Positions 1 through 64,000 of a stretch of 64,000 nucleotides of DNA are shown one piece after another. This DNA comes from Dehalococcoidia bacterium (GTDB lineage: Bacteria > Chloroflexota > Dehalococcoidia > Tepidiformales > Tepidiformaceae). The DNA lies in the NCBI GenBank assembly GCA_020432045.1, contig JAGQHB010000104.1:1-64000 (forward strand). Direction: 5' to 3'. The position numbers were made by a program, and so were the translations under genes. The notes beneath the pieces were generated by a model. The model was not told where the DNA came from and did not search any database. It saw only the letters and a program-made list of their open reading frames with translations. Each line of letters starts with the position of its first letter. The first letter of the stretch is position 1.

Positions 1-122
1 GCTCCAGCACCCTTCCCAGCCCGGCGGACATGCCTCAAGAGCGCGAACCACCCCTCATCATGCCCTCTTGAGGACCCGAGAGAACCACCCGGCCCGATCT
101 CAACGCCTACTTCAACACCCTG
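1..122. other. Window edge, no gene assigned
   Basis: No frame between the window edge and the stop codon of the crotonase gene is recognisable as coding. A 9-bp perfect inverted repeat (CCTCAAGAG at 33-41, CTCTTGAGG at 65-73) could form a hairpin with a 23-nt loop, but no T-tract follows. A plus-strand frame ending in TGA at 69-71 might be the tail of a gene lying outside the window. Confidence 0.3.
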
Positions 123-974
123 CTAGGGCTTGTACGTCCCCGGTACCTTTGGCGCTTCCTCAGCTGTGTAAAGACCCCGGCCGGTCAACTCCCGCCAGTG
201 CGTGTGCGCCAGCGTGTGCATCATGAATGCCGACTGCAGCGCGTTCCACTGTCCCTGCGCATCTTGTGCTTGATTGATCGCTTCCTTCGTCATCTTTAGC
301 CCGAAGCTCGGCTTTTCCGCGATCTTCCGCGCCATGGCTTCTGTATACGCGCTCAGTTCCTCACGTGGCACGACCTGGTTGACCATCCCCAGACGGTACG
401 CGTCCTGGGCGCTGACCCAGTCGCTGGTGAACAACATCTCGCGCGCCTTCCGATGCCCGAGTTCCCACGGATGCGCGAAGTACTCCACACCGGGGATGCC
501 CCAGCCCACCACCAGATCGCGAAACTCCGCGTCTTCTGAGCACACGATGATGTCGCAAATCCAGACCAGCATCAGGCCGCCGGCAATCGTTTTCCCCTGC
601 ACCTCAGCGATGATCGGCTTCGGGATGTTTCGCCATCGGCGGCACATGCCGAGGTAGATCTCTTCCTCGCGGGCCATCGCTCCCTCGGCTCCCGGCGCAT
701 CGAAGCTCCCCCATGTGCCGACCGTTTCGAAGTCGGACATCGCCTTGCCGTTGCCGCCGCGCATGTCGTGGCCCGACGAAAAGTGCGGCCCGGCACCCGA
801 CAGGATCATGACTTTCACTTTCGGGTCCTGTGCGCCGCGGTCGAAGGCGTCGTTGAGGTCGTAGGTCAACTGCAGGTCCTGCGCGTTGCGCGCTTCGGGC
901 CTGTTCATGATTACGCGGACAATTTCCGGTGTGAGTTCCCGATAGAGCACCGTTTCAAAGTCGTGATCGGACAT
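123..974 (-). CDS. Crotonase-fold protein (enoyl-CoA hydratase/isomerase family)
   Basis: This 283-residue protein has the crotonase fold: an N-terminal RPEARNAQ-type substrate loop near residues 25-32, SSGHDMRG near 66-73 and a QGKTIAGG segment near 125-132 that should supply the oxyanion hole for an acyl-CoA thioester. The family hydrates, isomerises or hydrolyses CoA thioesters in the cytoplasm. The two glutamates that act in classical enoyl-CoA hydratases are not visible: the usual GGGCE is GGLML and the usual PE is replaced in EFRDLVVG. It may therefore do another crotonase reaction. The ATG at 974 has a strong GGAGG upstream. The gene is divergent from the ABC importer genes and shares their 200-bp promoter region. 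Confidence 0.85.
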   Translation of the reverse strand: MSDHDFETVLYRELTPEIVRVIMNRPEARNAQDLQLTYDLNDAFDRGAQDPKVKVMILSGAGPHFSSGHDMRGGNGKAMSDFETVGTWGSFDAPGAEGAMAREEEIYLGMCRRWRNIPKPIIAEVQGKTIAGGLMLVWICDIIVCSEDAEFRDLVVGWGIPGVEYFAHPWELGHRKAREMLFTSDWVSAQDAYRLGMVNQVVPREELSAYTEAMARKIAEKPSFGLKMTKEAINQAQDAQGQWNALQSAFMMHTLAHTHWRELTGRGLYTAEEAPKVPGTYKP

Positions 975-1129
975 GTGTTTCCTCCTGTGGGGCTGGCCGG
1001 GGCATCGCAGGGGCGTTCCTTAACGTCCTTGCGAAATGTCTTGCAGCCTTTTCGCATCATACCTATACTCCCGCCTCATTGATTCGGGTGTCATTTATCG
1101 ATTTGGCATGTGGTAGGTATCGAAATGGC

Positions 1130-1143
1130 TTACCGATCGGTAA
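1130..1143. promoter_or_regulatory. 14-bp perfect palindrome, candidate repressor operator
   Basis: TTACCGATCGGTAA is a perfect palindrome 31 nt upstream of the binding-protein ATG, between the divergent crotonase and ABC importer genes. Its form resembles operators of TetR-family regulators. No TetR gene lies in the window, so the cognate factor is unknown. Confidence 0.45.
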
Positions 1144-1174
1144 ATTGGCGACCGGCCAGGGAGGGATCGAACCG

Positions 1175-3001
1175 ATGTCTGAATACTGGTCTCGTTGGAA
1201 CCGAAACCGGCTGAGCCGGCGCGGTTTTCTTGGTGCTGCGGGCGCTGCTGGCGCCGGTGCGGCGGCCCTCGGTCTCGTGGGTTGCGGCGACGACGACTCC
1301 AGCGGCTCGCCTGGCAATACCGCTACTTCAACGTCGTCTGGTGGTGCGACCGGCACCGCCTCGACGGATCCCAAGGACCTCAAGAATCTATCGCTGGAAC
1401 AGATGCGGACGCTTTTCTCCGGCGAGCGCCTCAAGGATCTGCCCGGGAACAAGGAAACGCCGACCAAGGGCGGCACGCTGCGTTTCGCCAGCCGCGCCCC
1501 CGTGACCTGGGACCCAACCTCACCCGCCGGCGGCCTCATGGCGTCCTACATGTGGGCAAACAATCAGCTTATCCAGATCAAAGTGAACGACTGGCTCAAG
1601 AACCCTAACTTCATGGAGTTCGAGCCTGTCCTCGCGGAGTCAATGCCGGAGCAGCCAGACAAAGAGGGCCTCACCTATATCTTCAAGCTCCCCAAGGGCA
1701 TCAAGTTCCAGAATGTTGTCCCGGTCAATGGCCGTGAGTTTACGGCAGACGACGTGGTTTACTGCACCGAGGTGTACAAGAAGGCACCCGCCCAGTCTCC
1801 GACCTTCGAGGCCATCGACAAAGTCGAAAAGGTCGACAACTACACCGTCAAATATACGCTGAAGGAGCCGGCCGCCTGGTTCATCTCGAACCTAGCGATC
1901 CCCTTCAACTGGATCTTTGCCCGCGAGCAGCACGAGAGTGCCGACGGCCTCGCAAAGAAGCCGATCGGCACGGGTGGATTCCTGTTCGAATCGGCGGAAG
2001 ACCTCGCGGGCTACAAGTTCGCGCGGAATCCGGACTACTTCCGCAAGGACCCGAAGACCGGCGCGCAGCTCCCGTTCCTCGATCGCCTGGAAACCACGTA
2101 CTACCCGAACCCGGCGCAGTCGATCGCCGCGTTCCGCGCGGGCGAGTTCGACCACGTCTGGCCTCAGAACTTCGACACGTGGCTGCAGGTCATGGAGTCG
2201 AATCCCGATTCCGTCACCCAGATCACGACGCCGCCGCCCAGCTTCCAGCCATACATCGCAATGCGGCTGGATACGGCCCCGTTCAACGATCCGCGAGTCC
2301 GGCGTGCGCTGTCGCTCATGATCGACCGCGACGCCATCATCAAGAGCCTCGCGCAGAGCATGGCCGGCTACGGCTACGGCCAGGACTGGACCTATTTCGG
2401 TAACGAATGGCCCTGGGAATCCAAAGAACTCGGCAACTACAACAAGCTGGACATCGCTGAAGCGAAGAAGCTCCTGGATGCTGCCGGCGTTAAGAATCCA
2501 ACGATCGATTTCCTGTTCACGCAGTTCGCCGGCTTCAACTTCGAAGTGTGGTCAGCCATCGCCGGTGGCTGGGAGGCGGAGGGCATCAAGACCGTCATCG
2601 ATGCTCCACAGGACTCCGCCAAGTGGCAAAGCCAGTTCTACGGCGGCACCTACAAGGCGCTTGCCGGCACCGGCTTGCTTGGCCCGGGCATGGATCCCGA
2701 CACGTTCGCGTATCACGCCATGAACTCGAAGTCACCCAAGAACTACTACAAGATCAACGACCCGAAGATCGACGAGCTCACGCTTAAGCAGCGTCAACAG
2801 CTCGACGTCAAAGAGCGCACTGCCACCCTGAAAGAGCTGATGGCGTACGACTTAGACCAGGTCACGCGGCTTTGGACGGTCACGCCTTACAAGTTCAACC
2901 TGCGCAAGCCCAACACCTTCTCCCTGGTGGACACCGAAGCTGCCTGGAATCCGGTCGGCTGGGGCTCCGTCGGCCTCGATACCGCCTGGAAGAAGGCCTA
3001 G
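1175..3001 (+). CDS. ABC transporter substrate-binding lipoprotein, family 5 (SBP_bac_5)
   Basis: This is the solute receptor of a peptide/nickel/oligosaccharide-type ABC importer (608 residues). The N-terminus reads as a twin-arginine signal, SRRGFLG, followed by an Ala/Gly-rich core and a lipobox LVGC, so it is probably exported folded and lipid-anchored. A Ser/Thr/Gly-rich linker precedes the SBP_bac_5 domain, which has typical segments such as GREFTADDVVY and FNDPRVRRALSLMIDRD. The frame is open from 1079, but the ATG at 1175 has GGGAGG in front of it and begins the signal peptide. Two permease genes follow, while no ATPase gene is present. The substrate cannot be read from sequence; alpha-galactosides are possible given galK and the GH36 gene nearby. 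Confidence 0.9.
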   Translation: MSEYWSRWNRNRLSRRGFLGAAGAAGAGAAALGLVGCGDDDSSGSPGNTATSTSSGGATGTASTDPKDLKNLSLEQMRTLFSGERLKDLPGNKETPTKGGTLRFASRAPVTWDPTSPAGGLMASYMWANNQLIQIKVNDWLKNPNFMEFEPVLAESMPEQPDKEGLTYIFKLPKGIKFQNVVPVNGREFTADDVVYCTEVYKKAPAQSPTFEAIDKVEKVDNYTVKYTLKEPAAWFISNLAIPFNWIFAREQHESADGLAKKPIGTGGFLFESAEDLAGYKFARNPDYFRKDPKTGAQLPFLDRLETTYYPNPAQSIAAFRAGEFDHVWPQNFDTWLQVMESNPDSVTQITTPPPSFQPYIAMRLDTAPFNDPRVRRALSLMIDRDAIIKSLAQSMAGYGYGQDWTYFGNEWPWESKELGNYNKLDIAEAKKLLDAAGVKNPTIDFLFTQFAGFNFEVWSAIAGGWEAEGIKTVIDAPQDSAKWQSQFYGGTYKALAGTGLLGPGMDPDTFAYHAMNSKSPKNYYKINDPKIDELTLKQRQQLDVKERTATLKELMAYDLDQVTRLWTVTPYKFNLRKPNTFSLVDTEAAWNPVGWGSVGLDTAWKKA

Positions 3002-3024
3002 TTCAGACGTCCATCCCCCCTCCA

Positions 3025-3062
3025 GCGTAACGGGGGCGCGTGCCAGTACGCCCCCGTTACGC
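3025..3062 (+). terminator. Intercistronic hairpin, likely attenuator
   Basis: A 14-bp perfect stem (3025-3038 with 3049-3062) encloses a 10-nt loop and lies between the binding-protein gene and the first permease gene. There is no T-tract. Such hairpins commonly stabilise the upstream message and lower permease expression relative to the binding protein; that role is inferred here. Confidence 0.6.
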
Positions 3063-3113
3063 CCAACCAGCTCTGCCACGTGTCTCCTGCATCCCGACGG
3101 GGTAGTCGCCTTC

Positions 3114-4067
3114 ATGCGTACGTATGCACTCCGCCGCCTCCTCGCAGCCGGCGTTGTCCTCTTCCTTGTGTCCATCCTTGTCTTTTCGATGATGCGAATG
3201 CTTCCCGGAGACGCGCTCGTCACCAAGCTCGGTGAGACAGGACGCATCTCTCCCGACCGTATGGAGCAGCTGCGAGACGAGATCGGCCTCAACGACCCGC
3301 TTCCCGTTCAGTATGTGAAATGGATTGGGGACCTCTTCAGCGGCACGATGGGCGATTCGCTGATCTACGAGGGCCGCACCGTTCGCGAGCGGATCGTCAA
3401 TTCGCTACCCGTGACTGTGGAGTTGGGCATACTTGGAATGCTTTCCGCACTAGCCATCGGCATCCCGCTGGGCACGATTTCGGCCGTCTCACAGGACTCG
3501 CTCTTGGACTATTTTATCCGCAGCGTTTCCCTGCTGGGGCTCTCGATCCCGCAGTTCTGGCTGGGCCTGATCGTCATCATCTACGGCACCCTCTACCTGG
3601 GCTATAAACCGCCGCGTGAGTTCATCTCACTTACCAAAGACCCGATCGGCAACATCGGCATGATGTGGATTCCATCCCTCATCCTCGGCTTCGGTCTATC
3701 AGCCAGCATCATGCGGATGACGCGCTCGACCGTGCTTGAAGCGATGCACGAAGACTATGCCCGCACGGCTCGCGCGAAGGGTCTCACTGAGCATGTAGTC
3801 GTCATCCGGCACGTGGTCCGAAACGCGCTCATTCCCGTGATTACGCTCGTCGGCAACCAGGCCGCGTTCGTCTTCAGCGGCGCGCTCATTCTCGAGATCC
3901 TGTTCGGCCTGCCCGGCATGGGACGACTAACACTTGAAGCCATCACTCAACGTGATTACACCCAGGTACAGGGGTGCGCCATCGTGGCTGCCGCTGTCGT
4001 CATCGGAACAAACCTGCTGGTCGATCTCTCTTACGGATGGATCGATCCGCGCGTCCGCTACAGCTGA
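3114..4067 (+). CDS. ABC transporter permease, DppB/OppB type
   Basis: This inner-membrane permease of 317 residues has about six hydrophobic segments. The EAA-like cytoplasmic loop that docks the ATPase is visible as DYARTARAKGL near residues 217-227, and the N-terminus has the RRLLAAGVVLFLVSILVF first helix typical of DppB. It would form the membrane channel with the next gene product and receive substrate from the upstream lipoprotein. No Shine-Dalgarno is clear at the ATG, so translation may depend on the upstream transcript. Confidence 0.92.
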   Translation: MRTYALRRLLAAGVVLFLVSILVFSMMRMLPGDALVTKLGETGRISPDRMEQLRDEIGLNDPLPVQYVKWIGDLFSGTMGDSLIYEGRTVRERIVNSLPVTVELGILGMLSALAIGIPLGTISAVSQDSLLDYFIRSVSLLGLSIPQFWLGLIVIIYGTLYLGYKPPREFISLTKDPIGNIGMMWIPSLILGFGLSASIMRMTRSTVLEAMHEDYARTARAKGLTEHVVVIRHVVRNALIPVITLVGNQAAFVFSGALILEILFGLPGMGRLTLEAITQRDYTQVQGCAIVAAAVVIGTNLLVDLSYGWIDPRVRYS

Positions 4068-4087
4068 AGGCCGAGGAAGGGCTCTCA

Positions 4088-4993
4088 ATGGCAGTCGTCA
4101 GCGAAGAATCGGCCATCATCCTCCCTCCCGGGGCTCGCACTCCGCGGCCGTTAAGGATCATCTGGTCGTTCACGCGCCGTAAGCCGGTCGCAGCGGCCTC
4201 GGCGCTGATCCTCCTAATAATCTCGCTGATGGTGCTCTTCGCTCCGGTCATCGCCCCACACGAGCCCAACCGGCCCAGCCTGGGTGACCGGCTGGCAAAG
4301 CCCAGCAGTGACCACCTTCTCGGGGGGGACGAACTGGGTCGCGACGTCTTCACCCGTCTCCTCTACGGCGGCCGCATCTCGCTCGGGGCCGGCCTCGGCG
4401 CCACCGCCCTTGGCGTGGGACTCGGCGTCCTTTTCGGGCTCGTAAGCGGTTACGCGGGTGGCTGGGTGGATATGACGCTCCAGCGCATCATGGACGCGAT
4501 CATGGCGTTACCACCGTTGATATTTCTCATGGTCATTTCAACGCAGTTATCTCCAAGCTTCCGCAATGTAGTCATCGCAATTTCGATATTTGTTACGCCC
4601 GGAGCCGCCCGGGTCGTCAGAGGTGCGGTACTCAGCATCAAAGAGATGCCCTACGTTGAGGCTGCCCGGAGCCTGGGCGCGAGCCCACCGCGCATCGTCT
4701 TTCGTCACATCATGCCCAACACTTTCGCGCCCGTGATCATCCTCGCCTCCATCACCGTCGGCTCCGTGATCATCATCGAGGCTGCCCTTGGCTTCCTTGG
4801 GCTCAGCGTGCGCCTTCCGCAGGCGACCTGGGGCACAATGCTCAACTCCGGCGCCCAACAGTACATGGAACAGGCACCATGGATGGCCGTCGCACCCGGC
4901 GTCGCGATCCTCATCACGGTCTTCTCAATCAATCTTTTTGGGGACGGCCTTCGCGACGTGCTCGACCCGCGCCTTCGGGGAAAGGGCAAGTAG
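4088..4993 (+). CDS. ABC transporter permease, DppC/OppC type
   Basis: This is the second permease subunit (301 residues). After a polar N-terminus come a first helix near residue 35, the DppC-typical periplasmic segment HLLGGDELGRDVFTRLLYGG, and an EAA loop YVEAARSLGASPPRIVFRHI. An open frame extends back to 3974, but that part overlaps the preceding gene; the ATG at 4088 lies 20 nt after the upstream stop. DppD/DppF-like ATPases, expected next in most operons of this type, are absent, so the importer probably borrows ATPases encoded elsewhere. Confidence 0.92.
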   Translation: MAVVSEESAIILPPGARTPRPLRIIWSFTRRKPVAAASALILLIISLMVLFAPVIAPHEPNRPSLGDRLAKPSSDHLLGGDELGRDVFTRLLYGGRISLGAGLGATALGVGLGVLFGLVSGYAGGWVDMTLQRIMDAIMALPPLIFLMVISTQLSPSFRNVVIAISIFVTPGAARVVRGAVLSIKEMPYVEAARSLGASPPRIVFRHIMPNTFAPVIILASITVGSVIIIEAALGFLGLSVRLPQATWGTMLNSGAQQYMEQAPWMAVAPGVAILITVFSINLFGDGLRDVLDPRLRGKGK

Positions 4994-5031
4994 CGGGTTG
5001 TACGGTCCGCACGGCCATGAAACTACCGGAG

Positions 5032-5445
5032 TCAGGGCCGGCGAATCCACATGCGCCGGACGATCACTGTTTCGCTCACGGCCGCGATGTCGTCGGGCAG
5101 GCCCGAGTGGGTTTGGTTGGCGACGGCCCGTCCACGCCGGCCGCCGGGCGTGGCCACCGCTGCGCGTGCGGCCTTCTGTGCCGCCTGCCCGGCAAGGTAG
5201 CGCGACGCAAGGCTCAGGCCCATCTGCATAGCGGCACCCACCGCGACCGCTGTTACGGCCTTCTTCACGGGAGCCGGCAAGGGCGCACGCTCACGTTCGT
5301 ACCGCTGCATCGGGCGGGCGGGACGGGTTGCGAGGCTGGTCTGCTCGCGTAGCGCCGCGACGTACATGCCACAGCGCCGGCAGTAGTTGTCGTCATCGTC
5401 GTACGGTTGGGCACAATCCGGGCAGTTCAGGAATTCGTCAGCCAT
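5032..5445 (-). CDS. Zinc-ribbon protein with hydrophobic C-terminal half
   Basis: The first 25 residues contain CPDCAQPYDDDDNYCRRCG, a double CxxC zinc ribbon of the kind found in many small bacterial membrane-associated proteins. The remainder is Ala-rich with one weakly hydrophobic stretch (AVTAVAVGAAMQMGLSLASR near residues 68-87) that may be a membrane helix. I do not recognise a named family and no function can be assigned. It converges on the permease gene, and a TATACT box lies 9 nt upstream of its ATG. Confidence 0.7.
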   Translation of the reverse strand: MADEFLNCPDCAQPYDDDDNYCRRCGMYVAALREQTSLATRPARPMQRYERERAPLPAPVKKAVTAVAVGAAMQMGLSLASRYLAGQAAQKAARAAVATPGGRRGRAVANQTHSGLPDDIAAVSETVIVRRMWIRRP

Positions 5446-5486
5446 CTGGGGGCCAGTATAGCGGCCGAATCCACCATCGCACCCCG

Positions 5487-6275
5487 CTACGCCGTCTCCG
5501 AGAGGGCGCGGTTTACGTCCAGCGTCAGGTCCGCAGGTGTGCCGTCCGGCGTCGCCTCGATCCTTCCCTCCGCCAGCGACCTCAACGTCTCCACCATGAG
5601 CGGACGCTCCGCAAGCACGCCGCGTCTCCGGATTTCGGCAAATAACCGCGTCGCCTCGATCGTCTCGTTGTCAGGGTTCGCGCCAAGTGCCCGGTACTCA
5701 GCCCAAAGCGGATCCATGTCCGGCCCGGCTGTCGCGTACCGTGCATAGGTCAGCACCGGACCCCGATCCAGGTCTCCCGTGACAACGTTCCACATGCACC
5801 CGGACTCCCGCGCGCCCGTGTCCATCAGCTGGCGAATCACCTGTTGCCAGGTCCCTACCGGACCACCCGGCAGTGCCGGATGGTCGTTCAGGATCGTAAA
5901 TCGCTCGTGCAAGGCATCGGTGGCGATGAGCATGTACCCGAACATGATCGCCAGATCGAAGGAATAGCCGCCGAGAATCGTGGCTACCTCCTCGTCGAAC
6001 TCCCGCCGCCATGCGGGCAGAGGCTCGCCAGGCCTCGACAGCCTGCCGCCGCGAGCTCTACGGAACCGCACGGACGAGAGCGTTTCCACCGCCACGCCCC
6101 GCGCCTCTGCCAGAGCTATCAGGCGGTCCGTTGCTTCCGATTCACCGCGCTCGCGATTCAGAAATACGACAGCAATCGAGACGGGAAGCCCAGCATCAAT
6201 CGCTCGAAATGCGTACTCGAGCGCGCCGTATGAACCCGGCCCACGTCCTGTTGTCAGCCACGCAATTCGTAACAC
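5487..6275 (-). CDS. Formyltransferase-fold protein (PurN/Fmt-like)
   Basis: This 262-residue protein resembles the formyl_transf_N fold of PurN and methionyl-tRNA formyltransferase. The signature N-x-H is seen in FTILNDHPALPGGPVGTW and the later aspartate in VVTGDLDRGPVLTY, matching the Asn/His/Asp triad that transfers a formyl group from 10-formyl-tetrahydrofolate. The C-terminus lacks the tRNA-binding domain of Fmt, and the sequence is too divergent to call it purN. The frame is open to 6398, but similarity begins at the GTG at 6275 (VLRIAWLTTGRG), which starts 13 nt after the end of the broken HAD gene. The two probably formed one operon. Confidence 0.75.
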   Translation of the reverse strand: MLRIAWLTTGRGPGSYGALEYAFRAIDAGLPVSIAVVFLNRERGESEATDRLIALAEARGVAVETLSSVRFRRARGGRLSRPGEPLPAWRREFDEEVATILGGYSFDLAIMFGYMLIATDALHERFTILNDHPALPGGPVGTWQQVIRQLMDTGARESGCMWNVVTGDLDRGPVLTYARYATAGPDMDPLWAEYRALGANPDNETIEATRLFAEIRRRGVLAERPLMVETLRSLAEGRIEATPDGTPADLTLDVNRALSETA

Positions 6276-6288
6276 CCCGCCAGTGTCG

Positions 6289-6525
6289 CTACCTTCGCGC
6301 GAACGGTGAAGCAGACGCCCGGGCGCCGACCAGCAGCCGGATCGCTGCCAGCATCTCCCGCGTCCGTGGTGGCCGCTCACTTCGCTGTGCTGAAACAAGT
6401 CAGCCAGCCCCGCTCCATCCAGCAGTCTCCACTGCCAGACGGATGTCCCGGTCGATCAATCGCCCCGAGATCTCCCCGGTGTCGATGGGGCCGCCAACAT
6501 CGAACAGCACAGCGTGGATGGTCAT
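6289..6525 (-). pseudogene. Remnant of a HAD-superfamily hydrolase gene
   Basis: From an ATG at 6525 the minus strand reads MTIHAVLFDVGGPIDTGE, the motif-I start of a HAD phosphatase (nucleophile Asp in LFDVGG). It runs to an in-frame TGA at codon 42, then continues in the same frame (TREMLAAIRLLVGARA and onward) to TAG at 6289-6291, 13 nt before the formyltransferase GTG. At 78 codons with an internal stop it is far shorter than a HAD hydrolase (about 200-250 residues). Motifs II-IV are missing, so it looks internally deleted and then broken. I cannot match the tail to the HAD C-terminus with confidence. Confidence 0.6.
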
Positions 6526-6630
6526 TACCACTCTGCCCGTTGCGTTCGCACTACTCACGTCCTGGCTGCCCGCTCCACGGGCGAAGATCGAAGCTCGAGT
6601 CTACGCCGCCGACGTAACCTCGGCAGGCCC

Positions 6631-6636
6631 TATGCT
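6631..6636 (+). promoter_or_regulatory. TATGCT -10-like box of galK, probable leaderless start
   Basis: TATGCT ends 7 nt before the ATG at 6644. No Shine-Dalgarno is present, so transcription would begin at or next to the start codon. Confidence 0.4.
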
Positions 6637-6643
6637 CAATGCA

Positions 6644-7873
6644 ATGGATCAACCTGCAGGACAAGCCCCTGCCTTTATCCCCATTGTGACCGTACGTGTG
6701 CCGGGACGCGTCAACCTCATCGGTGATCACACCGACTATTCGTTTCTGCCGGTGCTTCCGATCGCGATCGACCGCGCCCTCATTGTGCAGGCTGCGCGGC
6801 TGGATGCTCCGATCGTCCAAGCCACATCCGAACGCTTCCCTGGATCCGCGGAACTTACTCGCAACGAGCCCTATCGCGGCGAACCTTGGGGACGCTATAT
6901 CGCAGGCGTGCTCGCCGAACTCGAGACCGCCTCACCAGGCACGGGCGCCCGCATCCATATCAGCGGCAACCTCCCGGACACAGGAGGCCTGGCCTCTTCA
7001 TCTGCCCTCACGACCGGGGTGCTGGCTGCACTCCTTGCCACGTGGGAAATACCCTTTGACCGGGAAGACCTCGCCACTCGCGCCGTCCGTGCCGAACGCC
7101 ACGCCGGCGCTGAACGCGGCAGCATGAACCAGGAGGCTCTCGTATTCGCGGAGCCCGGGAATGGCCTCCGCATCGACTTCCAGCCGCACGAACGACGCCT
7201 CGTCCCGCTGCCCGCCGGACTCAGGATCGTCGTCGCGAGTTCCGGCGAGAATGTGCGCGGTTCGGCCGAGACGCGCGATGCCTTCAACGAACGGGTGATC
7301 GGCACGCGCCTCGCCGCAGCCATGCTCTGCGACACGATAGGCGCCGAATTCAGCCAACCGCCGCGCCTCGCCGACGTTATCGGCTTCCCTGAAGCTGAAC
7401 TGCTTGTCGACGAACTCCCGATTCGCATGGCTCCCAGCAGCGTCTCCCGTAGTACCGGCATCCCGCTTGCGGCGCTCTCGGGCATCACGGCCGGCAGCAT
7501 GGACGATCGAGCGCTCTATACCGTGCGGCCTTACGCTCGCCACGTCTTCGGCGAAACGGCGCGCGTCGACCAGGCAGAGGCAGCCCTGGCAGCTGGCGAC
7601 CTTGCAGCCTTCGGCCGGATCCTCGATGCCAGCCACCGCAGCCTACGTGACGACGTTTCCTGCAGCACCGCCGCACTCGATGCACTCTGCGTCGCGATGC
7701 GGCAGGCAGGAGCCCTCGGCGCAAGGCTCACCGGCACCGGTTTTGGCGGTTTCGCCGTCGCAGCTGTTGAACCAGAGCATGTCGCAGCTGTCATCGAAGC
7801 TGCCGAAGCCGCTGCTGGTGGTCCAGCCTTTGAAGTCACGGCGTCCGGCGGACTCTCGGTCGAGCGCGCGTGA
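6644..7873 (+). CDS. galK: Galactokinase (GHMP kinase)
   Basis: The enzyme phosphorylates galactose at C1 with ATP, the first step of the Leloir pathway. Three GHMP signatures are visible: GRVNLIGDHTDY at residues 21-32 (galactokinase signature, usually GEHTDY), the ATP-binding GGLASSSALTTG near 114-125, and GTGFGGFAVAAV near 364-375. Length is 409 residues, normal for the family. The frame is open far upstream to 6011, but that part is antisense to other genes. Both ATG 6632 and ATG 6644 are possible; I prefer 6644 because a TATGCT box sits 7 nt before it. The alpha-galactosidase gene follows 121 nt later, so the pair should release and activate galactose from alpha-galactosides. Confidence 0.88.
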   Translation: MDQPAGQAPAFIPIVTVRVPGRVNLIGDHTDYSFLPVLPIAIDRALIVQAARLDAPIVQATSERFPGSAELTRNEPYRGEPWGRYIAGVLAELETASPGTGARIHISGNLPDTGGLASSSALTTGVLAALLATWEIPFDREDLATRAVRAERHAGAERGSMNQEALVFAEPGNGLRIDFQPHERRLVPLPAGLRIVVASSGENVRGSAETRDAFNERVIGTRLAAAMLCDTIGAEFSQPPRLADVIGFPEAELLVDELPIRMAPSSVSRSTGIPLAALSGITAGSMDDRALYTVRPYARHVFGETARVDQAEAALAAGDLAAFGRILDASHRSLRDDVSCSTAALDALCVAMRQAGALGARLTGTGFGGFAVAAVEPEHVAAVIEAAEAAAGGPAFEVTASGGLSVERA

Positions 7874-7994
7874 ACGCTCTTACATCTGTCACCGGCTTCC
7901 CGTGCCACGGGGCTGTGCCAACAGACGGACCATGGTCTGATAACGGCACTCCCGGGAGCTTTGCGGCTTCCCGGCTGGCCTTCGGAGCTAACTG

Positions 7995-9938
7995 ATGGCG
8001 ATGTTCACCTATCCCTGGGGCCTCGACTTCGAAACGGCGAGCGACGCGCCCGTTCACATCGATGTCGCCTACGATCCCCTCGACTCGATCCTGCAACTTA
8101 TCCTTCGGAATCGCGGCGTAACCGCAGTGCGTCCCCGGGAGGTGACTGCGAGCGCCATTCTTGATGCCCCGGCAGCGAGCGGCTGGGCCTGGATCCACGG
8201 GCGTGTGATGCAACGGGATGCCTTCATCCACCCCTTCGGACGCCCGCTTGCCGAAGGCTACGAAGCCGCCGGCATCGACCTTACGGACGACGTACACAGC
8301 TACCGAAGCCAGGAACAGCTGGCGCTGACCCTCCCCGTGAAATCCACACCTGTCCTCTTCGCCGGCGCGCTCGCGATGGACCGATTTCTCCTCGATATCG
8401 AGGTACAACTCGACCCTGACGAGACCACGGTCGAGGGCCTCACGCTGACGTTCGATGTCGACGGCATCGAAATCGCTCCGGGGGAGTCAGTCTTCCTCCA
8501 GCCCGTCCTCCTGGCCGAAGGCCGCGACGCGCAGGCCATGATCGAGGACTACGCTGATCGCGTTGCAGCCCTCGCCGGCGCGCGCATCCCAGAACAGACG
8601 CCGACGGGCTGGTGCAGCTGGTACTCCCACGGCAACCAGGTCACCGAAGCGGCGGTCATCGCCAATGTCGAGGCGCTGCAAGCAGCTCACTGGCCCATTA
8701 ACTACATCCAGGTGGACGACGGCTTCCAATCTCAGACCGGTGACTGGCTCACGCCCAACGATCGTTTCCCCTCCGGCATGGCCGCGCTTGCCGCCCGCAT
8801 AGGCGGAGCCGGCTTTAAGCCGGGCATCTGGCTTGCACCGTTCCTCCTCCACGAAGATTCGGCAGCGCTTCGCGACAATCCGAAGATTGCACTCACGGAT
8901 GCCGACGGGGCCAGCTTTTCTATCGATACATGGCTCGGCCGCTGTGCCGTCCTCGATTGCACGCATCCGGCCGCGGAGGCCTGGCTCCGGCACGTTATCG
9001 GAGCAGTCACGGAAACGTGGGGCTACCAGGTCCTCAAACTCGATGCCCTCGCTTACGCCGCTCAACCGGCCCACACCGTTCGCTACCACGCTCCCGGAAC
9101 CACCGGCGTGGCCAACCTTCGGCGCGGGCTCGAAATCATCCGCGAAGCCGCTGGCGAGACGGCATTCATCCTGGGCTGCACAAGCCTTTTCGGCCCCGCC
9201 ATCGGCCTTGTCGATGGCATGCGCGTCGGTCCGGACGTCAGCACCGAATGGAACGCGGGACTTGCACCTTCTGTGCGCCACGCTATGCGGATGATGCTTC
9301 AGCGCGGTTGGATGCATGGTCGTTGGTGGGTAAACGACCCCGATTGTCTCGTTGTGCGCGACACTGGCACATCCGTGGACGAGGCTGAGGCCCGTTTCCT
9401 CGCCACGTCCGTCGCACTTAGCGGTGGCATGGCTGTCCTCGGTGACGACATCCCCACGCTTTCCCCTGCGCGGCGGGACATCACCCTGTCGTTGCTTCCA
9501 CCAACCAGCGTCGCCGCCCGGGCCGTCTCCCCGGGCGAAGGGCCTGTGCCTTCTGTCTGGCGGGCGGATATCGGCGAGGGCAGGTCGGTCCTCGGCGTCC
9601 TCAACTGGTCGGATGCCCCGGCGTGGATCGTCCGGGACGAGGTCCTTTCCGCTGGCGAGACGGCGTACGACCTCTGGAATGCTCGGATCCCCGGCATGGG
9701 CGATGTCCTTCTCCGCCCCCATGAGGGCCTCCTCTGGCAGGTGACTGGCCCCGGCCGCGGGCCGCGCCTGGTGGGCGATTCGGCGAGCCTTACGGCCTCC
9801 GGCCTCACGGCACGCCAGGTGAGCGGCCAGCTCGAACTCGTGAACCATCTTGAACGCACACGGCACGTTGCCGTCGAAGCTCGCGGTCAGGTCATCCAGG
9901 CCGAGCTCGGCCCCGGCGAAAAGCGCTGGTTCCAGTAG
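7995..9938 (+). CDS. Alpha-galactosidase, glycoside hydrolase family 36
   Basis: This 647-residue protein has the clan GH-D architecture: an N-terminal beta domain to about residue 190, a (beta/alpha)8 barrel opening at TPTGWCSWYSHGNQ near 201-214, and a C-terminal beta domain. Barrel motifs are IQVDDGFQ near 237, the nucleophile motif LKLDAL near 346 and the acid/base motif MRVGPDVS near 408-415. It has no signal peptide, so substrate must be imported before cleavage. The ATG at 7995 has GGAG seven nucleotides upstream. With galK it forms a small alpha-galactoside use cassette. The exact linkage specificity cannot be read from sequence. Confidence 0.88.
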   Translation: MAMFTYPWGLDFETASDAPVHIDVAYDPLDSILQLILRNRGVTAVRPREVTASAILDAPAASGWAWIHGRVMQRDAFIHPFGRPLAEGYEAAGIDLTDDVHSYRSQEQLALTLPVKSTPVLFAGALAMDRFLLDIEVQLDPDETTVEGLTLTFDVDGIEIAPGESVFLQPVLLAEGRDAQAMIEDYADRVAALAGARIPEQTPTGWCSWYSHGNQVTEAAVIANVEALQAAHWPINYIQVDDGFQSQTGDWLTPNDRFPSGMAALAARIGGAGFKPGIWLAPFLLHEDSAALRDNPKIALTDADGASFSIDTWLGRCAVLDCTHPAAEAWLRHVIGAVTETWGYQVLKLDALAYAAQPAHTVRYHAPGTTGVANLRRGLEIIREAAGETAFILGCTSLFGPAIGLVDGMRVGPDVSTEWNAGLAPSVRHAMRMMLQRGWMHGRWWVNDPDCLVVRDTGTSVDEAEARFLATSVALSGGMAVLGDDIPTLSPARRDITLSLLPPTSVAARAVSPGEGPVPSVWRADIGEGRSVLGVLNWSDAPAWIVRDEVLSAGETAYDLWNARIPGMGDVLLRPHEGLLWQVTGPGRGPRLVGDSASLTASGLTARQVSGQLELVNHLERTRHVAVEARGQVIQAELGPGEKRWFQ

Positions 9939-9959
9939 TCGAACCACGGAGGGTTCCAC

Positions 9960-10061
9960 TTGAAGACTTGCCCACGCTGCGGCACGAAGTTCGCCGGCCT
10001 TTGCCCCGTCTGCTACGACATCCAGCCAAAGCCGCCGAAGCCGCCCGCACCCACTCCTTAG
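9960..10061 (+). CDS. 33-residue CxxC-CxxC peptide
   Basis: A TTG at 9960 with GGAGGG six to seven nucleotides upstream opens a 33-codon frame: a double cysteine knuckle (TCPRCG and CPVCY) followed by a Pro-rich tail IQPKPPKPPAPTP. It lies 21 nt after the alpha-galactosidase stop and ends in a TAG overlapping the TAA of the convergent SDR gene. The strong ribosome site and zinc-knuckle pattern argue for a real small protein. Its function is unknown. Confidence 0.6.
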   Translation: MKTCPRCGTKFAGLCPVCYDIQPKPPKPPAPTP

Positions 10062-10810
10062 CGCAGCAGCCGCCCGCCATCGACTGGCAGGATCGCCCCG
10101 GTGACGTACTGCGCCGCGTCGCTCGCCAGGAAGACGGCCGCCCCGCTGATATCCTGGCCCGTCGCAAACCGTCCCATGGGGATATCGCCCCGAAGCTTGT
10201 CGCCCCATCGGCTCGCGAACAGTTCGTCGGTGAACTCCGTCTCCGTCCAGCCCGGTGCGATGCAATTCACGCGTACGTTCCGGTCGGCCCATTCGAGTGC
10301 CATCGACTTGGTCAGCAGGTTGATGCCGGCCTTCGTAGCGCCGTAGACGGCCACTCGCTCCAGGGGCGTCGTACCCCCCACTGAACCGATGTTCACGATG
10401 GAAAGCGGCCGTTGTTCGGCAAAGGACCGGTTCGCGACTTCGACCGAGCAGAAGTAGGTACCCCGCAGGTTCACGCTCACGACCTCGTCGAATTCAGCCG
10501 GAGTCACCTGCTCCGCCCGCTTGTAGAACGGGCTAATGCCGGCGTTGTTGACGAGGATGTCGACCGGTGAAAGACGCCACGCCTCCTCTACAACGCGGGC
10601 GATATCGGCCGGGTCGGCGTTGTCACAGCGCTTGCCGATGCAGGTCCCACCCAGGCTGCTCGCCGCTTCGAGCAGTGCTGTTTCACCACGCGCCGTGATG
10701 ATCACCCTGGCGCCTTTCTGGATGAACGCCGCGGCGATCGCATACCCGATGCCGCGCGACCCGCCCGTGACGATCGCGGTCTTCCCATCGAGAGAGAACT
10801 GGTCTTCCAT
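10058..10810 (-). CDS. Short-chain dehydrogenase/reductase
   Basis: This classical SDR (250 residues) has the Rossmann motif TGGSRGIG near residues 12-19, NNAG near 89-92, the catalytic Ser in NIGSVGG, and YGATK with the active-site Tyr and Lys. The end, VTGAILPVDGG, is the usual FabG/gluconate-dehydrogenase-like C-terminus. It should oxidise an alcohol or reduce a ketone with NAD(P)H; the substrate is not inferable. The ATG at 10810 begins the conserved MEDQFSLDGKTAIVTGG, whereas the frame extends open to 10855. Its stop overlaps the stop of the small CxxC peptide. Confidence 0.9.
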   Translation of the reverse strand: MEDQFSLDGKTAIVTGGSRGIGYAIAAAFIQKGARVIITARGETALLEAASSLGGTCIGKRCDNADPADIARVVEEAWRLSPVDILVNNAGISPFYKRAEQVTPAEFDEVVSVNLRGTYFCSVEVANRSFAEQRPLSIVNIGSVGGTTPLERVAVYGATKAGINLLTKSMALEWADRNVRVNCIAPGWTETEFTDELFASRWGDKLRGDIPMGRFATGQDISGAAVFLASDAAQYVTGAILPVDGGRLLR

Positions 10811-10871
10811 GCGCCGCAGTAGGCACGATGATACTCCCGCGCGCAAGCGGGACACGAGCCGCAGCCACCCT

Positions 10872-10877
10872 CATGAT
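10872..10877 (+). promoter_or_regulatory. CATGAT -10-like box, probable leaderless start
   Basis: CATGAT ends 6 nt before the ATG of the glycosylase gene at 10884. There is no Shine-Dalgarno. The first base deviates from TANNNT, so this is one of the weaker members of the set. Confidence 0.3.
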
Positions 10878-10883
10878 GCTGCT

Positions 10884-11513
10884 ATGCGGAACTTGATCGA
10901 CGTCGAAGCTGCCGAGGCACACCTCCGCGCCGCCGACCCCGTGCTCGCCCACCTCATCGAACGCCACGGCCCGGCTCAGATCCGCCCGGCCGCCGAAAAT
11001 CCATTCATGGCGCTCTGCCGATCGATTACGTACCAGCAACTCAGCGGCCGGGCTGCCGGCGCCATCTTCGGGCGCTTCGCCGCACTCTCGCCAACCGGCA
11101 CATTCCCTAACGCCAACGAGGTGCTCGCCTTCAGCGACGACCAAATGCGTGTCGCAGGGCAGTCGCGCCAGAAGGTCGCAGCGCTTCGCAGCCTAGCGGA
11201 GCACTTCACCTCGGGCGACCTCGGCGACCATGTGTTTGAAGATATGGATGATGAAGCCGTCATTGAACGGCTTCTCCAGGTCCGGGGTATCGGCCGATGG
11301 TCTGCCGAGATGTTCTTGCTCATCCAGCTCCAGCGCGCGGATATCCTCCCCGTCAACGACCTCGCCATCAATCGCGCGATCATGCAGCACTATGGGCTGG
11401 GATCGATGCCCAAACCGGCCGAAGTGCGCCGTGCCGGCGAGCCCTGGCATCCATGGGCGAGCGTTGCGTGCCTCCACCTCTGGCGAAGCCAGCATGTCGA
11501 AGTGCCGGGCTAA
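10884..11513 (+). CDS. DNA-3-methyladenine glycosylase, HhH-GPD (AlkA-like)
   Basis: This base-excision repair glycosylase of 209 residues removes alkylated bases from DNA. It has an all-helical HhH-GPD domain with the early CRSITYQQLSGRAA helix, the helix-hairpin-helix LLQVRGIGRWSAEMFLL and the catalytic aspartate in LPVNDLAINRA. It lacks the N-terminal beta domain of E. coli AlkA and the C-terminal FeS cluster of Nth/MutY, as in short AlkA/Mag-type enzymes. The frame is open from 10536, but this part is antisense to the SDR gene. The gene is divergent from the SDR gene with a 73-bp gap. Confidence 0.88.
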   Translation: MRNLIDVEAAEAHLRAADPVLAHLIERHGPAQIRPAAENPFMALCRSITYQQLSGRAAGAIFGRFAALSPTGTFPNANEVLAFSDDQMRVAGQSRQKVAALRSLAEHFTSGDLGDHVFEDMDDEAVIERLLQVRGIGRWSAEMFLLIQLQRADILPVNDLAINRAIMQHYGLGSMPKPAEVRRAGEPWHPWASVACLHLWRSQHVEVPG

Positions 11514-11527
11514 GGGCGGCTCAGGGC

Positions 11528-12424
11528 TCAGACCAGCGGCAGCAGCTCCAGGTCCGCCCTTGCATGTGCCCCATCCACCTGCTCTTCGGCGTGGTAACTC
11601 GATCGCACCAAGGGGCCACACTCCACGTGCTTGAACCCCATCCTCAGAGCCCGTTCTTTGAGCTCCGCAAACTCTTCAGGGCGCCAGTACCGAGCGATGG
11701 GCAGATGCTCCGGCGTTGGTTGCAGGTACTGGCCCACCGTCAGGATATCCACGTCGTGCGCCCGCAGGTCCTCTATGGCCGCCAGCAGTTCCTCGAACGT
11801 TTCGCCCAGCCCGGCCATGACACCGCTCTTGGTCAGGGCGTTGCCTTCGTGGGCCTTCGCCCTGGCCAGGAGCGCAAGCGACCGAGCGTACAAAGCCTGT
11901 GGCCGTACCTGGCGTGAGAGCCGCTCTACGGTCTCGAGATTGTGGTTCAGGATCTCCGGGCCGGCATCCAGCACCGTTGCCAGCGCATTCGAATCCCCTT
12001 TGAAATCCGGGATCAAGACCTCGATCGTCGTCCCAGGGCAAAGCCGGCGCGTCCAACGGATTGTCTCGGCGAAGATCCCTGCGCCGCCATCATCTAATTC
12101 GTCGCGGTTAACGCTGGTAATCACGGCGTGCCGCAAGCCCATCTTCTGGATCGCCAACGCCACTCGCCGTGGCTCCTCCGTATCGAGCCCTTCCGGGCGC
12201 CCCGTCTTCACAGCGCAAAAACCGCACGACCGTGTACAGGTATCGCCGAGGATCATGAACGTAGCCGTCCCACGCCCCCAGCACTCGCCGAGGTTCGGAC
12301 AACGTGCTTCTTCGCACACCGTATGCAGTTCCGACTCGCGCATGAGCGAGCGAAGCCGTTCGAGTTCAGCGCTCGGCTGGTAGCGGACCTTCAGCCATGG
12401 TGGTCTTGCCTGTCGTTCAGTCAC
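11528..12424 (-). CDS. lipA: Lipoyl synthase
   Basis: This radical-SAM enzyme inserts two sulfurs into protein-bound octanoyl groups to make lipoyl cofactor. Both cluster motifs are complete: the auxiliary-cluster cysteines C37, C42 and C48 in [14 protein letters not shown], and the radical-SAM CxxxCxxC at C63, C67 and C70 in CTRSCGFC. Length (298 residues) is normal. It starts with GTG at 12424, and a TACGCT box ends 6 nt upstream, suggesting a leaderless transcript of its own despite lying 83 nt after xseB on the same strand. No lipB lies nearby. Confidence 0.96.
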
Positions 12425-12430
12425 GGTATG

Positions 12431-12436
12431 AGCGTA
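12431..12436 (-). promoter_or_regulatory. TACGCT -10-like box of lipA, probable leaderless start
   Basis: On the minus strand TACGCT is followed by six nucleotides and then the GTG of lipA. No Shine-Dalgarno is visible. Confidence 0.4.
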
Positions 12437-12507
12437 CCAGACTCGCGTGCCACGTCATGCCGGCATTTCACGCCGCCCGGCCCCGTTCCTACTCGCCGGC
12501 CGATTGC

Positions 12508-12786
12508 TCAGCTCTCGTCTTCCCACTCGTCGTCGTCCTCGTCCGGCATTTCACCCACTTCCCGGAGTGCCGCCACGGCGGGCTCTGTCCGGCTCTGCAC
12601 GGTCCGAATCCTTAGCTCCGCGGCATCCAGTACTTCGCGTAGCTGGTCCACGAGCGCAGCGCCGTCCTCATACAGTTTCAACGATGCTTCCAGTGGAAGA
12701 TTCCCTGCCTCAAGCATTCGTGCCTTCTCTTCCAGTTGCTGGTAGAGAACCTCAAACGATTGGTCTGCCGCTTTCTTCGCCGCCAT
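12508..12786 (-). CDS. xseB: Exodeoxyribonuclease VII small subunit
   Basis: This 92-residue protein has the XseB core SFEVLYQQLEEKARMLEAGNLPLEASLKLYEDG, seen in two stretches near residues 8-40, followed by a longer and very acidic tail (EDDDEWEDES). It binds the large subunit to form the ssDNA-degrading exonuclease VII. The ATG overlaps the xseA stop by one base (TAATG), so the two are translationally coupled. The acidic tail is longer than in many homologues. Confidence 0.93.
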   Translation of the reverse strand: MAAKKAADQSFEVLYQQLEEKARMLEAGNLPLEASLKLYEDGAALVDQLREVLDAAELRIRTVQSRTEPAVAALREVGEMPDEDDDEWEDES

Positions 12787-13964
12787 TAAGAGACCTCCGT
12801 CCAGAACGCCCCATCCGTGACCGCGACCGAGAGCCGCGCCCCAGGCTTCACCCGTCTCACGCTGTTCACCACCTTCCGGCTGTCCGCGGCCTGCACGATC
12901 GCGAAGCCACGCTTCAGCGTTGCGTGCGGGTTGAGTGCGCCGATGTGCGTCGCCGCCGCATCCGTACGCTGGCGGCCGCGCTCCACCCGTCCACGCATAG
13001 CTGCACCCATCTCTGCGACTACTGCGGCCATCCCGGCCAGCAATACGGCTGGCTTCGGCGCCGCCAGGTCGAGGATCCTTGCCTCGGCGCCGACCTGTCC
13101 CGCGGCCGAAGCAAGCGAGTGTCCGACAGCCGTGGCCATCGACCGGTCGATACTTCGTAGGCGTTGCAGGACCTCGCGGATGTCGGGGGTTGCGCGCTCG
13201 GCTGCGACGCTGGGGGTCGGCGCTCGCACATCGGCGACAAAGTCGGCAATCGTCTCGTCCGTTTCATGTCCGATGCCGGCCACCACGGGGACAGGCATCC
13301 CATAGATCGCTCGCGCCACCACCTCGCTGTTGAATGCCGCCAGATCTTCCGGGCTGCCACCGCCGCGCGCCACAATTACGAGATCAAGGCCAGGCTCAGC
13401 CGCAAGCACACCCAGCGCCGCGGCGATCCCGGCGGGCGCATCCACTCCCTGCACGATCGCAGGCGCCAGGATGACCTCTGCAACGGGCCATCGCCGTTCG
13501 AGCACCGTGCGAATGTCTTGGAGCGCCGCCGCTGCGGTTGATGTGACCAGGCCGATGCGCATGGGGAACACGGGTAGCGCCCGCTTTCGCTCCGGCGCAA
13601 ACAGCCCTTCGTTCTGAAGCCGCAGCTTCAGTTCTTCGAACTGGGCAGCCAGGAACCCGACCCCCTCCGGTCGTGCGAAGTTGCAAACGAACTGCAACTC
13701 GCCGCGCTCCCGGTAGATCCCGATGCGCCCGCGTGCGATCACCCGATCGCCGTTCTGCAGCGTCAGCTCCGGCACGTTGTAGCGGAACAGTACCGAACGC
13801 AGCGATGCGTCTCCGTCCCGGAGATTGAAGTAACGGTGACCCATCTGCGAGCGCGAATATCCGGAGACTTCTCCGGATACCCAGAGGTCCGAAAGCAGTT
13901 CGTCGGCCCCGAGCAACAGCTGGAGGTACTCGATAACTGCTGCGACCGGCAGCACGTCTTGCAT
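12786..13964 (-). CDS. xseA: Exodeoxyribonuclease VII large subunit
   Basis: This is the catalytic subunit of exonuclease VII. The N-terminal OB-fold domain is seen at LWVSGEVSGYSRSQMGHRYF, and the nuclease domain has the conserved VARGGGSPEDLAAFN and GIGHETDETIADFVADVRAPTPS motifs, with the partially coiled C-terminal region after them. Length is 392 residues. The frame extends to a TTG at 14000, but the ATG at 13964 (MQDVLPVAAVIEYLQ) matches the usual family start; this choice is not certain. It is the first gene of xseA-xseB. Confidence 0.93.
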   Translation of the reverse strand: MQDVLPVAAVIEYLQLLLGADELLSDLWVSGEVSGYSRSQMGHRYFNLRDGDASLRSVLFRYNVPELTLQNGDRVIARGRIGIYRERGELQFVCNFARPEGVGFLAAQFEELKLRLQNEGLFAPERKRALPVFPMRIGLVTSTAAAALQDIRTVLERRWPVAEVILAPAIVQGVDAPAGIAAALGVLAAEPGLDLVIVARGGGSPEDLAAFNSEVVARAIYGMPVPVVAGIGHETDETIADFVADVRAPTPSVAAERATPDIREVLQRLRSIDRSMATAVGHSLASAAGQVGAEARILDLAAPKPAVLLAGMAAVVAEMGAAMRGRVERGRQRTDAAATHIGALNPHATLKRGFAIVQAADSRKVVNSVRRVKPGARLSVAVTDGAFWTEVS

Positions 13965-14060
13965 CTTGCGTAGCCTGACGATCGCCGGCTCTCCCGGCAA
14001 CGCATCTGCCCGCTCAAAGCCCGGCCCCGCCGTCTCGGCCCTCCATGTTCGTCCGACGGG

Positions 14061-15101
14061 CTACACGGGCAGCCAGTGCAGATGCGCATCGCGGAACACC
14101 TTTGCGAGTTGCCCGCGCTCATACAAGTATTCGAGGTGCGCAATCGTCTCGCCGACGGCGGCCCGCTGCATGTGCGGCTCGAATTCCTTGAGCATGCCCG
14201 TCGCCCACTTCACGCGTCCTGCAACCTCCCACGCGGTCGACCCGCCGGCGTCCACACAGCGCAGCATCTCCGCGAGGCGATCCTCGTGGTGGTGATGAAT
14301 CTCGCTGATTCGCTTCTGCAGGTCCTTCGTGTCGAACTCGTGAGCAGGGAGCACGTACTTCACGTCGAGCTTGTCGAGTTTGTCCAGCGACCGCATGTAG
14401 TCGCCAAGGGGGCTGCCATGCGTCTGCGAGTTAATCGAGACGTTTGGCGTGATCGTCGGGAGGATGTGGTCGCCGGTGAACAGGATCTTGTGATTGGGCT
14501 CGTACAGACAGATATGTCCCGGGGAATGTCCCGGCGTCCAGATAATCTCGAACTCGAAAGCCCCGATCTTGATGGTTTCGCCGCCCTTCACTTCCGTATC
14601 CGGCGGTACTGGCGAGACCTTGTCGATCATCCCCATCGAGCCCTGCGCCATCGTCGGACTCTCGAGCGGCGGTACGCCGTTCATCTGCATGAACCGGCCC
14701 ATGTCGTCGATGAGCCCTTTCGGGGCGAAGTACCGGGCGTTCACGACCTCGGCATCCTTCTCGTGGATGATCACGTCGCAATCTGCCAGCCGCTTCAAGC
14801 GGCCGGCCATGCCGAAGTGGTCCGGGTGCACATGCGTGATAAATAGCCGGTTGACCTCCGATGGGTGCGAACCGTGCTCCTTCATCCCAATCTCGAGCGC
14901 CGCGTACGCATCGTCGGTGTTCCAGCCACAGTCGATCAGCAAGGTATCGCCGCCATCCTTCACCATGTAGGGCAGGACGTAGGGAAGGCCCTTTGTGACC
15001 CGAGGCCTGGCTTCCAACTCCACGCGAAGCTTTTTCGCTTCGTCGAACGTGAACTGTGGAAAGGGCGTCAGGAGCTGGTAGATGCCGTCGAGGATTTTCA
15101 C
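14061..15101 (-). CDS. Metallo-beta-lactamase-fold hydrolase
   Basis: This 346-residue enzyme has the dinuclear-metal motif THVHPDHFG (HxHxDH) near residues 95-103, a later GHSPGH and GDHIL, as in glyoxalase-II-like hydrolases and lactonases. A C-terminal helical extension after about residue 260 contains HEFD and HHHHEDR-like segments. The family hydrolyses thioesters, lactones or phosphoesters; the substrate is unknown. A TTG frame begins at 15137, but I prefer the GTG at 15101 because TATTCT ends exactly 6 nt before it. Downstream on the same strand lie xseA and xseB. Confidence 0.85.
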   Translation of the reverse strand: MKILDGIYQLLTPFPQFTFDEAKKLRVELEARPRVTKGLPYVLPYMVKDGGDTLLIDCGWNTDDAYAALEIGMKEHGSHPSEVNRLFITHVHPDHFGMAGRLKRLADCDVIIHEKDAEVVNARYFAPKGLIDDMGRFMQMNGVPPLESPTMAQGSMGMIDKVSPVPPDTEVKGGETIKIGAFEFEIIWTPGHSPGHICLYEPNHKILFTGDHILPTITPNVSINSQTHGSPLGDYMRSLDKLDKLDVKYVLPAHEFDTKDLQKRISEIHHHHEDRLAEMLRCVDAGGSTAWEVAGRVKWATGMLKEFEPHMQRAAVGETIAHLEYLYERGQLAKVFRDAHLHWLPV

Positions 15102-15107
15102 GCCGCG

Positions 15108-15113
15108 AGAATA
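15108..15113 (-). promoter_or_regulatory. TATTCT -10-like box, probable leaderless start
   Basis: On the minus strand TATTCT is followed by six nucleotides and the GTG at 15101 of the metallo-beta-lactamase-fold gene. No Shine-Dalgarno is visible. Confidence 0.42.
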
Positions 15114-15173
15114 GCCGAGATGGTTAATGGGACGCAAAGGAACATCGCGGCCGAGCCGTGCGATTCCTCGTGC

Positions 15174-15512
15174 TCAGCGACTTCGCTCCCACTGCTTGCG
15201 GAGTGTCGCCGGTGCGGCGCGGCGCCACGACTCCGTAAGCAGTTCCTCCAAGACCGGTTCGGGCACGGCAGCCAACCGCACGACGACCCATTCGTAGCCC
15301 CGGTGGTGCTCGGTGATCACGAACGAATCCGGGTCGGCCGCTACAAGGGCATCCCGCTCGGCGAATGTCGCCCGAAGCGTGATTTGCTCGCCATCTTCCA
15401 GGAATCGCGAGAGCAGCTTCCCACGAACCTTCAACGCGGGCCGGTTGTACGATCTGCCCGTTTCAACACCCGGAAGCTTCGAACCAAGTGTCACCACGTC
15501 TTCCCATCTCAT
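15174..15512 (-). CDS. MmcQ/YjbR-family protein
   Basis: This small protein (112 residues) matches the MmcQ/YjbR fold, a CyaY-like double-wing DNA-binding or stress protein family: an early LPGVETGRSYNRPALKVRGKLL segment in two parts, then LRATFAERDALVAADPDSF and a terminal ESWRRAAPATLRK helix. Cellular role is not established for this family. The ATG at 15512 overlaps the TGA of the upstream hydrolase gene (ATGA), so the two genes form one translationally coupled unit. Confidence 0.75.
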   Translation of the reverse strand: MRWEDVVTLGSKLPGVETGRSYNRPALKVRGKLLSRFLEDGEQITLRATFAERDALVAADPDSFVITEHHRGYEWVVVRLAAVPEPVLEELLTESWRRAAPATLRKQWERSR

Positions 15513-16333
15513 GAAAGCACCTCGTCCCGAAACGCCCGGATGGCGCCGAAGAACTCCTCCGGGTGTTCTCGCCAATATGCACGGGAGGGCGCCACAACGA
15601 GCCGGCAGTTGGGGATGTGCTCCTGGAGCAGCCGAGCGGCACGCACCGGGTGAAGGCCGTCACCCTCGTGAGCAATGACGAGTGCCGGCGCCGTGATCCG
15701 GCTGTAGTCCTGCGGCTGGTGAAACGGTGAACTGAGCAGTCCCCGGATCGCGTAGGCGAGTGCCCGTGGGCTTTGCGAGCGGATCCACGCGGCCCGTTCC
15801 TCGCCTGTCCCGATAGCCGAGGGCATGGCCGCCGCGAGCTCCGCTGCCTTGTCCAGGCCGAAGTTGCTCACCGCTGCCGAAATGAAGTCGAGTGCTCGTA
15901 CCGCCGCCCGTTCGTCTTCGCCACGGATCTCGAGTGGGCCCAGCGGCGGTGGCATGACGAGGACAAGTGCCCGCACACGGTCTGGTTGTTCGACGGCAGC
16001 CCAGAGTGCTGCCGCCGCCCCCATCGACGCTCCACCGAAGACTGCCGTGGACTCGCCGAGGTGTTCAGCAAGCGACACCATATCCCGGCCGAGCCACTCC
16101 CAGCTGTAGCCCGCAGAATCATCCGGCCCATCTGAACGCCCGTGGCCGCGGGCATCGTAGACGGCGAGCCGCACCAGATCGTGCAGTTCTTCGAGGTCGG
16201 GCAGGTGTTCTTCGATTTGCTCGATGGACCCCAGCAACCCGTGTCCGAACACGGCCAACGGCCCTTCGCCGCGGACACTTAGCCGCAGCCGATGACCGTT
16301 GATGGTTGCGAATTCGTACGCGGACTCCGGCAT
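15509..16333 (-). CDS. Alpha/beta-hydrolase
   Basis: This 274-residue alpha/beta-hydrolase has an oxyanion-hole motif FGHGLLG near residue 29, DARGHGRSDG near 59-68 and the nucleophile elbow GGASMGA near 98-104. HEGDGLHP may hold the acid. The final catalytic His is not in a typical GH motif but could be the one in YWREHPEEF close to the end. The substrate is unknown. The gene has no Shine-Dalgarno; TACACT sits 6 nt before the ATG. It overlaps the MmcQ/YjbR gene by four bases. Confidence 0.85.
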   Translation of the reverse strand: MPESAYEFATINGHRLRLSVRGEGPLAVFGHGLLGSIEQIEEHLPDLEELHDLVRLAVYDARGHGRSDGPDDSAGYSWEWLGRDMVSLAEHLGESTAVFGGASMGAAAALWAAVEQPDRVRALVLVMPPPLGPLEIRGEDERAAVRALDFISAAVSNFGLDKAAELAAAMPSAIGTGEERAAWIRSQSPRALAYAIRGLLSSPFHQPQDYSRITAPALVIAHEGDGLHPVRAARLLQEHIPNCRLVVAPSRAYWREHPEEFFGAIRAFRDEVLS

Positions 16334-16339
16334 TCTTTC

Positions 16340-16345
16340 AGTGTA
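16340..16345 (-). promoter_or_regulatory. TACACT -10-like box, probable leaderless start
   Basis: On the minus strand TACACT, then gaaaga, then the ATG at 16333 of the hydrolase gene. Confidence 0.45.
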
Positions 16346-16374
16346 CGGGAGCGCCGGCCCCGGAACGGCAACGC

Positions 16375-17166
16375 TTAGTCCGTGGCCCGCCGGGCTTCGC
16401 GAACCCTCCGTGATCGTATCCGGATGGCTTCGACCGGCTCATCTTTCGCGGGGGGCTCCGGCTCATCGCCGTCCGGGCCCCGCGTGAACAGGAATGCAGC
16501 AACCGCCGCGATCACGATCACGAGCGCCTCTGCTACGGTCAGGACCGCAACGACGATCGTCATTTCCCGCCAGAACGGCTCGGGGAACATCTGGATGAGG
16601 TGGTCCGTATCGGGGTCGAGCTGCCAGAAGTCGTTCCGGAAGACGATTTCGTGGAACTGGTTCCAGGTCGAATCGAAGCCACCAACCAGCGCGAACACTC
16701 CGACGAGTCCCACGACAGCGAACCCAACTCCCACCCCTGCCAGCGAAAGGGTCGCGAGGCGCCGGGCCGAGGCCTGGCCAGCCCAGACGAATACGCCACC
16801 GACATAGGCAAGCACGTAGGCAAGCGACACTTCGTTGGCGCGGAATACGAGCCGCATTAACGTTTTCACGTCCTCCATATGGGTCGTCTCTTTTGCGTTG
16901 AACAGCGCGGTCTCCTCGCCATCCTCCTGGACCACGATCCTCAGGGTCCTGGCGTCATCTTCGAAGTAGTGGATGATCTCACCAGCCGCACGGTCCAATT
17001 CTGAAAGCGGCAACCCGGTCGTCAGATCGGCATCGTGGACGCGGAAGCCGCGCTCGTAGAAACGCTGCTCGCCCGCCAGGTACCGCACGTTCGTCGTCAC
17101 GAGAAACACGGGCAGTGCGATGACGAACGCGACTGCCGCAATCCGGGACAGAAGTACCCACCCCAT
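16375..17166 (-). CDS. DUF1461 (TIGR01906) integral membrane protein
   Basis: This predicted inner-membrane protein (263 residues) has an N-terminal helix IAAVAFVIALPVFLVTTNVR and about three more membrane segments near residues 115-135, 145-175 and 220-245. The extracytoplasmic segment NQFHEIVFRNDFWQLDPD with DHLIQMFPEPFW is the hallmark of the TIGR01906 family. The C-terminus is charged and Arg-rich. Function is unknown for the family. I chose the ATG at 17166 (MGWVLLSRI) because residues further upstream in the open frame are not hydrophobic or conserved. Confidence 0.82.
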   Translation of the reverse strand: MGWVLLSRIAAVAFVIALPVFLVTTNVRYLAGEQRFYERGFRVHDADLTTGLPLSELDRAAGEIIHYFEDDARTLRIVVQEDGEETALFNAKETTHMEDVKTLMRLVFRANEVSLAYVLAYVGGVFVWAGQASARRLATLSLAGVGVGFAVVGLVGVFALVGGFDSTWNQFHEIVFRNDFWQLDPDTDHLIQMFPEPFWREMTIVVAVLTVAEALVIVIAAVAAFLFTRGPDGDEPEPPAKDEPVEAIRIRSRRVREARRATD

Positions 17167-17242
17167 GGCGCCATGGTGGACGCGGCCGAGGGAACGGGGA
17201 AGGCAAGACGGTCCGAGGGCACCATTCGTTGCCGCGATCCCG

Positions 17243-17248
17243 TATTGT
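17243..17248 (+). promoter_or_regulatory. TATTGT -10-like box, probable leaderless start
   Basis: TATTGT ends 7 nt before the GTG at 17256 of the DUF2203 gene. No Shine-Dalgarno is visible. Confidence 0.38.
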
Positions 17249-17255
17249 TCCGTCC

Positions 17256-17648
17256 GTGCGGCTGTACACCATCGAAGAAGCACGGGCGCTGTTGCCGGTG
17301 GTACTCCCCGTGCTCGAACGCCTCTGCAAAGCCTTCACGGAACTGCAGACGCTTCAGGCCGCCGTTGAAGGCTCCCGGCGGGGTTCGGCCGCCGATGGTT
17401 CGCTGACCGCCGACCCCTGGTCCGACGCCGGCGAGAATCGGATGGAACTCCTGAACGCGCGGATCCGGGCCGAAGCATCACGCCTGGACGCCTGGGGGAT
17501 CGAGGTGAAGGATGCCGCCACTGGCCTGATCGATTTCCGATCTCGACGCGACGGACAGGTCGTCTATCTCTGCTACCGTCTCGGCGAGAAATCCATCGCC
17601 TACTGGCACACGCTCGATGCGGGTTTTGCAGGCCGCCAACCACTCTAA
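17256..17648 (+). CDS. DUF2203 family protein
   Basis: This 130-residue cytoplasmic protein matches DUF2203: it opens with VRLYTIEEARALLPVVLPVL and ends with GLIDFRSRRDGQVVYLCYRLGE and YWHTLDAGFAGRQPL, the conserved features of the family. No biochemical function is known. The GTG at 17256 is preferred over an upstream TTG at 17229 because the family N-terminus begins there and a TATTGT box ends 7 nt before it. The gene is divergent from the DUF1461 gene. Confidence 0.82.
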   Translation: MRLYTIEEARALLPVVLPVLERLCKAFTELQTLQAAVEGSRRGSAADGSLTADPWSDAGENRMELLNARIRAEASRLDAWGIEVKDAATGLIDFRSRRDGQVVYLCYRLGEKSIAYWHTLDAGFAGRQPL

Positions 17649-17713
17649 ATTTCCTCGCACATCCGCCGTTACCCCGCCTTACAATCCGTTCCAACAGTCC
17701 CGGGGAGATATCT

Positions 17714-18568
17714 GTGGCCACTTCTCGCACCACGGCGATGCGGGACATCTACGTCGACGCGAACGGTCTCCGGCACCACCTGACCGCACGCGGCAACCCA
17801 GGTTCTCCCATCGTTATGATGATCCACGGGCTGACGCAGCAGGCTCATATATTTGACGGCGTCGCCGCCCTGCTCTCCCGTCGATTCCACGTGTACTGCC
17901 TTGACGTCCGTGGTCGCGGCGAGTCGGAGTGGGGTCCGCCCGGCGGGTACCATCTGAACAACTACGTCGAAGATCTCGAAGCCGTCCGCTCCGCGCTCGG
18001 CATTGAAGCGTTCGCACTCGCAGGCACGTCCATGGGCGGGAACATCGCCATGTACTACGCCGCCCTTCACCCCGACCGCGTCACCGCTGTAGTGCTCAAC
18101 GACATTGGCCCGGAAATAGAGACGGCCGGCCGTGAGCGGATCATGGCGATGCTCACGAGCGCCCCAAAGGCATTTACCGACCTCAGGGCCGTCGTCAAGT
18201 ACTACCGCGAAGCCAACGGTCCCGTCCTCGCAAGGCGCAGCGATGACGAGGTCGCAGAGTACGCGCGCTGGCATGTCCGAAAGGATCTCAACATCTACGC
18301 CTGGAAGATGGACCAGGCCGTGCGGCATCTCCAGACGCCCCCTGATCCGCCGATGCCGGCATGGGACGCGTTCAGCGCGATCAGATGTCCCGTCCTCGTG
18401 GTTCGCGGAAGCATCAGCGACGTCCTGGGCCCAGCAACGGCCGCGAAGATGGCAACGGCCCGCCCAGGCACAACGATCGTGGAGGTGCCTGGCGTTGGAC
18501 ACGCTCCAAGCCTCACGGAGCCCGAAGCCTACGCTGCCCTTGAGGCCTTTCTGAGTGCCCCGCGCTGA
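17714..18568 (+). CDS. Alpha/beta-hydrolase
   Basis: This 284-residue hydrolase has MIHGLTQQ near residues 36-43, DVRGRGESEWG near 63-73, the nucleophile elbow AGTSMGGN near 102-109, an acid in VRGSISDVLGP and the histidine in VPGVGHAP near 260, a complete Ser-Asp-His set. It could be an esterase, lactonase or C-C hydrolase. It starts with a GTG preceded by GGGGAGA. The gene at 37518-38369 encodes a protein of similar size and motif order (HGLTQQ compared with HGLMNN), so the two may be paralogues. Confidence 0.87.
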   Translation: MATSRTTAMRDIYVDANGLRHHLTARGNPGSPIVMMIHGLTQQAHIFDGVAALLSRRFHVYCLDVRGRGESEWGPPGGYHLNNYVEDLEAVRSALGIEAFALAGTSMGGNIAMYYAALHPDRVTAVVLNDIGPEIETAGRERIMAMLTSAPKAFTDLRAVVKYYREANGPVLARRSDDEVAEYARWHVRKDLNIYAWKMDQAVRHLQTPPDPPMPAWDAFSAIRCPVLVVRGSISDVLGPATAAKMATARPGTTIVEVPGVGHAPSLTEPEAYAALEAFLSAPR

Positions 18569-18576
18569 CTGACGGC

Positions 18577-20016
18577 CTACGCCGGCCGCATCGCCTTCCA
18601 GCGCAGCAATGCCGCCAACGCCCAACCTGCCCGTGCGATACTCGGGTAGGTCGCGATGCCCGCTCGCCAGCACGACTCCTGGAACTCCAGGCTCAGCTCA
18701 AACCCTCCCGGATCGGTTGGCGTCCGGATGGCCACGATAACCGGCTTCCCCGCCTCCTCCTGGAGGCGCGAGAGCGACGCAGCCTGCATCTGCGACCGCG
18801 CTCGCTGCCCGAACGCCCGCCCCGATGGCCCCATTCCGAAGCTCGTGTGATACAGGATCGCGTCGATGTTTGGAGCCTCGGCGAGAGGCCGCATCGTCGC
18901 ATCGAACCCCTTCTCTTCCCACATGGACATCGTGTCCACCGGGTTCCGGATGCTCGTCCCGGCGTCGTTCGTGACCCTGGCAAGTGCCTCCTGTGTTTCC
19001 GGCAGCAGCGGCGGCACCTTGAGGCCCACAGAGTCCAGGTCATCTGCTGCGAGCACGCTCGTCCCGCCGCCACCGCCAACGACGGCGATGTTCGGGCCGG
19101 CCAGATTCTTCACAAACTGGAACGTCACGCCGGCATCCACCAACTCTTCCATGCTTTCCACCCGCAACGCCCCGGCCTGCTTGCAGAGTGCATCGAAGAT
19201 CTGCAGGGAGCCCGCCAGCGAAGCAGTATGCGAACTCGCGGCGCGTCCACCGGCCTCAGTGCGTCCGGATTTCAGGATCGCGACCGGCTTTGCGGCCCCG
19301 GCCTTGCGGATCGCCTGCGCGAGCCGTGGTCCGTCCTGAATCCCCTCGAGGTACGCGACGATCGTTTCTGTGCCGGGGTCGTCCGCGAGGTAGTCGAAGA
19401 AGTCAGCTGCGCGCAGGTCTGACCCGTTCCCGAATGAGATCACCTTGGAGCACCGGACACCGCGTGACGTCGCGTAGCGGACGAATTCGCCGGCATTGGC
19501 GCCTGATTGCGAAACCATACCGACGTGCCCCGCTTCCGCGATCTGACCCTGCATCATCGCCAGCCGTGAGGCGGGGACGTATAGCCCCATGCAGTTCGGG
19601 CCGATGATCCGGACGCCCGCCTCGCGTGCCCGGGCGACCAACGCCTGTTCCATCTTCGCCTTTTCCGCATCTCCCGTTTCCGTGAAGCCAGCCGTGAACA
19701 TGTGGAGTACCCGCACCCCTTTGGCGATGCAGTCCTCCAGCAATCCCGGGACGTGACGGGCCGGCACGGAGGAGATGACGTAATCCACGTCATCGTCAAT
19801 ATCCGTCACCCGCGGATAGCACCGCAGCCCACGAATCGCATGTGCCGTCGGGTGGATGAGGTAGATCGGGCCTGGGAACCCCACATCCATCAGCGATTGG
19901 ACGAACGCCCATCCGCCCATGCCAGTTCCGCCTTCGCGGGTGCTGACACCGGCGATCGCAATCGACCGGGGATGGAAGATGTATTCAAGGGCAGGCACGG
20001 GCGATGCATCGCTCAT
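18577..20016 (-). CDS. NDP-forming acyl-CoA synthetase alpha-type subunit
   Basis: This 479-residue protein has the CoA-binding Rossmann domain first (YIFHPRSIAIAGVS near residues 11-24), then the succinyl-CoA-synthetase-like ligase domain with GPNCMGLYVP near 138-147 and the phosphohistidine loop SSHTASLAGS near 275-284. It lacks the ATP-grasp domain of full-length ADP-forming acetyl-CoA synthetases, so a beta partner must be encoded elsewhere, or it acts differently. The family interconverts acyl-CoA and acid with ATP or GTP formation. The ATG at 20016 (MSDASPVPALEYIFHPRS) precedes the conserved start; the open frame continues to 20103. Confidence 0.85.
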   Translation of the reverse strand: MSDASPVPALEYIFHPRSIAIAGVSTREGGTGMGGWAFVQSLMDVGFPGPIYLIHPTAHAIRGLRCYPRVTDIDDDVDYVISSVPARHVPGLLEDCIAKGVRVLHMFTAGFTETGDAEKAKMEQALVARAREAGVRIIGPNCMGLYVPASRLAMMQGQIAEAGHVGMVSQSGANAGEFVRYATSRGVRCSKVISFGNGSDLRAADFFDYLADDPGTETIVAYLEGIQDGPRLAQAIRKAGAAKPVAILKSGRTEAGGRAASSHTASLAGSLQIFDALCKQAGALRVESMEELVDAGVTFQFVKNLAGPNIAVVGGGGGTSVLAADDLDSVGLKVPPLLPETQEALARVTNDAGTSIRNPVDTMSMWEEKGFDATMRPLAEAPNIDAILYHTSFGMGPSGRAFGQRARSQMQAASLSRLQEEAGKPVIVAIRTPTDPGGFELSLEFQESCWRAGIATYPSIARAGWALAALLRWKAMRPA

Positions 20017-20154
20017 GGTCGGGCTCCGGCGCACGAAAATGTGTGCCGCGAGCGTAGCAGCCGCCGCCGTTAGGAGGGCCCCACCAGCCGGACGACCTGG
20101 CACCTGCAGCGGGCGGGCGCATACCGCATCGAACCGAACCTTCGGCCGGAGTTC

Positions 20155-20784
20155 CTACCAACTATCCCAGTGCGTGACCTGATCGAGCGGCAACCGTTTG
20201 GCAGCCTTGAAGTCGTCACCCTTGAAGTACGCCACTGGCAGCAGCACTGCCTGGGAGACATTTTCGGGGATGCCCAGGAGTGCCGAGACCTCCCGTTCCT
20301 TTGCGAGGTGAATCGTCGTCCAGGCTGTGCCCAGACCCCGCGAACGCAGCGCAAGCATCAACGACCATGCCGCGGGGAGCACCGAACCCCAGAAGCCCGC
20401 CTGGGAGCCTTCGCCCTGTGGCCGGCCCTCTATGCACGGGATGATGAACACCGGGCACTCCGCCATGTGTTCCGCGAGGTACATCGCTGAGTCGCGCACT
20501 TTTCCCTGCTGCGGATTCCGGGGGTCATCTGCTTCATATTCGGGTTGTGGCGAATTCGCATATGCCATGAAGAGATCGTGGTAGATGTCTGCGATCGCTT
20601 TGCGCTTCGCGGCGTCCGTCACCACCACAAAGTGCCAGCCCTGACGGTTCGACCCAGACGGCGCCTGAAGGGCGATCTCAAGGCACTCCTTGATAACCGC
20701 AGCTTCGACCGGGCGGCTGAAATCAAGCCGCTTCCGCACGCTGCGGGTCGTCGTCAGAATGTGGTCAACACTCGCAAGATCCAA
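20155..20784 (-). CDS. Nitroreductase-family flavoprotein
   Basis: This 209-residue FMN enzyme of the nitroreductase superfamily has the N-terminal FMN-phosphate loop TTRSVRKRLDFSRPV, APSGSNRQGWHFVVV near 41-55, and RGLGTAWTTIHL with GIPENVSQAVLLPVAYFKG in the C-terminal half. It should reduce nitro or quinone-like substrates, or an enone, with NAD(P)H; the physiological substrate is not inferable. It starts with TTG at 20784 after GGAGAG at a good distance. It is divergent from the DUF2277 gene. Confidence 0.87.
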   Translation of the reverse strand: MDLASVDHILTTTRSVRKRLDFSRPVEAAVIKECLEIALQAPSGSNRQGWHFVVVTDAAKRKAIADIYHDLFMAYANSPQPEYEADDPRNPQQGKVRDSAMYLAEHMAECPVFIIPCIEGRPQGEGSQAGFWGSVLPAAWSLMLALRSRGLGTAWTTIHLAKEREVSALLGIPENVSQAVLLPVAYFKGDDFKAAKRLPLDQVTHWDSW

Positions 20785-20851
20785 GGGAACTCTCCAGGCT
20801 CAGAATCGACCACTGAGTCTAGCATGGCCTCTGCTCACCCATCTTCGCGCA

Positions 20852-20857
20852 TACAAT
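20852..20857 (+). promoter_or_regulatory. TACAAT -10-like box, probable leaderless start
   Basis: TACAAT ends 6 nt before the ATG at 20864 of the DUF2277 gene, which has no Shine-Dalgarno. Confidence 0.45.
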
Positions 20858-20863
20858 CGCAGC

Positions 20864-21121
20864 ATGTGCCGAAGCATTAAGCCTCTCCGCTCTACGGATG
20901 GCAGGGCGAGCGAAGACGAGATCCGCGAAGCCGCACTGCAGTTCGTCCGCAAAGTGAGCGGGATCCGGCGGCCGTCGTCGAACAACGCGTCGCCGTTCGA
21001 CGCAGCCGTGGAGCGCATTGCCGGAAACGTCGCCGAATTGCTTGATGCGCTCCCGGCCTCCCGTGCCGCACCGCCCGCCCGCTCGCCCCGGGTGCGGGCC
21101 GAGCGCGAAACGACACTCTGA
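20864..21121 (+). CDS. DUF2277 family protein
   Basis: This 85-residue protein begins MCRSIKPLRS and continues ASEDEIREAALQFVRKVSG with a C-terminal helix FDAAVERIAGNVAELLDAL, the conserved layout of DUF2277 (usual start MCRNIK). The basic Arg/Ala-rich tail is poorly conserved. Role unknown. A longer frame begins at 20690, but the family N-terminus fixes the start at 20864. Confidence 0.85.
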   Translation: MCRSIKPLRSTDGRASEDEIREAALQFVRKVSGIRRPSSNNASPFDAAVERIAGNVAELLDALPASRAAPPARSPRVRAERETTL

Positions 21122-21159
21122 ACCCTTTTGCTTGGTCGGCGTGGTGTCGAACTAGTAAC

Positions 21160-21165
21160 TACGTT
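21160..21165 (+). promoter_or_regulatory. TACGTT -10-like box, probable leaderless start
   Basis: TACGTT ends 6 nt before the GTG at 21172 of the GGDEF-like gene. This favours the GTG over the in-frame ATG at 21184. Confidence 0.38.
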
Positions 21166-21171
21166 CACCCT

Positions 21172-21921
21172 GTGGGGCACCTTATGCCGGTCGATCTCGC
21201 TCTGGATGAAGTTCCAAACGCACGACGTAAGCGTCTCGTGCGGGTGGTCAGCTTCGTCCTCTGGTGCCTGGCCATCATCGTCCAGACGGCCCGCGCCCTC
21301 GCCGAGCCTTCGACGCTCAACCTCGTCTCGCTCGGTGGATTTATCGTCCTCTTCACGGCGGTAAACGCCCAGATCTTCCTTGTGCGCTGGCTGGGGGAAA
21401 AGCGAACGCGCCGCCTCATGGCGCGCCTCCACGGCTCCGCCTACCTCAGCGAGCTCGACAATCTTCCCAACCGAAACTACCTGCTCTCCGAACTCAGGCG
21501 CGAAATGCCCCGAGCGCGCGCCCACGACGCACCCTTCGTCCTCATCATCCTGTCTCTTGAACAGTTCGATGAGGTTGTGCGCCGCCGTGGCGAAGCCTTC
21601 GGCGATCGTGCCCTCAAGGGTATGGCCCAGGTCCTCCGCCGCTTTACGCGCACCTCTGACTTCATCGCTCATCTCGGGGGGGCCGACTTTGCCGTCCTCC
21701 TCAACGAGTGCAAGCATGACGACTCGTTCATCTATCTCCAGCGCGTCCCTGGCTCAATCGCCGTCAGCGACGGCCATCGCATGCTAGAAGTCCCTATCTC
21801 CGCGCGGGTGCAGCAGTACGACATGCAGAGCCTGTATGCGACGGACGTCCTCCGTGACGCCGAGGAGTCGCGCCCCCTCCGTCGCAAGGAAGTCCAGCAC
21901 CACGGCTCCGAAGCAGCCTAG
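21172..21921 (+). CDS. Membrane-anchored degenerate GGDEF-domain protein
   Basis: Two N-terminal membrane helices (VVSFVLWCLAIIVQTARAL near residues 25-43 and LVSLGGFIVLFTAVNAQIFLV near 51-71) precede a GGDEF-like domain that starts at LDNLPNRNYLLSELRREM. The signature loop is GGADF instead of GG(D/E)EF near residue 165, and the C-terminal part of the domain is short. The protein is therefore probably not an active diguanylate cyclase; it may bind nucleotide or be a signalling relic. Total length is 249 residues. Its TAG overlaps the stop of the convergent DUF2007-like gene. Confidence 0.78.
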   Translation: MGHLMPVDLALDEVPNARRKRLVRVVSFVLWCLAIIVQTARALAEPSTLNLVSLGGFIVLFTAVNAQIFLVRWLGEKRTRRLMARLHGSAYLSELDNLPNRNYLLSELRREMPRARAHDAPFVLIILSLEQFDEVVRRRGEAFGDRALKGMAQVLRRFTRTSDFIAHLGGADFAVLLNECKHDDSFIYLQRVPGSIAVSDGHRMLEVPISARVQQYDMQSLYATDVLRDAEESRPLRRKEVQHHGSEAA

Positions 21922-22256
21922 CCGGTAATCGCTTTGGCGACCGCCACGAGCAAAACGACGGCCGCCAGGACATATCCAAACGCGATGATCGCGCGCCAAG
22001 GTACGGCCGATACCCCGTCCGTCACGGGTGCGAGCACGCTGCCCCCGGCAAGCTCAGCGATGACGCTCCGGGCCGCGCCCATCTCGCCGGCCGGGACGAA
22101 GATCGGGTATCGCGCGGCAAAGACATCCGCGGCACCGAGTGCTGCCCCGGTGCTTTGTTCGAAGCTCCGCGCATCAATCCCCGCAGCCCGCAACGCATCC
22201 ACCCAGATGGCTGCTTCGACCGCGTTTCGGCCGACTGCAACCAGCGCTCTGCTCAC
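21918..22256 (-). CDS. Small membrane protein with DUF2007-like N-terminus
   Basis: Residues 1-75 resemble DUF2007-type domains (a small alpha/beta fold related to PII-like signalling modules), with EAAIWVDALRAAGIDARSF near the start and YPIFVPAGEMGAARSVIAEL in the middle. One C-terminal membrane helix follows (IIAFGYVLAAVVLLVAVAKAI near 89-109). Function unknown. The ATG overlaps the pyruvate kinase TGA (ATGA), making it the third cistron after the phosphoesterase and pyruvate kinase genes. Confidence 0.6.
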   Translation of the reverse strand: MSRALVAVGRNAVEAAIWVDALRAAGIDARSFEQSTGAALGAADVFAARYPIFVPAGEMGAARSVIAELAGGSVLAPVTDGVSAVPWRAIIAFGYVLAAVVLLVAVAKAITG

Positions 22257-23698
22257 GCGTGTCCGGCCGTTTCCCCCACCCTGTGGAGTTTGAGGAAGTT
22301 TGTGCGCCCGGCGGCACGGACGGGCAGGCTTGCGACCACCACAGCTTCATCGCCGCGTTCGAACATCCCGTCCGCTGAGAGCGTCGAATCCACGATCTGC
22401 AGCATCTCCTCCGAATGCTCGACGAACGGCACGAGTATCGGTGTGACCCCCCGCGCCAGCGCCAGCTGCCGGCACACGCCCTCCGTCGGCGAAAGTCCGT
22501 AGATCTCGGCGTCAGGATGCACCTTGCTGAGCAGCAACGCCGTGTAGCCACTTCGCGTAAAGCAGACCACCCCGCGCATGTTCAGGTCCGACTCCACGAT
22601 CTGCCGCGCAGCCAACGCCACCACGTAGGCATGGTTATCCGTGCTGGGGCGGAGCCGGGCGGGTTCCACAACAGGTTCGGCCTCTTCCGCCGCCCGCACG
22701 ATCCGATCCATCATCGCCACAGACTCCACGGGATACCTGCCGGCGGCCGTCTCGCCGCTCAGCATCACCGCATCGGAGAGGTCCCAGACCGCGTGCGCCA
22801 CATCGCTGCTCTCGGCACGCGTCGGCCGGGGCGAGTTCGTCATTGACTCCAGCATCTGGGTGGCAGTGATGACCGGGATCAATCGTTCTGCTGCGGCTGC
22901 GATTATCCGCCGTTGCTGCACGGGCACGGATTCCGGCGGCAGCTCCACACCAAGGTCTCCGCGCGCCACCATCAGCCCATCGGAAACCATCGCGATCTCA
23001 TCAAGGTGCTCTATCGCCTGGCGCCGCTCGATCTTGGCGATCACAGGCGTCTCTGCCCCCAGGAATCCAACGATCGATTTCGCTTCACTCACGTCGGCAG
23101 CAGACCCAACGAAGCTCAACGCAAAGAAGTCGATACCCGATTCGACCCCGAGAGCAATGTAGTGGCGGTCGCGGTCAGTGAGCGCAGGCAGCGTCAGTTT
23201 CGAGTCAGGGAGGCTGACGCCGCGATTGGCCGTCAGTGTTCCCCCATGCGTGACGCGGCAGATGAGCGCGTCCGCTTCCACCGATTCAACCACGAGAGCA
23301 ATCGCCCCATCATCAACCAGCACACGCTCGCCGGCACCCACGTCCTCGCAGAGCCGCGGGTAATCGACGCCGATTCGGCCCGCGGTTGATTCCACCCGTT
23401 CCGGCTCGAGAGCGATTCGCTGCCCGCCGATAAGCGCAATCTGCCCAGCTTCGTCCGCCACGTCCCCAGTTCGAAGCTTGGGACCTCCAAGATCCATCAA
23501 CACGCCGATATGCCGCTGGTGCTCCTTTGCCACCTCGCGAACGAGCGAAGCCAGCGCCAGGTGCTCTTCCGGCGTGCCATGGCTCGTGTTCAGCCGCGCC
23601 ACGTCCATTCCGGCGTCGATAATCGCCGCAATGGTCTCCCGTGCCCGCGATGCGGGCCCCAGCGTACAAACGATCTTGGTACGGCGACTGCGGGTCAT
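22253..23698 (-). CDS. pyk: Pyruvate kinase
   Basis: This enzyme converts phosphoenolpyruvate and ADP to pyruvate and ATP, the last step of glycolysis. It is 481 residues long with the N-terminal RTKIVCTLGPASR, the barrel motifs MDLGGPKLRTGDV, VIAKIERRQAIEHL and MVARGDLGVELPPE near 245-258, TATQMLESM, and the C-terminal allosteric domain with VVCFTRSGYTALLLS. Lys, Glu and Asp of the metal and phosphate sites are all visible. The ATG at 23698 overlaps the stop of the phosphoesterase gene, and the stop overlaps the DUF2007-like gene, so the three genes are coupled. Confidence 0.97.
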   Translation of the reverse strand: MTRSRRTKIVCTLGPASRARETIAAIIDAGMDVARLNTSHGTPEEHLALASLVREVAKEHQRHIGVLMDLGGPKLRTGDVADEAGQIALIGGQRIALEPERVESTAGRIGVDYPRLCEDVGAGERVLVDDGAIALVVESVEADALICRVTHGGTLTANRGVSLPDSKLTLPALTDRDRHYIALGVESGIDFFALSFVGSAADVSEAKSIVGFLGAETPVIAKIERRQAIEHLDEIAMVSDGLMVARGDLGVELPPESVPVQQRRIIAAAAERLIPVITATQMLESMTNSPRPTRAESSDVAHAVWDLSDAVMLSGETAAGRYPVESVAMMDRIVRAAEEAEPVVEPARLRPSTDNHAYVVALAARQIVESDLNMRGVVCFTRSGYTALLLSKVHPDAEIYGLSPTEGVCRQLALARGVTPILVPFVEHSEEMLQIVDSTLSADGMFERGDEAVVVASLPVRAAGRTNFLKLHRVGETAGHA

Positions 23699-24147
23699 CT
23701 TCCCGACCGCGGCCCAAGGTCGATGAATTCGTACTCCACCCGGTCACCGACATCGAGTACCGCCACTGAGCGGCGGTCATGGAACCCCCGCACGCCGGCC
23801 GAGCCCGGGTTGATCCGGATCTGCGGACCAGAGAGGTCGACCTGGCGCCGGTGCGAGTGTCCGAAGACCACCACATCCCATTCCCCCTGCGGTGCGTCCA
23901 TGAGCCGGTGCACCACAAGGAACCTTCGTCCGCCCAGTTCAATCGCGACGCTCGCGGGGAGCGAAGATTCTGGTCCATTCCTATCGTTGTTGCCCCGTAC
24001 GGCCACAACCGGTGCTATTCGTGAAAGCGCTTCCAACACGCCAGGGCCAATGTCGCCCGCGTGTACTACCTGGTCGCAGCCGGCCAGCGCCGCTACTGCA
24101 TCACGACCCAGATGGCCGTGCGTGTCTGAGATCAATCCTATCTTCAT
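23695..24147 (-). CDS. YfcE/MJ0936-family metallophosphoesterase
   Basis: This 150-residue phosphoesterase has the metal-binding motifs of the calcineurin-like family in order: LISDTHGHL near residues 5-13, VHAGDIG near 28-34, GNND near 51-54, FGHSH near 96-100 and INPGSAG near 113-119. It should hydrolyse a phosphodiester or phosphomonoester; members act on 2',3'-cAMP and model substrates. The frame extends to 24312 but the family N-terminus is MKIGLISDTHG at 24147, where TACACT ends 6 nt before the ATG. It is the first gene of the coupled set with pyk. Confidence 0.9.
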   Translation of the reverse strand: MKIGLISDTHGHLGRDAVAALAGCDQVVHAGDIGPGVLEALSRIAPVVAVRGNNDRNGPESSLPASVAIELGGRRFLVVHRLMDAPQGEWDVVVFGHSHRRQVDLSGPQIRINPGSAGVRGFHDRRSVAVLDVGDRVEYEFIDLGPRSGR

Positions 24148-24153
24148 CAATCC

Positions 24154-24159
24154 AGTGTA
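24154..24159 (-). promoter_or_regulatory. TACACT -10-like box, probable leaderless start
   Basis: On the minus strand TACACT, then ggattg, then the ATG at 24147 of the phosphoesterase gene. Confidence 0.45.
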
Positions 24160-24202
24160 GCCGCCTGTGTGTACTGAACGTTTCAACCGATAGACTCTGG
24201 AA

Positions 24203-24727
24203 ATGCCACCTCGAAACGGTGCGCTCAAAGCTCGCGAGTTCCTCTTCCTTTGTGAGGACCAGGCGCTCCCGCTTGTGCCATCAACGCTTCGCCCAAGCGG
24301 CCGCTCTGTCATGTGGACAATCCTCCAACTGCACTACGGCGACCCGAAGATCCACTACGAACTCCAGCCGATGCCGTCGCGCAATCAGGTCGAACTCGGA
24401 CTCCATTTCGAGGCGACGATTGACCGAAATGATGCGTGGGCATCCCTGATCGCGCACCATGCAGCACCACTCCAGGCCGAACTCGGATCGAGTTGGGAAC
24501 TGGAGATCTGGACCGCCTCATGGCGCCGCCTGCATCGCGTCTACCACGCCGAGGCCCTCACCACGACACTCGCCGCGGAGGTTGCCGGAGACCTCGCCCG
24601 CCTCATTTCGGCCACGGCCGATATTGTGCGTGATGGCCTGGCCGAAGCTTCGTTGCACGCTCCAGCTACATCGCAGCGAGCCGTCTCCCGGCCTCCAGCA
24701 GCGTCTCTTCGGACTTGGAGAACGTGA
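24203..24727 (+). CDS. Hypothetical protein
   Basis: I do not recognise this 174-residue protein. It is soluble-looking, with no signal or membrane segment, a basic N-terminus (MPPRNGALKAREFLF) and an LQLHYGDPKIHYELQPMP segment that reads as beta-strands. A helical C-terminal half with AAEVAGDLARLISATADIV follows. Its last 62 bp overlap the end of the convergent aminotransferase gene, so the final 20 residues are constrained by that gene and may not be functional. It is divergent from the phosphoesterase gene. Confidence 0.6.
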   Translation: MPPRNGALKAREFLFLCEDQALPLVPSTLRPSGRSVMWTILQLHYGDPKIHYELQPMPSRNQVELGLHFEATIDRNDAWASLIAHHAAPLQAELGSSWELEIWTASWRRLHRVYHAEALTTTLAAEVAGDLARLISATADIVRDGLAEASLHAPATSQRAVSRPPAASLRTWRT

Positions 24728-25838
24728 ACCGGACGATCGTCTTCCCCGCGGCACTCCCCGGTTGGTAGAAGCTCGATCCAGGGACCGGCGCCACTCCGAT
24801 TTTCTCCGTCAGCCAGTGTGCAAACGCGGTGTCGTCGCCCGTGAACCCCAGGTCGCTGAAGTCCGCCATCACGTAGTACGCGCCCTCAGGCTGGTGGCAC
24901 CGGAATCCCGCTTCCCGCAAGGCAGACACGAGAAGCCGCCGCTTTCCGTCGTACATCCCCCGCAGTTCCGGGTAGTACGAGTCCGCCTGCTCGATCGCAA
25001 CAGCAGCCGCCTCCTGCAGCGGCGCGGGCGCCCCAACCGTAAGGAAGTCGTGCACTTTGCGTACGCCATTCGTCAGCTCCGGTGGCGCCACAATCGAACC
25101 GAGCCGCCATCCTGTCACGCTGAATGTCTTCGAGAGCCCCGAAATCGTGACGGTCCGGTCGTACATGCCCGGCAGCGTCGCCATCGGGATGTGCTCGTGG
25201 TGGTCATACAGGATGTGCTCGTAGATCTCGTCGGTGATGCACAACACGTCAAATTCCTGGCACAACGCAGCGATCGCCTCCAGCTCAGCCCGGTTCAGCA
25301 CTCGCCCACTCGGATTGTTTGGCGTGTTTACGATGATCGCGCGCGTCCGTTCGTTGAACGCCGACTGCAACGCCGGCAGGTCGATCGCGAAATCCGGCGG
25401 CTCCAGCGTCACGAAGACGAGCTTTGCCCCGCTCATCGCCGCGTCCGGGACGTAGTTTTCATAGAACGGTTCGAAGACGATGACTTCGTCGTCCGGCTCC
25501 ACGACGGCGAGCATTGTCGCCATCATCGCCTCGGTCGCCCCGCAGGTGACCGTGACCTCGCGGTCCGGGTCGAGGCTCATGCCGTATGCGCGTTCCATCT
25601 TGTCCGCGATCGCCTTCCGCAGCCGGAACGAACCCCAGGTGATTGCGTACTGGTTGATGTCTGCCCGGATCGCATCAATCGCTGCCTGCTTGATGAAGTC
25701 AGGCGCCGGAAAGTCCGGGTACCCCTGCGCCAGGTTCATCGCCCCGTGGACCCCCGCCAGCCGCGTCATCTCGCGGATTACCGACTCGCCGAACACGCTC
25801 GTCCGGCTTGCAATGCTTGTCAGGGGTCGTCTCGGCAT
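24666..25838 (-). CDS. PLP-dependent aminotransferase, class I/II
   Basis: This is a fold-type I aminotransferase of 390 residues. The family landmarks are NLAQGYPDFPAPDF near residues 36-49, VNTPNNPSGRVLN, ITDEIYEHILYD and the PLP-lysine motif SGLSKTFSVTGWRLG, with the C-terminal RFTFSKSEETL. Aspartate/kynurenine-type aminotransferases share this pattern; the amino donor cannot be fixed from sequence. The ATG has no Shine-Dalgarno; TACAAT lies 7 nt before it. It is divergent from the EVE-domain gene. Confidence 0.92.
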   Translation of the reverse strand: MPRRPLTSIASRTSVFGESVIREMTRLAGVHGAMNLAQGYPDFPAPDFIKQAAIDAIRADINQYAITWGSFRLRKAIADKMERAYGMSLDPDREVTVTCGATEAMMATMLAVVEPDDEVIVFEPFYENYVPDAAMSGAKLVFVTLEPPDFAIDLPALQSAFNERTRAIIVNTPNNPSGRVLNRAELEAIAALCQEFDVLCITDEIYEHILYDHHEHIPMATLPGMYDRTVTISGLSKTFSVTGWRLGSIVAPPELTNGVRKVHDFLTVGAPAPLQEAAAVAIEQADSYYPELRGMYDGKRRLLVSALREAGFRCHQPEGAYYVMADFSDLGFTGDDTAFAHWLTEKIGVAPVPGSSFYQPGSAAGKTIVRFTFSKSEETLLEAGRRLAAM

Positions 25839-25845
25839 GCGCGCG

Positions 25846-25851
25846 ATTGTA
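25846..25851 (-). promoter_or_regulatory. TACAAT -10-like box, probable leaderless start
   Basis: On the minus strand TACAAT ends 7 nt before the ATG at 25838 of the aminotransferase gene. Confidence 0.4.
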
Positions 25852-25928
25852 CGCGCGCCCGGTGTGAACCGCCGTTGCCGCGTCTCTCCGACCTATACTG
25901 GATTCAGCGCACGTACGAGGAGGCAACG

Positions 25929-26393
25929 ATGACTGACTGGATGGTCACCGGAGGTCCCGATGTCTTCGCGAAGACGCGCGAGCTGGGCTTCACGCAGCAC
26001 GGATTCAAGTCCACGCGCCGCATCATGGCCAACTCGATCGGGCCGGGCGATCGCCTGGCGTTCTACGTCACGGGACGGAAGCAATTTGCCGCGATTGTCG
26101 AGGTGACGAGCGCTGTCACTGAATCCCACGAACGGATCTGGTGGAACGACAAGAAGCCGAACGAGCTGTACCCCTACCGCGTCACGATCGAGCCCATCGT
26201 CGCCCTCGAAGACGAGGACTGGCTTGATGCTGAGCCGTATCACGACCGCTTCACCTGGACGCAGAAGTGGCCCCGCACCAGCTGGGCACTCGCGTACCAG
26301 GGCAACCTCCGGCAGGTCCCGGCGGAAGACTTTGAACTGCTTCTCGCTGACATGAAGAAGGCAGCGGTGCGGAAACCCACCTCGGCCAGGTAG
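25929..26393 (+). CDS. EVE-domain protein
   Basis: This 154-residue single-domain protein resembles the EVE (PUA-like) fold: it opens MTDWMVTGGPDVFAKTRELGF, then GDRLAFYVTGRKQFAAIVEVTS and the aromatic-rich YPYRVTIEPI and RTSWALAYQGNLRQVPAEDFELL. EVE domains bind modified bases in RNA or DNA and often occur near restriction genes, but none is seen here. GAGGAG before the ATG fixes the start. The frame remains open far upstream (to 24459) only because it is antisense to the aminotransferase gene. Confidence 0.78.
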   Translation: MTDWMVTGGPDVFAKTRELGFTQHGFKSTRRIMANSIGPGDRLAFYVTGRKQFAAIVEVTSAVTESHERIWWNDKKPNELYPYRVTIEPIVALEDEDWLDAEPYHDRFTWTQKWPRTSWALAYQGNLRQVPAEDFELLLADMKKAAVRKPTSAR

Positions 26394-26469
26394 CGGCCGT
26401 TCGGCCCCTGATTGCTGCCCCGTTCGGCCCCCTGTACCATTCGCCGCACTGCGGGAGGGGAGGCGGCGG

Positions 26470-26706
26470 ATGTTTCAATTTCCACGATGCCGTAAATGCG
26501 ATGACGGCGACCTGGTGCCGTTCTCCGACTTCGGGAGCCAGGGCGCACCGATCCAGTTCAAAGCGTGGGTCTGCACCAACCCTGATTGCGGCTACAACAT
26601 TAAGATCCGAAACGGCGACGTTTATATCGACGAGCCGATTAACGACGGGTCTGGTCACTACCAGGACCGCGACCGCGGGTATTCCGACCGAGGAGGCCGA
26701 CGCTAA
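26470..26706 (+). CDS. Small zinc-ribbon protein
   Basis: This 78-residue protein has [10 protein letters not shown] near residues 7-16 and CTNPDCG near 35-41, which should form one zinc ribbon with an intervening loop. A charged Asp/Arg/Tyr-rich tail ([15 protein letters not shown]) follows. It resembles small zinc-ribbon proteins of unknown role. A GGGAGGGGAGG run precedes the ATG. It lies between the EVE gene and nuoB on the same strand. Confidence 0.75.
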
Positions 26707-26765
26707 CATCCGGGGCCGCCCCGCCGTCGAGCGATGCCGCCGCGTGTGCTAGGCTCGTTGCTGCC

Positions 26766-27431
26766 ATGTCACAGGCGAACAAGGTCTACCAGCCACTTCC
26801 CGTGCCGATGATCGAGACCGGCATCGAGCGCGAGCTTGAGCAAAACGTGCTCATCACCAGCGTCGACCAGGTCCTCAACTGGGCCCGGCGCTCGTCTCTC
26901 TGGCCCGCTATGTTCGGCCTTGCGTGCTGTGCGATGGAAATGATCGCAGCGGCGATGCCGCGGTACGACCTGGCCCGCTTCGGTGCGGAGATCTTCCGCG
27001 CTTCTCCGCGGCAGGCCGACCTCCTGATTGTCCCGGGCACCGTCACATGGAAGATGGCGCCCGCTGTCCGCCGGGTTTGGCTCCAGATGCCCGAACCGAA
27101 ATGGGCTATCGCGATGGGCGGATGTGCGATCATGGGTGGACCGTTCGCGTACGCCTACAGCGTTACTCCGGGCGTGAACACGCTTTTGCCAGTCGACGTT
27201 TACGTGCCCGGTTGCCCGCCGCGGCCGGAATCGCTGCTCACGGGCCTGATGATGCTCCAGGACAAGATCAAGCAAGACACCATCGCCAATAAGTGGCAGC
27301 GCAAAGACGTGGAACCACAGTTCCACCGGTACCTTCCCGATGGCGACCCCATCCGCAAAGAGCTTGAATCGCTCTGGCCGCCATACATCGACTACGACGC
27401 ACCGCCAGCGGGCGGCGCCTTCGCGCGCTAG
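26766..27431 (+). CDS. nuoB: NADH-quinone oxidoreductase subunit B-like protein
   Basis: NuoB carries cluster N2, the last Fe4S4 cluster before quinone in respiratory complex I. All four cluster cysteines are present: the CC pair in [10 protein letters not shown], the Cys in MGGCAIMGG and the Cys in VPGCPPRPE. The usual GTxTNKM is GTVTWKM here. The protein is 221 residues with a C-terminal extension. No other nuo gene is in the window; in most genomes nuoB sits inside nuoA-N. It could be a second, stand-alone copy or part of a split complex. Confidence 0.88.
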
Positions 27432-27451
27432 CCCACCGCAAGGAGTCCCAC

Positions 27452-27661
27452 GTGTCCAAGGTTGAATGGAGTGCCATTGAGGCGCTCGTCTCTCATGCCT
27501 TCGAAGGCGGCGCAATGCCCGAGCGCCAGGATCTCGTCGACATCGCTTTTGCCACGGACGCCTCAGACGATATCGTCGACGCACTCGACTCACTGCCATC
27601 GCGACCGGTGCCCTCGCTCGACGCCCTGAAAGAGCATCTCACGGGCAAAGATCTCATCTAG
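27452..27661 (+). CDS. Small DUF2795-like protein
   Basis: This 69-residue protein resembles DUF2795: a short helical domain with RQDLVDIAFATDASDDIVDAL followed by SLPSRPVPSLDALKEHL, matching the usual LVxxAxxxGAxxxVxxxLxxLPdrxYxSPxxV pattern. Function unknown. It starts with GTG after AAGGAG at proper distance and lies 20 nt after nuoB, so the two may be cotranscribed. Confidence 0.65.
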   Translation: MSKVEWSAIEALVSHAFEGGAMPERQDLVDIAFATDASDDIVDALDSLPSRPVPSLDALKEHLTGKDLI

Positions 27662-27788
27662 GTCGAGCAGCCGCGCTGGAGATCGGCGTGTCACGGGTCT
27701 CTGGCACACGAGTGGCTGAAACGCTCCTGCTGCCGCTCCCCCGCCTCTCCGTCATAATGCCTTCACACACCCAGATGAGGGGCTCTTC

Positions 27789-28391
27789 ATGGACAAGTTC
27801 ACGACTGTGACTGGCAATGCCATCCCGCTCAACCGCGCCGATGTCGATACCGACCAGATCATCCCGGCGAAATACCTCAAGCGCATCGAGCGCACAGGTT
27901 TCGGCGAGTTCGCCTTTGAGACGTGGCGTCGCGACCCGGAATTCGTCGTCAACAATCCCGAATATGCGGGTGCGCCGGTGCTCCTCGCTGGCCCGAACTT
28001 CGGCTGCGGCTCATCTCGCGAACACGCCCCGTGGGCGCTCCAGGATATGGGCCTCAAAGTGCTCATCGCTCCGTCCTTCGCCGACATCTTCCGCAACAAC
28101 TGCGCCAAGATCGGGCTCCTCACAGTCGTGCTCCCCCAGGACGACATCAACCACCTGATGGCACGCGCGGAAGAGGCCCCATCTTCCAGGCTGGTAATCG
28201 ACCTGGAGACGCAGACCGTCTCCACCGCCGATGGGTCGTTCGTGCGGACGTTTGAAATAAATAGCTTTGTCCGGAACTGCCTGCTCAACGGACTCGACGA
28301 CATCGCGCTCACGCTTCAGAACGAACCGGACATCACAGCCTTCGAAGCGGGGCGTGGCAACCTCTATCCCGTCCTGAGCGCGGCAGGCTAG
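27789..28391 (+). CDS. leuD: 3-isopropylmalate dehydratase small subunit
   Basis: LeuD pairs with the Fe-S subunit LeuC to isomerise 2-isopropylmalate to 3-isopropylmalate in leucine synthesis. The swivel-domain landmarks are NRADVDTDQIIPAKYLKR at residues 15-32 and LLAGPNFGCGSSREHAPWAL near 66-85. Length (200 residues) is normal. GAGG precedes the ATG. No leuC lies adjacent, so the partner must be encoded elsewhere. The OsmC gene starts only 2 nt after the stop. Confidence 0.93.
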   Translation: MDKFTTVTGNAIPLNRADVDTDQIIPAKYLKRIERTGFGEFAFETWRRDPEFVVNNPEYAGAPVLLAGPNFGCGSSREHAPWALQDMGLKVLIAPSFADIFRNNCAKIGLLTVVLPQDDINHLMARAEEAPSSRLVIDLETQTVSTADGSFVRTFEINSFVRNCLLNGLDDIALTLQNEPDITAFEAGRGNLYPVLSAAG

Positions 28392-28393
28392 CA

Positions 28394-28816
28394 ATGCCAC
28401 GCGTCAAAGCAGAATTCCAGGATCGCAAGCGCATCATCTTCTCTGCCCGGGGCCGGTCGTCGGTCAACGTCCGCGAAAGCCTCGACGATGGACCGATCGG
28501 TTACAGCTCCACTGAACTCCTCCTGATCGCCCTCGCCAATTGCCAGCTTGGCACGTTGCTCGGCCATGATCTCCTCAAGGACGCGGACGTCCTTTCGGCC
28601 ACGGCCGCGCTCGAAGCGGGGATGGCGCCAGATCCTCCGCGCGTCGTCACCGTTGACGTCGATGTGAAGCTCGTCGTCCGTGACCCGGCGCTGCTCGCCC
28701 ACCGCGCCGAGCTGGAGGCCGCGACCTGCGGATGCCCGATGTGTAATTCGGTCAGCGCAGCGATCAATGTGCGCCTGGCGATGGAGGCCGCGGCGCCGGC
28801 CGGGACGCGCGCATGA
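28394..28816 (+). CDS. OsmC-family protein
   Basis: This 140-residue protein has the OsmC/YhfA layout: an N-terminal strand pair, then the helix with GYSSTELLLIALANCQLGTLL carrying the first redox-type cysteine and, near the C-terminus, EAATCGCPMCNSVSAAINVRL carrying further cysteines. OsmC and Ohr proteins reduce organic peroxides with a Cys pair, but this one has a CxCxxC cluster rather than the single late Cys, so the chemistry may differ. It is the second gene after leuD and overlaps the next small ORF by ATGA. Confidence 0.75.
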   Translation: MPRVKAEFQDRKRIIFSARGRSSVNVRESLDDGPIGYSSTELLLIALANCQLGTLLGHDLLKDADVLSATAALEAGMAPDPPRVVTVDVDVKLVVRDPALLAHRAELEAATCGCPMCNSVSAAINVRLAMEAAAPAGTRA

Positions 28817-28977
28817 GTTCGAGCGCCGGCCGTCCCTCGCTTGCTGACGTGTGGCGCAACTTCCGCGAGTACGACGCCCCCGTCGCCGTAAAGTCGCGCA
28901 TGTTCATCGCGAACAACTTCCGAAAGCTCCGGCGGCGGTCGGGCTGCTGCGGTAACGGCGGTGAGCCAGGGTGCTGA
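28813..28977 (+). CDS. 54-residue protein with CCGNGGEPGC tail
   Basis: This short frame begins at an ATG overlapping the OsmC stop (ATGA) and encodes 54 residues. The N-terminal part reads SLADVWRNFREYDAPVAVKS, then a basic stretch NNFRKLRRR and a Cys-rich end CCGNGGEPGC. The translational coupling and the conserved-looking Cys-Gly tail argue that it is expressed. I do not recognise a named family. The three cysteines could bind metal or be redox-active together with the OsmC protein. Confidence 0.6.
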   Translation: MSSSAGRPSLADVWRNFREYDAPVAVKSRMFIANNFRKLRRRSGCCGNGGEPGC

Positions 28978-29092
28978 ATCGGCTCCGCGCCGTCCGGTCC
29001 GGACGCGTGAACGCTCGTACACGTGGCGCTTCCCTGTCGTCTCCCAACATGCCACCATACGCGCGAGGGTGGCCCCCCGCCCGGGAGCGCGC

Positions 29093-29896
29093 ATGAGCTC
29101 GACAGATGATTCCGAGATGAACGACGCCGTCTGCCCGCACCTCGGCCTCCTTGATGATGCCGAGTCGCATGCCACCTACGCCACGGACGAGCACCGGTGC
29201 TACCGGCTCGATCGGCCAACCCGAATCGCGCCCAACCACCAGGAGCGCTACTGCCTGAGCAGCCAGTTCAGCAGCTGCCCCATCTTCCAGGGCGAGGGCA
29301 TCGGCGCGACGCTCGCGGCTTCGGGTGGGCCTGCCACTCCCCCTCCGGCGCCGGCCGCTGCCGGAGCTTCCCTTGACCGGCCGTCATCCGGGGCCCGGCT
29401 TGATCGCCCCGGTGCCCGGCCTGCCCGCTCTCCGGCCGCCGAGCGTGCTGCCGGCTCACTTTCCGCCAGCCCTCGGCCTCGTCCCGGCGGCCTCCCGCTA
29501 CCCGTGCTCACAATCGGGCTCTTCATTGGAGCAGCCGTCATCATTGGTCTGGCCTTCCTCATCCAGCGTGTTGTTGGCGGCGACGATGGCGGTACTCCCG
29601 CGGGCCCCGGCGTAACACAGACGCGCACTGTCACAGGCGCCAACACGGCGGCGCCGACCGGGACGCAATCCCCCGGCGCCGCACGGACGCCGAGCGGTAC
29701 CGCCACCGTTACCGGCACGCCTGGTACGGGCACGCCGGCATCTGCTGCCGGAACATATACCGTTCAGGCCGGTGACACCTGCAGCGCAATCGCGTCGCAG
29801 TTCAACACGACCTTCGAGGAACTCCGCCGTCTCAACCCGGCGATAGATGCGGATTGCACGAACCTGCAGGTCGATCAGGTGATCAAAGTCCCGTAG
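29093..29896 (+). CDS. LysM-domain membrane protein with N-terminal Cys motif
   Basis: This 267-residue protein has three parts. Residues 1-60 contain a four-Cys module (CPHLGLLDDAESHA, RCYRLDRP, YCLSSQFSSCPIF) that reads as a small metal-binding domain. A Pro/Ala/Ser-rich linker precedes one membrane helix near 140-165 (LTIGLFIGAAVIIGLAFLIQ). An extracytoplasmic Thr/Gly-rich region then leads to one LysM domain (YTVQAGDTCSAIASQFNTTF) at the C-terminus, which should bind peptidoglycan-like glycans. It would link a cytosolic sensor-like module to the cell surface. The ATG at 29093 has GGGAG before it. Its end overlaps the convergent HD gene by 14 bp. Confidence 0.8.
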   Translation: MSSTDDSEMNDAVCPHLGLLDDAESHATYATDEHRCYRLDRPTRIAPNHQERYCLSSQFSSCPIFQGEGIGATLAASGGPATPPPAPAAAGASLDRPSSGARLDRPGARPARSPAAERAAGSLSASPRPRPGGLPLPVLTIGLFIGAAVIIGLAFLIQRVVGGDDGGTPAGPGVTQTRTVTGANTAAPTGTQSPGAARTPSGTATVTGTPGTGTPASAAGTYTVQAGDTCSAIASQFNTTFEELRRLNPAIDADCTNLQVDQVIKVP

Positions 29897-30536
29897 CCAG
29901 CCCGAGCTCGTCCGGGAAATCATCGGTCCGGGGTGGAAGCCCGATGTCCGCGTGGTGTTCCGCCACCCAGCGCACGCGTGCCTCCCAGTGCGCGGGGTAG
30001 CTGTCCCACCCGCGCTCGCGTTCTTCCACCCATTTGTAGTCCGCCCAGCACAGCATGGCCGTGTCGAGGTCGCGCCTCGCCAAGCGCCTGATGTCCGGGA
30101 GCTGTGGGGCACGTTTCCGCTTTCGGCGCTCGATCTTGTCCGCAACCAGGATGATCCTGGCGATGAGCGGCATCTCCGGGCTTCCCGTCGTGTGGTCGCG
30201 GACAGCAGCCAACACCTCGTCGTCGTCCACGCCGAACCGCTCCCGAAGGACGACCGCCGCGAGCGGACCGTGGAGCATGACGGGCGATCGCTCGTCCCAC
30301 TCGCTGACCAGGATCCCCGCCTCCTTCGCAAGCTTTAACAGCTTCGCTGGCGCATGTGCCCGGAAGAGGTCGTGGCCCACGGTCGCCAGTTCGACGCGCT
30401 CACGATCGGCGTCGTGGCGGTCTGCCAGATCCAGCGCCTCTTCCAACACACGCTCGACGTGCGCCCGGAGCCCCGGAGGCCGGCTCCGCATTTCCTCCCG
30501 GACGGCCCTGATCTGCTTTCGTAATGTTTTCGGCAT
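29883..30536 (-). CDS. HD-domain phosphohydrolase (YqeK-like)
   Basis: This 217-residue protein resembles the YqeK family of HD hydrolases, which split diadenosine tetraphosphate. The HD metal ligands are visible as HVERVLEEALDLADRH near residues 25-40, the HD pair in TVGHDLFRAH, HGPLAA near 90-95 and VRDHTTG near 111-117. No nucleotide-adenylyltransferase (nadD) gene is adjacent, although yqeK often sits next to it. The ATG at 30536 abuts the stop codon of the HIT gene, so the two are coupled; both families act on dinucleotides or nucleotides. Confidence 0.8.
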   Translation of the reverse strand: MPKTLRKQIRAVREEMRSRPPGLRAHVERVLEEALDLADRHDADRERVELATVGHDLFRAHAPAKLLKLAKEAGILVSEWDERSPVMLHGPLAAVVLRERFGVDDDEVLAAVRDHTTGSPEMPLIARIILVADKIERRKRKRAPQLPDIRRLARRDLDTAMLCWADYKWVEERERGWDSYPAHWEARVRWVAEHHADIGLPPRTDDFPDELGLATGL

Positions 30537-30883
30537 TAGCCCTCGGGCCCCAGCTTCCGGCCGCCAACGAGGTGCAAATGCAGGTGCGAAATCGTCATCC
30601 CGGCCGCTTCACCGACGTTGAATGCGAGACGGTATCCCGCCTCCTTCAGCCCCTCAGCGGTCGCTGCGTCCGTCGCAAGCGCGAACACCCCTGCAAGCAG
30701 GTCCTTGTCTCCCCATTCCAGCAGCCTCGCGTCGTCCACGTGGCGTTTTGGGATGACCAACAGGTGCACAGGCGCCCGCGGATTGATATCGCGGATCGCG
30801 AAGGCTTGCTGGTTCTCAGCCACCTTTTCTACAGCTATCTCGCCGCTCGCCATCCTGCAAAACAGGCAGTTCTCGTTGGCCAC
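30536..30883 (-). CDS. HIT-family nucleotide hydrolase
   Basis: This 115-residue histidine-triad protein has the C-terminal signature SHLHLHLVGG and an N-terminal CLFCRMASGEIAVEKV typical of HinT, with NPRAPVHLLVIPKRHV in the middle. HinT enzymes hydrolyse adenosine phosphoramidates. It starts with GTG after GGAGGAGG and lies 12 nt after the S9 peptidase stop, so peptidase, HIT and HD genes form one minus-strand operon. Pairing with a YqeK-like HD protein suggests shared nucleotide housekeeping. Confidence 0.93.
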   Translation of the reverse strand: MANENCLFCRMASGEIAVEKVAENQQAFAIRDINPRAPVHLLVIPKRHVDDARLLEWGDKDLLAGVFALATDAATAEGLKEAGYRLAFNVGEAAGMTISHLHLHLVGGRKLGPEG

Positions 30884-30895
30884 GGTCCCTCCTCC

Positions 30896-32815
30896 TCAGG
30901 CGAACAGTACGTGCTCTCGCAGAAAACGATCCACGGTTTTCCAGAAGTGGTCGATCGTCTCTGCCTTGCGCCAGCCGTGACCTTCGCCTTCGTACACATG
31001 GTATTCGTGCGTCACACCGCGTGCCTTCAGCGACGCCACGATCGAGTCGCTTTGTTCGCGGGGCACCACCCGGTCGATGTCCCCCTGGAAGACGGCCAAC
31101 GGGTCGACGATCTTGTCCGCGTGGAAGATTGGCGACCGCTCCCGGTAGACAGCGGCCGCCTCCGGCAACGGCCCAAGCATCGAGTCCAGGTACCTGGCCT
31201 CGAACTTGTGGGTGTCGCTCGCGAGCGTGAACATGTTCGAGACGCCGAACATGCAGATCCCGGCTTTGTAGAACCCCTGGTAATCCACGAACGACTGCAG
31301 CACGGTGTACCCACCCGCGCTGCCACCCATGATCACCAGCTTATCGCCGTCCGCTTTGCCCTCCCGCGCGAGTGCCTCAGCGCCCCACCGTGCGTCCCGG
31401 ACGTCGTAGATCCCCCAGCTCTCCCGCAGCTTCAGCATGTAGTCTCGACCATATCCGGTGCTTCCCCGGTAGTTGGGAAAGAACACACCGTAACCGCGCG
31501 TCGCGAAGAACTGCGCCGTCGGGTTCCATGTCGCGGTCACCTGGCTGGTTGGACCGCCATGCACCGAAACGATCAGCGGCGGGGCTCCACTCCCCACGAA
31601 GCGATCGCTCGCAGGCGGGTAGTAGATTCCGTGTGCTGTCTCACCATCGAACGACCGCCAGCTGATCGCTTCAGGCGACGAGAGTGCCGCTGGCCGGACG
31701 ATCTCCGCATCAGACCGACGCACGATCTCAGGCGGCTGCTGGCCCGGCGCATCGAAAACGACGACGCGCGGCGGCTGGTTACCCGCCGAGACCACCGCCG
31801 CGACGCTCCGCCCGTCTGGCGTCCCGACCGGATGCGCGATTGCCGTGTACGCGTCACTTCCCTCAATCCGGCGCTCGCCGCCCTCTGCGTCCACGCTCAC
31901 GAGCCGGTCGAATCCGCCGCTGCTGATCACTGCTGCAGAACGGCCACTGCCAAGCGGGCTAAATCGCCGCATGCCCTGGCCCCAGGCCGGCGTCCCGGCC
32001 TCGCCGTCGAGTGCCATCGTCACGGTCTCGCCGGTCGCCGTGTTCAACCGCCGCAGCCGTCCCCAGCCACCCTCATCGGACACGAAGACGACCGAATCTC
32101 CCTCCGGCGTGAACTCTGGCTGGAAGATTGCTACGCCGGGCCCCCCGGCCACCACCATGGATTCCTTCAAGGCAGGTGCGCCATCGCCAACCGCCAGGCG
32201 TGCAACCCGGAGCTCCGTCCCGTCCCATGGCATATTCGGGTGGTCCCATTCGACCCAGGCAAGACGCTCGCCGTCCGGACTCCAGGATGGCTGCATATAG
32301 AAGTCCCGGCCCTCCCCGATGCGTGCCGGCCAGCGTTTTCCTTCGGTGTCGACGACCGCGATCGCATCGACATCTTCGTACGTATGGACATACGCCAGCC
32401 AACGTCCATCCGGCGACACACGCGGAGTCGATGCGGCGCCGAATCCCGGCGTAATCGGCCGGGGCTTGCCGCCGTCGAGCTCCTGCCGGTAGATCCGCTG
32501 GTCCGCCTGGCCGATGAAGTACGCGGCCCCATGAGAGAGCGTGAAGTCACCCCCGCCGTAGCCGACAAATGCCCGCACCGCCATTTCGCCAGGCGTGAGG
32601 TCCCGGAGCGATCCGTCGGCCTCACGCAAGACAAGCACGCCGCGGTCGGACCGTCCCTCGACCCACGCGAGGCGTTCGCCGCCGGTGTCCCAGCACGGTT
32701 CGCCGAGCCGAATCCCTGCTGCGATGTCTTGCGGTCCAATCGGGCTCGGCCAGAGGCCATACATGCGCTGTTCAGTCATGGCCGTAGCTTGCCGCCTCTG
32801 CCGACTCTCCGCCAT
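30896..32815 (-). CDS. S9-family prolyl oligopeptidase-like peptidase
   Basis: This peptidase of about 639 residues has a seven-bladed beta-propeller with repeated SPDGRWLAYV and SPDGERLAWV segments, then an alpha/beta-hydrolase domain: GPTSQVTATWNP, the nucleophile motif MGGSAGGYT near 495-503, the acid in FQGDIDRVVP and the histidine in GEGHGWR near the C-terminus. It removes short peptides from oligopeptides, probably in the cytoplasm because no signal peptide is seen. The ATG at 32815 has GGGGAGG before it; the ATG at 32779 (MTEQRMYGLWPSP) is nearer the usual family start but lacks such a site. Confidence 0.9.
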   Translation of the reverse strand: MAESRQRRQATAMTEQRMYGLWPSPIGPQDIAAGIRLGEPCWDTGGERLAWVEGRSDRGVLVLREADGSLRDLTPGEMAVRAFVGYGGGDFTLSHGAAYFIGQADQRIYRQELDGGKPRPITPGFGAASTPRVSPDGRWLAYVHTYEDVDAIAVVDTEGKRWPARIGEGRDFYMQPSWSPDGERLAWVEWDHPNMPWDGTELRVARLAVGDGAPALKESMVVAGGPGVAIFQPEFTPEGDSVVFVSDEGGWGRLRRLNTATGETVTMALDGEAGTPAWGQGMRRFSPLGSGRSAAVISSGGFDRLVSVDAEGGERRIEGSDAYTAIAHPVGTPDGRSVAAVVSAGNQPPRVVVFDAPGQQPPEIVRRSDAEIVRPAALSSPEAISWRSFDGETAHGIYYPPASDRFVGSGAPPLIVSVHGGPTSQVTATWNPTAQFFATRGYGVFFPNYRGSTGYGRDYMLKLRESWGIYDVRDARWGAEALAREGKADGDKLVIMGGSAGGYTVLQSFVDYQGFYKAGICMFGVSNMFTLASDTHKFEARYLDSMLGPLPEAAAVYRERSPIFHADKIVDPLAVFQGDIDRVVPREQSDSIVASLKARGVTHEYHVYEGEGHGWRKAETIDHFWKTVDRFLREHVLFA

Positions 32816-32877
32816 GGCCCCTCCCCAGTTCCTCGTGTACAACTGGCCGCGGCCCACAGGCCGGAAGGCAGGCACAG

Positions 32878-33105
32878 ATGGCGCGGATCGAAGTCAAGTC
32901 CGAAATGGCGGGCACCATCCTCGAGGTGCTCGTTGGCGCCGGCGATCTCGTCACGACGGGCCAGGAACTCCTCATCGTCGAGTCGATGAAGATGGAAGTG
33001 CCGGTCGAGAGCCCTGCCGACGGCCGCGTCGCCGAACTTGCAATCGCAGCAAGCGCGGTGATCGCCGAAGGTGACCTGCTGCTAGTCATTGAATCCAGCG
33101 GCTGA
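32878..33105 (+). CDS. Stand-alone biotinyl/lipoyl carrier domain
   Basis: This 75-residue protein is a complete biotinyl domain: EMAGTILEVLVGAGDLV, then the modification motif ESMKMEVPVESPADGRV near residues 35-51 with the target Lys at about 38, and GDLLLVIE at the end. It should carry biotin for a carboxylase, but no biotin carboxylase or carboxyltransferase gene is adjacent. Such lone carriers can serve acyl-CoA carboxylases encoded elsewhere. It is divergent from the S9 peptidase gene. Confidence 0.88.
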   Translation: MARIEVKSEMAGTILEVLVGAGDLVTTGQELLIVESMKMEVPVESPADGRVAELAIAASAVIAEGDLLLVIESSG

Positions 33106-33168
33106 CCGCCACCCCGGAGCTGCCGTCGCCCCCGCCAACCGTAAAGGTCTGGGGCCATATGCTCCCTG

Positions 33169-33187
33169 CTAACGAAATTTTCGTTAG
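33169..33187. promoter_or_regulatory. 9+1+9 perfect palindrome, candidate operator of the HTH-inositol-phosphate synthase gene
   Basis: CTAACGAAA-T-TTTCGTTAG is a perfect dyad ending 12 nt before the ATG at 33200. A TAGTAT box at 33185-33190 overlaps its right end, so a bound protein would block initiation. The downstream gene encodes its own helix-turn-helix, making it the natural candidate to bind here. Confidence 0.6.
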
Positions 33188-33199
33188 TATGAAGGCTGG

Positions 33200-34717
33200 A
33201 TGGAATCTCCCGGCAACCCTGCTGAACGCGTTATCCGCCGCTTTGGTGGCCAAAGCGCACTCGCGGCACTGCTTGGCCGCCGGCAGAGCACCATCCAGCA
33301 TTGGGCCCGTACCGGGCACATCCCCGCCCAGTGGCACCGGCCCCTTATGGAGCTGGCCCGCGGCCGGGGAATCATCCTGGAGGCAAGAGATTTCGTGACC
33401 GCTCAATCCCACTCAATCGCACCGGCCGAGGGCAAACTCGGCGTCCTCCTTGTCGGCCTTGGCGCAGTCGCCTCGACCGTAATCGCCGGTGTCGAACACG
33501 CCCGCCGGGGTACCGGCCGTCCGGTCGGGTCCCTGACCCAGATGGGGACCATCCGCCTGGGGAAGCGCACGGAGAATCGTGCACCCCTGATCAACGAGTT
33601 CGTCCCGCTCGCCGGCCTCGAACAGCTGGTGTTCGGCGCCTGGGATCCGATCCCCGACAGTGCCTACGAAGCGGCCCTCAAATGCGGCGTCCTCGACAAG
33701 CACGAACACGTCGAACCAATCGCCGACTTCCTCAAGACCATCAAGCCGATGCCGGCCGCCTTTGACCAGTTCTACGTGAAGCGTCTCGAAGGCACGAACG
33801 TGAAGCGCGGCAGCAAGGCCGAGCTCGTGGACCAGATCCGTGCGGACATCCGCAACTTCAAGGCCGCCAACGGCTGCGATCGGCTCGTGATGGTGTGGGC
33901 CGCCTCGACCGAGATCTTCATGGAAGAAGGCCCTGCTCACCAGAACCTGGAGAACTTCGAGGCCGCTCTCGAGGCGGGCGACCAGATGATCGCCCCTTCC
34001 ATGCTGTACGCGTACGCGGCGCTGATGGAAGACGTCCCGTTTGCCAACGGAGCCCCGAACCTCACGGTCGACATCCCCGCCCTCGTGAAGCTCGCTACGG
34101 ACCGCGGTCTCCCTGTCTGCGGCAAGGACTTCAAGACTGGGCAGACGCTCCTCAAGACCGTCCTGGCGCCGATGCTCAAAGCTCGCATGCTGGGTGTGAA
34201 CGGCTGGTACTCCACCAACATCCTCGGTAACCGCGACGGGGAAGTCCTGGACGACCCGGAGTCATTCAAGACAAAGGAGGAGTCGAAGCTCGGGGTCCTC
34301 GAACACGTCCTGCAGCCGGACCTCTATCCCGAACTCTACGGGAACATCTACCACAAAGTCCGGATCAACTACTACCCGCCGCGCGGGGACAACAAAGAGG
34401 GCTGGGACAACATCGACATCTTTGGCTGGATGGGCTATCCCATGCAGATCAAGGTCGACTTCCTCTGCCGGGACTCCATCCTCGCCGCGCCTATCGTGCT
34501 CGACCTCGCCATTTTCATGGACCTTGCCAAGCGGGCGGGCATGAAGGGCATCCAGGAGTGGCTCAGCTTCTACTTTAAGAGCCCCCAGCACGCTCCTAAC
34601 CTCTACCCCGAACACGATCTCTTCATCCAGCAAACCAAGCTCAAGAACACCCTCCGCTGGATGATGGGCGAAGAACAGATCACTCACCTCGGCATGGAGT
34701 ACTACCAGGACGAGTAA
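33200..34717 (+). CDS. Myo-inositol-1-phosphate synthase with fused N-terminal helix-turn-helix
   Basis: Residues 70-505 are inositol-3-phosphate synthase, which turns glucose 6-phosphate into 1L-myo-inositol 1-phosphate with NAD: the Gly-rich VLLVGLGAVAS near 82-92, GVNGWYSTNILGNRDGEVL, the lysine-bearing TKEESKLGVLEHVL and RDSILAAPIVLDLAI are visible. Residues 9-62 are not part of the enzyme; they read as a Cro/YdaS-like helix-turn-helix (RFGGQSALAALLGRRQSTIQ, then HWARTGHIPAQWHR). The frame is continuous without a stop. A GTG at 33395 (VTAQSHSI) could start an enzyme-only form. AAGG lies before the ATG. A perfect palindrome just upstream suggests autoregulation. Inositol may feed phosphatidylinositol or compatible-solute synthesis. 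Confidence 0.88.
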   Translation: MESPGNPAERVIRRFGGQSALAALLGRRQSTIQHWARTGHIPAQWHRPLMELARGRGIILEARDFVTAQSHSIAPAEGKLGVLLVGLGAVASTVIAGVEHARRGTGRPVGSLTQMGTIRLGKRTENRAPLINEFVPLAGLEQLVFGAWDPIPDSAYEAALKCGVLDKHEHVEPIADFLKTIKPMPAAFDQFYVKRLEGTNVKRGSKAELVDQIRADIRNFKAANGCDRLVMVWAASTEIFMEEGPAHQNLENFEAALEAGDQMIAPSMLYAYAALMEDVPFANGAPNLTVDIPALVKLATDRGLPVCGKDFKTGQTLLKTVLAPMLKARMLGVNGWYSTNILGNRDGEVLDDPESFKTKEESKLGVLEHVLQPDLYPELYGNIYHKVRINYYPPRGDNKEGWDNIDIFGWMGYPMQIKVDFLCRDSILAAPIVLDLAIFMDLAKRAGMKGIQEWLSFYFKSPQHAPNLYPEHDLFIQQTKLKNTLRWMMGEEQITHLGMEYYQDE

Positions 34718-34731
34718 GGTGGCTCGGACGG

Positions 34732-34774
34732 CGCTATCACACTCGCCCTTCTCGAGAGGGCGAGTGTGATAGCG
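34732..34774. terminator. 18-bp perfect hairpin after the inositol-phosphate synthase gene
   Basis: CGCTATCACACTCGCCCT at 34732-34749 pairs perfectly with 34757-34774 around a 7-nt loop, 15 nt after the stop codon. There is no T-tract, so it may be a processing or transcript-stabilising structure, or a Rho-assisted terminator. Confidence 0.65.
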
Positions 34775-34802
34775 GGACGGCACGTTGGCGGGGGTACGGC
34801 CG

Positions 34803-35303
34803 GTGCACACTTCTCCTCGTCGCGACTCTGCGGTGCTCTGGGGACTGGCCATTGCGTCATTCATCGTGACTTTCGTGGCGACATGGAAGTTCCGGGAGCT
34901 CGTAACGAATGACCCTCGCTTCGTCCTCGTAGGGTATGTCTCGCTTGCATACTCCGGCCTCTTCTCGCTCGTTGTGGCGGCAGTCGTCAGACAGTTAACG
35001 AGGGACCTCGTCTCGTTTGTCGTGGCTGCGGGCAGTTCCGCCGCTGCGGTCGCCATCTCCTTCGCCACTGACGCTGAACGGTCGCTCGCGACCTTCAACC
35101 CTGTCGGTGCGGCCGACGCGGCCGGCTATGTCTTCGCCGGGACCTTCGTACATACGTTGACGACGGCGCTGTTCCTTCCCCTGGTGGTGGCGCTGTTTCT
35201 CGCTGTTCCGCCGTCGATCCAGCGAAGAATTCGGACCAGGGTAGGGATCCCCGGGCGTGTCTACGTCCCGGCACGCCGCCGGCGACGGCGAGACTCAAGC
35301 TGA
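34803..35303 (+). CDS. Hypothetical membrane protein
   Basis: This protein of about 166 residues has four predicted membrane helices: LWGLAIASFIVTFVATW, LVGYVSLAYSGLFSLVVAAVV, LVSFVVAAGSSAAAVAISFA and a last one around LTTALFLPLVVALFLAVP, ending in a very basic tail (RRRRRRDSS). I do not recognise a family. The start is uncertain: GTG 34803 (VHTSPRRDSAVLWG) has GGGGG before it, and GTG 34794 or TTG 34785 are alternatives. It lies between the hairpin and a convergent zinc-ribbon gene. Confidence 0.5.
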   Translation: MHTSPRRDSAVLWGLAIASFIVTFVATWKFRELVTNDPRFVLVGYVSLAYSGLFSLVVAAVVRQLTRDLVSFVVAAGSSAAAVAISFATDAERSLATFNPVGAADAAGYVFAGTFVHTLTTALFLPLVVALFLAVPPSIQRRIRTRVGIPGRVYVPARRRRRRDSS

Positions 35304-35316
35304 TCCTAGTCAGCCA

Positions 35317-35844
35317 CTACCCTCGCTTCGCCAGGTGCGCCGCCCACAGCGCGTCCCGCTTCCGGCTTCCTTTCCGGTAGCCGAGCTGCCCGCCAAGGAT
35401 GGGCCCGAACAGCTGCGCCAGTAGATATCCACCAAGGATCAGCACCATGAACGCGAGCGCGGGATGCCCAAGAATCCCCGGCGCCCAGATCACCTGCCAG
35501 AGGAACAGCCCGGCGGCCAGGATCAGCCCGAGGAATGCCCCCGAATGCACCCAGGCCGCCTCTGTCTTCGCCCGCACGTGAAACGCCTTCAGCACATCCT
35601 GCGGTATCTCGTTGACGGTCCCCGATTCCGCCACCGGCCTGCCACAGAAAGCACAGACTTCGTCCGCTGCCCGAAGCCGCCCGTAGCAGAATCCACAGAA
35701 GCGCCCGGCGATAGGTACCTTTCGCGCGAGCCGTTCTTCCATCTTTTCCTGGAGGCGATCGAGATACGGGTACGGCGAGACATAGCCCGCGATTCCTACG
35801 GCGGGCTCGCCCGGCCCTCCCACAGCGTCACCTGCTTCTGACAT
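35317..35844 (-). CDS. Zinc-ribbon membrane protein
   Basis: This 175-residue protein has a cytoplasmic N-terminal half with a zinc ribbon (CGFCYGRLRAADEVCAFCGR near residues 48-67) followed by two hydrophobic helices near 105-125 (SGAFLGLILAAGLFLWQVIW) and 130-155. It looks like a membrane-tethered ribbon of unknown function. The ATG at 35844 is preferred to a start at 35880, which would add a Gly/Arg-rich leader. The gene converges with the hypothetical membrane protein gene and lies 42 nt before the end of the FMN glutamate-synthase-like gene. Confidence 0.68.
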   Translation of the reverse strand: MSEAGDAVGGPGEPAVGIAGYVSPYPYLDRLQEKMEERLARKVPIAGRFCGFCYGRLRAADEVCAFCGRPVAESGTVNEIPQDVLKAFHVRAKTEAAWVHSGAFLGLILAAGLFLWQVIWAPGILGHPALAFMVLILGGYLLAQLFGPILGGQLGYRKGSRKRDALWAAHLAKRG

Positions 35845-35886
35845 CGCTCTCAGCGAACCACCAGCCCGCCCGCCGCGCAACTCACC

Positions 35887-37440
35887 TCAGATCCGGTACT
35901 TGTCGGTCATGATTCGCTGAATCGCTTCCCGTTCCTCTTCGCGTGGGAGTCCCCAACCGGGGTCGTAGCCGAAAACCTCGGCGAGTGGCCGCGAGCCGAA
36001 CCGGTCGTCAAGGATATCGACGTGGCCGGGAGTCAGCAGTGCGGGGTGTTCCACGCCGCAGGCATTGCTGAGCGAAAGCAGGTCCTTCCGCAATGCCCGC
36101 ACATAGTTAGCCACCCGTGGCGCCTTCACGTCTGGCGCCAGGCCGCGCTGCAGCCAATGGCTCTGGGTGGCCACACCAGTCGGACAATGGCCTGTGTGAC
36201 AGCGCTGTGCCTGGATGCAGCCGATGGCCATCATGGCCTCGCGCGCTACGTTAATCATGTCGCAACCAAGGCCGAAGGCGAGCGCGGCGCTTTCCGGAAA
36301 CCCGAGTTTTCCCGACCCGATGAAGGTCACGTCCTCATTGATCCCATGGCGGGCGAACGTCGCGTAGACCTGCGCGAAGCCGACCTTGAACGGCTGAGCC
36401 ACGTGGTCCGCAAATACCAGCGGCCCCGCCCCCGTTCCACCTTCGCCCCCATCGATCGTTACGAAGTCGACGCCCCGGCCCGTATCGACACTGCGCTGCG
36501 CCAGCTGATCCCAGAATTCCATCTGCCCGACGGCCGACTTGATGCCGACCGGCAGTCCTGTCTCGTCTGCAAGGCGCTCAACGAACTCCAGCAATCCATC
36601 GACGTCGTGGAATGCCGAATGGCCGGCCGGACTGTGGCAGTCGACGCCCACAGGGATCCGGCGGATTGCCGCGATCTCCCTGGTCACCTTCGCGGCCGGC
36701 AGCAATCCACCCATTCCAGGCTTCGCACCCTGGCTGAGCTTCACCTCGATGGCCCGGACGGGATTCGCCGCGCAGACCTCCTTCACCAACTCCATATTGA
36801 ACTGGCCATCCGGGCCGCGGGCACCGAAATAGCCGGTCCCCAGCTGCCAGACGATATCGCCGCCCTGCTGATGATAGGGCGAAAGTCCGCCCTCGCCGGT
36901 CGATTGCAGGCAGCCAGCGAGCTTCGCGCCCTTGTTCAAGGCCATCACGGCGTTTCCGCTCAACGAGCCGAAGCTCATCCCAGAGATATTCACAACTGAG
37001 TTTGGGCGGAAGGCCTTCTTCCGGCGCCGGAACGCGCCGAGCACCTTCGCAGATGGCAGCGTGAATTCCGGGTCGAATCCGGGCTGGCCGCGCTCGAGCG
37101 ACGAAACGGGGAAACTCGACTGCTTCAAGATTATGTAGTTCGGCGCGACCTCGAGATCCTCCGAGGTTCCAAACCCGAAATAGCTGTTTTCCTGCTTGGC
37201 CGATGAGTAGATCCAACGCCGCTGGTCGCGGTTGAACGGCCGCTCCTCGGTGTTGCTGGTCACGATGTACTGTCGCAGTTCTGGTCCGATAGCCTCAAGC
37301 CAGTACCGGAAATGGCCGACGATGGGGAAGTTTCGCAAGATCGCGTGTTGCGTCTGGAGCACGTCGTAGAGCGCGACGAGCGCCACGACCAGGACGAATC
37401 CTCCCCCGATCGAGAGCCCGAGTATCCATGCGAGAGACAA
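35887..37440 (-). CDS. FMN-binding glutamate-synthase-family protein
   Basis: This 517-residue protein has one N-terminal membrane helix (ILGLSIGGGFVLVVALVALY) and then the FMN/Fe-S TIM-barrel domain of glutamate synthase: SGMSFGSLSGNAVMALNKGA, STGEGGLSPYH, EVKLSQGAKPGMGGLLP, IDGGEGGTGAGPL and the cluster cysteines in GCIQAQRCHTGHCPTGVA. It lacks the glutaminase domain of GltB. Such membrane-tethered GltB-like proteins are common but not biochemically settled; some act as glutamate synthase with separate partners. A TTG at 37440 with GGGGGAGG eight nucleotides upstream begins the membrane helix; the frame runs open to 37698. Confidence 0.85.
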   Translation of the reverse strand: MSLAWILGLSIGGGFVLVVALVALYDVLQTQHAILRNFPIVGHFRYWLEAIGPELRQYIVTSNTEERPFNRDQRRWIYSSAKQENSYFGFGTSEDLEVAPNYIILKQSSFPVSSLERGQPGFDPEFTLPSAKVLGAFRRRKKAFRPNSVVNISGMSFGSLSGNAVMALNKGAKLAGCLQSTGEGGLSPYHQQGGDIVWQLGTGYFGARGPDGQFNMELVKEVCAANPVRAIEVKLSQGAKPGMGGLLPAAKVTREIAAIRRIPVGVDCHSPAGHSAFHDVDGLLEFVERLADETGLPVGIKSAVGQMEFWDQLAQRSVDTGRGVDFVTIDGGEGGTGAGPLVFADHVAQPFKVGFAQVYATFARHGINEDVTFIGSGKLGFPESAALAFGLGCDMINVAREAMMAIGCIQAQRCHTGHCPTGVATQSHWLQRGLAPDVKAPRVANYVRALRKDLLSLSNACGVEHPALLTPGHVDILDDRFGSRPLAEVFGYDPGWGLPREEEREAIQRIMTDKYRI

Positions 37441-37517
37441 GCAGCCACCTCCCCCGGATACGTCCGGGTGTTCCCATTCTTTGGTTGTGTCCCGGGAGAC
37501 GCCAAGCCCGGCCGCGG

Positions 37518-38369
37518 TTAGCTCGCCAGGAACTCCTTCACTACGCGGGTGAACGCCTCCGGCTGGTGAAGTGGGATCTGGTGCCCGGCGCCAGCGATCT
37601 CGACCGACCGGCCGTTTGGCAGCCTCCGCACCATCTCCTCGGCAATGTCTTTCGAGAGGACTTTGCTCTTCTCTCCCCGGACCACGAGCACCGGGCACTT
37701 GATGTGTTCAAGGCTCTCCCAAAGGAACGGGATCTCCACGAGCGCGGCCCTGCCGGTCGCGTCATTAATGCGCGGGTCGAAACGAAACACCAGGTTCCCA
37801 CTCGCTTCGTCCAGTTGGAGCGAGGATGTCAGCTGCCGCTCAAGGAACTCCCGGCCCTGGCCCGGGTATTGCTGAGCAAAGTGGGCCAGAGCTTCGTCTT
37901 CGGTGGGGAAACCCGGCGTCGCTCGTGCTTCGCCGGTGCTCTTCCGGATTCCCCGGGCGCCCTGTTCGGCCATCTCCGGCCCCATATCGGCCAGGACGAG
38001 GTGCTTCAAGCGGTGGCTGTGGTCCCGGGCGTACGCCATCGCGATCCGGCTGCCGATGCTGTGCGCCACGAGGTCGAACGCCTCCAGGTCCAACTCCCGA
38101 ACGAGCGCCGCAAGGTCCATCATGAACGCCCAGACAAGATAGCCGCCCGGCGCATGTTCGCTTTCCCCGTGGCCTCGAAGGTCCGGGGCATACACCGTGT
38201 AGTCGGGCCTGAGGTTCCGGGCGATCTGCTCCCAGTAGCGCGCGTTGTTCATGAGGCCATGCATCAGCAGCACCGGGTCCCCCTGGGGGTCTCCCCAGCG
38301 CAGGTAGTGATGCTGCAGGCCATGCAAGGTGACGTAAGCGTCCGTGCCGTGATCGAGTTCCGCCGTCAT
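37518..38369 (-). CDS. Alpha/beta-hydrolase
   Basis: This 283-residue hydrolase has MHGLMNN near residues 36-42, PDLRGHGESEHAPGG near 62-76, the nucleophile elbow AHSIGSR near 99-105 and the catalytic His in GAGHQIPLHQPEAF near 260. All three catalytic positions are present. It resembles the hydrolase at 17714-18568 in size and motif order. The substrate is not inferable. TATACT lies exactly 6 nt before the ATG, so it likely has its own leaderless promoter although it lies 30 nt after the VOC gene. Confidence 0.87.
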   Translation of the reverse strand: MTAELDHGTDAYVTLHGLQHHYLRWGDPQGDPVLLMHGLMNNARYWEQIARNLRPDYTVYAPDLRGHGESEHAPGGYLVWAFMMDLAALVRELDLEAFDLVAHSIGSRIAMAYARDHSHRLKHLVLADMGPEMAEQGARGIRKSTGEARATPGFPTEDEALAHFAQQYPGQGREFLERQLTSSLQLDEASGNLVFRFDPRINDATGRAALVEIPFLWESLEHIKCPVLVVRGEKSKVLSKDIAEEMVRRLPNGRSVEIAGAGHQIPLHQPEAFTRVVKEFLAS

Positions 38370-38375
38370 GTTGCC

Positions 38376-38381
38376 AGTATA
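38376..38381 (-). promoter_or_regulatory. TATACT -10-like box, probable leaderless start
   Basis: On the minus strand TATACT, then ggcaac, then the ATG at 38369 of the hydrolase gene. It is one of the best -10 matches of the set. Confidence 0.48.
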
Positions 38382-38399
38382 GCCCTGCCGTTCGCCGCT

Positions 38400-39257
38400 C
38401 TACGCTGGCTCTTCGAATAGCTGAAACAACACTCCCGCACTGTCTTTTGGATGTATGAACGTATGCCGTTTCCAGGCGCTCTCGATGATTCCGCCGAACG
38501 GTTCGATGCCCTCACGCCGCAGCGCCTCCGCCGTCCGGTCCACGGACGCGACCTCGCAGCAGATGTGGTGCATCCCCGCCCGCCGCCGGTCCAGGAATTG
38601 CTGCACGAAGCTGTCAGGCCGGGCTGGCGCAATGATCTCGAACTGCAACCGGCTGTTCGGGATCGTCATAAGCGCTCCGTCGTAGCCGGAGTACTCGTCC
38701 GTCCAGCGGTTGAGGAGGGTCATCCCAAGCACGCGTTCCTGGAACTCGATCTGGCGCTCGCGGTCCGCGACCGCCATCGATACGTGGTCCACCCGAAGGA
38801 GGTCGACCGCGCCGCCTCCCGCGTTGCGATCCTCATCCCCGGGGCCATGCTGTGGCACGAACAGCTGGTACAGGATCCCGCCCGAGTCCCGCGGGTGGAT
38901 ATAGGTCACGTGCCAGCTGCCGTCGTCATTGACGCCGCCGAACGGCTCGATCCCAAGCCGCCGCAGCTCCGCCACCGCCTCGCGGATATCGGGGACTTCG
39001 AGCGTAATGTGATGGAGCCCGGGCCCCTGTTCCGTGAGGAACTTGGCGACGAAGCTTTCTTCCGTTGCCGGAGAAATCACCTCGAATTCAATGTCTGTGC
39101 CCCGGACCTGGCTTACACAGCCATCGAAGTCCTCGCCGGGCCCCGCCGGGAAGTAGCGCAGGAACTTGAACCCCAGCACGCGCTCGAGCCACTGCGACTG
39201 CGCCTCCCAGTCCGGATGGGCCATCGAGATGTGGTCCACGTGCTTGATGGTGATCAC
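38400..39257 (-). CDS. Two-domain VOC (glyoxalase-like) protein
   Basis: This 285-residue protein is a tandem of two vicinal-oxygen-chelate units of about 140 residues: IKHVDHISMAHPDWEAQSQW and RVDHVSMAVADRERQIEFQE open the repeats, and GLHHITLEVPDIREAVAEL and GMHHICCEVASVDRTAEAL are the equivalent metal strands. The His/Glu pattern fits methylmalonyl-CoA epimerase or dioxygenase-type enzymes; the reaction is not clear. The frame begins at TTG 39263, but GAGG stands seven nucleotides before the GTG at 39257. Confidence 0.85.
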   Translation of the reverse strand: MITIKHVDHISMAHPDWEAQSQWLERVLGFKFLRYFPAGPGEDFDGCVSQVRGTDIEFEVISPATEESFVAKFLTEQGPGLHHITLEVPDIREAVAELRRLGIEPFGGVNDDGSWHVTYIHPRDSGGILYQLFVPQHGPGDEDRNAGGGAVDLLRVDHVSMAVADRERQIEFQERVLGMTLLNRWTDEYSGYDGALMTIPNSRLQFEIIAPARPDSFVQQFLDRRRAGMHHICCEVASVDRTAEALRREGIEPFGGIIESAWKRHTFIHPKDSAGVLFQLFEEPA

Positions 39258-39357
39258 AGGCAAACCTCGTGCGAGTTGTTGCGGTCGCGAAAATCGTACG
39301 GGCAGCCCCGGTACGGCGCGACCACAGCGGCCGCCCGGGTGCTACGATCGTCTCCGC

Positions 39358-39633
39358 ATGGACGTCGCCTTCTACGCCACCCTCCGCCAGGTCGTCGGAC
39401 AGAAGACCATTACCGTCGACCTTTCGCCAGGCGCCACCGTGAGGTCGCTACTCGACGAAGTGACCGTGCGCTTCCCGCCGCTCGGCACGCTCATCTGGCA
39501 GCCTGATGGCTCTCTCGGGGATTACATCAAGGTGTTCGTGGACGGCCGGGAGATTCGTCACCTTCAAATGCTCGAGACCCTCGTGCCTCCGGCCGCCTCT
39601 GTCGATATCTTTCCACCAGTCGCCGGCGGTTGA
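39358..39633 (+). CDS. MoaD/ThiS-like ubiquitin-fold sulfur carrier
   Basis: This 91-residue protein has a beta-grasp fold with DVAFYATLRQVVGQKTITVDL at the start and IFPPVAGG at the end. The C-terminal Gly-Gly is where MoaD/ThiS proteins are adenylated and thiocarboxylated. It may serve molybdopterin synthesis or tungsten-enzyme assembly; no moaE, moeB or aldehyde oxidoreductase gene is in the window. The TGA overlaps the ATG of the next gene (TGATG). Confidence 0.82.
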   Translation: MDVAFYATLRQVVGQKTITVDLSPGATVRSLLDEVTVRFPPLGTLIWQPDGSLGDYIKVFVDGREIRHLQMLETLVPPAASVDIFPPVAGG

Positions 39634-39881
39634 TGCTCACCCGCATCGAGGTCCGCAATCTCGATCCTGAGCTCATCGCGTCCTATCTCGTCGACGAACT
39701 CGCCGGCCACCGATCGGGACGAGTCGTCGACGGCCCTGGCTGGGCCGTTCACCTCGTCCGCGGGGAACAGGCCGGCGTCGGCAAGTTCCGCGTACCGGTC
39801 CTCTATCTCGATGTAACCGGCTCCCGCCAACTGGAAGTCGCTGCCTTCCTCCGCCGGAAGACCATGCGCGGCGGCGGGTAA
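39633..39881 (+). CDS. Hypothetical protein coupled to the MoaD-like gene
   Basis: This 82-residue protein begins MLTRIEVRNLDPELIASYLVD and ends with a basic FLRRKTMRGGG. The Gly-rich end resembles a second thiocarboxylate-type tail but is GGG, and no beta-grasp pattern is evident. Its TGATG overlap with the MoaD-like gene shows coupled translation, so it likely works with that carrier. I do not recognise a family. Confidence 0.6.
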   Translation: MLTRIEVRNLDPELIASYLVDELAGHRSGRVVDGPGWAVHLVRGEQAGVGKFRVPVLYLDVTGSRQLEVAAFLRRKTMRGGG

Positions 39882-40061
39882 CCGGGGCCCATGTTCGTAG
39901 CCGGCGGGATGCTCGTTGGCGCGCGGTGCGTGGGCGATCGGTCGCCGGGGCACCCTCCCCCACCCCTCTCCCACTGTTGCGGGCGAGGGGTGATTGGGAA
40001 TTTCGGGCTGCCTTGGAACGATCTTCATGAGCTGGCGACGGGGCAGGCGCGGGCAGAGCTC
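39882..40061. other. Intergenic GC-skew reversal point
   Basis: This 180-bp gap between convergent genes is where the plus strand turns from C-rich to G-rich. Hand counts of whole 60-bp lines: 8041-8100 has 12 G/24 C, 18661-18720 (minus-strand gene) 15 G/24 C, 39661-39720 15 G/23 C; to the right, 40081-40140 has 24 G/16 C and 45481-45540 (minus-strand gene) 20 G/15 C. The gap contains one copy of a palindromic repeat. I see no DnaA box (TTATNCACA) in it. Confidence 0.6.
39951..39992. repeat. Palindromic repeat, copy 1
   Basis: A C-rich arm (CACCCCTC at 39961-39968) pairs with GAGGGGTG at 39985-39992, with three more G-C pairs inside after one T/C mismatch. It shares the CCCTCTCCC...GGGCGAGGG core with copies 2 and 3. 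Confidence 0.6.
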
Positions 40062-41183
40062 CTAGTCGACGCGGACCATGTCCCACCTGCCGGCGTATTC
40101 AAAGGCCGTCGCGGCGAGGAAGTTGGAGCCGAGGGGGTAGGCAAAGCGGACTCCGTCGATGATGGTGACGAACACCGGGTCTTCCAGCGGCTGGAAGGAC
40201 CGCATAAACGGAACTGCGGCGACAAACTGGAGGTCGTCGGAAAGCATCGTGCGATAAGGCACGGGGTCATTTCTTCCGTGACCTTCACGCAGTGGGGCAT
40301 CGTCTGGAAAGGGCGGGAAGTAGGTCGAGGGGTCAGATTCCTGGGGTGAGTCCCACGCGATTCGGCCGTCGACGAATGTACCTTCGATGGTCCAGTAACG
40401 AAGTGGTTCCGCATCCTGATCGTTATCGTCACGAGGATCAGGATATGTGCGGACGTACACTCGGAGCGTTGCGGGAGCGGTCCAGATGAAGTAATCCAGC
40501 TGCCAGGCACTGGCGCCGGTGACCGCTGCTGGCCAGGAAATGAGCGAACCCGTGCTCGCGTCACGGTCAACGATGACCGTTTCGCGACTGCCGGCCCGGT
40601 AGATGTAGCGGCTGGAATCGGGCGCCCATGCGGGGAGACCGCCGCTGGCGCCCGTGGCCGTTCCATTGAGCATGACGAGATCGAACTGCCCACCGACCTG
40701 AAAGACCGCGGCGCAGGATTGGCCGGGGAGGGCGACGCCGGAACCGTCTGGGGACCACGATGCGCGGTCTGCACCACCAATACAGTCGTCCCACGGCCAC
40801 ACGGCGGAAGCCACGACACGGTGGCGGGGCACGTCGAAAATCGTGGGCCGGATGGAGAAATCTGACTCGTCATCGCTGCCGAGGCCAATGAGCTGCGTCG
40901 CGTAGAGGTAGCGACCGTCGGGCGACCACGAGAGAGCGACCCAGTCGCCCGGCTCACGGAGGTCGACCTCCTCGCCCGTCGCGGTATTGATGGCGCGGAC
41001 CTGGCCCCCAAACGGATTGGCTTCATCGACGGGGACGACAAGAGCCAACCAGACGCCGGATGCGACTTTCGGTGGGTGGGGGGCGGGGAAGGCGAAGTAG
41101 AGGGTGGCCGCGAAGCCCGCGAGGAGGAGCGCGGCGATCGGAGCTGCCCGCAAGGCATTGGTCGATGCGAGGCGGCGGGACAT
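40062..41183 (-). CDS. Membrane-anchored propeller-like (TolB/WD40-type) protein
   Basis: This 373-residue protein has an N-terminal signal anchor (ALRAAPIAALLLAGFAATLYFAF near residues 10-32) and an extracytoplasmic domain with propeller-like repeats: SWSPDGRYLYATQ, SWSPDGSGVALPG and AWAPDSSRYIYRAG. No catalytic motif is seen, so it probably binds a ligand or partner outside the membrane. The frame is open to 41243, but the ATG at 41183 gives the signal anchor, and TACCCT ends 6 nt before it. It is the first gene right of the skew reversal. Confidence 0.75.
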   Translation of the reverse strand: MSRRLASTNALRAAPIAALLLAGFAATLYFAFPAPHPPKVASGVWLALVVPVDEANPFGGQVRAINTATGEEVDLREPGDWVALSWSPDGRYLYATQLIGLGSDDESDFSIRPTIFDVPRHRVVASAVWPWDDCIGGADRASWSPDGSGVALPGQSCAAVFQVGGQFDLVMLNGTATGASGGLPAWAPDSSRYIYRAGSRETVIVDRDASTGSLISWPAAVTGASAWQLDYFIWTAPATLRVYVRTYPDPRDDNDQDAEPLRYWTIEGTFVDGRIAWDSPQESDPSTYFPPFPDDAPLREGHGRNDPVPYRTMLSDDLQFVAAVPFMRSFQPLEDPVFVTIIDGVRFAYPLGSNFLAATAFEYAGRWDMVRVD

Positions 41184-41189
41184 GGTTCG

Positions 41190-41195
41190 AGGGTA
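41190..41195 (-). promoter_or_regulatory. TACCCT -10-like box, probable leaderless start
   Basis: On the minus strand TACCCT, then cgaacc, then the ATG at 41183 of the propeller-like gene. Confidence 0.38.
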
Positions 41196-41237
41196 GCGGA
41201 TTCGGCGGAGTGCCGGGCGCGGTGCGGGCTTTGGCGC

Positions 41238-41280
41238 CCTCACCCTCGGTCCCTCTCCCGCTGGCGCGGGCGAGGGGGAT
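41238..41280. repeat. Palindromic repeat, copy 2
   Basis: CCCTCTCCCGC at 41251-41261 pairs with GCGGGCGAGGG at 41266-41276 around a TGGC loop, with the same single T/C mismatch as copy 1. It lies in the promoter region between the propeller-like gene and the arsR-like gene. Confidence 0.65.
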
Positions 41281-41427
41281 GGTCAGAGCTGGGTGAGAGG
41301 TGTTGCCGTGGCGTGATTCAGAGGCCCGCGGCCAGGGGTGGCCGCGACCTTGGGTGAACGTGGGGCATGACAGTTGGGCCGGAGCAGGTGATTGTGTTAA
41401 TCGCTGTACGGTTATAAAGTGAGGAAT

Positions 41428-41760
41428 ATGCAAGAACACCTACCTGTTGCGCTGTTGGAGCATGTTGCGGAACGGTTCCGTGTGTTGGGCGATGCGACGC
41501 GGCTGGCGATCCTGCGGGTGTTGCTCGACGAGGGCGAGCTGAACGTGGGCGAGCTTGTGGAGCGGCTCGGTACGACGCAGGCGAACGTGAGCAAGCATCT
41601 GCGTGTACTGCTGAACGCGGGAGTGGTGCACCGGCGGCCCGAGGGCACGGCGGCGTATTACTCGGTGACGGACCCGAGCGCTATCCAGTTGTGCGACGTG
41701 GTCTGCAACCGGTTGCGGGAGCAGAAGGCAGAAGAGGCACGGCTGTTTTCCCTGGCCTGA
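41428..41760 (+). CDS. ArsR-family winged-helix regulator
   Basis: This 110-residue repressor-type protein has the ArsR wing-helix: FRVLGDATRLAILRVLLDEG near residues 16-35, the recognition helix TTQANVSKHLRVLLNAGVV near 48-66 and a wing with RRPEGTAAYYSV. The arsenic-type ELCVCDL metal site is absent, but a CxxxC pair occurs in the last helix (LCDVVCNRL). It is probably a sensor for the MMPL exporter gene that follows 72 nt later. The ATG at 41428 has GAGG only three nucleotides upstream; GTG 41419 is an alternative. Confidence 0.9.
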   Translation: MQEHLPVALLEHVAERFRVLGDATRLAILRVLLDEGELNVGELVERLGTTQANVSKHLRVLLNAGVVHRRPEGTAAYYSVTDPSAIQLCDVVCNRLREQKAEEARLFSLA

Positions 41761-41832
41761 GCATCCAAAGCCCATTGAGGGTATCTGCGCTTCGGCTCAA
41801 ACATTCTTTAAAAGGCATGGAGTAATTAAGAG

Positions 41833-43914
41833 ATGAACGAAGCATCCTTAGGAAAACTGGGGAAGTGGGCGAACGGCCACCGGCTGGCGGTAATCGTCAC
41901 GTGGGCGCTGTTCGCGGGCGCGCTGGGGATCTTCGCGCCAAGGCTGGAGCACGCGCTTTCGGGGGCGATGTGGGAAGTGAACGGCAGCGATTCGCTCGCG
42001 GCGCGGGAGATCATTGATGAGGAGTTCGGCGGGATGTCGTCGCAGTCGGCCGCGGTCGTGCTGCAGAGCGAGACGCTGACGGTCGATGACCCGGTGTTCC
42101 AGGAACGAATTGCCGCGGCAGCGGAGGCGATCGCGGCCGAACCTGCGTTCGGGCCAGCCGTACAGCAGCTGGGACCGGATGGCGGCACGGTGATGCTGCA
42201 GGCCGGCGCGCTGGTGAACCCGACCGAGGCAGTGCGCGCGGCGGAGCGGCTGAACGAGCACATCGGCGAGTTGGGCGATGAGACGATCGCGGTGGCGCTG
42301 ACGGGTTCGCCTGCCTTCTGGGGCGATTTCAACGCCGTGAACAAAGAAGGGATGATGAAGGCCGAGCTGCTGACGTGGCCAGTCACCGCGGTCATCCTGG
42401 TAATGGCCTTCGGGACGCTTGCAGCCGCCGGGTTGCCGCTTCTCCTGGCAGGCGCTGGCCTGATCTCAGCGATGGGCGTGCTCTACGGGATCACGCGGTT
42501 CACGGACCTGAGCATCTGGACGCTCAACTTCGCGATGATGTTCGCGATTGCACTCGGTATCGACTACGCGCTGTTTATCGTGAGCCGATTCCGCGGGGCG
42601 CTGCACGTGGCTCCGAATGACCGCGGCGGCGCAGTGGCAGCGACGATGGACACGGCCGGTAAAGCGGTGCTGTTCAGCGGGATCACGGTGTTGATCAGCC
42701 TCTCGGCGGTCTTGCTGGTGCCGATCCCTGCGTTCCGGTCGATGGCAGCGGGCATGATGCTCGCCGTCGGCTTCGTACTGCTGGCGGCGATGACGCTCCT
42801 CCCGGCCCTCCTTGGGGGATGGATCAACCGGCTTGCGCTGCCGTGGCACAGCGCAGGCGAACACCGAAGCCTGGCATGGGAGCGGTTCGCGGACAGGATC
42901 CGGCCCCGGGCCCTGCTCCTGGCAGGGCTCGTGACCGGGGCGCTGTTGCTGCTCTCCGCACCACTGCTTGGGCTGGAAACGGGGATGCCGGGGATCAATG
43001 TCCTCCCGAAGGACAAGCAGGCGCGCCAGGGTTACGACATGCTGGCACAGAGCTTCGGCCCCGGAGGGCCGGGGCCAATTCAGATCATCGTGCCCGCTGG
43101 ACAGGACGCAGGACGTGTGGCCGACGCGGTGAGTGGTACGGCCGGCGTCGCGATGGCATTTGCACCACAGCCGGGAGCGGCGGGTGCGAGCCTCATTACT
43201 GCCATCGCGACGACTGATCCTTCGAGCAAGGATTCGTCGCAGCTGATTGGGCGGCTGCGGGACACGCTCCCGGCCGGGGTGATGGTTGGCGGACCAGTGG
43301 CAGAGAACTACGACCTCGACCAGACGCTGCGGGACCGGGCACCAATCGTCATCGGGACCGTGCTGGTGCTCGGGTTCCTCTTGCTGCTGTTCGCGTTGCA
43401 AGCGGTGTTCATCGCGGTCGCGGGCGTGATCTTCAACCTCTTGTCCGTGGGCGCGGCGTTTGGTGTGGGAGCGCTGGCGTTCCAGCACGGATGGCTGGCC
43501 GGGCCAATGGGCTTCGAGAGCCAGGGCTACCTGACTTCGTGGGCGCCACTATTCTTCTTCGCGCTCGTGTTCGCGATCTCGATGGACTACACGGTGTTCC
43601 TACTGGCGTCGGCGCGGGAGCACTACGAGCGGTCGCGCGACAGCGCGGAAGCGGTGCGGGGTTCGCTTGCCCACACGGGGCGGCCGATCGTCGCAGCGGC
43701 GGCCGTAATGATCGCGGTGTTCTACACATTCGCCATCGCGGGACCGCTCCCGATGAAGGAGATGGGCATCATCCTGGGCACAGCGGTGCTCGTAGACGCG
43801 TTCCTCGTGCGCCTTGTGCTGGTGCCCGCCGTGCTTTACATGGCCGGCGACAAGGCGTGGTGGCTGCCACGCTGGGCCGACCGGATTCTGCCGGACGTGC
43901 GGTTCGCGCACTAA
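41833..43914 (+). CDS. MMPL/RND-family transporter
   Basis: This 693-residue exporter has the two-fold RND layout: helix 1 (LAVIVTWALFAGALGIF), an extracytoplasmic domain to about residue 170, five or six helices with ALGIDYALFIVSRFRG, a second extracytoplasmic domain near 385-480, and a second helix set with AISMDYTVFLLASAREHYERS. The conserved Asp of the GxDY motif is present in both halves. MMPL proteins export lipids, fatty acids or drugs using proton flux. It sits directly after an ArsR-type repressor gene, which probably controls it. Confidence 0.9.
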   Translation: MNEASLGKLGKWANGHRLAVIVTWALFAGALGIFAPRLEHALSGAMWEVNGSDSLAAREIIDEEFGGMSSQSAAVVLQSETLTVDDPVFQERIAAAAEAIAAEPAFGPAVQQLGPDGGTVMLQAGALVNPTEAVRAAERLNEHIGELGDETIAVALTGSPAFWGDFNAVNKEGMMKAELLTWPVTAVILVMAFGTLAAAGLPLLLAGAGLISAMGVLYGITRFTDLSIWTLNFAMMFAIALGIDYALFIVSRFRGALHVAPNDRGGAVAATMDTAGKAVLFSGITVLISLSAVLLVPIPAFRSMAAGMMLAVGFVLLAAMTLLPALLGGWINRLALPWHSAGEHRSLAWERFADRIRPRALLLAGLVTGALLLLSAPLLGLETGMPGINVLPKDKQARQGYDMLAQSFGPGGPGPIQIIVPAGQDAGRVADAVSGTAGVAMAFAPQPGAAGASLITAIATTDPSSKDSSQLIGRLRDTLPAGVMVGGPVAENYDLDQTLRDRAPIVIGTVLVLGFLLLLFALQAVFIAVAGVIFNLLSVGAAFGVGALAFQHGWLAGPMGFESQGYLTSWAPLFFFALVFAISMDYTVFLLASAREHYERSRDSAEAVRGSLAHTGRPIVAAAAVMIAVFYTFAIAGPLPMKEMGIILGTAVLVDAFLVRLVLVPAVLYMAGDKAWWLPRWADRILPDVRFAH

Positions 43915-43956
43915 GCACGTTTCCGTGAAGGCCCGAGATGGTTCGCGGCGGGGCGG

Positions 43957-43998
43957 CCCTCACCCCCTGCCCCTCTCCCGCTTCGCGAGGAGAGGGGG
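43957..43998. repeat. Palindromic repeat, copy 3
   Basis: CCCTCTCC at 43971-43978 pairs with GGAGAGGG at 43989-43996; the inner CGC-TTC-GCG (43979-43987) completes the hairpin, leaving one bulged A. It is the third copy of the CCCTCACCCC(n)CCCTCTCCCGC-type element and lies 43 nt after the MMPL stop, where it could also serve as a terminator. Confidence 0.6.
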
Positions 43999-44079
43999 AC
44001 GAACGTCACAGGACGGTGCCTGACCCGGGACTTCACTTAGACCGAAGTACGGGCGGCCAACGAAACGTGGAGGAAGTCA

Positions 44080-44346
44080 TTGCCGGAGCTGTCGTCGAAC
44101 ATCGAAGGAAGCGCGTTTGCACGCTTCATGGCATCGGGCGCGGGGCGGGGGTTACGGGTGGTGATGGGCGTTGGGCTGATCGCGACGGGACTGGGGATGG
44201 CCGATGGCCCGGTGTGCTTAGGGATGGCCATATTTGGCATCCTTCCGATCGCCCCGGGTTCGCTGAATCTTTGTCCAATGGCTCCGATGTGGGGCGGCCA
44301 CTTCTTCGGCGCCACCTACTGCGGGGTGAAGCGTCCAAATCCGTAG
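44080..44346 (+). CDS. DUF2892 small membrane protein
   Basis: This 88-residue protein matches DUF2892 (YgaP-type membrane hairpin): GRGLRVVMGVGLIATGLGMA and VCLGMAIFGILPIAPGSLNLCPMAP form two helices, followed by GGHFFGATYCGVK. DUF2892 domains often accompany rhodanese domains, which are absent here. It starts with TTG after GGAGG. A strong hairpin follows at 44370-44397. Confidence 0.8.
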   Translation: MPELSSNIEGSAFARFMASGAGRGLRVVMGVGLIATGLGMADGPVCLGMAIFGILPIAPGSLNLCPMAPMWGGHFFGATYCGVKRPNP

Positions 44347-44369
44347 AGACGCCCGGGCGTCGCAGGAAA

Positions 44370-44397
44370 GAAACGGCCCCGAGTGCGGGGCCGTTTC
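44370..44397. terminator. Bidirectional terminator between convergent genes
   Basis: GAAACGGCCCCG at 44370-44381 pairs perfectly with 44386-44397 around a 4-nt loop. On the plus strand the 3' arm ends in GTTTC and on the minus strand likewise, so it can serve both the DUF2892 gene and the MaoC-like gene ending at 44425. Confidence 0.8.
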
Positions 44398-44424
44398 CTG
44401 TTGTGATCTGTCCTGGGACGCGAG

Positions 44425-44856
44425 CTAGCCGCGAGCGGGGACGACGACGGTGGCGTGGCCGGGGGCGGTCATGACACCGTCCTGGTTGCGGACGTTGATT
44501 TCGAGGTCGATAAGGTGCTCGGCACCCTCAACACGCTTCTGGGCCACGGTTGCGACGGTGGTGAGGACGTCGTTCTTGTGGTTGATGGCGCGGAACTGCA
44601 TGGAGAGCTCGCGCACCTGGGCTTCGTCGCCGATCCAGTTGCGGAGGGCGTTGAGGACATAGGCCCAGCGGAGGTTGCCCATGCCAAATGCGGCGCCCTG
44701 GCCGGCGGCCTTGCCGACTTCATCGTCCATGTGGAGGAAGACGAACTCGTCGTTGACGGCGGCGTAGCGGTTCCAGTTCATGAAGTCGGTCTTGCGCTCA
44801 AAGGCGGGGACTTCGTCGCCGACCTTGACATCTTCGAAGTAGACGTTCTTTGCCAT
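44425..44856 (-). CDS. MaoC-like (hot-dog fold) protein, C-terminal-type half
   Basis: This 143-residue protein begins MAKNVYFEDVKVGDEVPAF and shows the MaoC hot-dog pattern: KTDFMNWNRYAAVNDEFVFLHMDDE near residues 22-46, GMGNLRWAYVLNALRNWIGD near 58-77 and a final GVMTAPGHATVVVPARG. It probably pairs with the neighbouring MaoC-type protein to form a complete enoyl-CoA hydratase/dehydratase. It is 22 nt after that gene on the same strand. Confidence 0.8.
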   Translation of the reverse strand: MAKNVYFEDVKVGDEVPAFERKTDFMNWNRYAAVNDEFVFLHMDDEVGKAAGQGAAFGMGNLRWAYVLNALRNWIGDEAQVRELSMQFRAINHKNDVLTTVATVAQKRVEGAEHLIDLEINVRNQDGVMTAPGHATVVVPARG

Positions 44857-44878
44857 TTGGTTGCTCCTGTTCCTGCGG

Positions 44879-45382
44879 CTAGTAGCGGACGCCGATGGAG
44901 ATGCGCCGCTTGACGAGTTCGCCCTTCTGGTTATGCCATTCGGATTCGTTGTAGGCGAAAATGGTAAGGCCGTTGCGGCCCTGGCGCTCTTCCCAGTGCG
45001 AGAGGCGGCTGCGCGAGGTGATGACGTCGCCGGGGCGCATGGGGATGAAGAAGGTGTCGGTCTGGCCGCCGTTGAGAATGTTTTCGCCCTTGGCGGGTTT
45101 CTTCCCTGGGACAGGGCCCATGCTCGCGCGGGCGGCGGGGCGCTCCGGGGGCCAGGCGAAGGGGTTGAAGTCTTCAGGAGCGATGATGCCGCCCCACTGC
45201 GTCGTCTTGGCGTAGTCGGCATCCCAGTAGATGCGGGGCGGGGTTTCGGGCCAGTAGACGGCAATCGCCCACTTGCGGATATCGGATTCTGAAATGGGGT
45301 AGGACTTGGTCTCGGGACCCCAGACGCCTTTGCTGGCGATCATGTCGGGAGTGACGAGTGTGGTTGGCTCGGCCGAGGTCAT
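44879..45382 (-). CDS. MaoC-like N-terminal dehydratase domain protein
   Basis: This 167-residue protein is a FAS1-type MaoC N-terminal domain: SYPISESDIRKWAIAVYWPE near residues 27-46, then DYAKTTQWGGIIAPEDFNPFAWP and MRPGDVITSRSRLSHWEERQ. With the next cistron it would make a heteromeric hydratase acting on acyl-CoA or acyl-ACP double bonds. GGAGG precedes the ATG at 45382. The gene lies 65 nt after the CoA-transferase gene and probably shares its transcript. Confidence 0.85.
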   Translation of the reverse strand: MTSAEPTTLVTPDMIASKGVWGPETKSYPISESDIRKWAIAVYWPETPPRIYWDADYAKTTQWGGIIAPEDFNPFAWPPERPAARASMGPVPGKKPAKGENILNGGQTDTFFIPMRPGDVITSRSRLSHWEERQGRNGLTIFAYNESEWHNQKGELVKRRISIGVRY

Positions 45383-45447
45383 GCGGCCCTCCTTTTCTGA
45401 TGTGCGGCGAGAATGTAGCACCGCTGGCGAAGATTCGCAGCGGTGGC

Positions 45448-46650
45448 TCAGCGGCCAGGAGTGGATGTGACGCCGGCGTCGTGCAGCTTCTCGATCTGTT
45501 CCCAGCTATAGCCGAGGTCGAGGAGGATGGTCTCGGTGTCCTGTCCAAGCTCGGGGGCGACGCCCTGGATGGCGGGCGGGGTTTCGCTATAGGAGACGGG
45601 GATACCGACGGCACGGTGCCCGGGGAAGCTGGGATGTTCGACTTCCTGGAGGTAACCGTTGTCCCAGAACTGAGGATCCTGGACGACGCTTGCGTAGTCA
45701 TATACGGGACCGGTGGGGACGTCCTGGGCGGAGATGCGATCGAGCCAATGCTGCCGGGGCATCGTGGAGACCGTGGCCTGGAGTTCGTCGGCGAGCCAGT
45801 CGGCGTTGTCCTGGCGCGCGAAGGGTTCGGCGCAGCGGGGATCGGTGATCATGTCTTCGCGGCCGAGCGCGTGGCAGAGTTTCGGCCAGTGCTTGGGATC
45901 GAGGATGCCGATGGTGAGCCAGCCGCCATCGCTGGCCTGGTACCAGGCGAAGATAGGGTTGAGCGGCTTGCCGGCCGGACGGGTGCCCTGTTGGCCGGTG
46001 TGGAGGAAGGCCTGCACGGAGAGCGCCTGGAGCGTAACCATGGCACCGAGCTGCGAGACATCGACTTTCTGTCCGACTCCGAAGCGTTCGCGGGCGACGA
46101 TGGCGCCCATGATTCCGTAGGCGAAGGTCATGGAGCCGACCTGGTCGGCGAGGCCCCAGGGGCAGTTCATGGGGACGTTTTCGGGGCCGCCACCCTGGGC
46201 GACCATCGCACCACTCATGCCCTGGGCGACGACGTCGAACGAGCCGCGGTCGCGCCATGAGCCGTAGGCGCCAAAGCCGCTGTTGGTCGCGTAGATGAGT
46301 CGGGGGTTGATGGCACGAAGGTCGTCATAGCCGTACCCGAGGCGGTCGAGGAAACCGGGGCGGAAGTTCTCGGTGAGGACATCGGCACGTTCGACAAGCT
46401 TGTGGATGATCTCACGAGATCCGGGGTTGTAGAGATTGAGCGTGACGCTGCGCTTGCCCCGGTTCAGTGCTTCGAAGTAGGAGCAGAAGCCATCGGCGCC
46501 AACGCCGAGGGAGCGGCCGGGGTCTCCAACGGCGGGCATTTCGACCTTGATGATGTTGGCTCCCATGTCGGAGAGCATGACGGTGGCGTGGGGGCCGTTC
46601 TGGTAGCGGGTGAAATCGAGGACCGTGATGCCATCGAGGGGACCGGGCAT
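45448..46650 (-). CDS. CaiB/BaiF family III CoA-transferase
   Basis: This 400-residue enzyme moves CoA between acids: GITVLDFTRYQNGPHATVMLS near the start, the nucleophile aspartate in RGSFDVVAQGMSGAM near residue 143, and WLTIGILDPKHWPKLC in the second half. The family activates acids for degradation without ATP. GGAGG stands eight nucleotides before the ATG at 46650. It is the first gene of a minus-strand operon with two MaoC-type genes and is divergent from the acyl-CoA dehydrogenase gene. Confidence 0.92.
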   Translation of the reverse strand: MPGPLDGITVLDFTRYQNGPHATVMLSDMGANIIKVEMPAVGDPGRSLGVGADGFCSYFEALNRGKRSVTLNLYNPGSREIIHKLVERADVLTENFRPGFLDRLGYGYDDLRAINPRLIYATNSGFGAYGSWRDRGSFDVVAQGMSGAMVAQGGGPENVPMNCPWGLADQVGSMTFAYGIMGAIVARERFGVGQKVDVSQLGAMVTLQALSVQAFLHTGQQGTRPAGKPLNPIFAWYQASDGGWLTIGILDPKHWPKLCHALGREDMITDPRCAEPFARQDNADWLADELQATVSTMPRQHWLDRISAQDVPTGPVYDYASVVQDPQFWDNGYLQEVEHPSFPGHRAVGIPVSYSETPPAIQGVAPELGQDTETILLDLGYSWEQIEKLHDAGVTSTPGR

Positions 46651-46800
46651 GGTGTGCACCTCCGGACGTGATACGCCTCATCGTACGCATAGCCGAAAGC
46701 CCATGCAGCCATAGCTCGGGCGCATGACGGCATGGCAGGGACGCTGTAGAGTGCGCCAAATTCGGCGCAGGCTCGACCCGTGCCGAAAGAGGTGTGCGCG

Positions 46801-47967
46801 ATGCGTTTCAAGATGGAATCCGACGTCGAAGCGTTCCGCGAGGAGATCCGTGCGTTTATCGCGAAGGAACTGCCGGCGGCGAGCGAGCGGCCGGACCCGG
46901 GGAAGCCCGGCGCTTCGGAGGAGTACAAGGCCTACGTGCAGGGCTTCCAGCGGAAGCTGGCGGCAAAGAAGTGGCTGGCAATGGCCTGGCCGAAGGAGTA
47001 CGGCGGCTATGGCGCCAGCCACATGCACCAGATGGTCTACAACGAAGAGATGGCCTACGCGGACGCCCCTTCGTTGAACATGGGCGTGGCGTGGGTTGGG
47101 CCTTCGCTAATGCTGTACGGGACCGAGGAACAGAAGAACCACGTCATCCCACGGATTACCAGCGTTGAAGATTGGTGGTGCACGCTCTACAGCGAGCCGG
47201 GATCGGGCTCGGACCTGGCAAGCCTTCAGACCCGTGCGGTGCGCGACGGTGATGATTTCGTCATCAACGGCCAGAAGATCTGGACGTCGACGGGGCACAT
47301 GGCGGACTGGGGCTGGCTGGCAGCGCGAACCGACCCGGACGCGCCCAAGCACAAGGGCATCACGATGTTCCTGCTGGACATGAAGACCCCCGGGGTGAGC
47401 GTAAGGCCGCTGGTAAACATGGCGGACCGGCACGAATTCAACGAGGTGTATTTCGAGGATGTGCGCGTTCCGGCGACGAACCTTGTCGGCGAGCTAAATC
47501 GCGGCTGGTATCACATGGCCGTGGCGCTGGACTTCGAGCGCAGCTCAATCCAGTTCTCAGGCGCGGGCCGTCGCGAGCTGGAAAAGATGCGGAACGTGCT
47601 GAAGGCGAATCCGGAGCTGGCGGGAGCGCGCCCATCGATCCGGCACGAGATGGCGGACCGCGAGATCGAACTGACGGTGGCGACGCTGCTGGCCTACCAG
47701 ATCGCGGCGATGCAGCAGCGCGGTTTGGTGCCGAACCGCGAAGCCAGCATCAGCAAGAACTACGGCGCCGAACTCGGGCAGCGGGTTGCGGTGACGCGGA
47801 TGCACCTCGTGGGCCTGGCCGGACAGCTGCGCGGCGGGTCAGGCGGATCGGTGATCGATGCGGCCACGCCGTACCTGGCGACGGTCTCCAGCACGATCGG
47901 TGGCGGGACAAGCGAAATCAACCGAAACATCATTGCGACGCGCGGACTCGGGCTTCCCCGGGGATAG
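46801..47967 (+). CDS. Acyl-CoA dehydrogenase
   Basis: This 388-residue FAD enzyme introduces the alpha-beta double bond into an acyl-CoA, passing electrons to ETF. It shows the N-terminal helix bundle, the FAD/substrate strand YSEPGSGSDLASLQTRAVRDG, INGQKIWTSTGHMADWGWL and the C-terminal IGGGTSEINRNIIATRGLGLPRG. Substrate length cannot be told. AGAGG is eight nucleotides before the ATG at 46801. It leads a plus-strand series with the tandem CoA-transferase and, further on, EtfBA. Confidence 0.93.
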   Translation: MRFKMESDVEAFREEIRAFIAKELPAASERPDPGKPGASEEYKAYVQGFQRKLAAKKWLAMAWPKEYGGYGASHMHQMVYNEEMAYADAPSLNMGVAWVGPSLMLYGTEEQKNHVIPRITSVEDWWCTLYSEPGSGSDLASLQTRAVRDGDDFVINGQKIWTSTGHMADWGWLAARTDPDAPKHKGITMFLLDMKTPGVSVRPLVNMADRHEFNEVYFEDVRVPATNLVGELNRGWYHMAVALDFERSSIQFSGAGRRELEKMRNVLKANPELAGARPSIRHEMADREIELTVATLLAYQIAAMQQRGLVPNREASISKNYGAELGQRVAVTRMHLVGLAGQLRGGSGGSVIDAATPYLATVSSTIGGGTSEINRNIIATRGLGLPRG

Positions 47968-47985
47968 GCGTGGAGGGGGATATCG

Positions 47986-50442
47986 ATGGCGAATGAGCCG
48001 GGACAGGGTGAGACAGCATTACTGATGGAAGGGATCCGGGTCATCGACCTTGCGACCCCGCGAGCGGAATTGGCCGGCCGGATACTTGCCGACATGGGCG
48101 CCGAAGTCATCAAGGTAGAGCCGCCGGGCGGAACAGGCGCCCGATGCCTCGGTCCATTCGCCGACGACGACGGGCGTTCGCTGTACTGGGCGTTCGTAGG
48201 ATTAGGGAAGAAGAGCGTCGTCCTGGACATGAAGGGGGACGCTGCCGCACGTGAACAGCTCCACGCTCTGCTCGCGGGAGCGGATGTGCTCGTCGAGTCG
48301 TTTGACCCGGGCGTGATGGCGTCGCTCGGGCTGGGGTATGAGCAAATCAAGGATCGCTATCCGCACCTTGTTTACGCGTCCGTCAGTCCGTATGGACAGG
48401 ACGGGCCATGGGCGCTGCGCCCGGCAACGGATCTTACAGTGGAAGCAGCGGGGGGACTCGTCGGGCTGCAGGGTGACGGAGATCGACCGCCGATCCCCGT
48501 CGGCTACCCACAAGCATCGTTCCACGGGGGCCTGCAGGCGGCGGCTGACGTGGTAGTTGCACTGTACGAACGCGAGCGATCGGGGCTGGGGCAGCATATC
48601 GACGTTAGCCAACAGGGCACGATCGTGTGGACGTTGATGAATGCGACTGGCTTCCCGCCGAACACCGGCGGAGACCCGCCTGGGACCGGGGCCGCGCGAG
48701 CTACGCCGCTGGAGACGGCCACGAGCAGGAACTGGCCAGCGGCAGACGGTTACGTGGTGTTCGGAGTGCTGCCGACGGGACTGGGGTTGGTGCACACCAT
48801 GCGCTTCCTGCAGTGGATGCAGGAGGTGGGGGAACTCAACGACTGGCCGGAGCCTGACCTCGTGAAGTGGGCAACCCAGCGCACAGAAGCGGCGGCCGAA
48901 AACCTGGAGGCTGCCGCGCTGGCGATGAAGCCCGTGGCAGAGCGGATCGGCGCGTTCATCGCGACACGGAAAAAGGCGGAGCTTTTTGCCGAGGCTGTGA
49001 AGCGGGACATTATGTTGGCTCCGCTGTATACGATGGAGGAGGTCGCGCATGACCGTCAGCTAGCGGCGCGAGGCTTCTGGCGCGAGATAGACGGGGTGAA
49101 GTACCCGGGGCCCTTCGCGCAGTTCTCAGCAACGCCGCTCCGAATTGAGCGTGCTGCGCCGGCGTTGGGCGCAGACCAGCAGATACTGGACGAGCCGCGC
49201 ACGGGCCCGGCGGTCACGTCCGGCTCCGGGATCCGAAAGGACTCGTTCACCGGGATCAAAGTGGCAGATTTTGCCTGGGTCGGCGTTGGGCCGCTGATAA
49301 GCAAGGGCCTGGCGGATCACGGCGCGACGGTCGTGCGGATCGAGTCAGCGACACGGCCAGATGTGCTCCGTCTCGGACCGCCGTTCAAGGACAGCCTGCC
49401 TGGTATCAACCGGTCCCAGTTCGTTGCGAACTTCAACAGTTCCAAGCTGGGGCTGGCGTTGAACCTCACAACGCCCGAGGGTCTCGCGATCGCTCGTCAG
49501 ATGATCGACTGGGCGGATGTCGTAGTGGAATCGTTCACCCCCGGGACACTGGCGAAGCTGGGCCTGGATTACGAGTCGATCAAGGCGAAACGGCCTGACA
49601 TCGTGATGATGAGCACCTGCCTGCGCGGGCAGACGGGCCCGGAGCGGACGTATGCGGGGTTCGGTCTGCAGGGGGCGTGCCTGTCGGGTCTCCACCTGAT
49701 CACGGGCTGGCCCGACAGGCCTCCGGCGGGGACCTGGGGGGCGTACACAGACTTCATCAATCCTCGATTTGGGCTGGCGGCCATCGCCGCAGCGCTCCGT
49801 CATCGCGACCGGACGGGCCAGGGTCAGCTTATCGACATGGCGCAGTCGGAATCGGCGATCAGCTTCTCAGGGCCGTTGGTGATGGATTACATCGTGAACG
49901 GGCGCGAGGCGAAGGCGGCAGGACATGACTCGCCGTATGCGTGCCCGCACGGCACCTTCAGGACTGATGGTGTGGAGCGCTACGTAGCAATCGCCGTGGA
50001 GACACCCGAGCAGTGGCGGGCGCTGCGATCGGTGGCGGTGCTGGACGCGTGGGGGGGCTCGGAGTTCGACTCACTCGCCAACAGGATCGCGGCGAAGCAG
50101 GCGATCGAGGACGCATTGCGCGCGTGGTGCTTGCCACAGGAGCCGTTCGCACTGGCGGACCAGCTGGCGGCAGCGGGTGTACCGGCAGCCGTGGTGGAAC
50201 GGCCGTCGGACCTGTATCACGACCCACAGCTGAAGGCACGCGAGTTCTTTGTGACGCTGGAGCACACGGAGATGGGACCAACACCGTACGACGGCCTGGC
50301 CTCGAAGCTTTCCGCTACGCCAGGATCGCTCCGGAAGGCGGCACCGTGCGTTGGCGAGGACACGTATTACGTGCTTGGGGAGCTGCTTTCGCTGCCCGAG
50401 GAGAAGATCCTGGAGGCGGCAACGGCCGGGGCGCTGGAGTAA
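47986..50442 (+). CDS. Tandem-domain family III CoA-transferase
   Basis: This 818-residue protein carries two CaiB/BaiF domains in one chain (about residues 15-400 and 425-805). Domain 1 keeps the nucleophile Asp in RPATDLTVEAAGGLVG. In domain 2 the equivalent stretch TYAGFGLQGACLSGL has Gly at that position, so only one active site may be functional. Domain starts are GIRVIDLATPRAELAGRIL and GIKVADFAWVGVGPLISKGL. It lies 18 nt after the acyl-CoA dehydrogenase gene with GGAGG before the ATG, so it likely activates the substrate of that enzyme. Confidence 0.9.
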   Translation: MANEPGQGETALLMEGIRVIDLATPRAELAGRILADMGAEVIKVEPPGGTGARCLGPFADDDGRSLYWAFVGLGKKSVVLDMKGDAAAREQLHALLAGADVLVESFDPGVMASLGLGYEQIKDRYPHLVYASVSPYGQDGPWALRPATDLTVEAAGGLVGLQGDGDRPPIPVGYPQASFHGGLQAAADVVVALYERERSGLGQHIDVSQQGTIVWTLMNATGFPPNTGGDPPGTGAARATPLETATSRNWPAADGYVVFGVLPTGLGLVHTMRFLQWMQEVGELNDWPEPDLVKWATQRTEAAAENLEAAALAMKPVAERIGAFIATRKKAELFAEAVKRDIMLAPLYTMEEVAHDRQLAARGFWREIDGVKYPGPFAQFSATPLRIERAAPALGADQQILDEPRTGPAVTSGSGIRKDSFTGIKVADFAWVGVGPLISKGLADHGATVVRIESATRPDVLRLGPPFKDSLPGINRSQFVANFNSSKLGLALNLTTPEGLAIARQMIDWADVVVESFTPGTLAKLGLDYESIKAKRPDIVMMSTCLRGQTGPERTYAGFGLQGACLSGLHLITGWPDRPPAGTWGAYTDFINPRFGLAAIAAALRHRDRTGQGQLIDMAQSESAISFSGPLVMDYIVNGREAKAAGHDSPYACPHGTFRTDGVERYVAIAVETPEQWRALRSVAVLDAWGGSEFDSLANRIAAKQAIEDALRAWCLPQEPFALADQLAAAGVPAAVVERPSDLYHDPQLKAREFFVTLEHTEMGPTPYDGLASKLSATPGSLRKAAPCVGEDTYYVLGELLSLPEEKILEAATAGALE

Positions 50443-50540
50443 TCAAGCCGCAATGCCGAGCCGCGCCAACTCTCCGGTAAGTATGGCCGGGACGTTGGTG
50501 TAACGGTCGAGGTGGGCTGCTAGAATCGGCGCGATGTGAA

Positions 50541-50594
50541 CAGCACTGAATGCAGATTCGCCGAGAGCATCTGACGATTCCGCATTCAGTGCTG
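50541..50594. promoter_or_regulatory. 13-bp inverted repeat in the leader of the nitronate-monooxygenase-like gene
   Basis: CAGCACTGAATGC at 50541-50553 pairs perfectly with 50582-50594 across a 28-nt loop that contains its own short dyad (AGAT/ATCT) and two GATTC copies. It ends 38 nt before the ATG at 50633. It could be a structured leader, an operator or the terminator of the tandem CoA-transferase gene. Confidence 0.4.
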
Positions 50595-50632
50595 AGGCCA
50601 GCAGCCCGAGGGTTGCGACGAGGAGGACTGCA

Positions 50633-51742
50633 ATGACCGGTGACCCGCTCCATACCAGACTCTGCGAAGAATACGGCTGCGAGGTGCCTGTCGTTGCGTT
50701 CGCGCATACCCGGGACGTGATCGTCGCGGTCACAAACGCCGGGGGCATCGGTATCCTGGGGGCGGCGGGGCAAGAAACGGAGACGCTGCGCGCTTCGATC
50801 CGGTGGATCAAGGAGCGCGTCGGCAACAAGCCGTGGGGCGTGGATTTGCTGGTCCCGGCGTCGTTCGTTGAAGGCAACAAAGAAGACCTGGAGGCGATGA
50901 TCCCGCAGGGCCATCGCGACTTCGTCGACAGCATGATGAAAGAGAACGGAATTCCGATGCCGGCGACGAAGCGGGCCGGGGTCGGGTTGGGGCCGGAGTT
51001 GCTCCGGCATTCGCGTGAGCAGCTGGACCTGCTGCTGGAAGAGGAGGTTCCGATTTTCGCGTCCGGCCTCGGGAGCCCTGCATTCTTCCTCGAACGGGCA
51101 CACGCGCAGGGAATGAAGGTGTGGGGCCTGGTTGGGCTGCCGCGCCAGGCGCGCCGCCAGATCGAAGCGGGCGTGGACTGCGTGATCGCGCAGGGATACG
51201 ACTCGGGCGGCCATAGCGGCACGATCGGCACCTTCACGCTGGTGCCGGAAGTCGTGCAGATGGCGGAGGGCACGAATACGCTCGTGCTTGCCGGGGGCGG
51301 CATCTCCACGGGCCGGCAGCTGGCGGCCTCAATCGCGATGGGCGCCGACGGGATCTGGACGGGGACGATCTGGCTGGCGACGCACGAGTCGGAGACAGAG
51401 ATGTTCATCAAGCAGCGGCTCATCGAAGCGCAGGCTGAGGACGCGATCCAATCCCGGGCGACGTCGGGGAAGCCGATCCGGCAATTGCGCTCGAAGTGGA
51501 GCGACGCGTGGAAGGCACCCGGCGCACCAGACCCGTTGCCGATGCCGCTTCAGCCGATGCTTGTCTCCGACATCCAGGAGGGGATTCGCCAGGCCAAGAT
51601 GGAGGATTGGATGACGACTCCGGCCGGCCAGAGCGTGGTAGGCATCCATTCGATCCGGCCCGCGGCGGAAGTTGTGTACTCGCTCGTCGAAGGCGCCCAG
51701 GACATGTTCGACCGGATGTCCGGCGCGCCAGCCGGGGCCTAG
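50633..51742 (+). CDS. Nitronate-monooxygenase-like FMN oxidoreductase
   Basis: This 369-residue TIM-barrel flavoprotein of the nitronate monooxygenase/enoyl-reductase (FabK-like) family shows VAFAHTRDVIVAVTNAGGIGI near residues 22-42, the catalytic His loop GYDSGGHSGTIGTF near 187-200, and the FMN-phosphate segment VLAGGGISTGRQLAASIAMGADG. It may oxidise nitronates or reduce an enoyl or quinone substrate. GAGGAGGA precedes the ATG. It starts the series NMO-like, 95-aa protein, EtfB, EtfA, PHP. Confidence 0.88.
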   Translation: MTGDPLHTRLCEEYGCEVPVVAFAHTRDVIVAVTNAGGIGILGAAGQETETLRASIRWIKERVGNKPWGVDLLVPASFVEGNKEDLEAMIPQGHRDFVDSMMKENGIPMPATKRAGVGLGPELLRHSREQLDLLLEEEVPIFASGLGSPAFFLERAHAQGMKVWGLVGLPRQARRQIEAGVDCVIAQGYDSGGHSGTIGTFTLVPEVVQMAEGTNTLVLAGGGISTGRQLAASIAMGADGIWTGTIWLATHESETEMFIKQRLIEAQAEDAIQSRATSGKPIRQLRSKWSDAWKAPGAPDPLPMPLQPMLVSDIQEGIRQAKMEDWMTTPAGQSVVGIHSIRPAAEVVYSLVEGAQDMFDRMSGAPAGA

Positions 51743-51749
51743 GCTCGGG

Positions 51750-52037
51750 ATGCCTCTGGAAAACGGGGCGGCAGATTCGGACACCGTGTATTCGTTCGAC
51801 CCTGCCATCGCCGGGAGACGTGTCCACGCGGACGGTGGCGCGGCTGCGATCGGCAGCCGGCTCGCATCTCGCGAGATGTTCGAAGGGCGACTAACGGGGC
51901 AGCGGATGGACCAGGGCGATCCGCCGTGGCGCTGGTGTGAGATCGGCGACCTGGTAGCGAAGCCGGAGGAGTTCGATGGCGAGACGGTGTGGTGCGAGGA
52001 GTCGTATATCTACGAGATAGACGGCGAGGCGAGCTGA
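51750..52037 (+). CDS. Hypothetical protein, 95 residues
   Basis: I do not recognise this protein. It is soluble and acidic toward the end, with AGRRVHADGGAAAIGSRLAS in the first half and WRWCEIGDLVAKPEEFDGETVW with CEESYIYEIDGEAS at the C-terminus. It starts 7 nt after the flavoprotein stop and ends 26 nt before etfB, so it belongs to this operon and may be a small partner or redox accessory of it. Confidence 0.6.
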   Translation: MPLENGAADSDTVYSFDPAIAGRRVHADGGAAAIGSRLASREMFEGRLTGQRMDQGDPPWRWCEIGDLVAKPEEFDGETVWCEESYIYEIDGEAS

Positions 52038-52063
52038 CCGGATTGCCAGGAGAAGGGGTGGCT

Positions 52064-52873
52064 ATGCATATTGTGGTGGCTGCAAAACAGGTGCTGGACC
52101 CGGAGGGCGTCAACAGCTACGCGCTCTGGGGGCGGCTTACGGTCGACGAAACTCAGCGTTCGTTCACGGTGGGCGACGTTATCCCCCGGATAATCAACGC
52201 TTACGATGAGCAGGCGATGGAAGCGGCTTTGAGAATCCGGGACTCCGGTGTCGATTGCCGGATCACGGCGTTGACGGTTGGTGGCGGGGCCGCCACGGAT
52301 GTGTTGAAGCGGTGCCTGGCGATGGGCGCCGAGGACGCGGTGCATGTCGACGACACGGAGTCCGACCGGGCGGACGGGTTCCGAACGGCGGCGCTGCTTG
52401 CCGCCGCAGTCCGGAAGATGGGCGACGTAGACCTTGTGCTCTGCGGACGGCAGGGTTCGGACTACGATCAGGGGACCGTCCCGGGTGTACTCGCTGAACT
52501 GCTAGATGCGGCACTGGTAACTGTCGCGGCAGACGTGCGGGCTACCGAAGACGGCGTCCAGGTCGTGCGGGTTACGCCCCAGGGGCTCGAAACGGTGGAG
52601 GCCACGCTGCCGGCGGTGGTAAGCGTGAGCAACGAGATCGGCGTGGCGCGTGCACCTTCGGCACGAGGGATGCTGGACGCGCGGCGAAAGAAGCCGGCGG
52701 TGTACGACTCAGCCGAACTGCTCACGGGGGCCGGCGGCGGAGTGGAGGTAGTCCGGGTGTTTGTGCCGGATGTGCAGGGTCATTGCGAGATGATTGAAGG
52801 CGATACGCCAGCGGAGCGTGCCTCGCGATTGCTCGACGCACTGGCAAAGGCGGGGGTGCTCGGTGGCCACTGA
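52064..52873 (+). CDS. etfB: Electron transfer flavoprotein beta subunit
   Basis: EtfB with EtfA forms the FAD protein that takes electrons from acyl-CoA dehydrogenases. The protein (269 residues) has the start MHIVVAAKQVLDPEGVNSYA, a central LCGRQGSDYDQGTVPGVLAELL typical of the AMP/FAD-binding region, and VSNEIGVARAPSARGMLDARRKK. AGGAGAAGGGG precedes the ATG at 52064. It overlaps etfA by 11 nt (GTG at 52863). The nearby acyl-CoA dehydrogenase is its likely electron donor. Confidence 0.93.
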   Translation: MHIVVAAKQVLDPEGVNSYALWGRLTVDETQRSFTVGDVIPRIINAYDEQAMEAALRIRDSGVDCRITALTVGGGAATDVLKRCLAMGAEDAVHVDDTESDRADGFRTAALLAAAVRKMGDVDLVLCGRQGSDYDQGTVPGVLAELLDAALVTVAADVRATEDGVQVVRVTPQGLETVEATLPAVVSVSNEIGVARAPSARGMLDARRKKPAVYDSAELLTGAGGGVEVVRVFVPDVQGHCEMIEGDTPAERASRLLDALAKAGVLGGH

Positions 52874-53816
52874 TGTGCTCGTGGTTGCGACTGAAGCCAG
52901 CAACGACGGCCTGGCAAGGGCCGCGACGGAAGCGATCGGCGCCGGCGCACGGCTCGCTGGTGCGCTCGGCGGCGAACTCTGGGTGCTGGCACCTGCGGGG
53001 GTGGCCGCCAGTGAGGCAGCTGAGCTTGGAGCGGGACGGGTGTACACGTACGCCCCGGGGGCGGAGGTACTGTCCACGGTAACTGAGGCAGCGCAGCTGT
53101 CCTCGTCGCGCATCATTGTGGTGAATCGTGGAGCGATCGGACTGGATGTGGCGGCGCGGCTGGCGGCTCGACTGTCCGGCGGGTGTGTACTTGGTGTGAC
53201 GGACGTGATCGTGCAGGGCGATGACATCGAGGCTATCGCTGCGATCTACGGTGGCGCAGCGCGGGCGCAGTTCCGGTTCGTAAACGCAGGGCCACGGGTA
53301 ATCAGCCTTGCGCCTGGCGCGGGTGAGCCGCCTGCCCGGCAGCAGGGACGGACAACCGAGGTGGTCCACATCGAGGCCGCGGGAGATGCGCGAGTTCGGG
53401 TCATGGAGCCGGCGAAGGCTGCGGAGGGGCCGCGCCTTGAGGATGCGGCAGTCGTGGTCTCGGGCGGGCGCGGTCTCCGTGACGGGGAGAATTATGGGTT
53501 GATCCGTGAGCTGGCGGGCGCACTTGGTGGCATGCCGGGAGCTTCGCGGGCGATCGTGGACGATGGCTGGGCGAAGCCGGCAGAGCAGGTGGGCCTGACG
53601 GGCAAGATCGTGACGCCTGACGTGTATTTCGCGGCCGGGATCTCCGGTGCGAGTCAGCACATGGCGGGATGTTCGAACGCACGCGCGATCGTGGCGATCA
53701 ACACGGATGCGACGGCACCGATCTTCCGGTACGCGCATTTCGGCATCGTGGGTGACTGCCTGGAACTGTTGCCGGAGTTGATTCGCGTGGCGAAAGAACG
53801 GGCTGCTTCCGGCTGA
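52863..53816 (+). CDS. etfA: Electron transfer flavoprotein alpha subunit
   Basis: EtfA (317 residues) carries the main FAD-binding region: VVSGGRGLRDGENYGLIREL near residues 200-219, SRAIVDDGWAKPAEQVGLTGKI, and YFAAGISGASQHMAGCSNA with INTDATAPIFRYAHFGIVGD at the end. It passes electrons to ETF-quinone oxidoreductase, which is not in the window. It starts at a GTG inside the end of etfB. Its stop overlaps the ATG of the PHP gene (TGATG). Confidence 0.94.
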   Translation: MATDVLVVATEASNDGLARAATEAIGAGARLAGALGGELWVLAPAGVAASEAAELGAGRVYTYAPGAEVLSTVTEAAQLSSSRIIVVNRGAIGLDVAARLAARLSGGCVLGVTDVIVQGDDIEAIAAIYGGAARAQFRFVNAGPRVISLAPGAGEPPARQQGRTTEVVHIEAAGDARVRVMEPAKAAEGPRLEDAAVVVSGGRGLRDGENYGLIRELAGALGGMPGASRAIVDDGWAKPAEQVGLTGKIVTPDVYFAAGISGASQHMAGCSNARAIVAINTDATAPIFRYAHFGIVGDCLELLPELIRVAKERAASG

Positions 53817-54511
53817 TGACGCGTGCTCCGTCTGGACGAATCCATGCCGAGGAGCTGGCCCCGGTCGGGCAACGCAGGCCGCCGGACGGCGCGATCCTGG
53901 AGATGCACGCGCATTCTTCGGAGCGGTCGCTGGACAGCGGCGTTCGGGCGGAGGTAATCGCGAGGCAGGCGGTATGGCGAGGGCTAGACGGACTGTGTCT
54001 GACTGAGCACAACGCCCTCTGGGAGTCTCACGAGCTTCTGGAGCTGAGCGAACGGTGCGAGATTGCGCTGTTCGCCGCGATGGAGCTGGGGACGGACGCG
54101 GGCCACGTGCTCGTGTTTGGTCTCGATCGATACCACCCGGAGCTGCTGATGCTCGACCGGCTGCGACGGGTGGTTGAATACGACGGTGCGGCGATGGTGA
54201 TGGCGCATCCCATGCGGACGTTTCACGGCAAGCGGCCGGGCTGGGACGAGATCCCGGCGTATTTCGAGGGAATCGAGGCGATCAACGGCGACCATTCCGA
54301 CGGAGAAGGCGGGTACCTGATCCGGCAGGCACAGCAGTATTCGGTGGCCAGCATTGGCGGGAGCGACGTTCACAGCAGGGACGCGGTGGGACGCGTAGCG
54401 ACGTTGTTCCCGAGGATGCCACGCGACATTGGAGACCTGGCGAGCCTGATCCGGGTACGGGAGTGCGAACCGGTGGACTTCCGGCCACGGCCGGCGAACG
54501 CGGCCGGATAG
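53816..54511 (+). CDS. PHP-domain metal-dependent phosphoesterase
   Basis: This 231-residue protein has the PHP metal motifs in order: LEMHAHSSERSLDSG near residues 28-42, LCLTEHNALWESHE near 60-73, MVMAHPMRTFHGK near 127-139 and IGGSDVHSRDAVG near 180-192. It should hydrolyse a phosphoester or nucleotide with two or three metals. Its ATG overlaps the etfA stop, so it is cotranslated with the ETF genes, an unusual partner for a PHP protein. It converges with the ATPase regulator gene. Confidence 0.85.
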   Translation: MTRAPSGRIHAEELAPVGQRRPPDGAILEMHAHSSERSLDSGVRAEVIARQAVWRGLDGLCLTEHNALWESHELLELSERCEIALFAAMELGTDAGHVLVFGLDRYHPELLMLDRLRRVVEYDGAAMVMAHPMRTFHGKRPGWDEIPAYFEGIEAINGDHSDGEGGYLIRQAQQYSVASIGGSDVHSRDAVGRVATLFPRMPRDIGDLASLIRVRECEPVDFRPRPANAAG

Positions 54512-54583
54512 CAGCCAGCGGGGCGCAAGGCCGGTACGGTCTGAACGCGGCAGTCATAGTTGCGGTCGCGATATGGCCGACGC

Positions 54584-56533
54584 TCAGGGCCGGTAGCGGT
54601 ACCCAACGCCCCGGACGTTCTCGATCGCGGAGGCTTCGTCGCCGAGCTTCCGGCGGAGCGTGCGGATGACGGCAGCGACAACGTTGCTCCCCGAGCCAGC
54701 GCGGTAGCCCCAGACGTGCTCCAGCAGGTCGGCTTCAGAAACGGTCCGCCCGAGCCGGCTGTGAAGCAGGCGCATGACCCCCCGTTCGAGGGGCGTCAAG
54801 TCAACGATCTCACCGTCCACGACAAGTTCACCGGAATCGGCATCGAAGAGGAACGCACGCCGTTCGTCCTCAGGTATTCCCAGTTCGTCAGCGACAACGC
54901 GTCCAAGCCAGGCATCAACAGAGCCAGGGCCCATATCGAGCCGGAAGGTGCGATAGGTGCGGCCGTCCATTTCCTGCGCGAACCGCGGCAGCTCCTCGAA
55001 ACCGAGAGGGTCACACCAGTCGAAATTCTGGACATCGACACCGGCGAGGTAGATGTACCGGAGCCCTGGCCGCATCTCCATGTACGTGCGCTTCACTTCC
55101 ACGCCGAACGCCCCGCGGCTGCCGGAGTTGGCCTCGCCTTCGCGATAGTCGAGGAGGCGGCGGAGTAGTAGTGACTGAGCCGCATGTCCTCCCGCCTGCA
55201 TTTCACCCGCCCAGGCTGCGGCGATCGGATCCGCTGCGATGATATCTTCAGAGAGGTCGGAGCCCTTCGAGACGATGAAGATGCCGGTGGTTAGACCTTC
55301 AGCGTCACGACAGACTCGGAAGGCTTCGGGATGCAAATGCCACCAGGCTGCCACGACGCCGGCTGCTTCTTTTCCTTCGTGACGAGCGGCGATTTGGCCA
55401 ACGGCATTCGCGTCGCTCGCCAGGGCCGGCTCCACGGTCAGCGGTTGGTAGCCGGACGGGAAGAATCCTTCTCGTACGAGGTAGTTCTGCAGCAGATAGA
55501 GAACATCGGCCGTGTAGCGCCAGAGGGCGGAGCGAGGCGAGCGAGCAAGTTCTTTCCGCAGTTGGCCCCAGGCTGCGACCCGGTAGCGCCGATGGCGTTC
55601 TGGATCGGATGACATGAGGCCAGTAGAGATGGCGTCGCGGACAGCGTCATGGATGAACAGACCATCGGCCACGCTATCGACAAACGGGAGGCCTCGAAGG
55701 CGCCCCATCAGATCACGCGGCGACACATCCGGGAGGAGAGCACCGAGGAGTGGTTCGGTGACGCGGCGCGTGACGCTGGCGGCTTCGAGTGCTTCGCGAG
55801 TTACGTGATCGGTGGCTTCGGCAAGGTAGTCCCTCGCGATGATATCGACCACGGCGCCCATGGCTGCGTCCTCGGGCCGGAGCCTCGTTGGGCCGCGCCC
55901 GAGGCGAGCGGCGACGTTGAGCGCCAATGGGTGACCGTGGGCTACCGCATTGATCCGGCGCGCCGCTTCGCGATCGATGCCGAGGTTGCCGAGAAAGGCA
56001 ATTGCGTCGTGTTCGGTCAGGGGGCCAAGGACGACCGGCTGGAACAGCCCCTGCCACTCGGGGGCAGCCAACCATGCTCCGACCGGACCGTGGCGGCCGA
56101 CGATGAGCACGCGGGCGGTGGCGGGAAGCTGGGGGCAGAGTTCCCGGCGGATAAAGGTGTCCACGAGCCAGAAGAGCTCGTAGCCATCAAAGGTAAGGAT
56201 GGCGGGCGAGGGAAGTGTTCTCAGACGGGCGGCAATTGCATCAACTGAATCTGCGCTGGCACCGGTTGCCTGCGCGAGTGCTGCGAGGAGGCCGGGGACG
56301 GAAGGTTCGACGACCCGGCAGTCGATCTGAACGACCGTTGCGCCCCGATCACGAGCGAGGGCAGCGAAGGTGGAAAGGAGCGATGACTTGCCGATGCCCG
56401 TGGCACCACTCAGGTGCAGGACGACAGGCCCATCGGGCGAGAGGAGGGAGCAAAGCGTGGCGAGCTCGGCATCGCGTCCGACGAAGGATTCGTGCGAGCG
56501 CCGTTGAAGCATCGCGCCGAGTGTGCCGATCAT
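54584..56533 (-). CDS. STAND/AAA-type ATPase regulator with C-terminal OmpR-like winged helix
   Basis: This 649-residue protein starts with a P-loop NTPase domain (FVGRDAELATL, Walker A SGATGIGKSSLLS near residues 42-54, a Walker-B-like AILTFDGYELFW near 112-123 and GHPLALNVAARLG later). A middle domain of about residues 340-540 follows, which I do not recognise. The C-terminal winged helix is of the OmpR/PhoB type: LTPLERGVMRLLHSRLGRTVSEADLLEHVWG, seen in parts, and IRTLRRKLGD with VRGVGYRYRP at the end. The architecture is that of signal-integrating activators. GAGGAGGAGAG precedes the ATG. It follows the YdhR-like gene by 30 nt. Confidence 0.85.
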   Translation of the reverse strand: MIGTLGAMLQRRSHESFVGRDAELATLCSLLSPDGPVVLHLSGATGIGKSSLLSTFAALARDRGATVVQIDCRVVEPSVPGLLAALAQATGASADSVDAIAARLRTLPSPAILTFDGYELFWLVDTFIRRELCPQLPATARVLIVGRHGPVGAWLAAPEWQGLFQPVVLGPLTEHDAIAFLGNLGIDREAARRINAVAHGHPLALNVAARLGRGPTRLRPEDAAMGAVVDIIARDYLAEATDHVTREALEAASVTRRVTEPLLGALLPDVSPRDLMGRLRGLPFVDSVADGLFIHDAVRDAISTGLMSSDPERHRRYRVAAWGQLRKELARSPRSALWRYTADVLYLLQNYLVREGFFPSGYQPLTVEPALASDANAVGQIAARHEGKEAAGVVAAWWHLHPEAFRVCRDAEGLTTGIFIVSKGSDLSEDIIAADPIAAAWAGEMQAGGHAAQSLLLRRLLDYREGEANSGSRGAFGVEVKRTYMEMRPGLRYIYLAGVDVQNFDWCDPLGFEELPRFAQEMDGRTYRTFRLDMGPGSVDAWLGRVVADELGIPEDERRAFLFDADSGELVVDGEIVDLTPLERGVMRLLHSRLGRTVSEADLLEHVWGYRAGSGSNVVAAVIRTLRRKLGDEASAIENVRGVGYRYRP

Positions 56534-56563
56534 CGGCTCTCCTCCTCTCGTTGCCGGAATTGC

Positions 56564-56884
56564 CTACCGGGTGGCAGGTTCCGCGGGCGTCCCGTGAGTG
56601 ACTCGGGTAGCGGCATCCATGACACCGAATACCCGGGTGGTGAGGTTCGTAAACTGTGGCGTGGACTCTACGCCTTTCCAGAGTGGCGAGGCGAGGTAGG
56701 CGCGCAGCGAAGCCTCATCACGGAACTTGTAGACACCGCCCGCGGTGCTTGTCGCAGCATCGATCAACCAGGTCTTTTCGTAGCAGCCAGGGATGGCGGA
56801 GAAGTTCGGCGCCAACTGTTCGGCGGTTGCGAGCAGTTGGGCCTCGGTGAGGCTGTAGCTGAATTCGGCGATGAGGATGTGCAT
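56564..56884 (-). CDS. YdhR-like monooxygenase-fold protein
   Basis: This 106-residue protein resembles the YdhR family (dimeric ferredoxin-like alpha/beta barrel): MHILIAEFSYSLTEAQLLATAEQLA, then AIPGCYEKTWLIDAATSTAGGVYKF and a YLASPLWKGVESTPQF segment, each seen in parts. The family is annotated as putative monooxygenase without a proven substrate. GGAGG precedes the ATG. It is the first gene of the operon with the ATPase regulator, suggesting that the regulator controls its own operon in response to a small molecule. Confidence 0.78.
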   Translation of the reverse strand: MHILIAEFSYSLTEAQLLATAEQLAPNFSAIPGCYEKTWLIDAATSTAGGVYKFRDEASLRAYLASPLWKGVESTPQFTNLTTRVFGVMDAATRVTHGTPAEPATR

Positions 56885-56910
56885 TTCGTGCCTCCATGTG
56901 GGATGGAAGC

Positions 56911-56966
56911 ACGGTATGCCCAGTCCACGCTGGCCGGGTGAGGGGAGGATGAGAATTTGATGAGAA
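56911..56966 (-). promoter_or_regulatory. Promoter with 11-bp-phased direct repeats upstream of the YdhR-like/ATPase-regulator operon
   Basis: On the plus strand GATGAGAA occurs perfectly twice, at 56948-56955 and 56959-56966, period 11. A weaker GGTGAGGG at 56937-56944 keeps the same phase. A TACCGT -10-like box on the minus strand at 56911-56916 places the nearest repeat at the -35 position. OmpR/SARP-type winged helices bind such 11-bp direct repeats, and the operon encodes one. Confidence 0.55.
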
Positions 56967-57007
56967 CGGAGCTGAGCGAGGCTCCATGAGGCTTGTGCCG
57001 AGAGCAG

Positions 57008-58912
57008 CTACTCGCCGAGGGCGAAAGACGAATCGGGCGGAGCCGGCTGCCGTGCCGGGGTCGCGCCTGATTCACGAACGGACGCAGCGCGCACGTCGGC
57101 AAAGCTGAGGCCTTCGGCAGCGAGGAAGAGGAGACCGAGACCCGCACCGAGCGCAACTTCGATCGCCTGAAGTCCCACGCCGAAACTGATACCGAGCGCA
57201 CGGTCAGTGCCGAAACCGTGAGCAAGGGTCACGGCAACCGCGACGGGGAACACGCCGAGGTTCCCGGGGGTGAGCTGGACGACACCTACAAGGTTGGAAA
57301 CAGCGAAGACCAGGCAGGCGGCAGCGAATGCGTGACCCCCGATCCCGAAGGCGAGGAGTGTCAGCCAGATAGCGGCGAGGTTCGCAAACCAGGAGCCGAG
57401 TCCTGCGAGGATAGCAACCGCCGCCGCGCCGGGATGGCGCATGACGCGATGGCCATTGCCAAGGTCGCGAGCGAGTGAACTGACGCGATCGCGAACCTGC
57501 TGTTCTCTGCGACCAGGAGTGCGGCCGCGGGCGCCCACCGTCGCCGAGCGCCGGGTCCGTGAGGCAGCAACGAGGATGACCGCGGCCGCCGCCAAAACGA
57601 GCACCAACAGGGCAACGATGGCATGGGCAAGGACCGGCGGGAGGCCGGGAACAAGGAACGCCGCCACGACGAGAATAGAAACCAGGATCGCGGCGGAGAT
57701 GAGCGATTCGGCAATGATCGTGCCTGCTACGGCACCGAGGGGAAGTTGGAGGCCGGACTGCCTGGTGATGCGCCTTCGAAGGACGACGGCGCGTGCCACT
57801 TCGCCGGCGCGGGCGACGAACACGGAGTTGAGAAGAAATCCGACAAAGACGGCGGAGAGGACGTGGATGAAGCGCACGGAGGGCCGTTCAGGGATGGTTT
57901 CAAGGCAGACTTTCCAGAGCGACGCCTTGAGTGCGATTGAAATGAGGTTGGCGAGGACGGCCAGCCCGATGAGGCCAAGGTTGAGGCCGGCGAAGACGGC
58001 GAGCGTGGACGTCAGCCCGCCGCTGGACTTCTCGAAAAAGAGGGTGGCCACGAGGGCAACGGCCCCAAGGCCGATCAGTCCGCGTTTCCACGAAAACCTC
58101 GGAGGGTTCTGGCGCGAGGCAAGCTCAGAAACGGTGACTGCCTCGAGGCCACGCTCTCGCATGGACTCGAGGATGGCGGGAAGTGCATCGGCCGTCTGAG
58201 ACCGGTCGCCATCGCCGTTGCCGTCGGCATCGTGGAGCAGAAGGATCGCGCCAGGGCGCATGGCTTCTCGAGAACGCTGGGCGATGATGTTGGCGCCGGG
58301 CAGGGCCGTATCAAAGACACCCTTGCTCCAACCGACCAGGCGATAGCCAAGCCGGCCAGCGACACGGTTGACGAAGGGTCCACGGAATCCGTGAGGCGCA
58401 CGGAAGAGGCGCGGGGCCGGGGCGCCGCAGGCGATGAGAATCTCAGCGGTCCGTTGGAGTTCGTGTTTGAAGGCGGACGGGCGAGCAAAGACAAGCAGGC
58501 CGTGGCCCCAGCCGTGGCTGGCGACTTCATGACCCTCGCCGCAAATCCGCGCGACGATCTCCGGGTGGCGCTCCGCGTGTTTGCCGAGGACAAAGAAGGT
58601 GGCATGGACGTGGGCATCGCGAAGGATGTCGAGGATACGGGGTGTCGTGTCGGGCGATGGGCCGTCGTCGAAGGTCAAGGCCATGACGCGGTCGCCTATG
58701 CGCCGGCCGGATATGACGGCACCGAAGATGGGGGAATTTGGACTGAACACGCCCACGCTGACGATGGCTACCAGGGCGATTGCAGCGCCATCCAGCAGCC
58801 AAGCGAGCCGGCCATTACCAGCATTCGCAAGCAGCAGGTGACCGAGCAGCGCACCGCAAAGGAGCACGGCGGCGAGGATGATGAATATGGTTAGCGTTTC
58901 AACTTTGCGCAT
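57008..58912 (-). CDS. Polysaccharide deacetylase fused to a flippase-like (LPG-synthase TM) domain
   Basis: This 634-residue protein has two N-terminal membrane helices, then a NodB deacetylase domain: the metal/catalytic Asp in ALTFDDGPSPDT near residues 77-88, the second motif ASHGWGHGLL near 132-141 and RAPHGFRGPF near 169-178. After about residue 285 it becomes a polytopic membrane domain of the LPG-synthase/AglD type, with SVFVARAGEVARAVVLRRR, about eight helices and QLTPGNLGVFPVAVAVTL. The family flips or transfers lipid-linked groups. The pairing suggests deacetylation of a surface glycan plus lipid handling. It overlaps the GT4 gene by 14 bp. Confidence 0.85.
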   Translation of the reverse strand: MRKVETLTIFIILAAVLLCGALLGHLLLANAGNGRLAWLLDGAAIALVAIVSVGVFSPNSPIFGAVISGRRIGDRVMALTFDDGPSPDTTPRILDILRDAHVHATFFVLGKHAERHPEIVARICGEGHEVASHGWGHGLLVFARPSAFKHELQRTAEILIACGAPAPRLFRAPHGFRGPFVNRVAGRLGYRLVGWSKGVFDTALPGANIIAQRSREAMRPGAILLLHDADGNGDGDRSQTADALPAILESMRERGLEAVTVSELASRQNPPRFSWKRGLIGLGAVALVATLFFEKSSGGLTSTLAVFAGLNLGLIGLAVLANLISIALKASLWKVCLETIPERPSVRFIHVLSAVFVGFLLNSVFVARAGEVARAVVLRRRITRQSGLQLPLGAVAGTIIAESLISAAILVSILVVAAFLVPGLPPVLAHAIVALLVLVLAAAAVILVAASRTRRSATVGARGRTPGRREQQVRDRVSSLARDLGNGHRVMRHPGAAAVAILAGLGSWFANLAAIWLTLLAFGIGGHAFAAACLVFAVSNLVGVVQLTPGNLGVFPVAVAVTLAHGFGTDRALGISFGVGLQAIEVALGAGLGLLFLAAEGLSFADVRAASVRESGATPARQPAPPDSSFALGE

Positions 58913-60071
58913 GCGTGGCCCGCGAATAAATCACCTGCCGATAATAATCCTCCAGCCGCTCCGCGACGGCCAGCCATGAGTAGTTCTCGACTGCGGTACA
59001 GCGGCCAGCGGCTCCCATCCTCGTCCGTTCCCCGGGGGAATCGAGCAAGCGGTTGAGGGCGGCAGCGAATCCGTGTTCATCGGTAGCGCGAGGAATGAGT
59101 AGCCCCTGTTTTTCGTGCTCCATTAGCAGCTGGAATCCTGAATTGGCGCTGCCGACGACGGGGACGCCGCAGCTCATGGCTTCGAGCGGGACCATGCCGA
59201 ACGACGCACGGTCGCAGGGCGTGCAGAGGATGTCGGCCGAGGTGTAGTAGCGAGGACGATCGCGATTGACTCGTCCTGCCCAAACTACCGACGGCTCAAT
59301 ATCGTCCGGGATCTGGCGGCGATAGAAGGGGCGGAGCGGGCCATCACCAACAATGATGAGGCGGACGTCGTCTGCCCTCCGGCGGCGGACGAGGGTGAAG
59401 GCTCTGATCATCGTATCGAGGCCGTTTCGGGGATCGAAACGCCCAAGGAAGAGGATGTTCTTCCGGCCGTCGGCGAACTGCGGGAGGGGCGGAGCAGCGG
59501 GGCTAAAGTGTTCGTCATCGATTCCGTTCGGAATGACCGTGTATTCACCGGGAAAGTAGGGCTCAAGCGACTCGATACAGGCCCTGGAGACGACGATTCG
59601 GCCGTCGAGCCGGTCGATAGACGGCCGCAGGGCCATGGCTGCCGCACGCATGACGGGGCCTTTGGAGAAAACGGAGTGGAAGGTACCGACGGTGGTGCTT
59701 GCGGCAGGGGCAACAAATGGCACGGCCTGCACAAAGCTCGGGTTGTAGGGCGCGTGGGTGTGAATGATGTCGAATTTGCGCCGGGCGAACAGCTTGCGAA
59801 GCTTCCGAATTATCAGAGGATGGACAGTGTGGAGCGTCTGGGAGCCGTTGCCGTACCAGCCGAACGTACGGCCCATGCGAATGACTTCGAACGGCGGCTC
59901 ATCTTCGCGAGTTGCCGCGGAATCGACGACGCGGGGCGGGCGACCAATGTTTCCAGTGATGACGGTGACTTCGTGCCCGCGCTTCTGGAGACCGCGGGCC
60001 TGTCCGTCGACGTGTTCGGTAATGCCGCCGAGGGCGGGATAGTAGTAATCCGTAACAATCGCGACTTTCAC
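58899..60071 (-). CDS. Glycosyltransferase family 4 (PimA-like)
   Basis: This 390-residue GT-B enzyme has an N-terminal Gly-rich start TDYYYPALGGITEHVDGQAR near residues 7-26, GTFHSVFSKGP in the acceptor domain, ILFLGRFDPRNGLDTMIRAF at the domain junction and the donor motif RASFGMVPLEAMSCGVPVVG with two glutamate-range positions. It resembles GDP-mannose-dependent phosphatidylinositol mannosyltransferases, though the acceptor cannot be fixed. It starts with GTG after GGAG. The following deacetylase-flippase gene overlaps it, so the two likely make one cell-surface glycolipid. Confidence 0.9.
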   Translation of the reverse strand: MKVAIVTDYYYPALGGITEHVDGQARGLQKRGHEVTVITGNIGRPPRVVDSAATREDEPPFEVIRMGRTFGWYGNGSQTLHTVHPLIIRKLRKLFARRKFDIIHTHAPYNPSFVQAVPFVAPAASTTVGTFHSVFSKGPVMRAAAMALRPSIDRLDGRIVVSRACIESLEPYFPGEYTVIPNGIDDEHFSPAAPPLPQFADGRKNILFLGRFDPRNGLDTMIRAFTLVRRRRADDVRLIIVGDGPLRPFYRRQIPDDIEPSVVWAGRVNRDRPRYYTSADILCTPCDRASFGMVPLEAMSCGVPVVGSANSGFQLLMEHEKQGLLIPRATDEHGFAAALNRLLDSPGERTRMGAAGRCTAVENYSWLAVAERLEDYYRQVIYSRATHAQS

Positions 60072-60448
60072 GAGGTGCTCCAGCCTTCACAGGCAGTTCG
60101 GGGACGCCAGTGGCTCATTCGCGTGACGACTTACTCCGCCACTGGCCTGCCCGGAGCACCAGCCGTCAAACTGCAGGCTCGATGAACAGGAGGGAAGGAT
60201 TCGACGCAAGACACGGTGGAGATTGACCCTCTCTAGACCGCAACGGGCAAGCTCAGCGCAAATGGGAGACCCGATGCTGGGCCGTTACCGGATTAGACGC
60301 GATTCGCTGCCATCGAGTTCCATTATGGCCGGCACGATGGTAAGGCCGAGGTTCTACCGCCGTTGCTCGGGAGGCCTGAAGGCAAGCCGACGTGCGAAAC
60401 GAATCACAGGTATCATGTGTACTTAGACTGGCGGCGTCTGCAACGAGT
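60072..60448. other. Intergenic region before tRNA-Arg, no gene assigned
   Basis: This 377-bp stretch contains no convincing gene. One plus-strand open stretch (encoding FAAIEFHYGRHDGKAEVL and reading into the tRNA) has protein-like composition but no start or ribosome site, and could be a further decayed fragment. A TATCAT at 60411-60416 could be the tRNA promoter -10 box. Confidence 0.3.
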
Positions 60449-60524
60449 GCGGCTGTAGCTCAGTGGATAGAGCATCTGTCTTCGGAACAGAGGGTCGGGA
60501 GTTCGAATCTCTCCAGCCGTACCA
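60449..60524 (+). tRNA. tRNA-Arg (anticodon TCG)
   Basis: The cloverleaf is complete: 7-bp acceptor stem (one G-T pair), D stem GCTC/GAGC, anticodon stem TCTGT/ACAGA with loop CTTCGGA (anticodon TCG at 60482-60484, reading CGA), T stem with TTCGAAT loop, discriminator A and encoded CCA at 60522-60524. Confidence 0.96.
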
Positions 60525-60622
60525 AATGGCCAGTTTCTGAATCTGGGACGCGACGATAAGAACGTGAATCAGGTCGTCGCCGTGGCGATGGTAATACGCT
60601 GTTTTCGCCTCCGCTATTGAGC

Positions 60623-60872
60623 ATTCTGGCCAACGAGACGACTGCTCGGGTGCACGGGCCACATCTCCCGTTCAACAGCCCGGACTGGGTGAAGTACGCC
60701 GAGCGTTTCGCGGCGAAGGGTGGCCGGCCGAACGCACGAAGGACCTTCTGCCAGTCCTGAACGCTGCGTTGGCAGTGCCAACGGCGACGGTGATCGATTG
60801 GCCGGCAAACTAATCCCAAACATGAAGCTCACACGCTGGCTGCAGGACCTGGCGAATCCAACTGCACGGTGA
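60623..60872 (+). pseudogene. Decayed C-terminus of a TPP-dependent (acetolactate-synthase-like) enzyme
   Basis: Three plus-strand frames read in order as one TPP-enzyme tail: SPDWVKYAERFAAKGGRP in the first frame (ending TGA 60758-60760), RTKDLLPVLNAALAVPTATV followed by IDWPAN in the second (ending TAA 60811-60813), and MKLTRWLQDLANPTAR in the third (ending TGA 60870-60872). Intact acetolactate-synthase-like enzymes show the order NPDFVKYAEAFGAKG, DLLPVLxxAL, VIDxPVDYxEN and KLT near their C-terminus. At least two frameshifts separate the parts and the rest of the gene is missing. Confidence 0.7.
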
Positions 60873-60876
60873 ACCA

Positions 60877-61026
60877 ATGGCGCATTCGACACATACCGGG
60901 CCTGTTCCAACGCGGCCGCCGCCGGTTGATCGACTGCTGAGCAGCACGCTGGAGCTCGACGAGATCAATTCGGGGTTTGACTACCGGCAGGAGGGTTCTG
61001 CGATCCGCCAGGTGGTGCTGGTCTAG
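60877..61026 (+). pseudogene. Tail fragment of a zinc-type (MDR) alcohol dehydrogenase
   Basis: The last 30 codons of this 49-codon frame read VDRLLSSTLELDEINSGF and then DYRQEGSAIRQVVLV before TAG at 61024-61026. That is the usual C-terminal helix and strand of medium-chain dehydrogenases (LDEINxAFDxMxxGxxIRxVV). No upstream MDR domain is present. The first 18 codons do not fit the family, so this is a truncated remnant and not a functional gene. Confidence 0.65.
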
Positions 61027-61144
61027 CGGGAGTGCATAGATTCGCTGAGGGCACGGTCGAGGACGACGCATTGACGGGCCCGTTTGCATGCTGGTAGAAG
61101 CGCGACTGCGGTCTGGCGATTGCTGGCCGCCAAGGGGGCCCCTC

Positions 61145-61948
61145 GTGGCGTACGAGTTTGTGAAGTATGAAAAGAAAGGCGCTATTGGCTACGTCACCCT
61201 GAACCGCCCGGAGGTGATGAATTCGCTGCACGCGGCGAGCCATGCGGAACTGGGCGACATCTACGACAGCATCGCGGCCGACCCTGACGTCTGGGTCGTG
61301 ATCCTGACCGGAACTGGAAACCGGGCGTTTTCGGCGGGCAACGACCTGAAGGCGACGGCGGCCGCTGGGCGCCAACCTGCTCCGGCGGCCCAGCCGGCAG
61401 TTGCGCCTCGCGACACCGGGGGGTTCGGCGGGAATACAGCGCGGTATGACTTCTTCAAGCCGATCATCGCGGCAGTAAACGGGTGGGCGATGGGAGGAGG
61501 CTGCGAAATGGCGCTGGCGTCGGACATCGTGATCGCGGCGGACCACGCGCGGTTCGGGCTGCCGGAGCCAAAGGTGGGGCTGATGGCGGCAGCCGGCGGC
61601 GTACACCGGCTGCCCCGCCAGATCCCGTTGAAACGGGCGATGGGCATGATCCTGACCGGCAAGCCGATCGACGCGAAGACCGCGTTGGACTGGGGGCTGG
61701 TAAACGAAGTGGTGCCGCTCGACGAATTGATCCCGACGGCCGAGCGCTGGGCGAAAGAGATCATGGTCTGTTCGCCGCTGTCGGTGCGGGCGTCCAAAGA
61801 GGCGGCGATGGCCGGGCTGGATATGGAGCTAAAGGAGGCCGTTGCGACGCGCTTCCCGGGGTTCGAGCGGCTGATGAAGTCGGAGGACTTCCTCGAGGGG
61901 CCACGCGCGTTCGCGGAGAAACGGGAGCCGCAGTGGAAGGGACGTTGA
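61145..61948 (+). CDS. Enoyl-CoA hydratase/isomerase (crotonase)
   Basis: This 267-residue crotonase has YVTLNRPEVMNSLH near the start, FSAGNDLKATAAAG as the first oxyanion region, NGWAMGGGCEMALASDIVIA with the first catalytic Glu, and ARFGLPEPKVGLMAAAGGVHRL with the second. Unlike the crotonase at 123-974 both glutamates are present, so hydratase activity is likely. It probably hydrates the product of an acyl-CoA dehydrogenase. It begins at GTG 61145 behind a GGGGG run. The YHS gene follows 24 nt later. Confidence 0.9.
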   Translation: MAYEFVKYEKKGAIGYVTLNRPEVMNSLHAASHAELGDIYDSIAADPDVWVVILTGTGNRAFSAGNDLKATAAAGRQPAPAAQPAVAPRDTGGFGGNTARYDFFKPIIAAVNGWAMGGGCEMALASDIVIAADHARFGLPEPKVGLMAAAGGVHRLPRQIPLKRAMGMILTGKPIDAKTALDWGLVNEVVPLDELIPTAERWAKEIMVCSPLSVRASKEAAMAGLDMELKEAVATRFPGFERLMKSEDFLEGPRAFAEKREPQWKGR

Positions 61949-61972
61949 TGCAGGCCGCCGGTGAGGTTAACA

Positions 61973-62185
61973 GTGGCTCTAGACATCGTCTGCGGTAAGG
62001 AAGTGGATACGGCAGCGGTGAATACCCCGGTGGGCTCCATCCCGGCGGGGGCGCCGGAGACGGACCCGGCGGCAGGCACGAAGCGGTACTACGAGGGGAA
62101 GTGGTACTACTTCTGCTCGATGGCATGCCGGCACAAGTTCGTGGCGACACCGGACGAGTACATCAAAGCGATGCCGGGGAACTGA
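61973..62185 (+). CDS. YHS-domain protein
   Basis: This 70-residue protein is a YHS domain: VALDIVCGKEVDTAAVNT at the start and KRYYEGKWYYFCSMACRHKF, with VATPDEYIKAMPGN to the end. The cysteines of the VCGK and FCSMACR motifs probably bind metal, as in copper-related proteins. GAGG is six nucleotides before the GTG at 61973. It lies directly behind the crotonase gene. Confidence 0.85.
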   Translation: MALDIVCGKEVDTAAVNTPVGSIPAGAPETDPAAGTKRYYEGKWYYFCSMACRHKFVATPDEYIKAMPGN

Positions 62186-62218
62186 TAGCTATCCGACCCG
62201 TCGAGCACTGCTTCTGAC

Positions 62219-63241
62219 TCAGGATGAGCCGATGGAGAGGAGGTTTTCGAGGGGCTGGTAGAGCTGTTCGAGATAGGCAATATCTTCGGCAGCGAGGGTG
62301 ATATCGGTGGCGCCGACGAGCTGATCGAGCTGTTCGATGCGCGACACACCGACAACGGGCGAGTGGATCTCAGGCTTGTTGATGAGCCATGCAAGGGCAA
62401 TCTGGGCCGGGGTCTTTTCGTACTTCTGGGCGACTTCGGCAACGCGGTCGGCGATGGCGAACGTCATCTCACCGCGATAGAGGCCCTCTGTGCGGACGCG
62501 GTCGCGGCCCTTGGAGCGGTCGGTGGAGCCCGCATCGAAGCCGCCCTTGTAGGAGCCAGTAAGGATGCCGCGGGCGAGTGGCGACCAGGGCATGATGCCG
62601 ACACCGGTCTGAACGCAGTAAGGAATCATCTCCCGCTCTTCTTCGCGGTAGACAAGGTTGTAGTGGTTCTGCATGGAGATGAACTGGGTCCAGCCGTGCA
62701 TCTTCGCGGTGAGCTGCAACTCAGCGAACTGCCAGGCGAACATGGAGGAGGCGCCGAGGTAGAGGACCTTGCCAGCCTTCACGACATCGTGGAGCGCTTC
62801 CATGGTCTCTTCGATAGGGACGCGCGTTGCAGCATGGGGATGGCGGTGGATGACGAGGTGGTCAATGTAGTCGAGGCCGAGGCGTTGGAGGCAGGCGTCG
62901 ACACCTTCCATGACGTGCTTGCGGGAGAGGCCACCCTGGTTGGCACCGCGTCCCATTGCGCCGGAGATCTTGGTCGCGAGGACGTATTCGTCGCGGGGAA
63001 GCAGTTCACGAAGGAGCTGGCCGACGACACGCTCGCAGGCGCCGAGGCCATAGACGTCGGCGCAGTCGAAGTAGAAGACGCCGTGGTCGATCGCGGCTTT
63101 GAAGATGGGCCGGGCTTCTTCGATACCGAGCGTCCAGTCGCCCTGGTGGCCACGGCCGGGTTCGCCAAAGTTCATGGTGCCGAGGCAGAGAGGCGAGACG
63201 CGGAGGCCGGTGTTCTGGCCGAGCTGGACTGGCTTGAGCAT
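62219..63241 (-). CDS. Aldo/keto reductase
   Basis: This 340-residue NADPH-dependent reductase has LCLGTMNFGEPGRGHQGD near residues 18-35, the catalytic Asp and Tyr in FYFDCADVYGLGACE near 57-71, the Lys in LATKISGAMGRG and the His in DHLVIHRHPHAAT; the C-terminal VVGVSRIEQLDQLVGA binds the cofactor phosphate. It reduces an aldehyde or ketone; the substrate is unknown. GAGG is eight nucleotides before the ATG at 63241; the frame is open to 63478 only by chance overlap with the GMC gene. Confidence 0.93.
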   Translation of the reverse strand: MLKPVQLGQNTGLRVSPLCLGTMNFGEPGRGHQGDWTLGIEEARPIFKAAIDHGVFYFDCADVYGLGACERVVGQLLRELLPRDEYVLATKISGAMGRGANQGGLSRKHVMEGVDACLQRLGLDYIDHLVIHRHPHAATRVPIEETMEALHDVVKAGKVLYLGASSMFAWQFAELQLTAKMHGWTQFISMQNHYNLVYREEEREMIPYCVQTGVGIMPWSPLARGILTGSYKGGFDAGSTDRSKGRDRVRTEGLYRGEMTFAIADRVAEVAQKYEKTPAQIALAWLINKPEIHSPVVGVSRIEQLDQLVGATDITLAAEDIAYLEQLYQPLENLLSIGSS

Positions 63242-63324
63242 CGTAAGGACCTCGTGGGTTCGGGGTGTGGGTCGCCATCCTACGCGAGCGAGGGTGAAGG
63301 AGGGCGGGACGCCGGGAACGCTGA

Positions 63325-64000
63325 TCAATCGAAAAGCGTGGCCATGTTCTGCTTGATGCGATCGGCGATGAAGAGGGCGAGTGCCTGGATGGTGGAAGTG
63401 GGATTCACGGCACCGGCCGTGACGAAGATGCTGCCGTCGATGATAAAGAGGTTCTTGACGTCGTGGGCGCGGCCCCATTCGTTGACGACGGAGGTCTTCG
63501 GATCCGTGCCCATGCGGGCGGTGCCGAGGAGGTGCCAGCCGGCTCCACGGAGGAGCGGATCGGCGAAGGTTTCGACGGCGCCAGCGGCGGTGAGCACTTC
63601 CTGCGCGCGTTCGATGCCGTGGTCGAGCATCCGGCGGCTGTTTTCGCTAAGGCGGTAGGTGACCTTCGGTGCCGGGATGCCGTGGCTGTCCGTCAGCGTC
63701 GGGTCGAGGGTGACGGTGTTGGTTTCCTCGGGGAGGTCTTCGCCAATGACAAGGAGGCCGGCGTTGCGGTCGTACATGCGTGCGTAGGCGTCGTGGTGGC
63801 TTTCGCCCCAGGGGATGTTGCCGCGAGCCATGCCCCAGAGGGCAGTCTGAGCAGGCGGGAGGCCACGGCGAGCCTGGAAGCCATAGCCGCGGACGAAGCC
63901 CCGGGCAGGGTCGGTGTTGTAGAACTCGTGGCTCCAGAAGGCACAGCCGACCGGGCCAGCACGGCCTCCGAGGGGCTCGTCGAAGATGGCGCTAACCGAC
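63325..64000 (-). CDS. GMC-family oxidoreductase, C-terminal part (cut by window edge)
   Basis: The last 225 codons of a glucose-methanol-choline oxidoreductase are visible; the gene continues past the window. The sequence runs without a stop from the edge through FDEPLGGRAGPVGCAFW and GYGFQARRGLPPAQTALWG. The GMC C-terminal domain has the catalytic His in GAGWHLLGTARMGTDPKTS and the Asn in VTAGAVNPTSTIQALALF. These FAD enzymes oxidise alcohols or sugars. The missing N-terminal part should hold the FAD-binding GxGxxG. The aldo/keto reductase gene follows downstream. Confidence 0.88.
   Translation of the reverse strand, partial: SVSAIFDEPLGGRAGPVGCAFWSHEFYNTDPARGFVRGYGFQARRGLPPAQTALWGMARGNIPWGESHHDAYARMYDRNAGLLVIGEDLPEETNTVTLDPTLTDSHGIPAPKVTYRLSENSRRMLDHGIERAQEVLTAAGAVETFADPLLRGAGWHLLGTARMGTDPKTSVVNEWGRAHDVKNLFIIDGSIFVTAGAVNPTSTIQALALFIADRIKQNMATLFD

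Follow-up and report, generated by a model that had tools for sequence, protein, structure and literature searches.

A sharp GC-skew reversal on a Dehalococcoidia contig: origin, terminus or rearrangement endpoint

On a contig of a Dehalococcoidia bacterium, the GC skew changes from C-rich to G-rich near 39.9 kb. Does this point mark the place where replication of the chromosome starts, or do two segments that were copied on opposite strands meet there? A reversal of this kind, met alone in a draft contig, readily invites the call of an origin; a wider check of the genome argued otherwise. The window that we analyzed comprises bases 1–64,000 of the 66.2-kb contig C60 (66,216 bp), which belongs to a metagenome bin of 3.48 Mb in 115 contigs with a completeness of 96.9% and a contamination of 3.7%. 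The scan of the genome covered about 1.9 Mb (54%) of the 3.48 Mb on unordered contigs.

Position, strength and surroundings of the reversal

The reversal on C60 is real and sharp. All 2-kb windows between 1 and 40 kb have a negative skew and all those from 39–41 kb on a positive one, with values of −0.088 to the left of about 39.9 kb and +0.142 to the right of it. Change-point analysis of the contig gave a global optimum at 39,975, the cumulative skew minimum within C60 lies at 39,855, and a local 4-kb test located the sign change at 39,860 with z = 7.5. The change-point (39,855–39,980) is therefore bracketed to 39.86–39.98 kb, within or at the edge of a 180-bp gap (39,882–40,061) between two convergent, intact genes. 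At fourfold-degenerate sites read on the plus strand, the skew in the left arm is −0.18 on minus-strand genes and −0.25 on plus-strand genes, and the corresponding values in the right arm are +0.44 and +0.35, giving averages of about −0.21 and +0.40 across the reversal. Because the sign is the same on genes of both strands, the reversal is not an effect of gene orientation. These results bear out the sequence-only reading, which had described the plus strand as C-rich up to about 39.9 kb and G-rich from about 40 kb on, whichever strand the genes occupy, and had assigned the change to the interval that is the intergenic gap.

The two arms also differ in strength. The skew changes 1.6-fold in magnitude across the reversal (0.088 versus 0.142, a difference of 0.055), while the difference between adjacent stretches in 67 overlapping windows of the same size on the single-sign contigs C2 and C84 had a standard deviation of 0.015 and a maximum of 0.036, a control that is not a formal P value.

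The C-rich arm (1–39,880) carries housekeeping genes on both strands, including nuo, lipA, xseA, pyruvate kinase and an inositol-phosphate-synthase-like gene. Its last minus-strand gene encodes a glyoxalase/dioxygenase-superfamily protein (38,400–39,263) and is followed on the plus strand by an intact gene for a ThiS/MoaD-family protein (39,358–39,633; Pfam PF02597, E = 4.7e-10) and an intact gene for a conserved 82-aa protein of unknown family (39,633–39,881), the last gene of the arm; these two are conserved as a pair in relatives. The G-rich arm (40,000–64,000, and on to 66,216, where the contig ends) begins with a minus-strand gene for a propeller-like accessory protein (40,062–41,243), which has no Pfam match and only weak matches in two of the 40 other genomes searched. 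A plus-strand pair encoding an ArsR-family regulator and an MMPL transporter (41,419–43,914) comes next and is kept in several relatives, and the remainder of the arm holds CoA-transferase, acyl-CoA dehydrogenase, glycosyltransferase and similar genes, as well as one tRNA-Arg gene. Elsewhere in the bin, a contig of 4341 bp (C15, locus L122) contains two stretches that are 83–85% identical to positions 42,589–43,919 and 44,424–46,092 of the window, with a longer gap between them than in the window; it is either a second copy that has diverged or contamination from another strain.

In so fragmented a bin, the reversal might be an artifact of assembly or scaffolding, in which two segments of the same genome were joined in the wrong orientation. 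Disrupted skew is known to betray misassemblies (PMC7717575), and a synteny search gave no sign that the two flanks adjoin in relatives, whose gene order is, however, shuffled as a rule. A comparison of the inositol-phosphate-synthase neighborhood at 80 GTDB loci found no shared neighbors across the reversal. Against such a join, none of the 19-mers of 39.80–40.10 kb is repeated in the 54% of the genome checked at this level (1.9 Mb), and a DNA search of the whole genome returned only one 42-bp match of 88% at the junction, where a diverged repeat copy is located. Both genes flanking the junction on the left are complete and the one on the right has a clean end; in most cases, a join at random would interrupt a gene. 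The tetranucleotide distance between the two halves (0.095) is below the within-contig mean of 0.112. The lack of a repeated 19-mer, the single short match, the intact genes and the similar composition make a chimera between different organisms or through a repeat unlikely, and we consider a wrongly oriented join of two segments of this genome improbable as well.

Other reversals and a polar hairpin repeat

Four sharp sign changes were found in the 54% of the genome scanned, that is, three besides the one on C60. The sequence-only reading, which took the C60 reversal for a possible origin, had named other skew extremes in the genome as evidence against it, and the further reversals go part of the way toward this. 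At 15,190 (15.2 kb) of C22 (L129), the skew changes from C to G, with the same polarity as on C60, where a gene ends close to a gap; the C60 reversal at 39,860 is the larger of these two C-to-G steps. The other two run from G to C: one at 5680 (5.68 kb) of C34 (L012), exactly at a tRNA-Ser gene and 37 kb from dnaA, and one at 5110 (5.11 kb) of C103, at an Rhs-like fragment. Because the latter may be just a foreign insert, the excess of reversals is modest. Nevertheless, with two C-to-G reversals in half of the genome, one origin and one terminus cannot explain all of them.

The skew landscape is uneven in other respects. Its strength varies among contigs from strong (0.10–0.17) to near zero, with a gradual shift inside 20 kb in some cases. 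At fourfold sites, on plus- and minus-strand genes alike, the strand that is rich in G is rich in A as well. Gene-strand bias is uninformative on the polarity, with ORF strand counts of 421 to 417, tRNA genes about even and housekeeping operons split between the strands. The housekeeping genes were located with consensus-like peptide fragments as queries, which were used for location only.

A dispersed 46-bp imperfect palindrome, TGGCGCCCTCACCCTCGGTCCCTCTCCCGCTGGCGCGGGCGAGGGA, lies beside the reversal. In the 54% of the genome scanned, it is present in 83 copies at 35 loci, and its orientation follows the skew at all 25 strongly skewed loci (binomial P = 3e-8); the skew at the remaining ten is weak or unassignable. 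The copy at the reversal (39,949–39,989, plus strand) forms a hairpin of −29.8 kcal/mol (z = −3.4) and is oriented as expected for the right arm, which places the reversal at or just to the left of it. The best copy in the window lies at 41,232–41,276 and a third at 43,956–43,995, both on the plus strand, and none was found in the 40-kb C-rich arm. The pyrimidine-rich half of the palindrome comes first on the purine-rich strand, so its orientation would not be expected from strand mutation pressure acting in place. A possible explanation is strand-specific insertion, by analogy with IS200/IS605 elements, for which such insertion is known with the lagging-strand template as the target (PMC6006769); possibly, the palindrome is instead a polar signal of the chromosome. 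Inversion between polar copies was also considered as the direct cause of the reversal and rejected, because copies on opposite arms recombine into inversions that keep the skew.

Origin genes and the polarity of skew in relatives

If the reversal is the replication origin of the chromosome, replication proceeds bidirectionally from the gap at 39.9 kb with a G-rich leading strand to either side, and the origin genes are scattered. The polarity is correct for this provided that the leading strand is G-rich, and the C-to-G change is sharp on both gene strands, as the sequence-only reading had noted; that the C60 step is the larger of the two also speaks for an origin. There is a precedent in the phylum, as the chloroflexote Thermomicrobium roseum has dispersed origin genes and an origin that was placed by skew alone (PMC2615216). 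Both cases share a skew change away from dnaA and dnaN and a scatter of the origin genes. However, the T. roseum genome is closed and its skew is mirrored on a single axis, whereas several reversals and arms of unequal strength are found here. With a canonical bacterial oriC in a dnaA-dnaN-rpmH-parAB neighborhood, the locus shares only the skew polarity, again if the leading strand is G-rich, and it differs in having no origin genes, DnaA boxes or AT-rich element and in the convergent orientation of its genes.

It had been stated from the sequence that no dnaA, dnaN or parAB is near, and these genes were indeed found on other contigs. C34 carries dnaA and, close to it, gyrB and a DNA polymerase III delta-like gene; recF-dnaN is on C62 (recF being named from its position beside dnaN and its sequence, not from a family search), and C66 has rpmH and parB, separated by 6 kb. 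None of the three groups was seen beside a reversal of the C60 polarity. Given the T. roseum precedent, the missing dnaA and dnaN neighbors lower the probability of an origin without reducing it to nothing. The absence of a canonical DnaA box, also claimed earlier, holds at up to one mismatch to TTATCCACA or TTGTCCACA in 37–43 kb, that is, within 3 kb of the reversal. Since about one box per 6 kb is expected by chance, this says little by itself, and since such boxes are scarce everywhere in the 54% of the genome scanned, which showed no convincing cluster of them, the missing boxes are weak evidence against an origin. The 180-bp gap holds no AT-rich unwinding element either, and the 100-mer with the lowest GC content nearby (44%) is 1.8 kb away.

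The left flank has some connection to origin genes in relatives. In three single-contig genomes of one genus, G012, G043 and G046, the distance between the glyoxalase gene and dnaN is about 4 kb, and that between the ThiS/MoaD and 82-aa gene pair and parB about 11 kb, which favors an origin. The same relatives show the opposite skew change there, from G to C, which disfavors it. The link between glyoxalase and dnaN was discounted as support because it is particular to that genus, dnaN adjoining recF both in the genome studied here and in G011. The unequal skew on the two sides (0.055 against a control standard deviation of 0.015) is a further point against an origin, even though arms that differ in skew are known from some chromosomes (PMC8941118). 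With further reversals in the genome, arms of unequal strength and origin genes elsewhere, the call of an origin is unsafe. The polarity and sharpness on which it was based stand, but the reversal is neither the sole one nor balanced in strength, and we regard an origin at this site as possible, unlikely and not favored.

The relatives raise the question of which strand is leading. In G012, G043 and G046 (loci L235, L244, L254, L260 and equivalents), rpmH and parB are about 6 kb apart and the skew changes weakly from G to C across them. It is strong at dnaA, where fourfold skew reaches up to 0.8, and at a DnaA-domain paralogue, and in G012 and G046 the two sides have opposite signs. This pattern suggests that either the polarity of skew is reversed in these genomes or the origin genes lie at the terminus. 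The positions and strands of tRNA genes reveal a large inversion between G012 and G046. Its center, estimated from flanking markers at about 1.32 Mb in G012, is close to rpmH-parB, which lies at 1.30 Mb. The origin-terminus axis is frequently the line of symmetry of inversions (PMC5850607). Moreover, the 16S rRNA gene and the L2 operon are directed away from rpmH-parB in all three relatives. An origin at rpmH-parB in these genomes would imply a C-rich leading strand. That this holds for the family, with the relatives' origin at rpmH-parB and the rRNA genes and L2 operon co-directional with replication, is a tentative proposal that we find rather doubtful: in the relatives, the tRNA genes are concentrated in the opposite half, and housekeeping loci in the genome studied here give no consistent sign.

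Should the leading strand be C-rich, the reversal on C60 has the polarity of a terminus or marks an inversion, and the usual reading of skew is turned around. For a terminus at or near the site speak the G-to-C change across rpmH-parB in the three relatives, the position of these genes near the center of the inversion, the outward direction of 16S rRNA and L2 on what would be the C-rich strand, and the location of the large ribosomal superoperon on the C-rich strand in the present genome. These points are offset by other housekeeping operons on the G-rich strand here, by tRNA genes that show no bias, and by the surroundings of rpmH and parB, where the two stretches read are C-rich alike, with no difference in sign. 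The number of reversals and their unequal strengths argue against any point on the replication axis, and no dif-like site was found in the sequence scanned by similarity to the dif sites of three model bacteria, a comparison that would miss a diverged dif. Thus, a terminus at this position appears quite improbable.

A probable rearrangement within a replichore

We infer that the reversal was caused by an inversion or inverted translocation. The best reading, which we hold to be probable with some reservation, is that an inversion or (inverted) translocation within one replichore has one of its endpoints here, where two segments of opposite replication strand would meet. An inversion or inverted transposition confined to a replichore would exchange the leading and lagging strands of the moved segment, and the sign of the skew would then change at each endpoint until mutation has re-equilibrated the composition. 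The rearrangement would be too recent for this, with each side retaining the skew of its former strand, and it would have juxtaposed segments of different skew strength, such that both sign and strength change at the breakpoint. The breakpoint would fall in the gap between the convergent genes beside the hairpin repeat, with no gene broken. Rearrangement is favored because it fits the change in sign, the change in strength, the several reversals and the intact genes together. It is also in line with the heavily shuffled gene order between relatives and the large inversion between two of them.

Several considerations temper this reading. The two left-flank genes that are near dnaN and parB in relatives could mean that the spot is close to the origin-terminus axis, and the chromosomes with unequal arm skew cited above may, by analogy, offer another account of the difference in strength. 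No partner endpoint of opposite polarity was found in the sequence scanned beyond a candidate, the G-to-C change at the tRNA-Ser gene of C34. Of the two alternatives to an origin that the sequence-only reading had raised, an inversion, in the form of an endpoint, is now favored, and a mis-join is disfavored by the intact genes and by the lack of a repeated 19-mer in the 54% checked. An instructive comparison is the inversion in E. coli O121 that was flagged by SkewIT and shown by reads to be an assembly error (PMC7717575). It shares with the present case an abrupt change in skew sign that lies away from the origin genes and is not confined to a single site. It differs in that the error was proven by reads there, whereas our case is known from sequence and has no junction repeat in the 54% checked.

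The strictly oriented hairpin repeat could serve as a marker of replication direction that is independent of skew. If the reversed polarity is true, skew-based predictions of origins in this group would fail wherever they take the leading strand to be G-rich.
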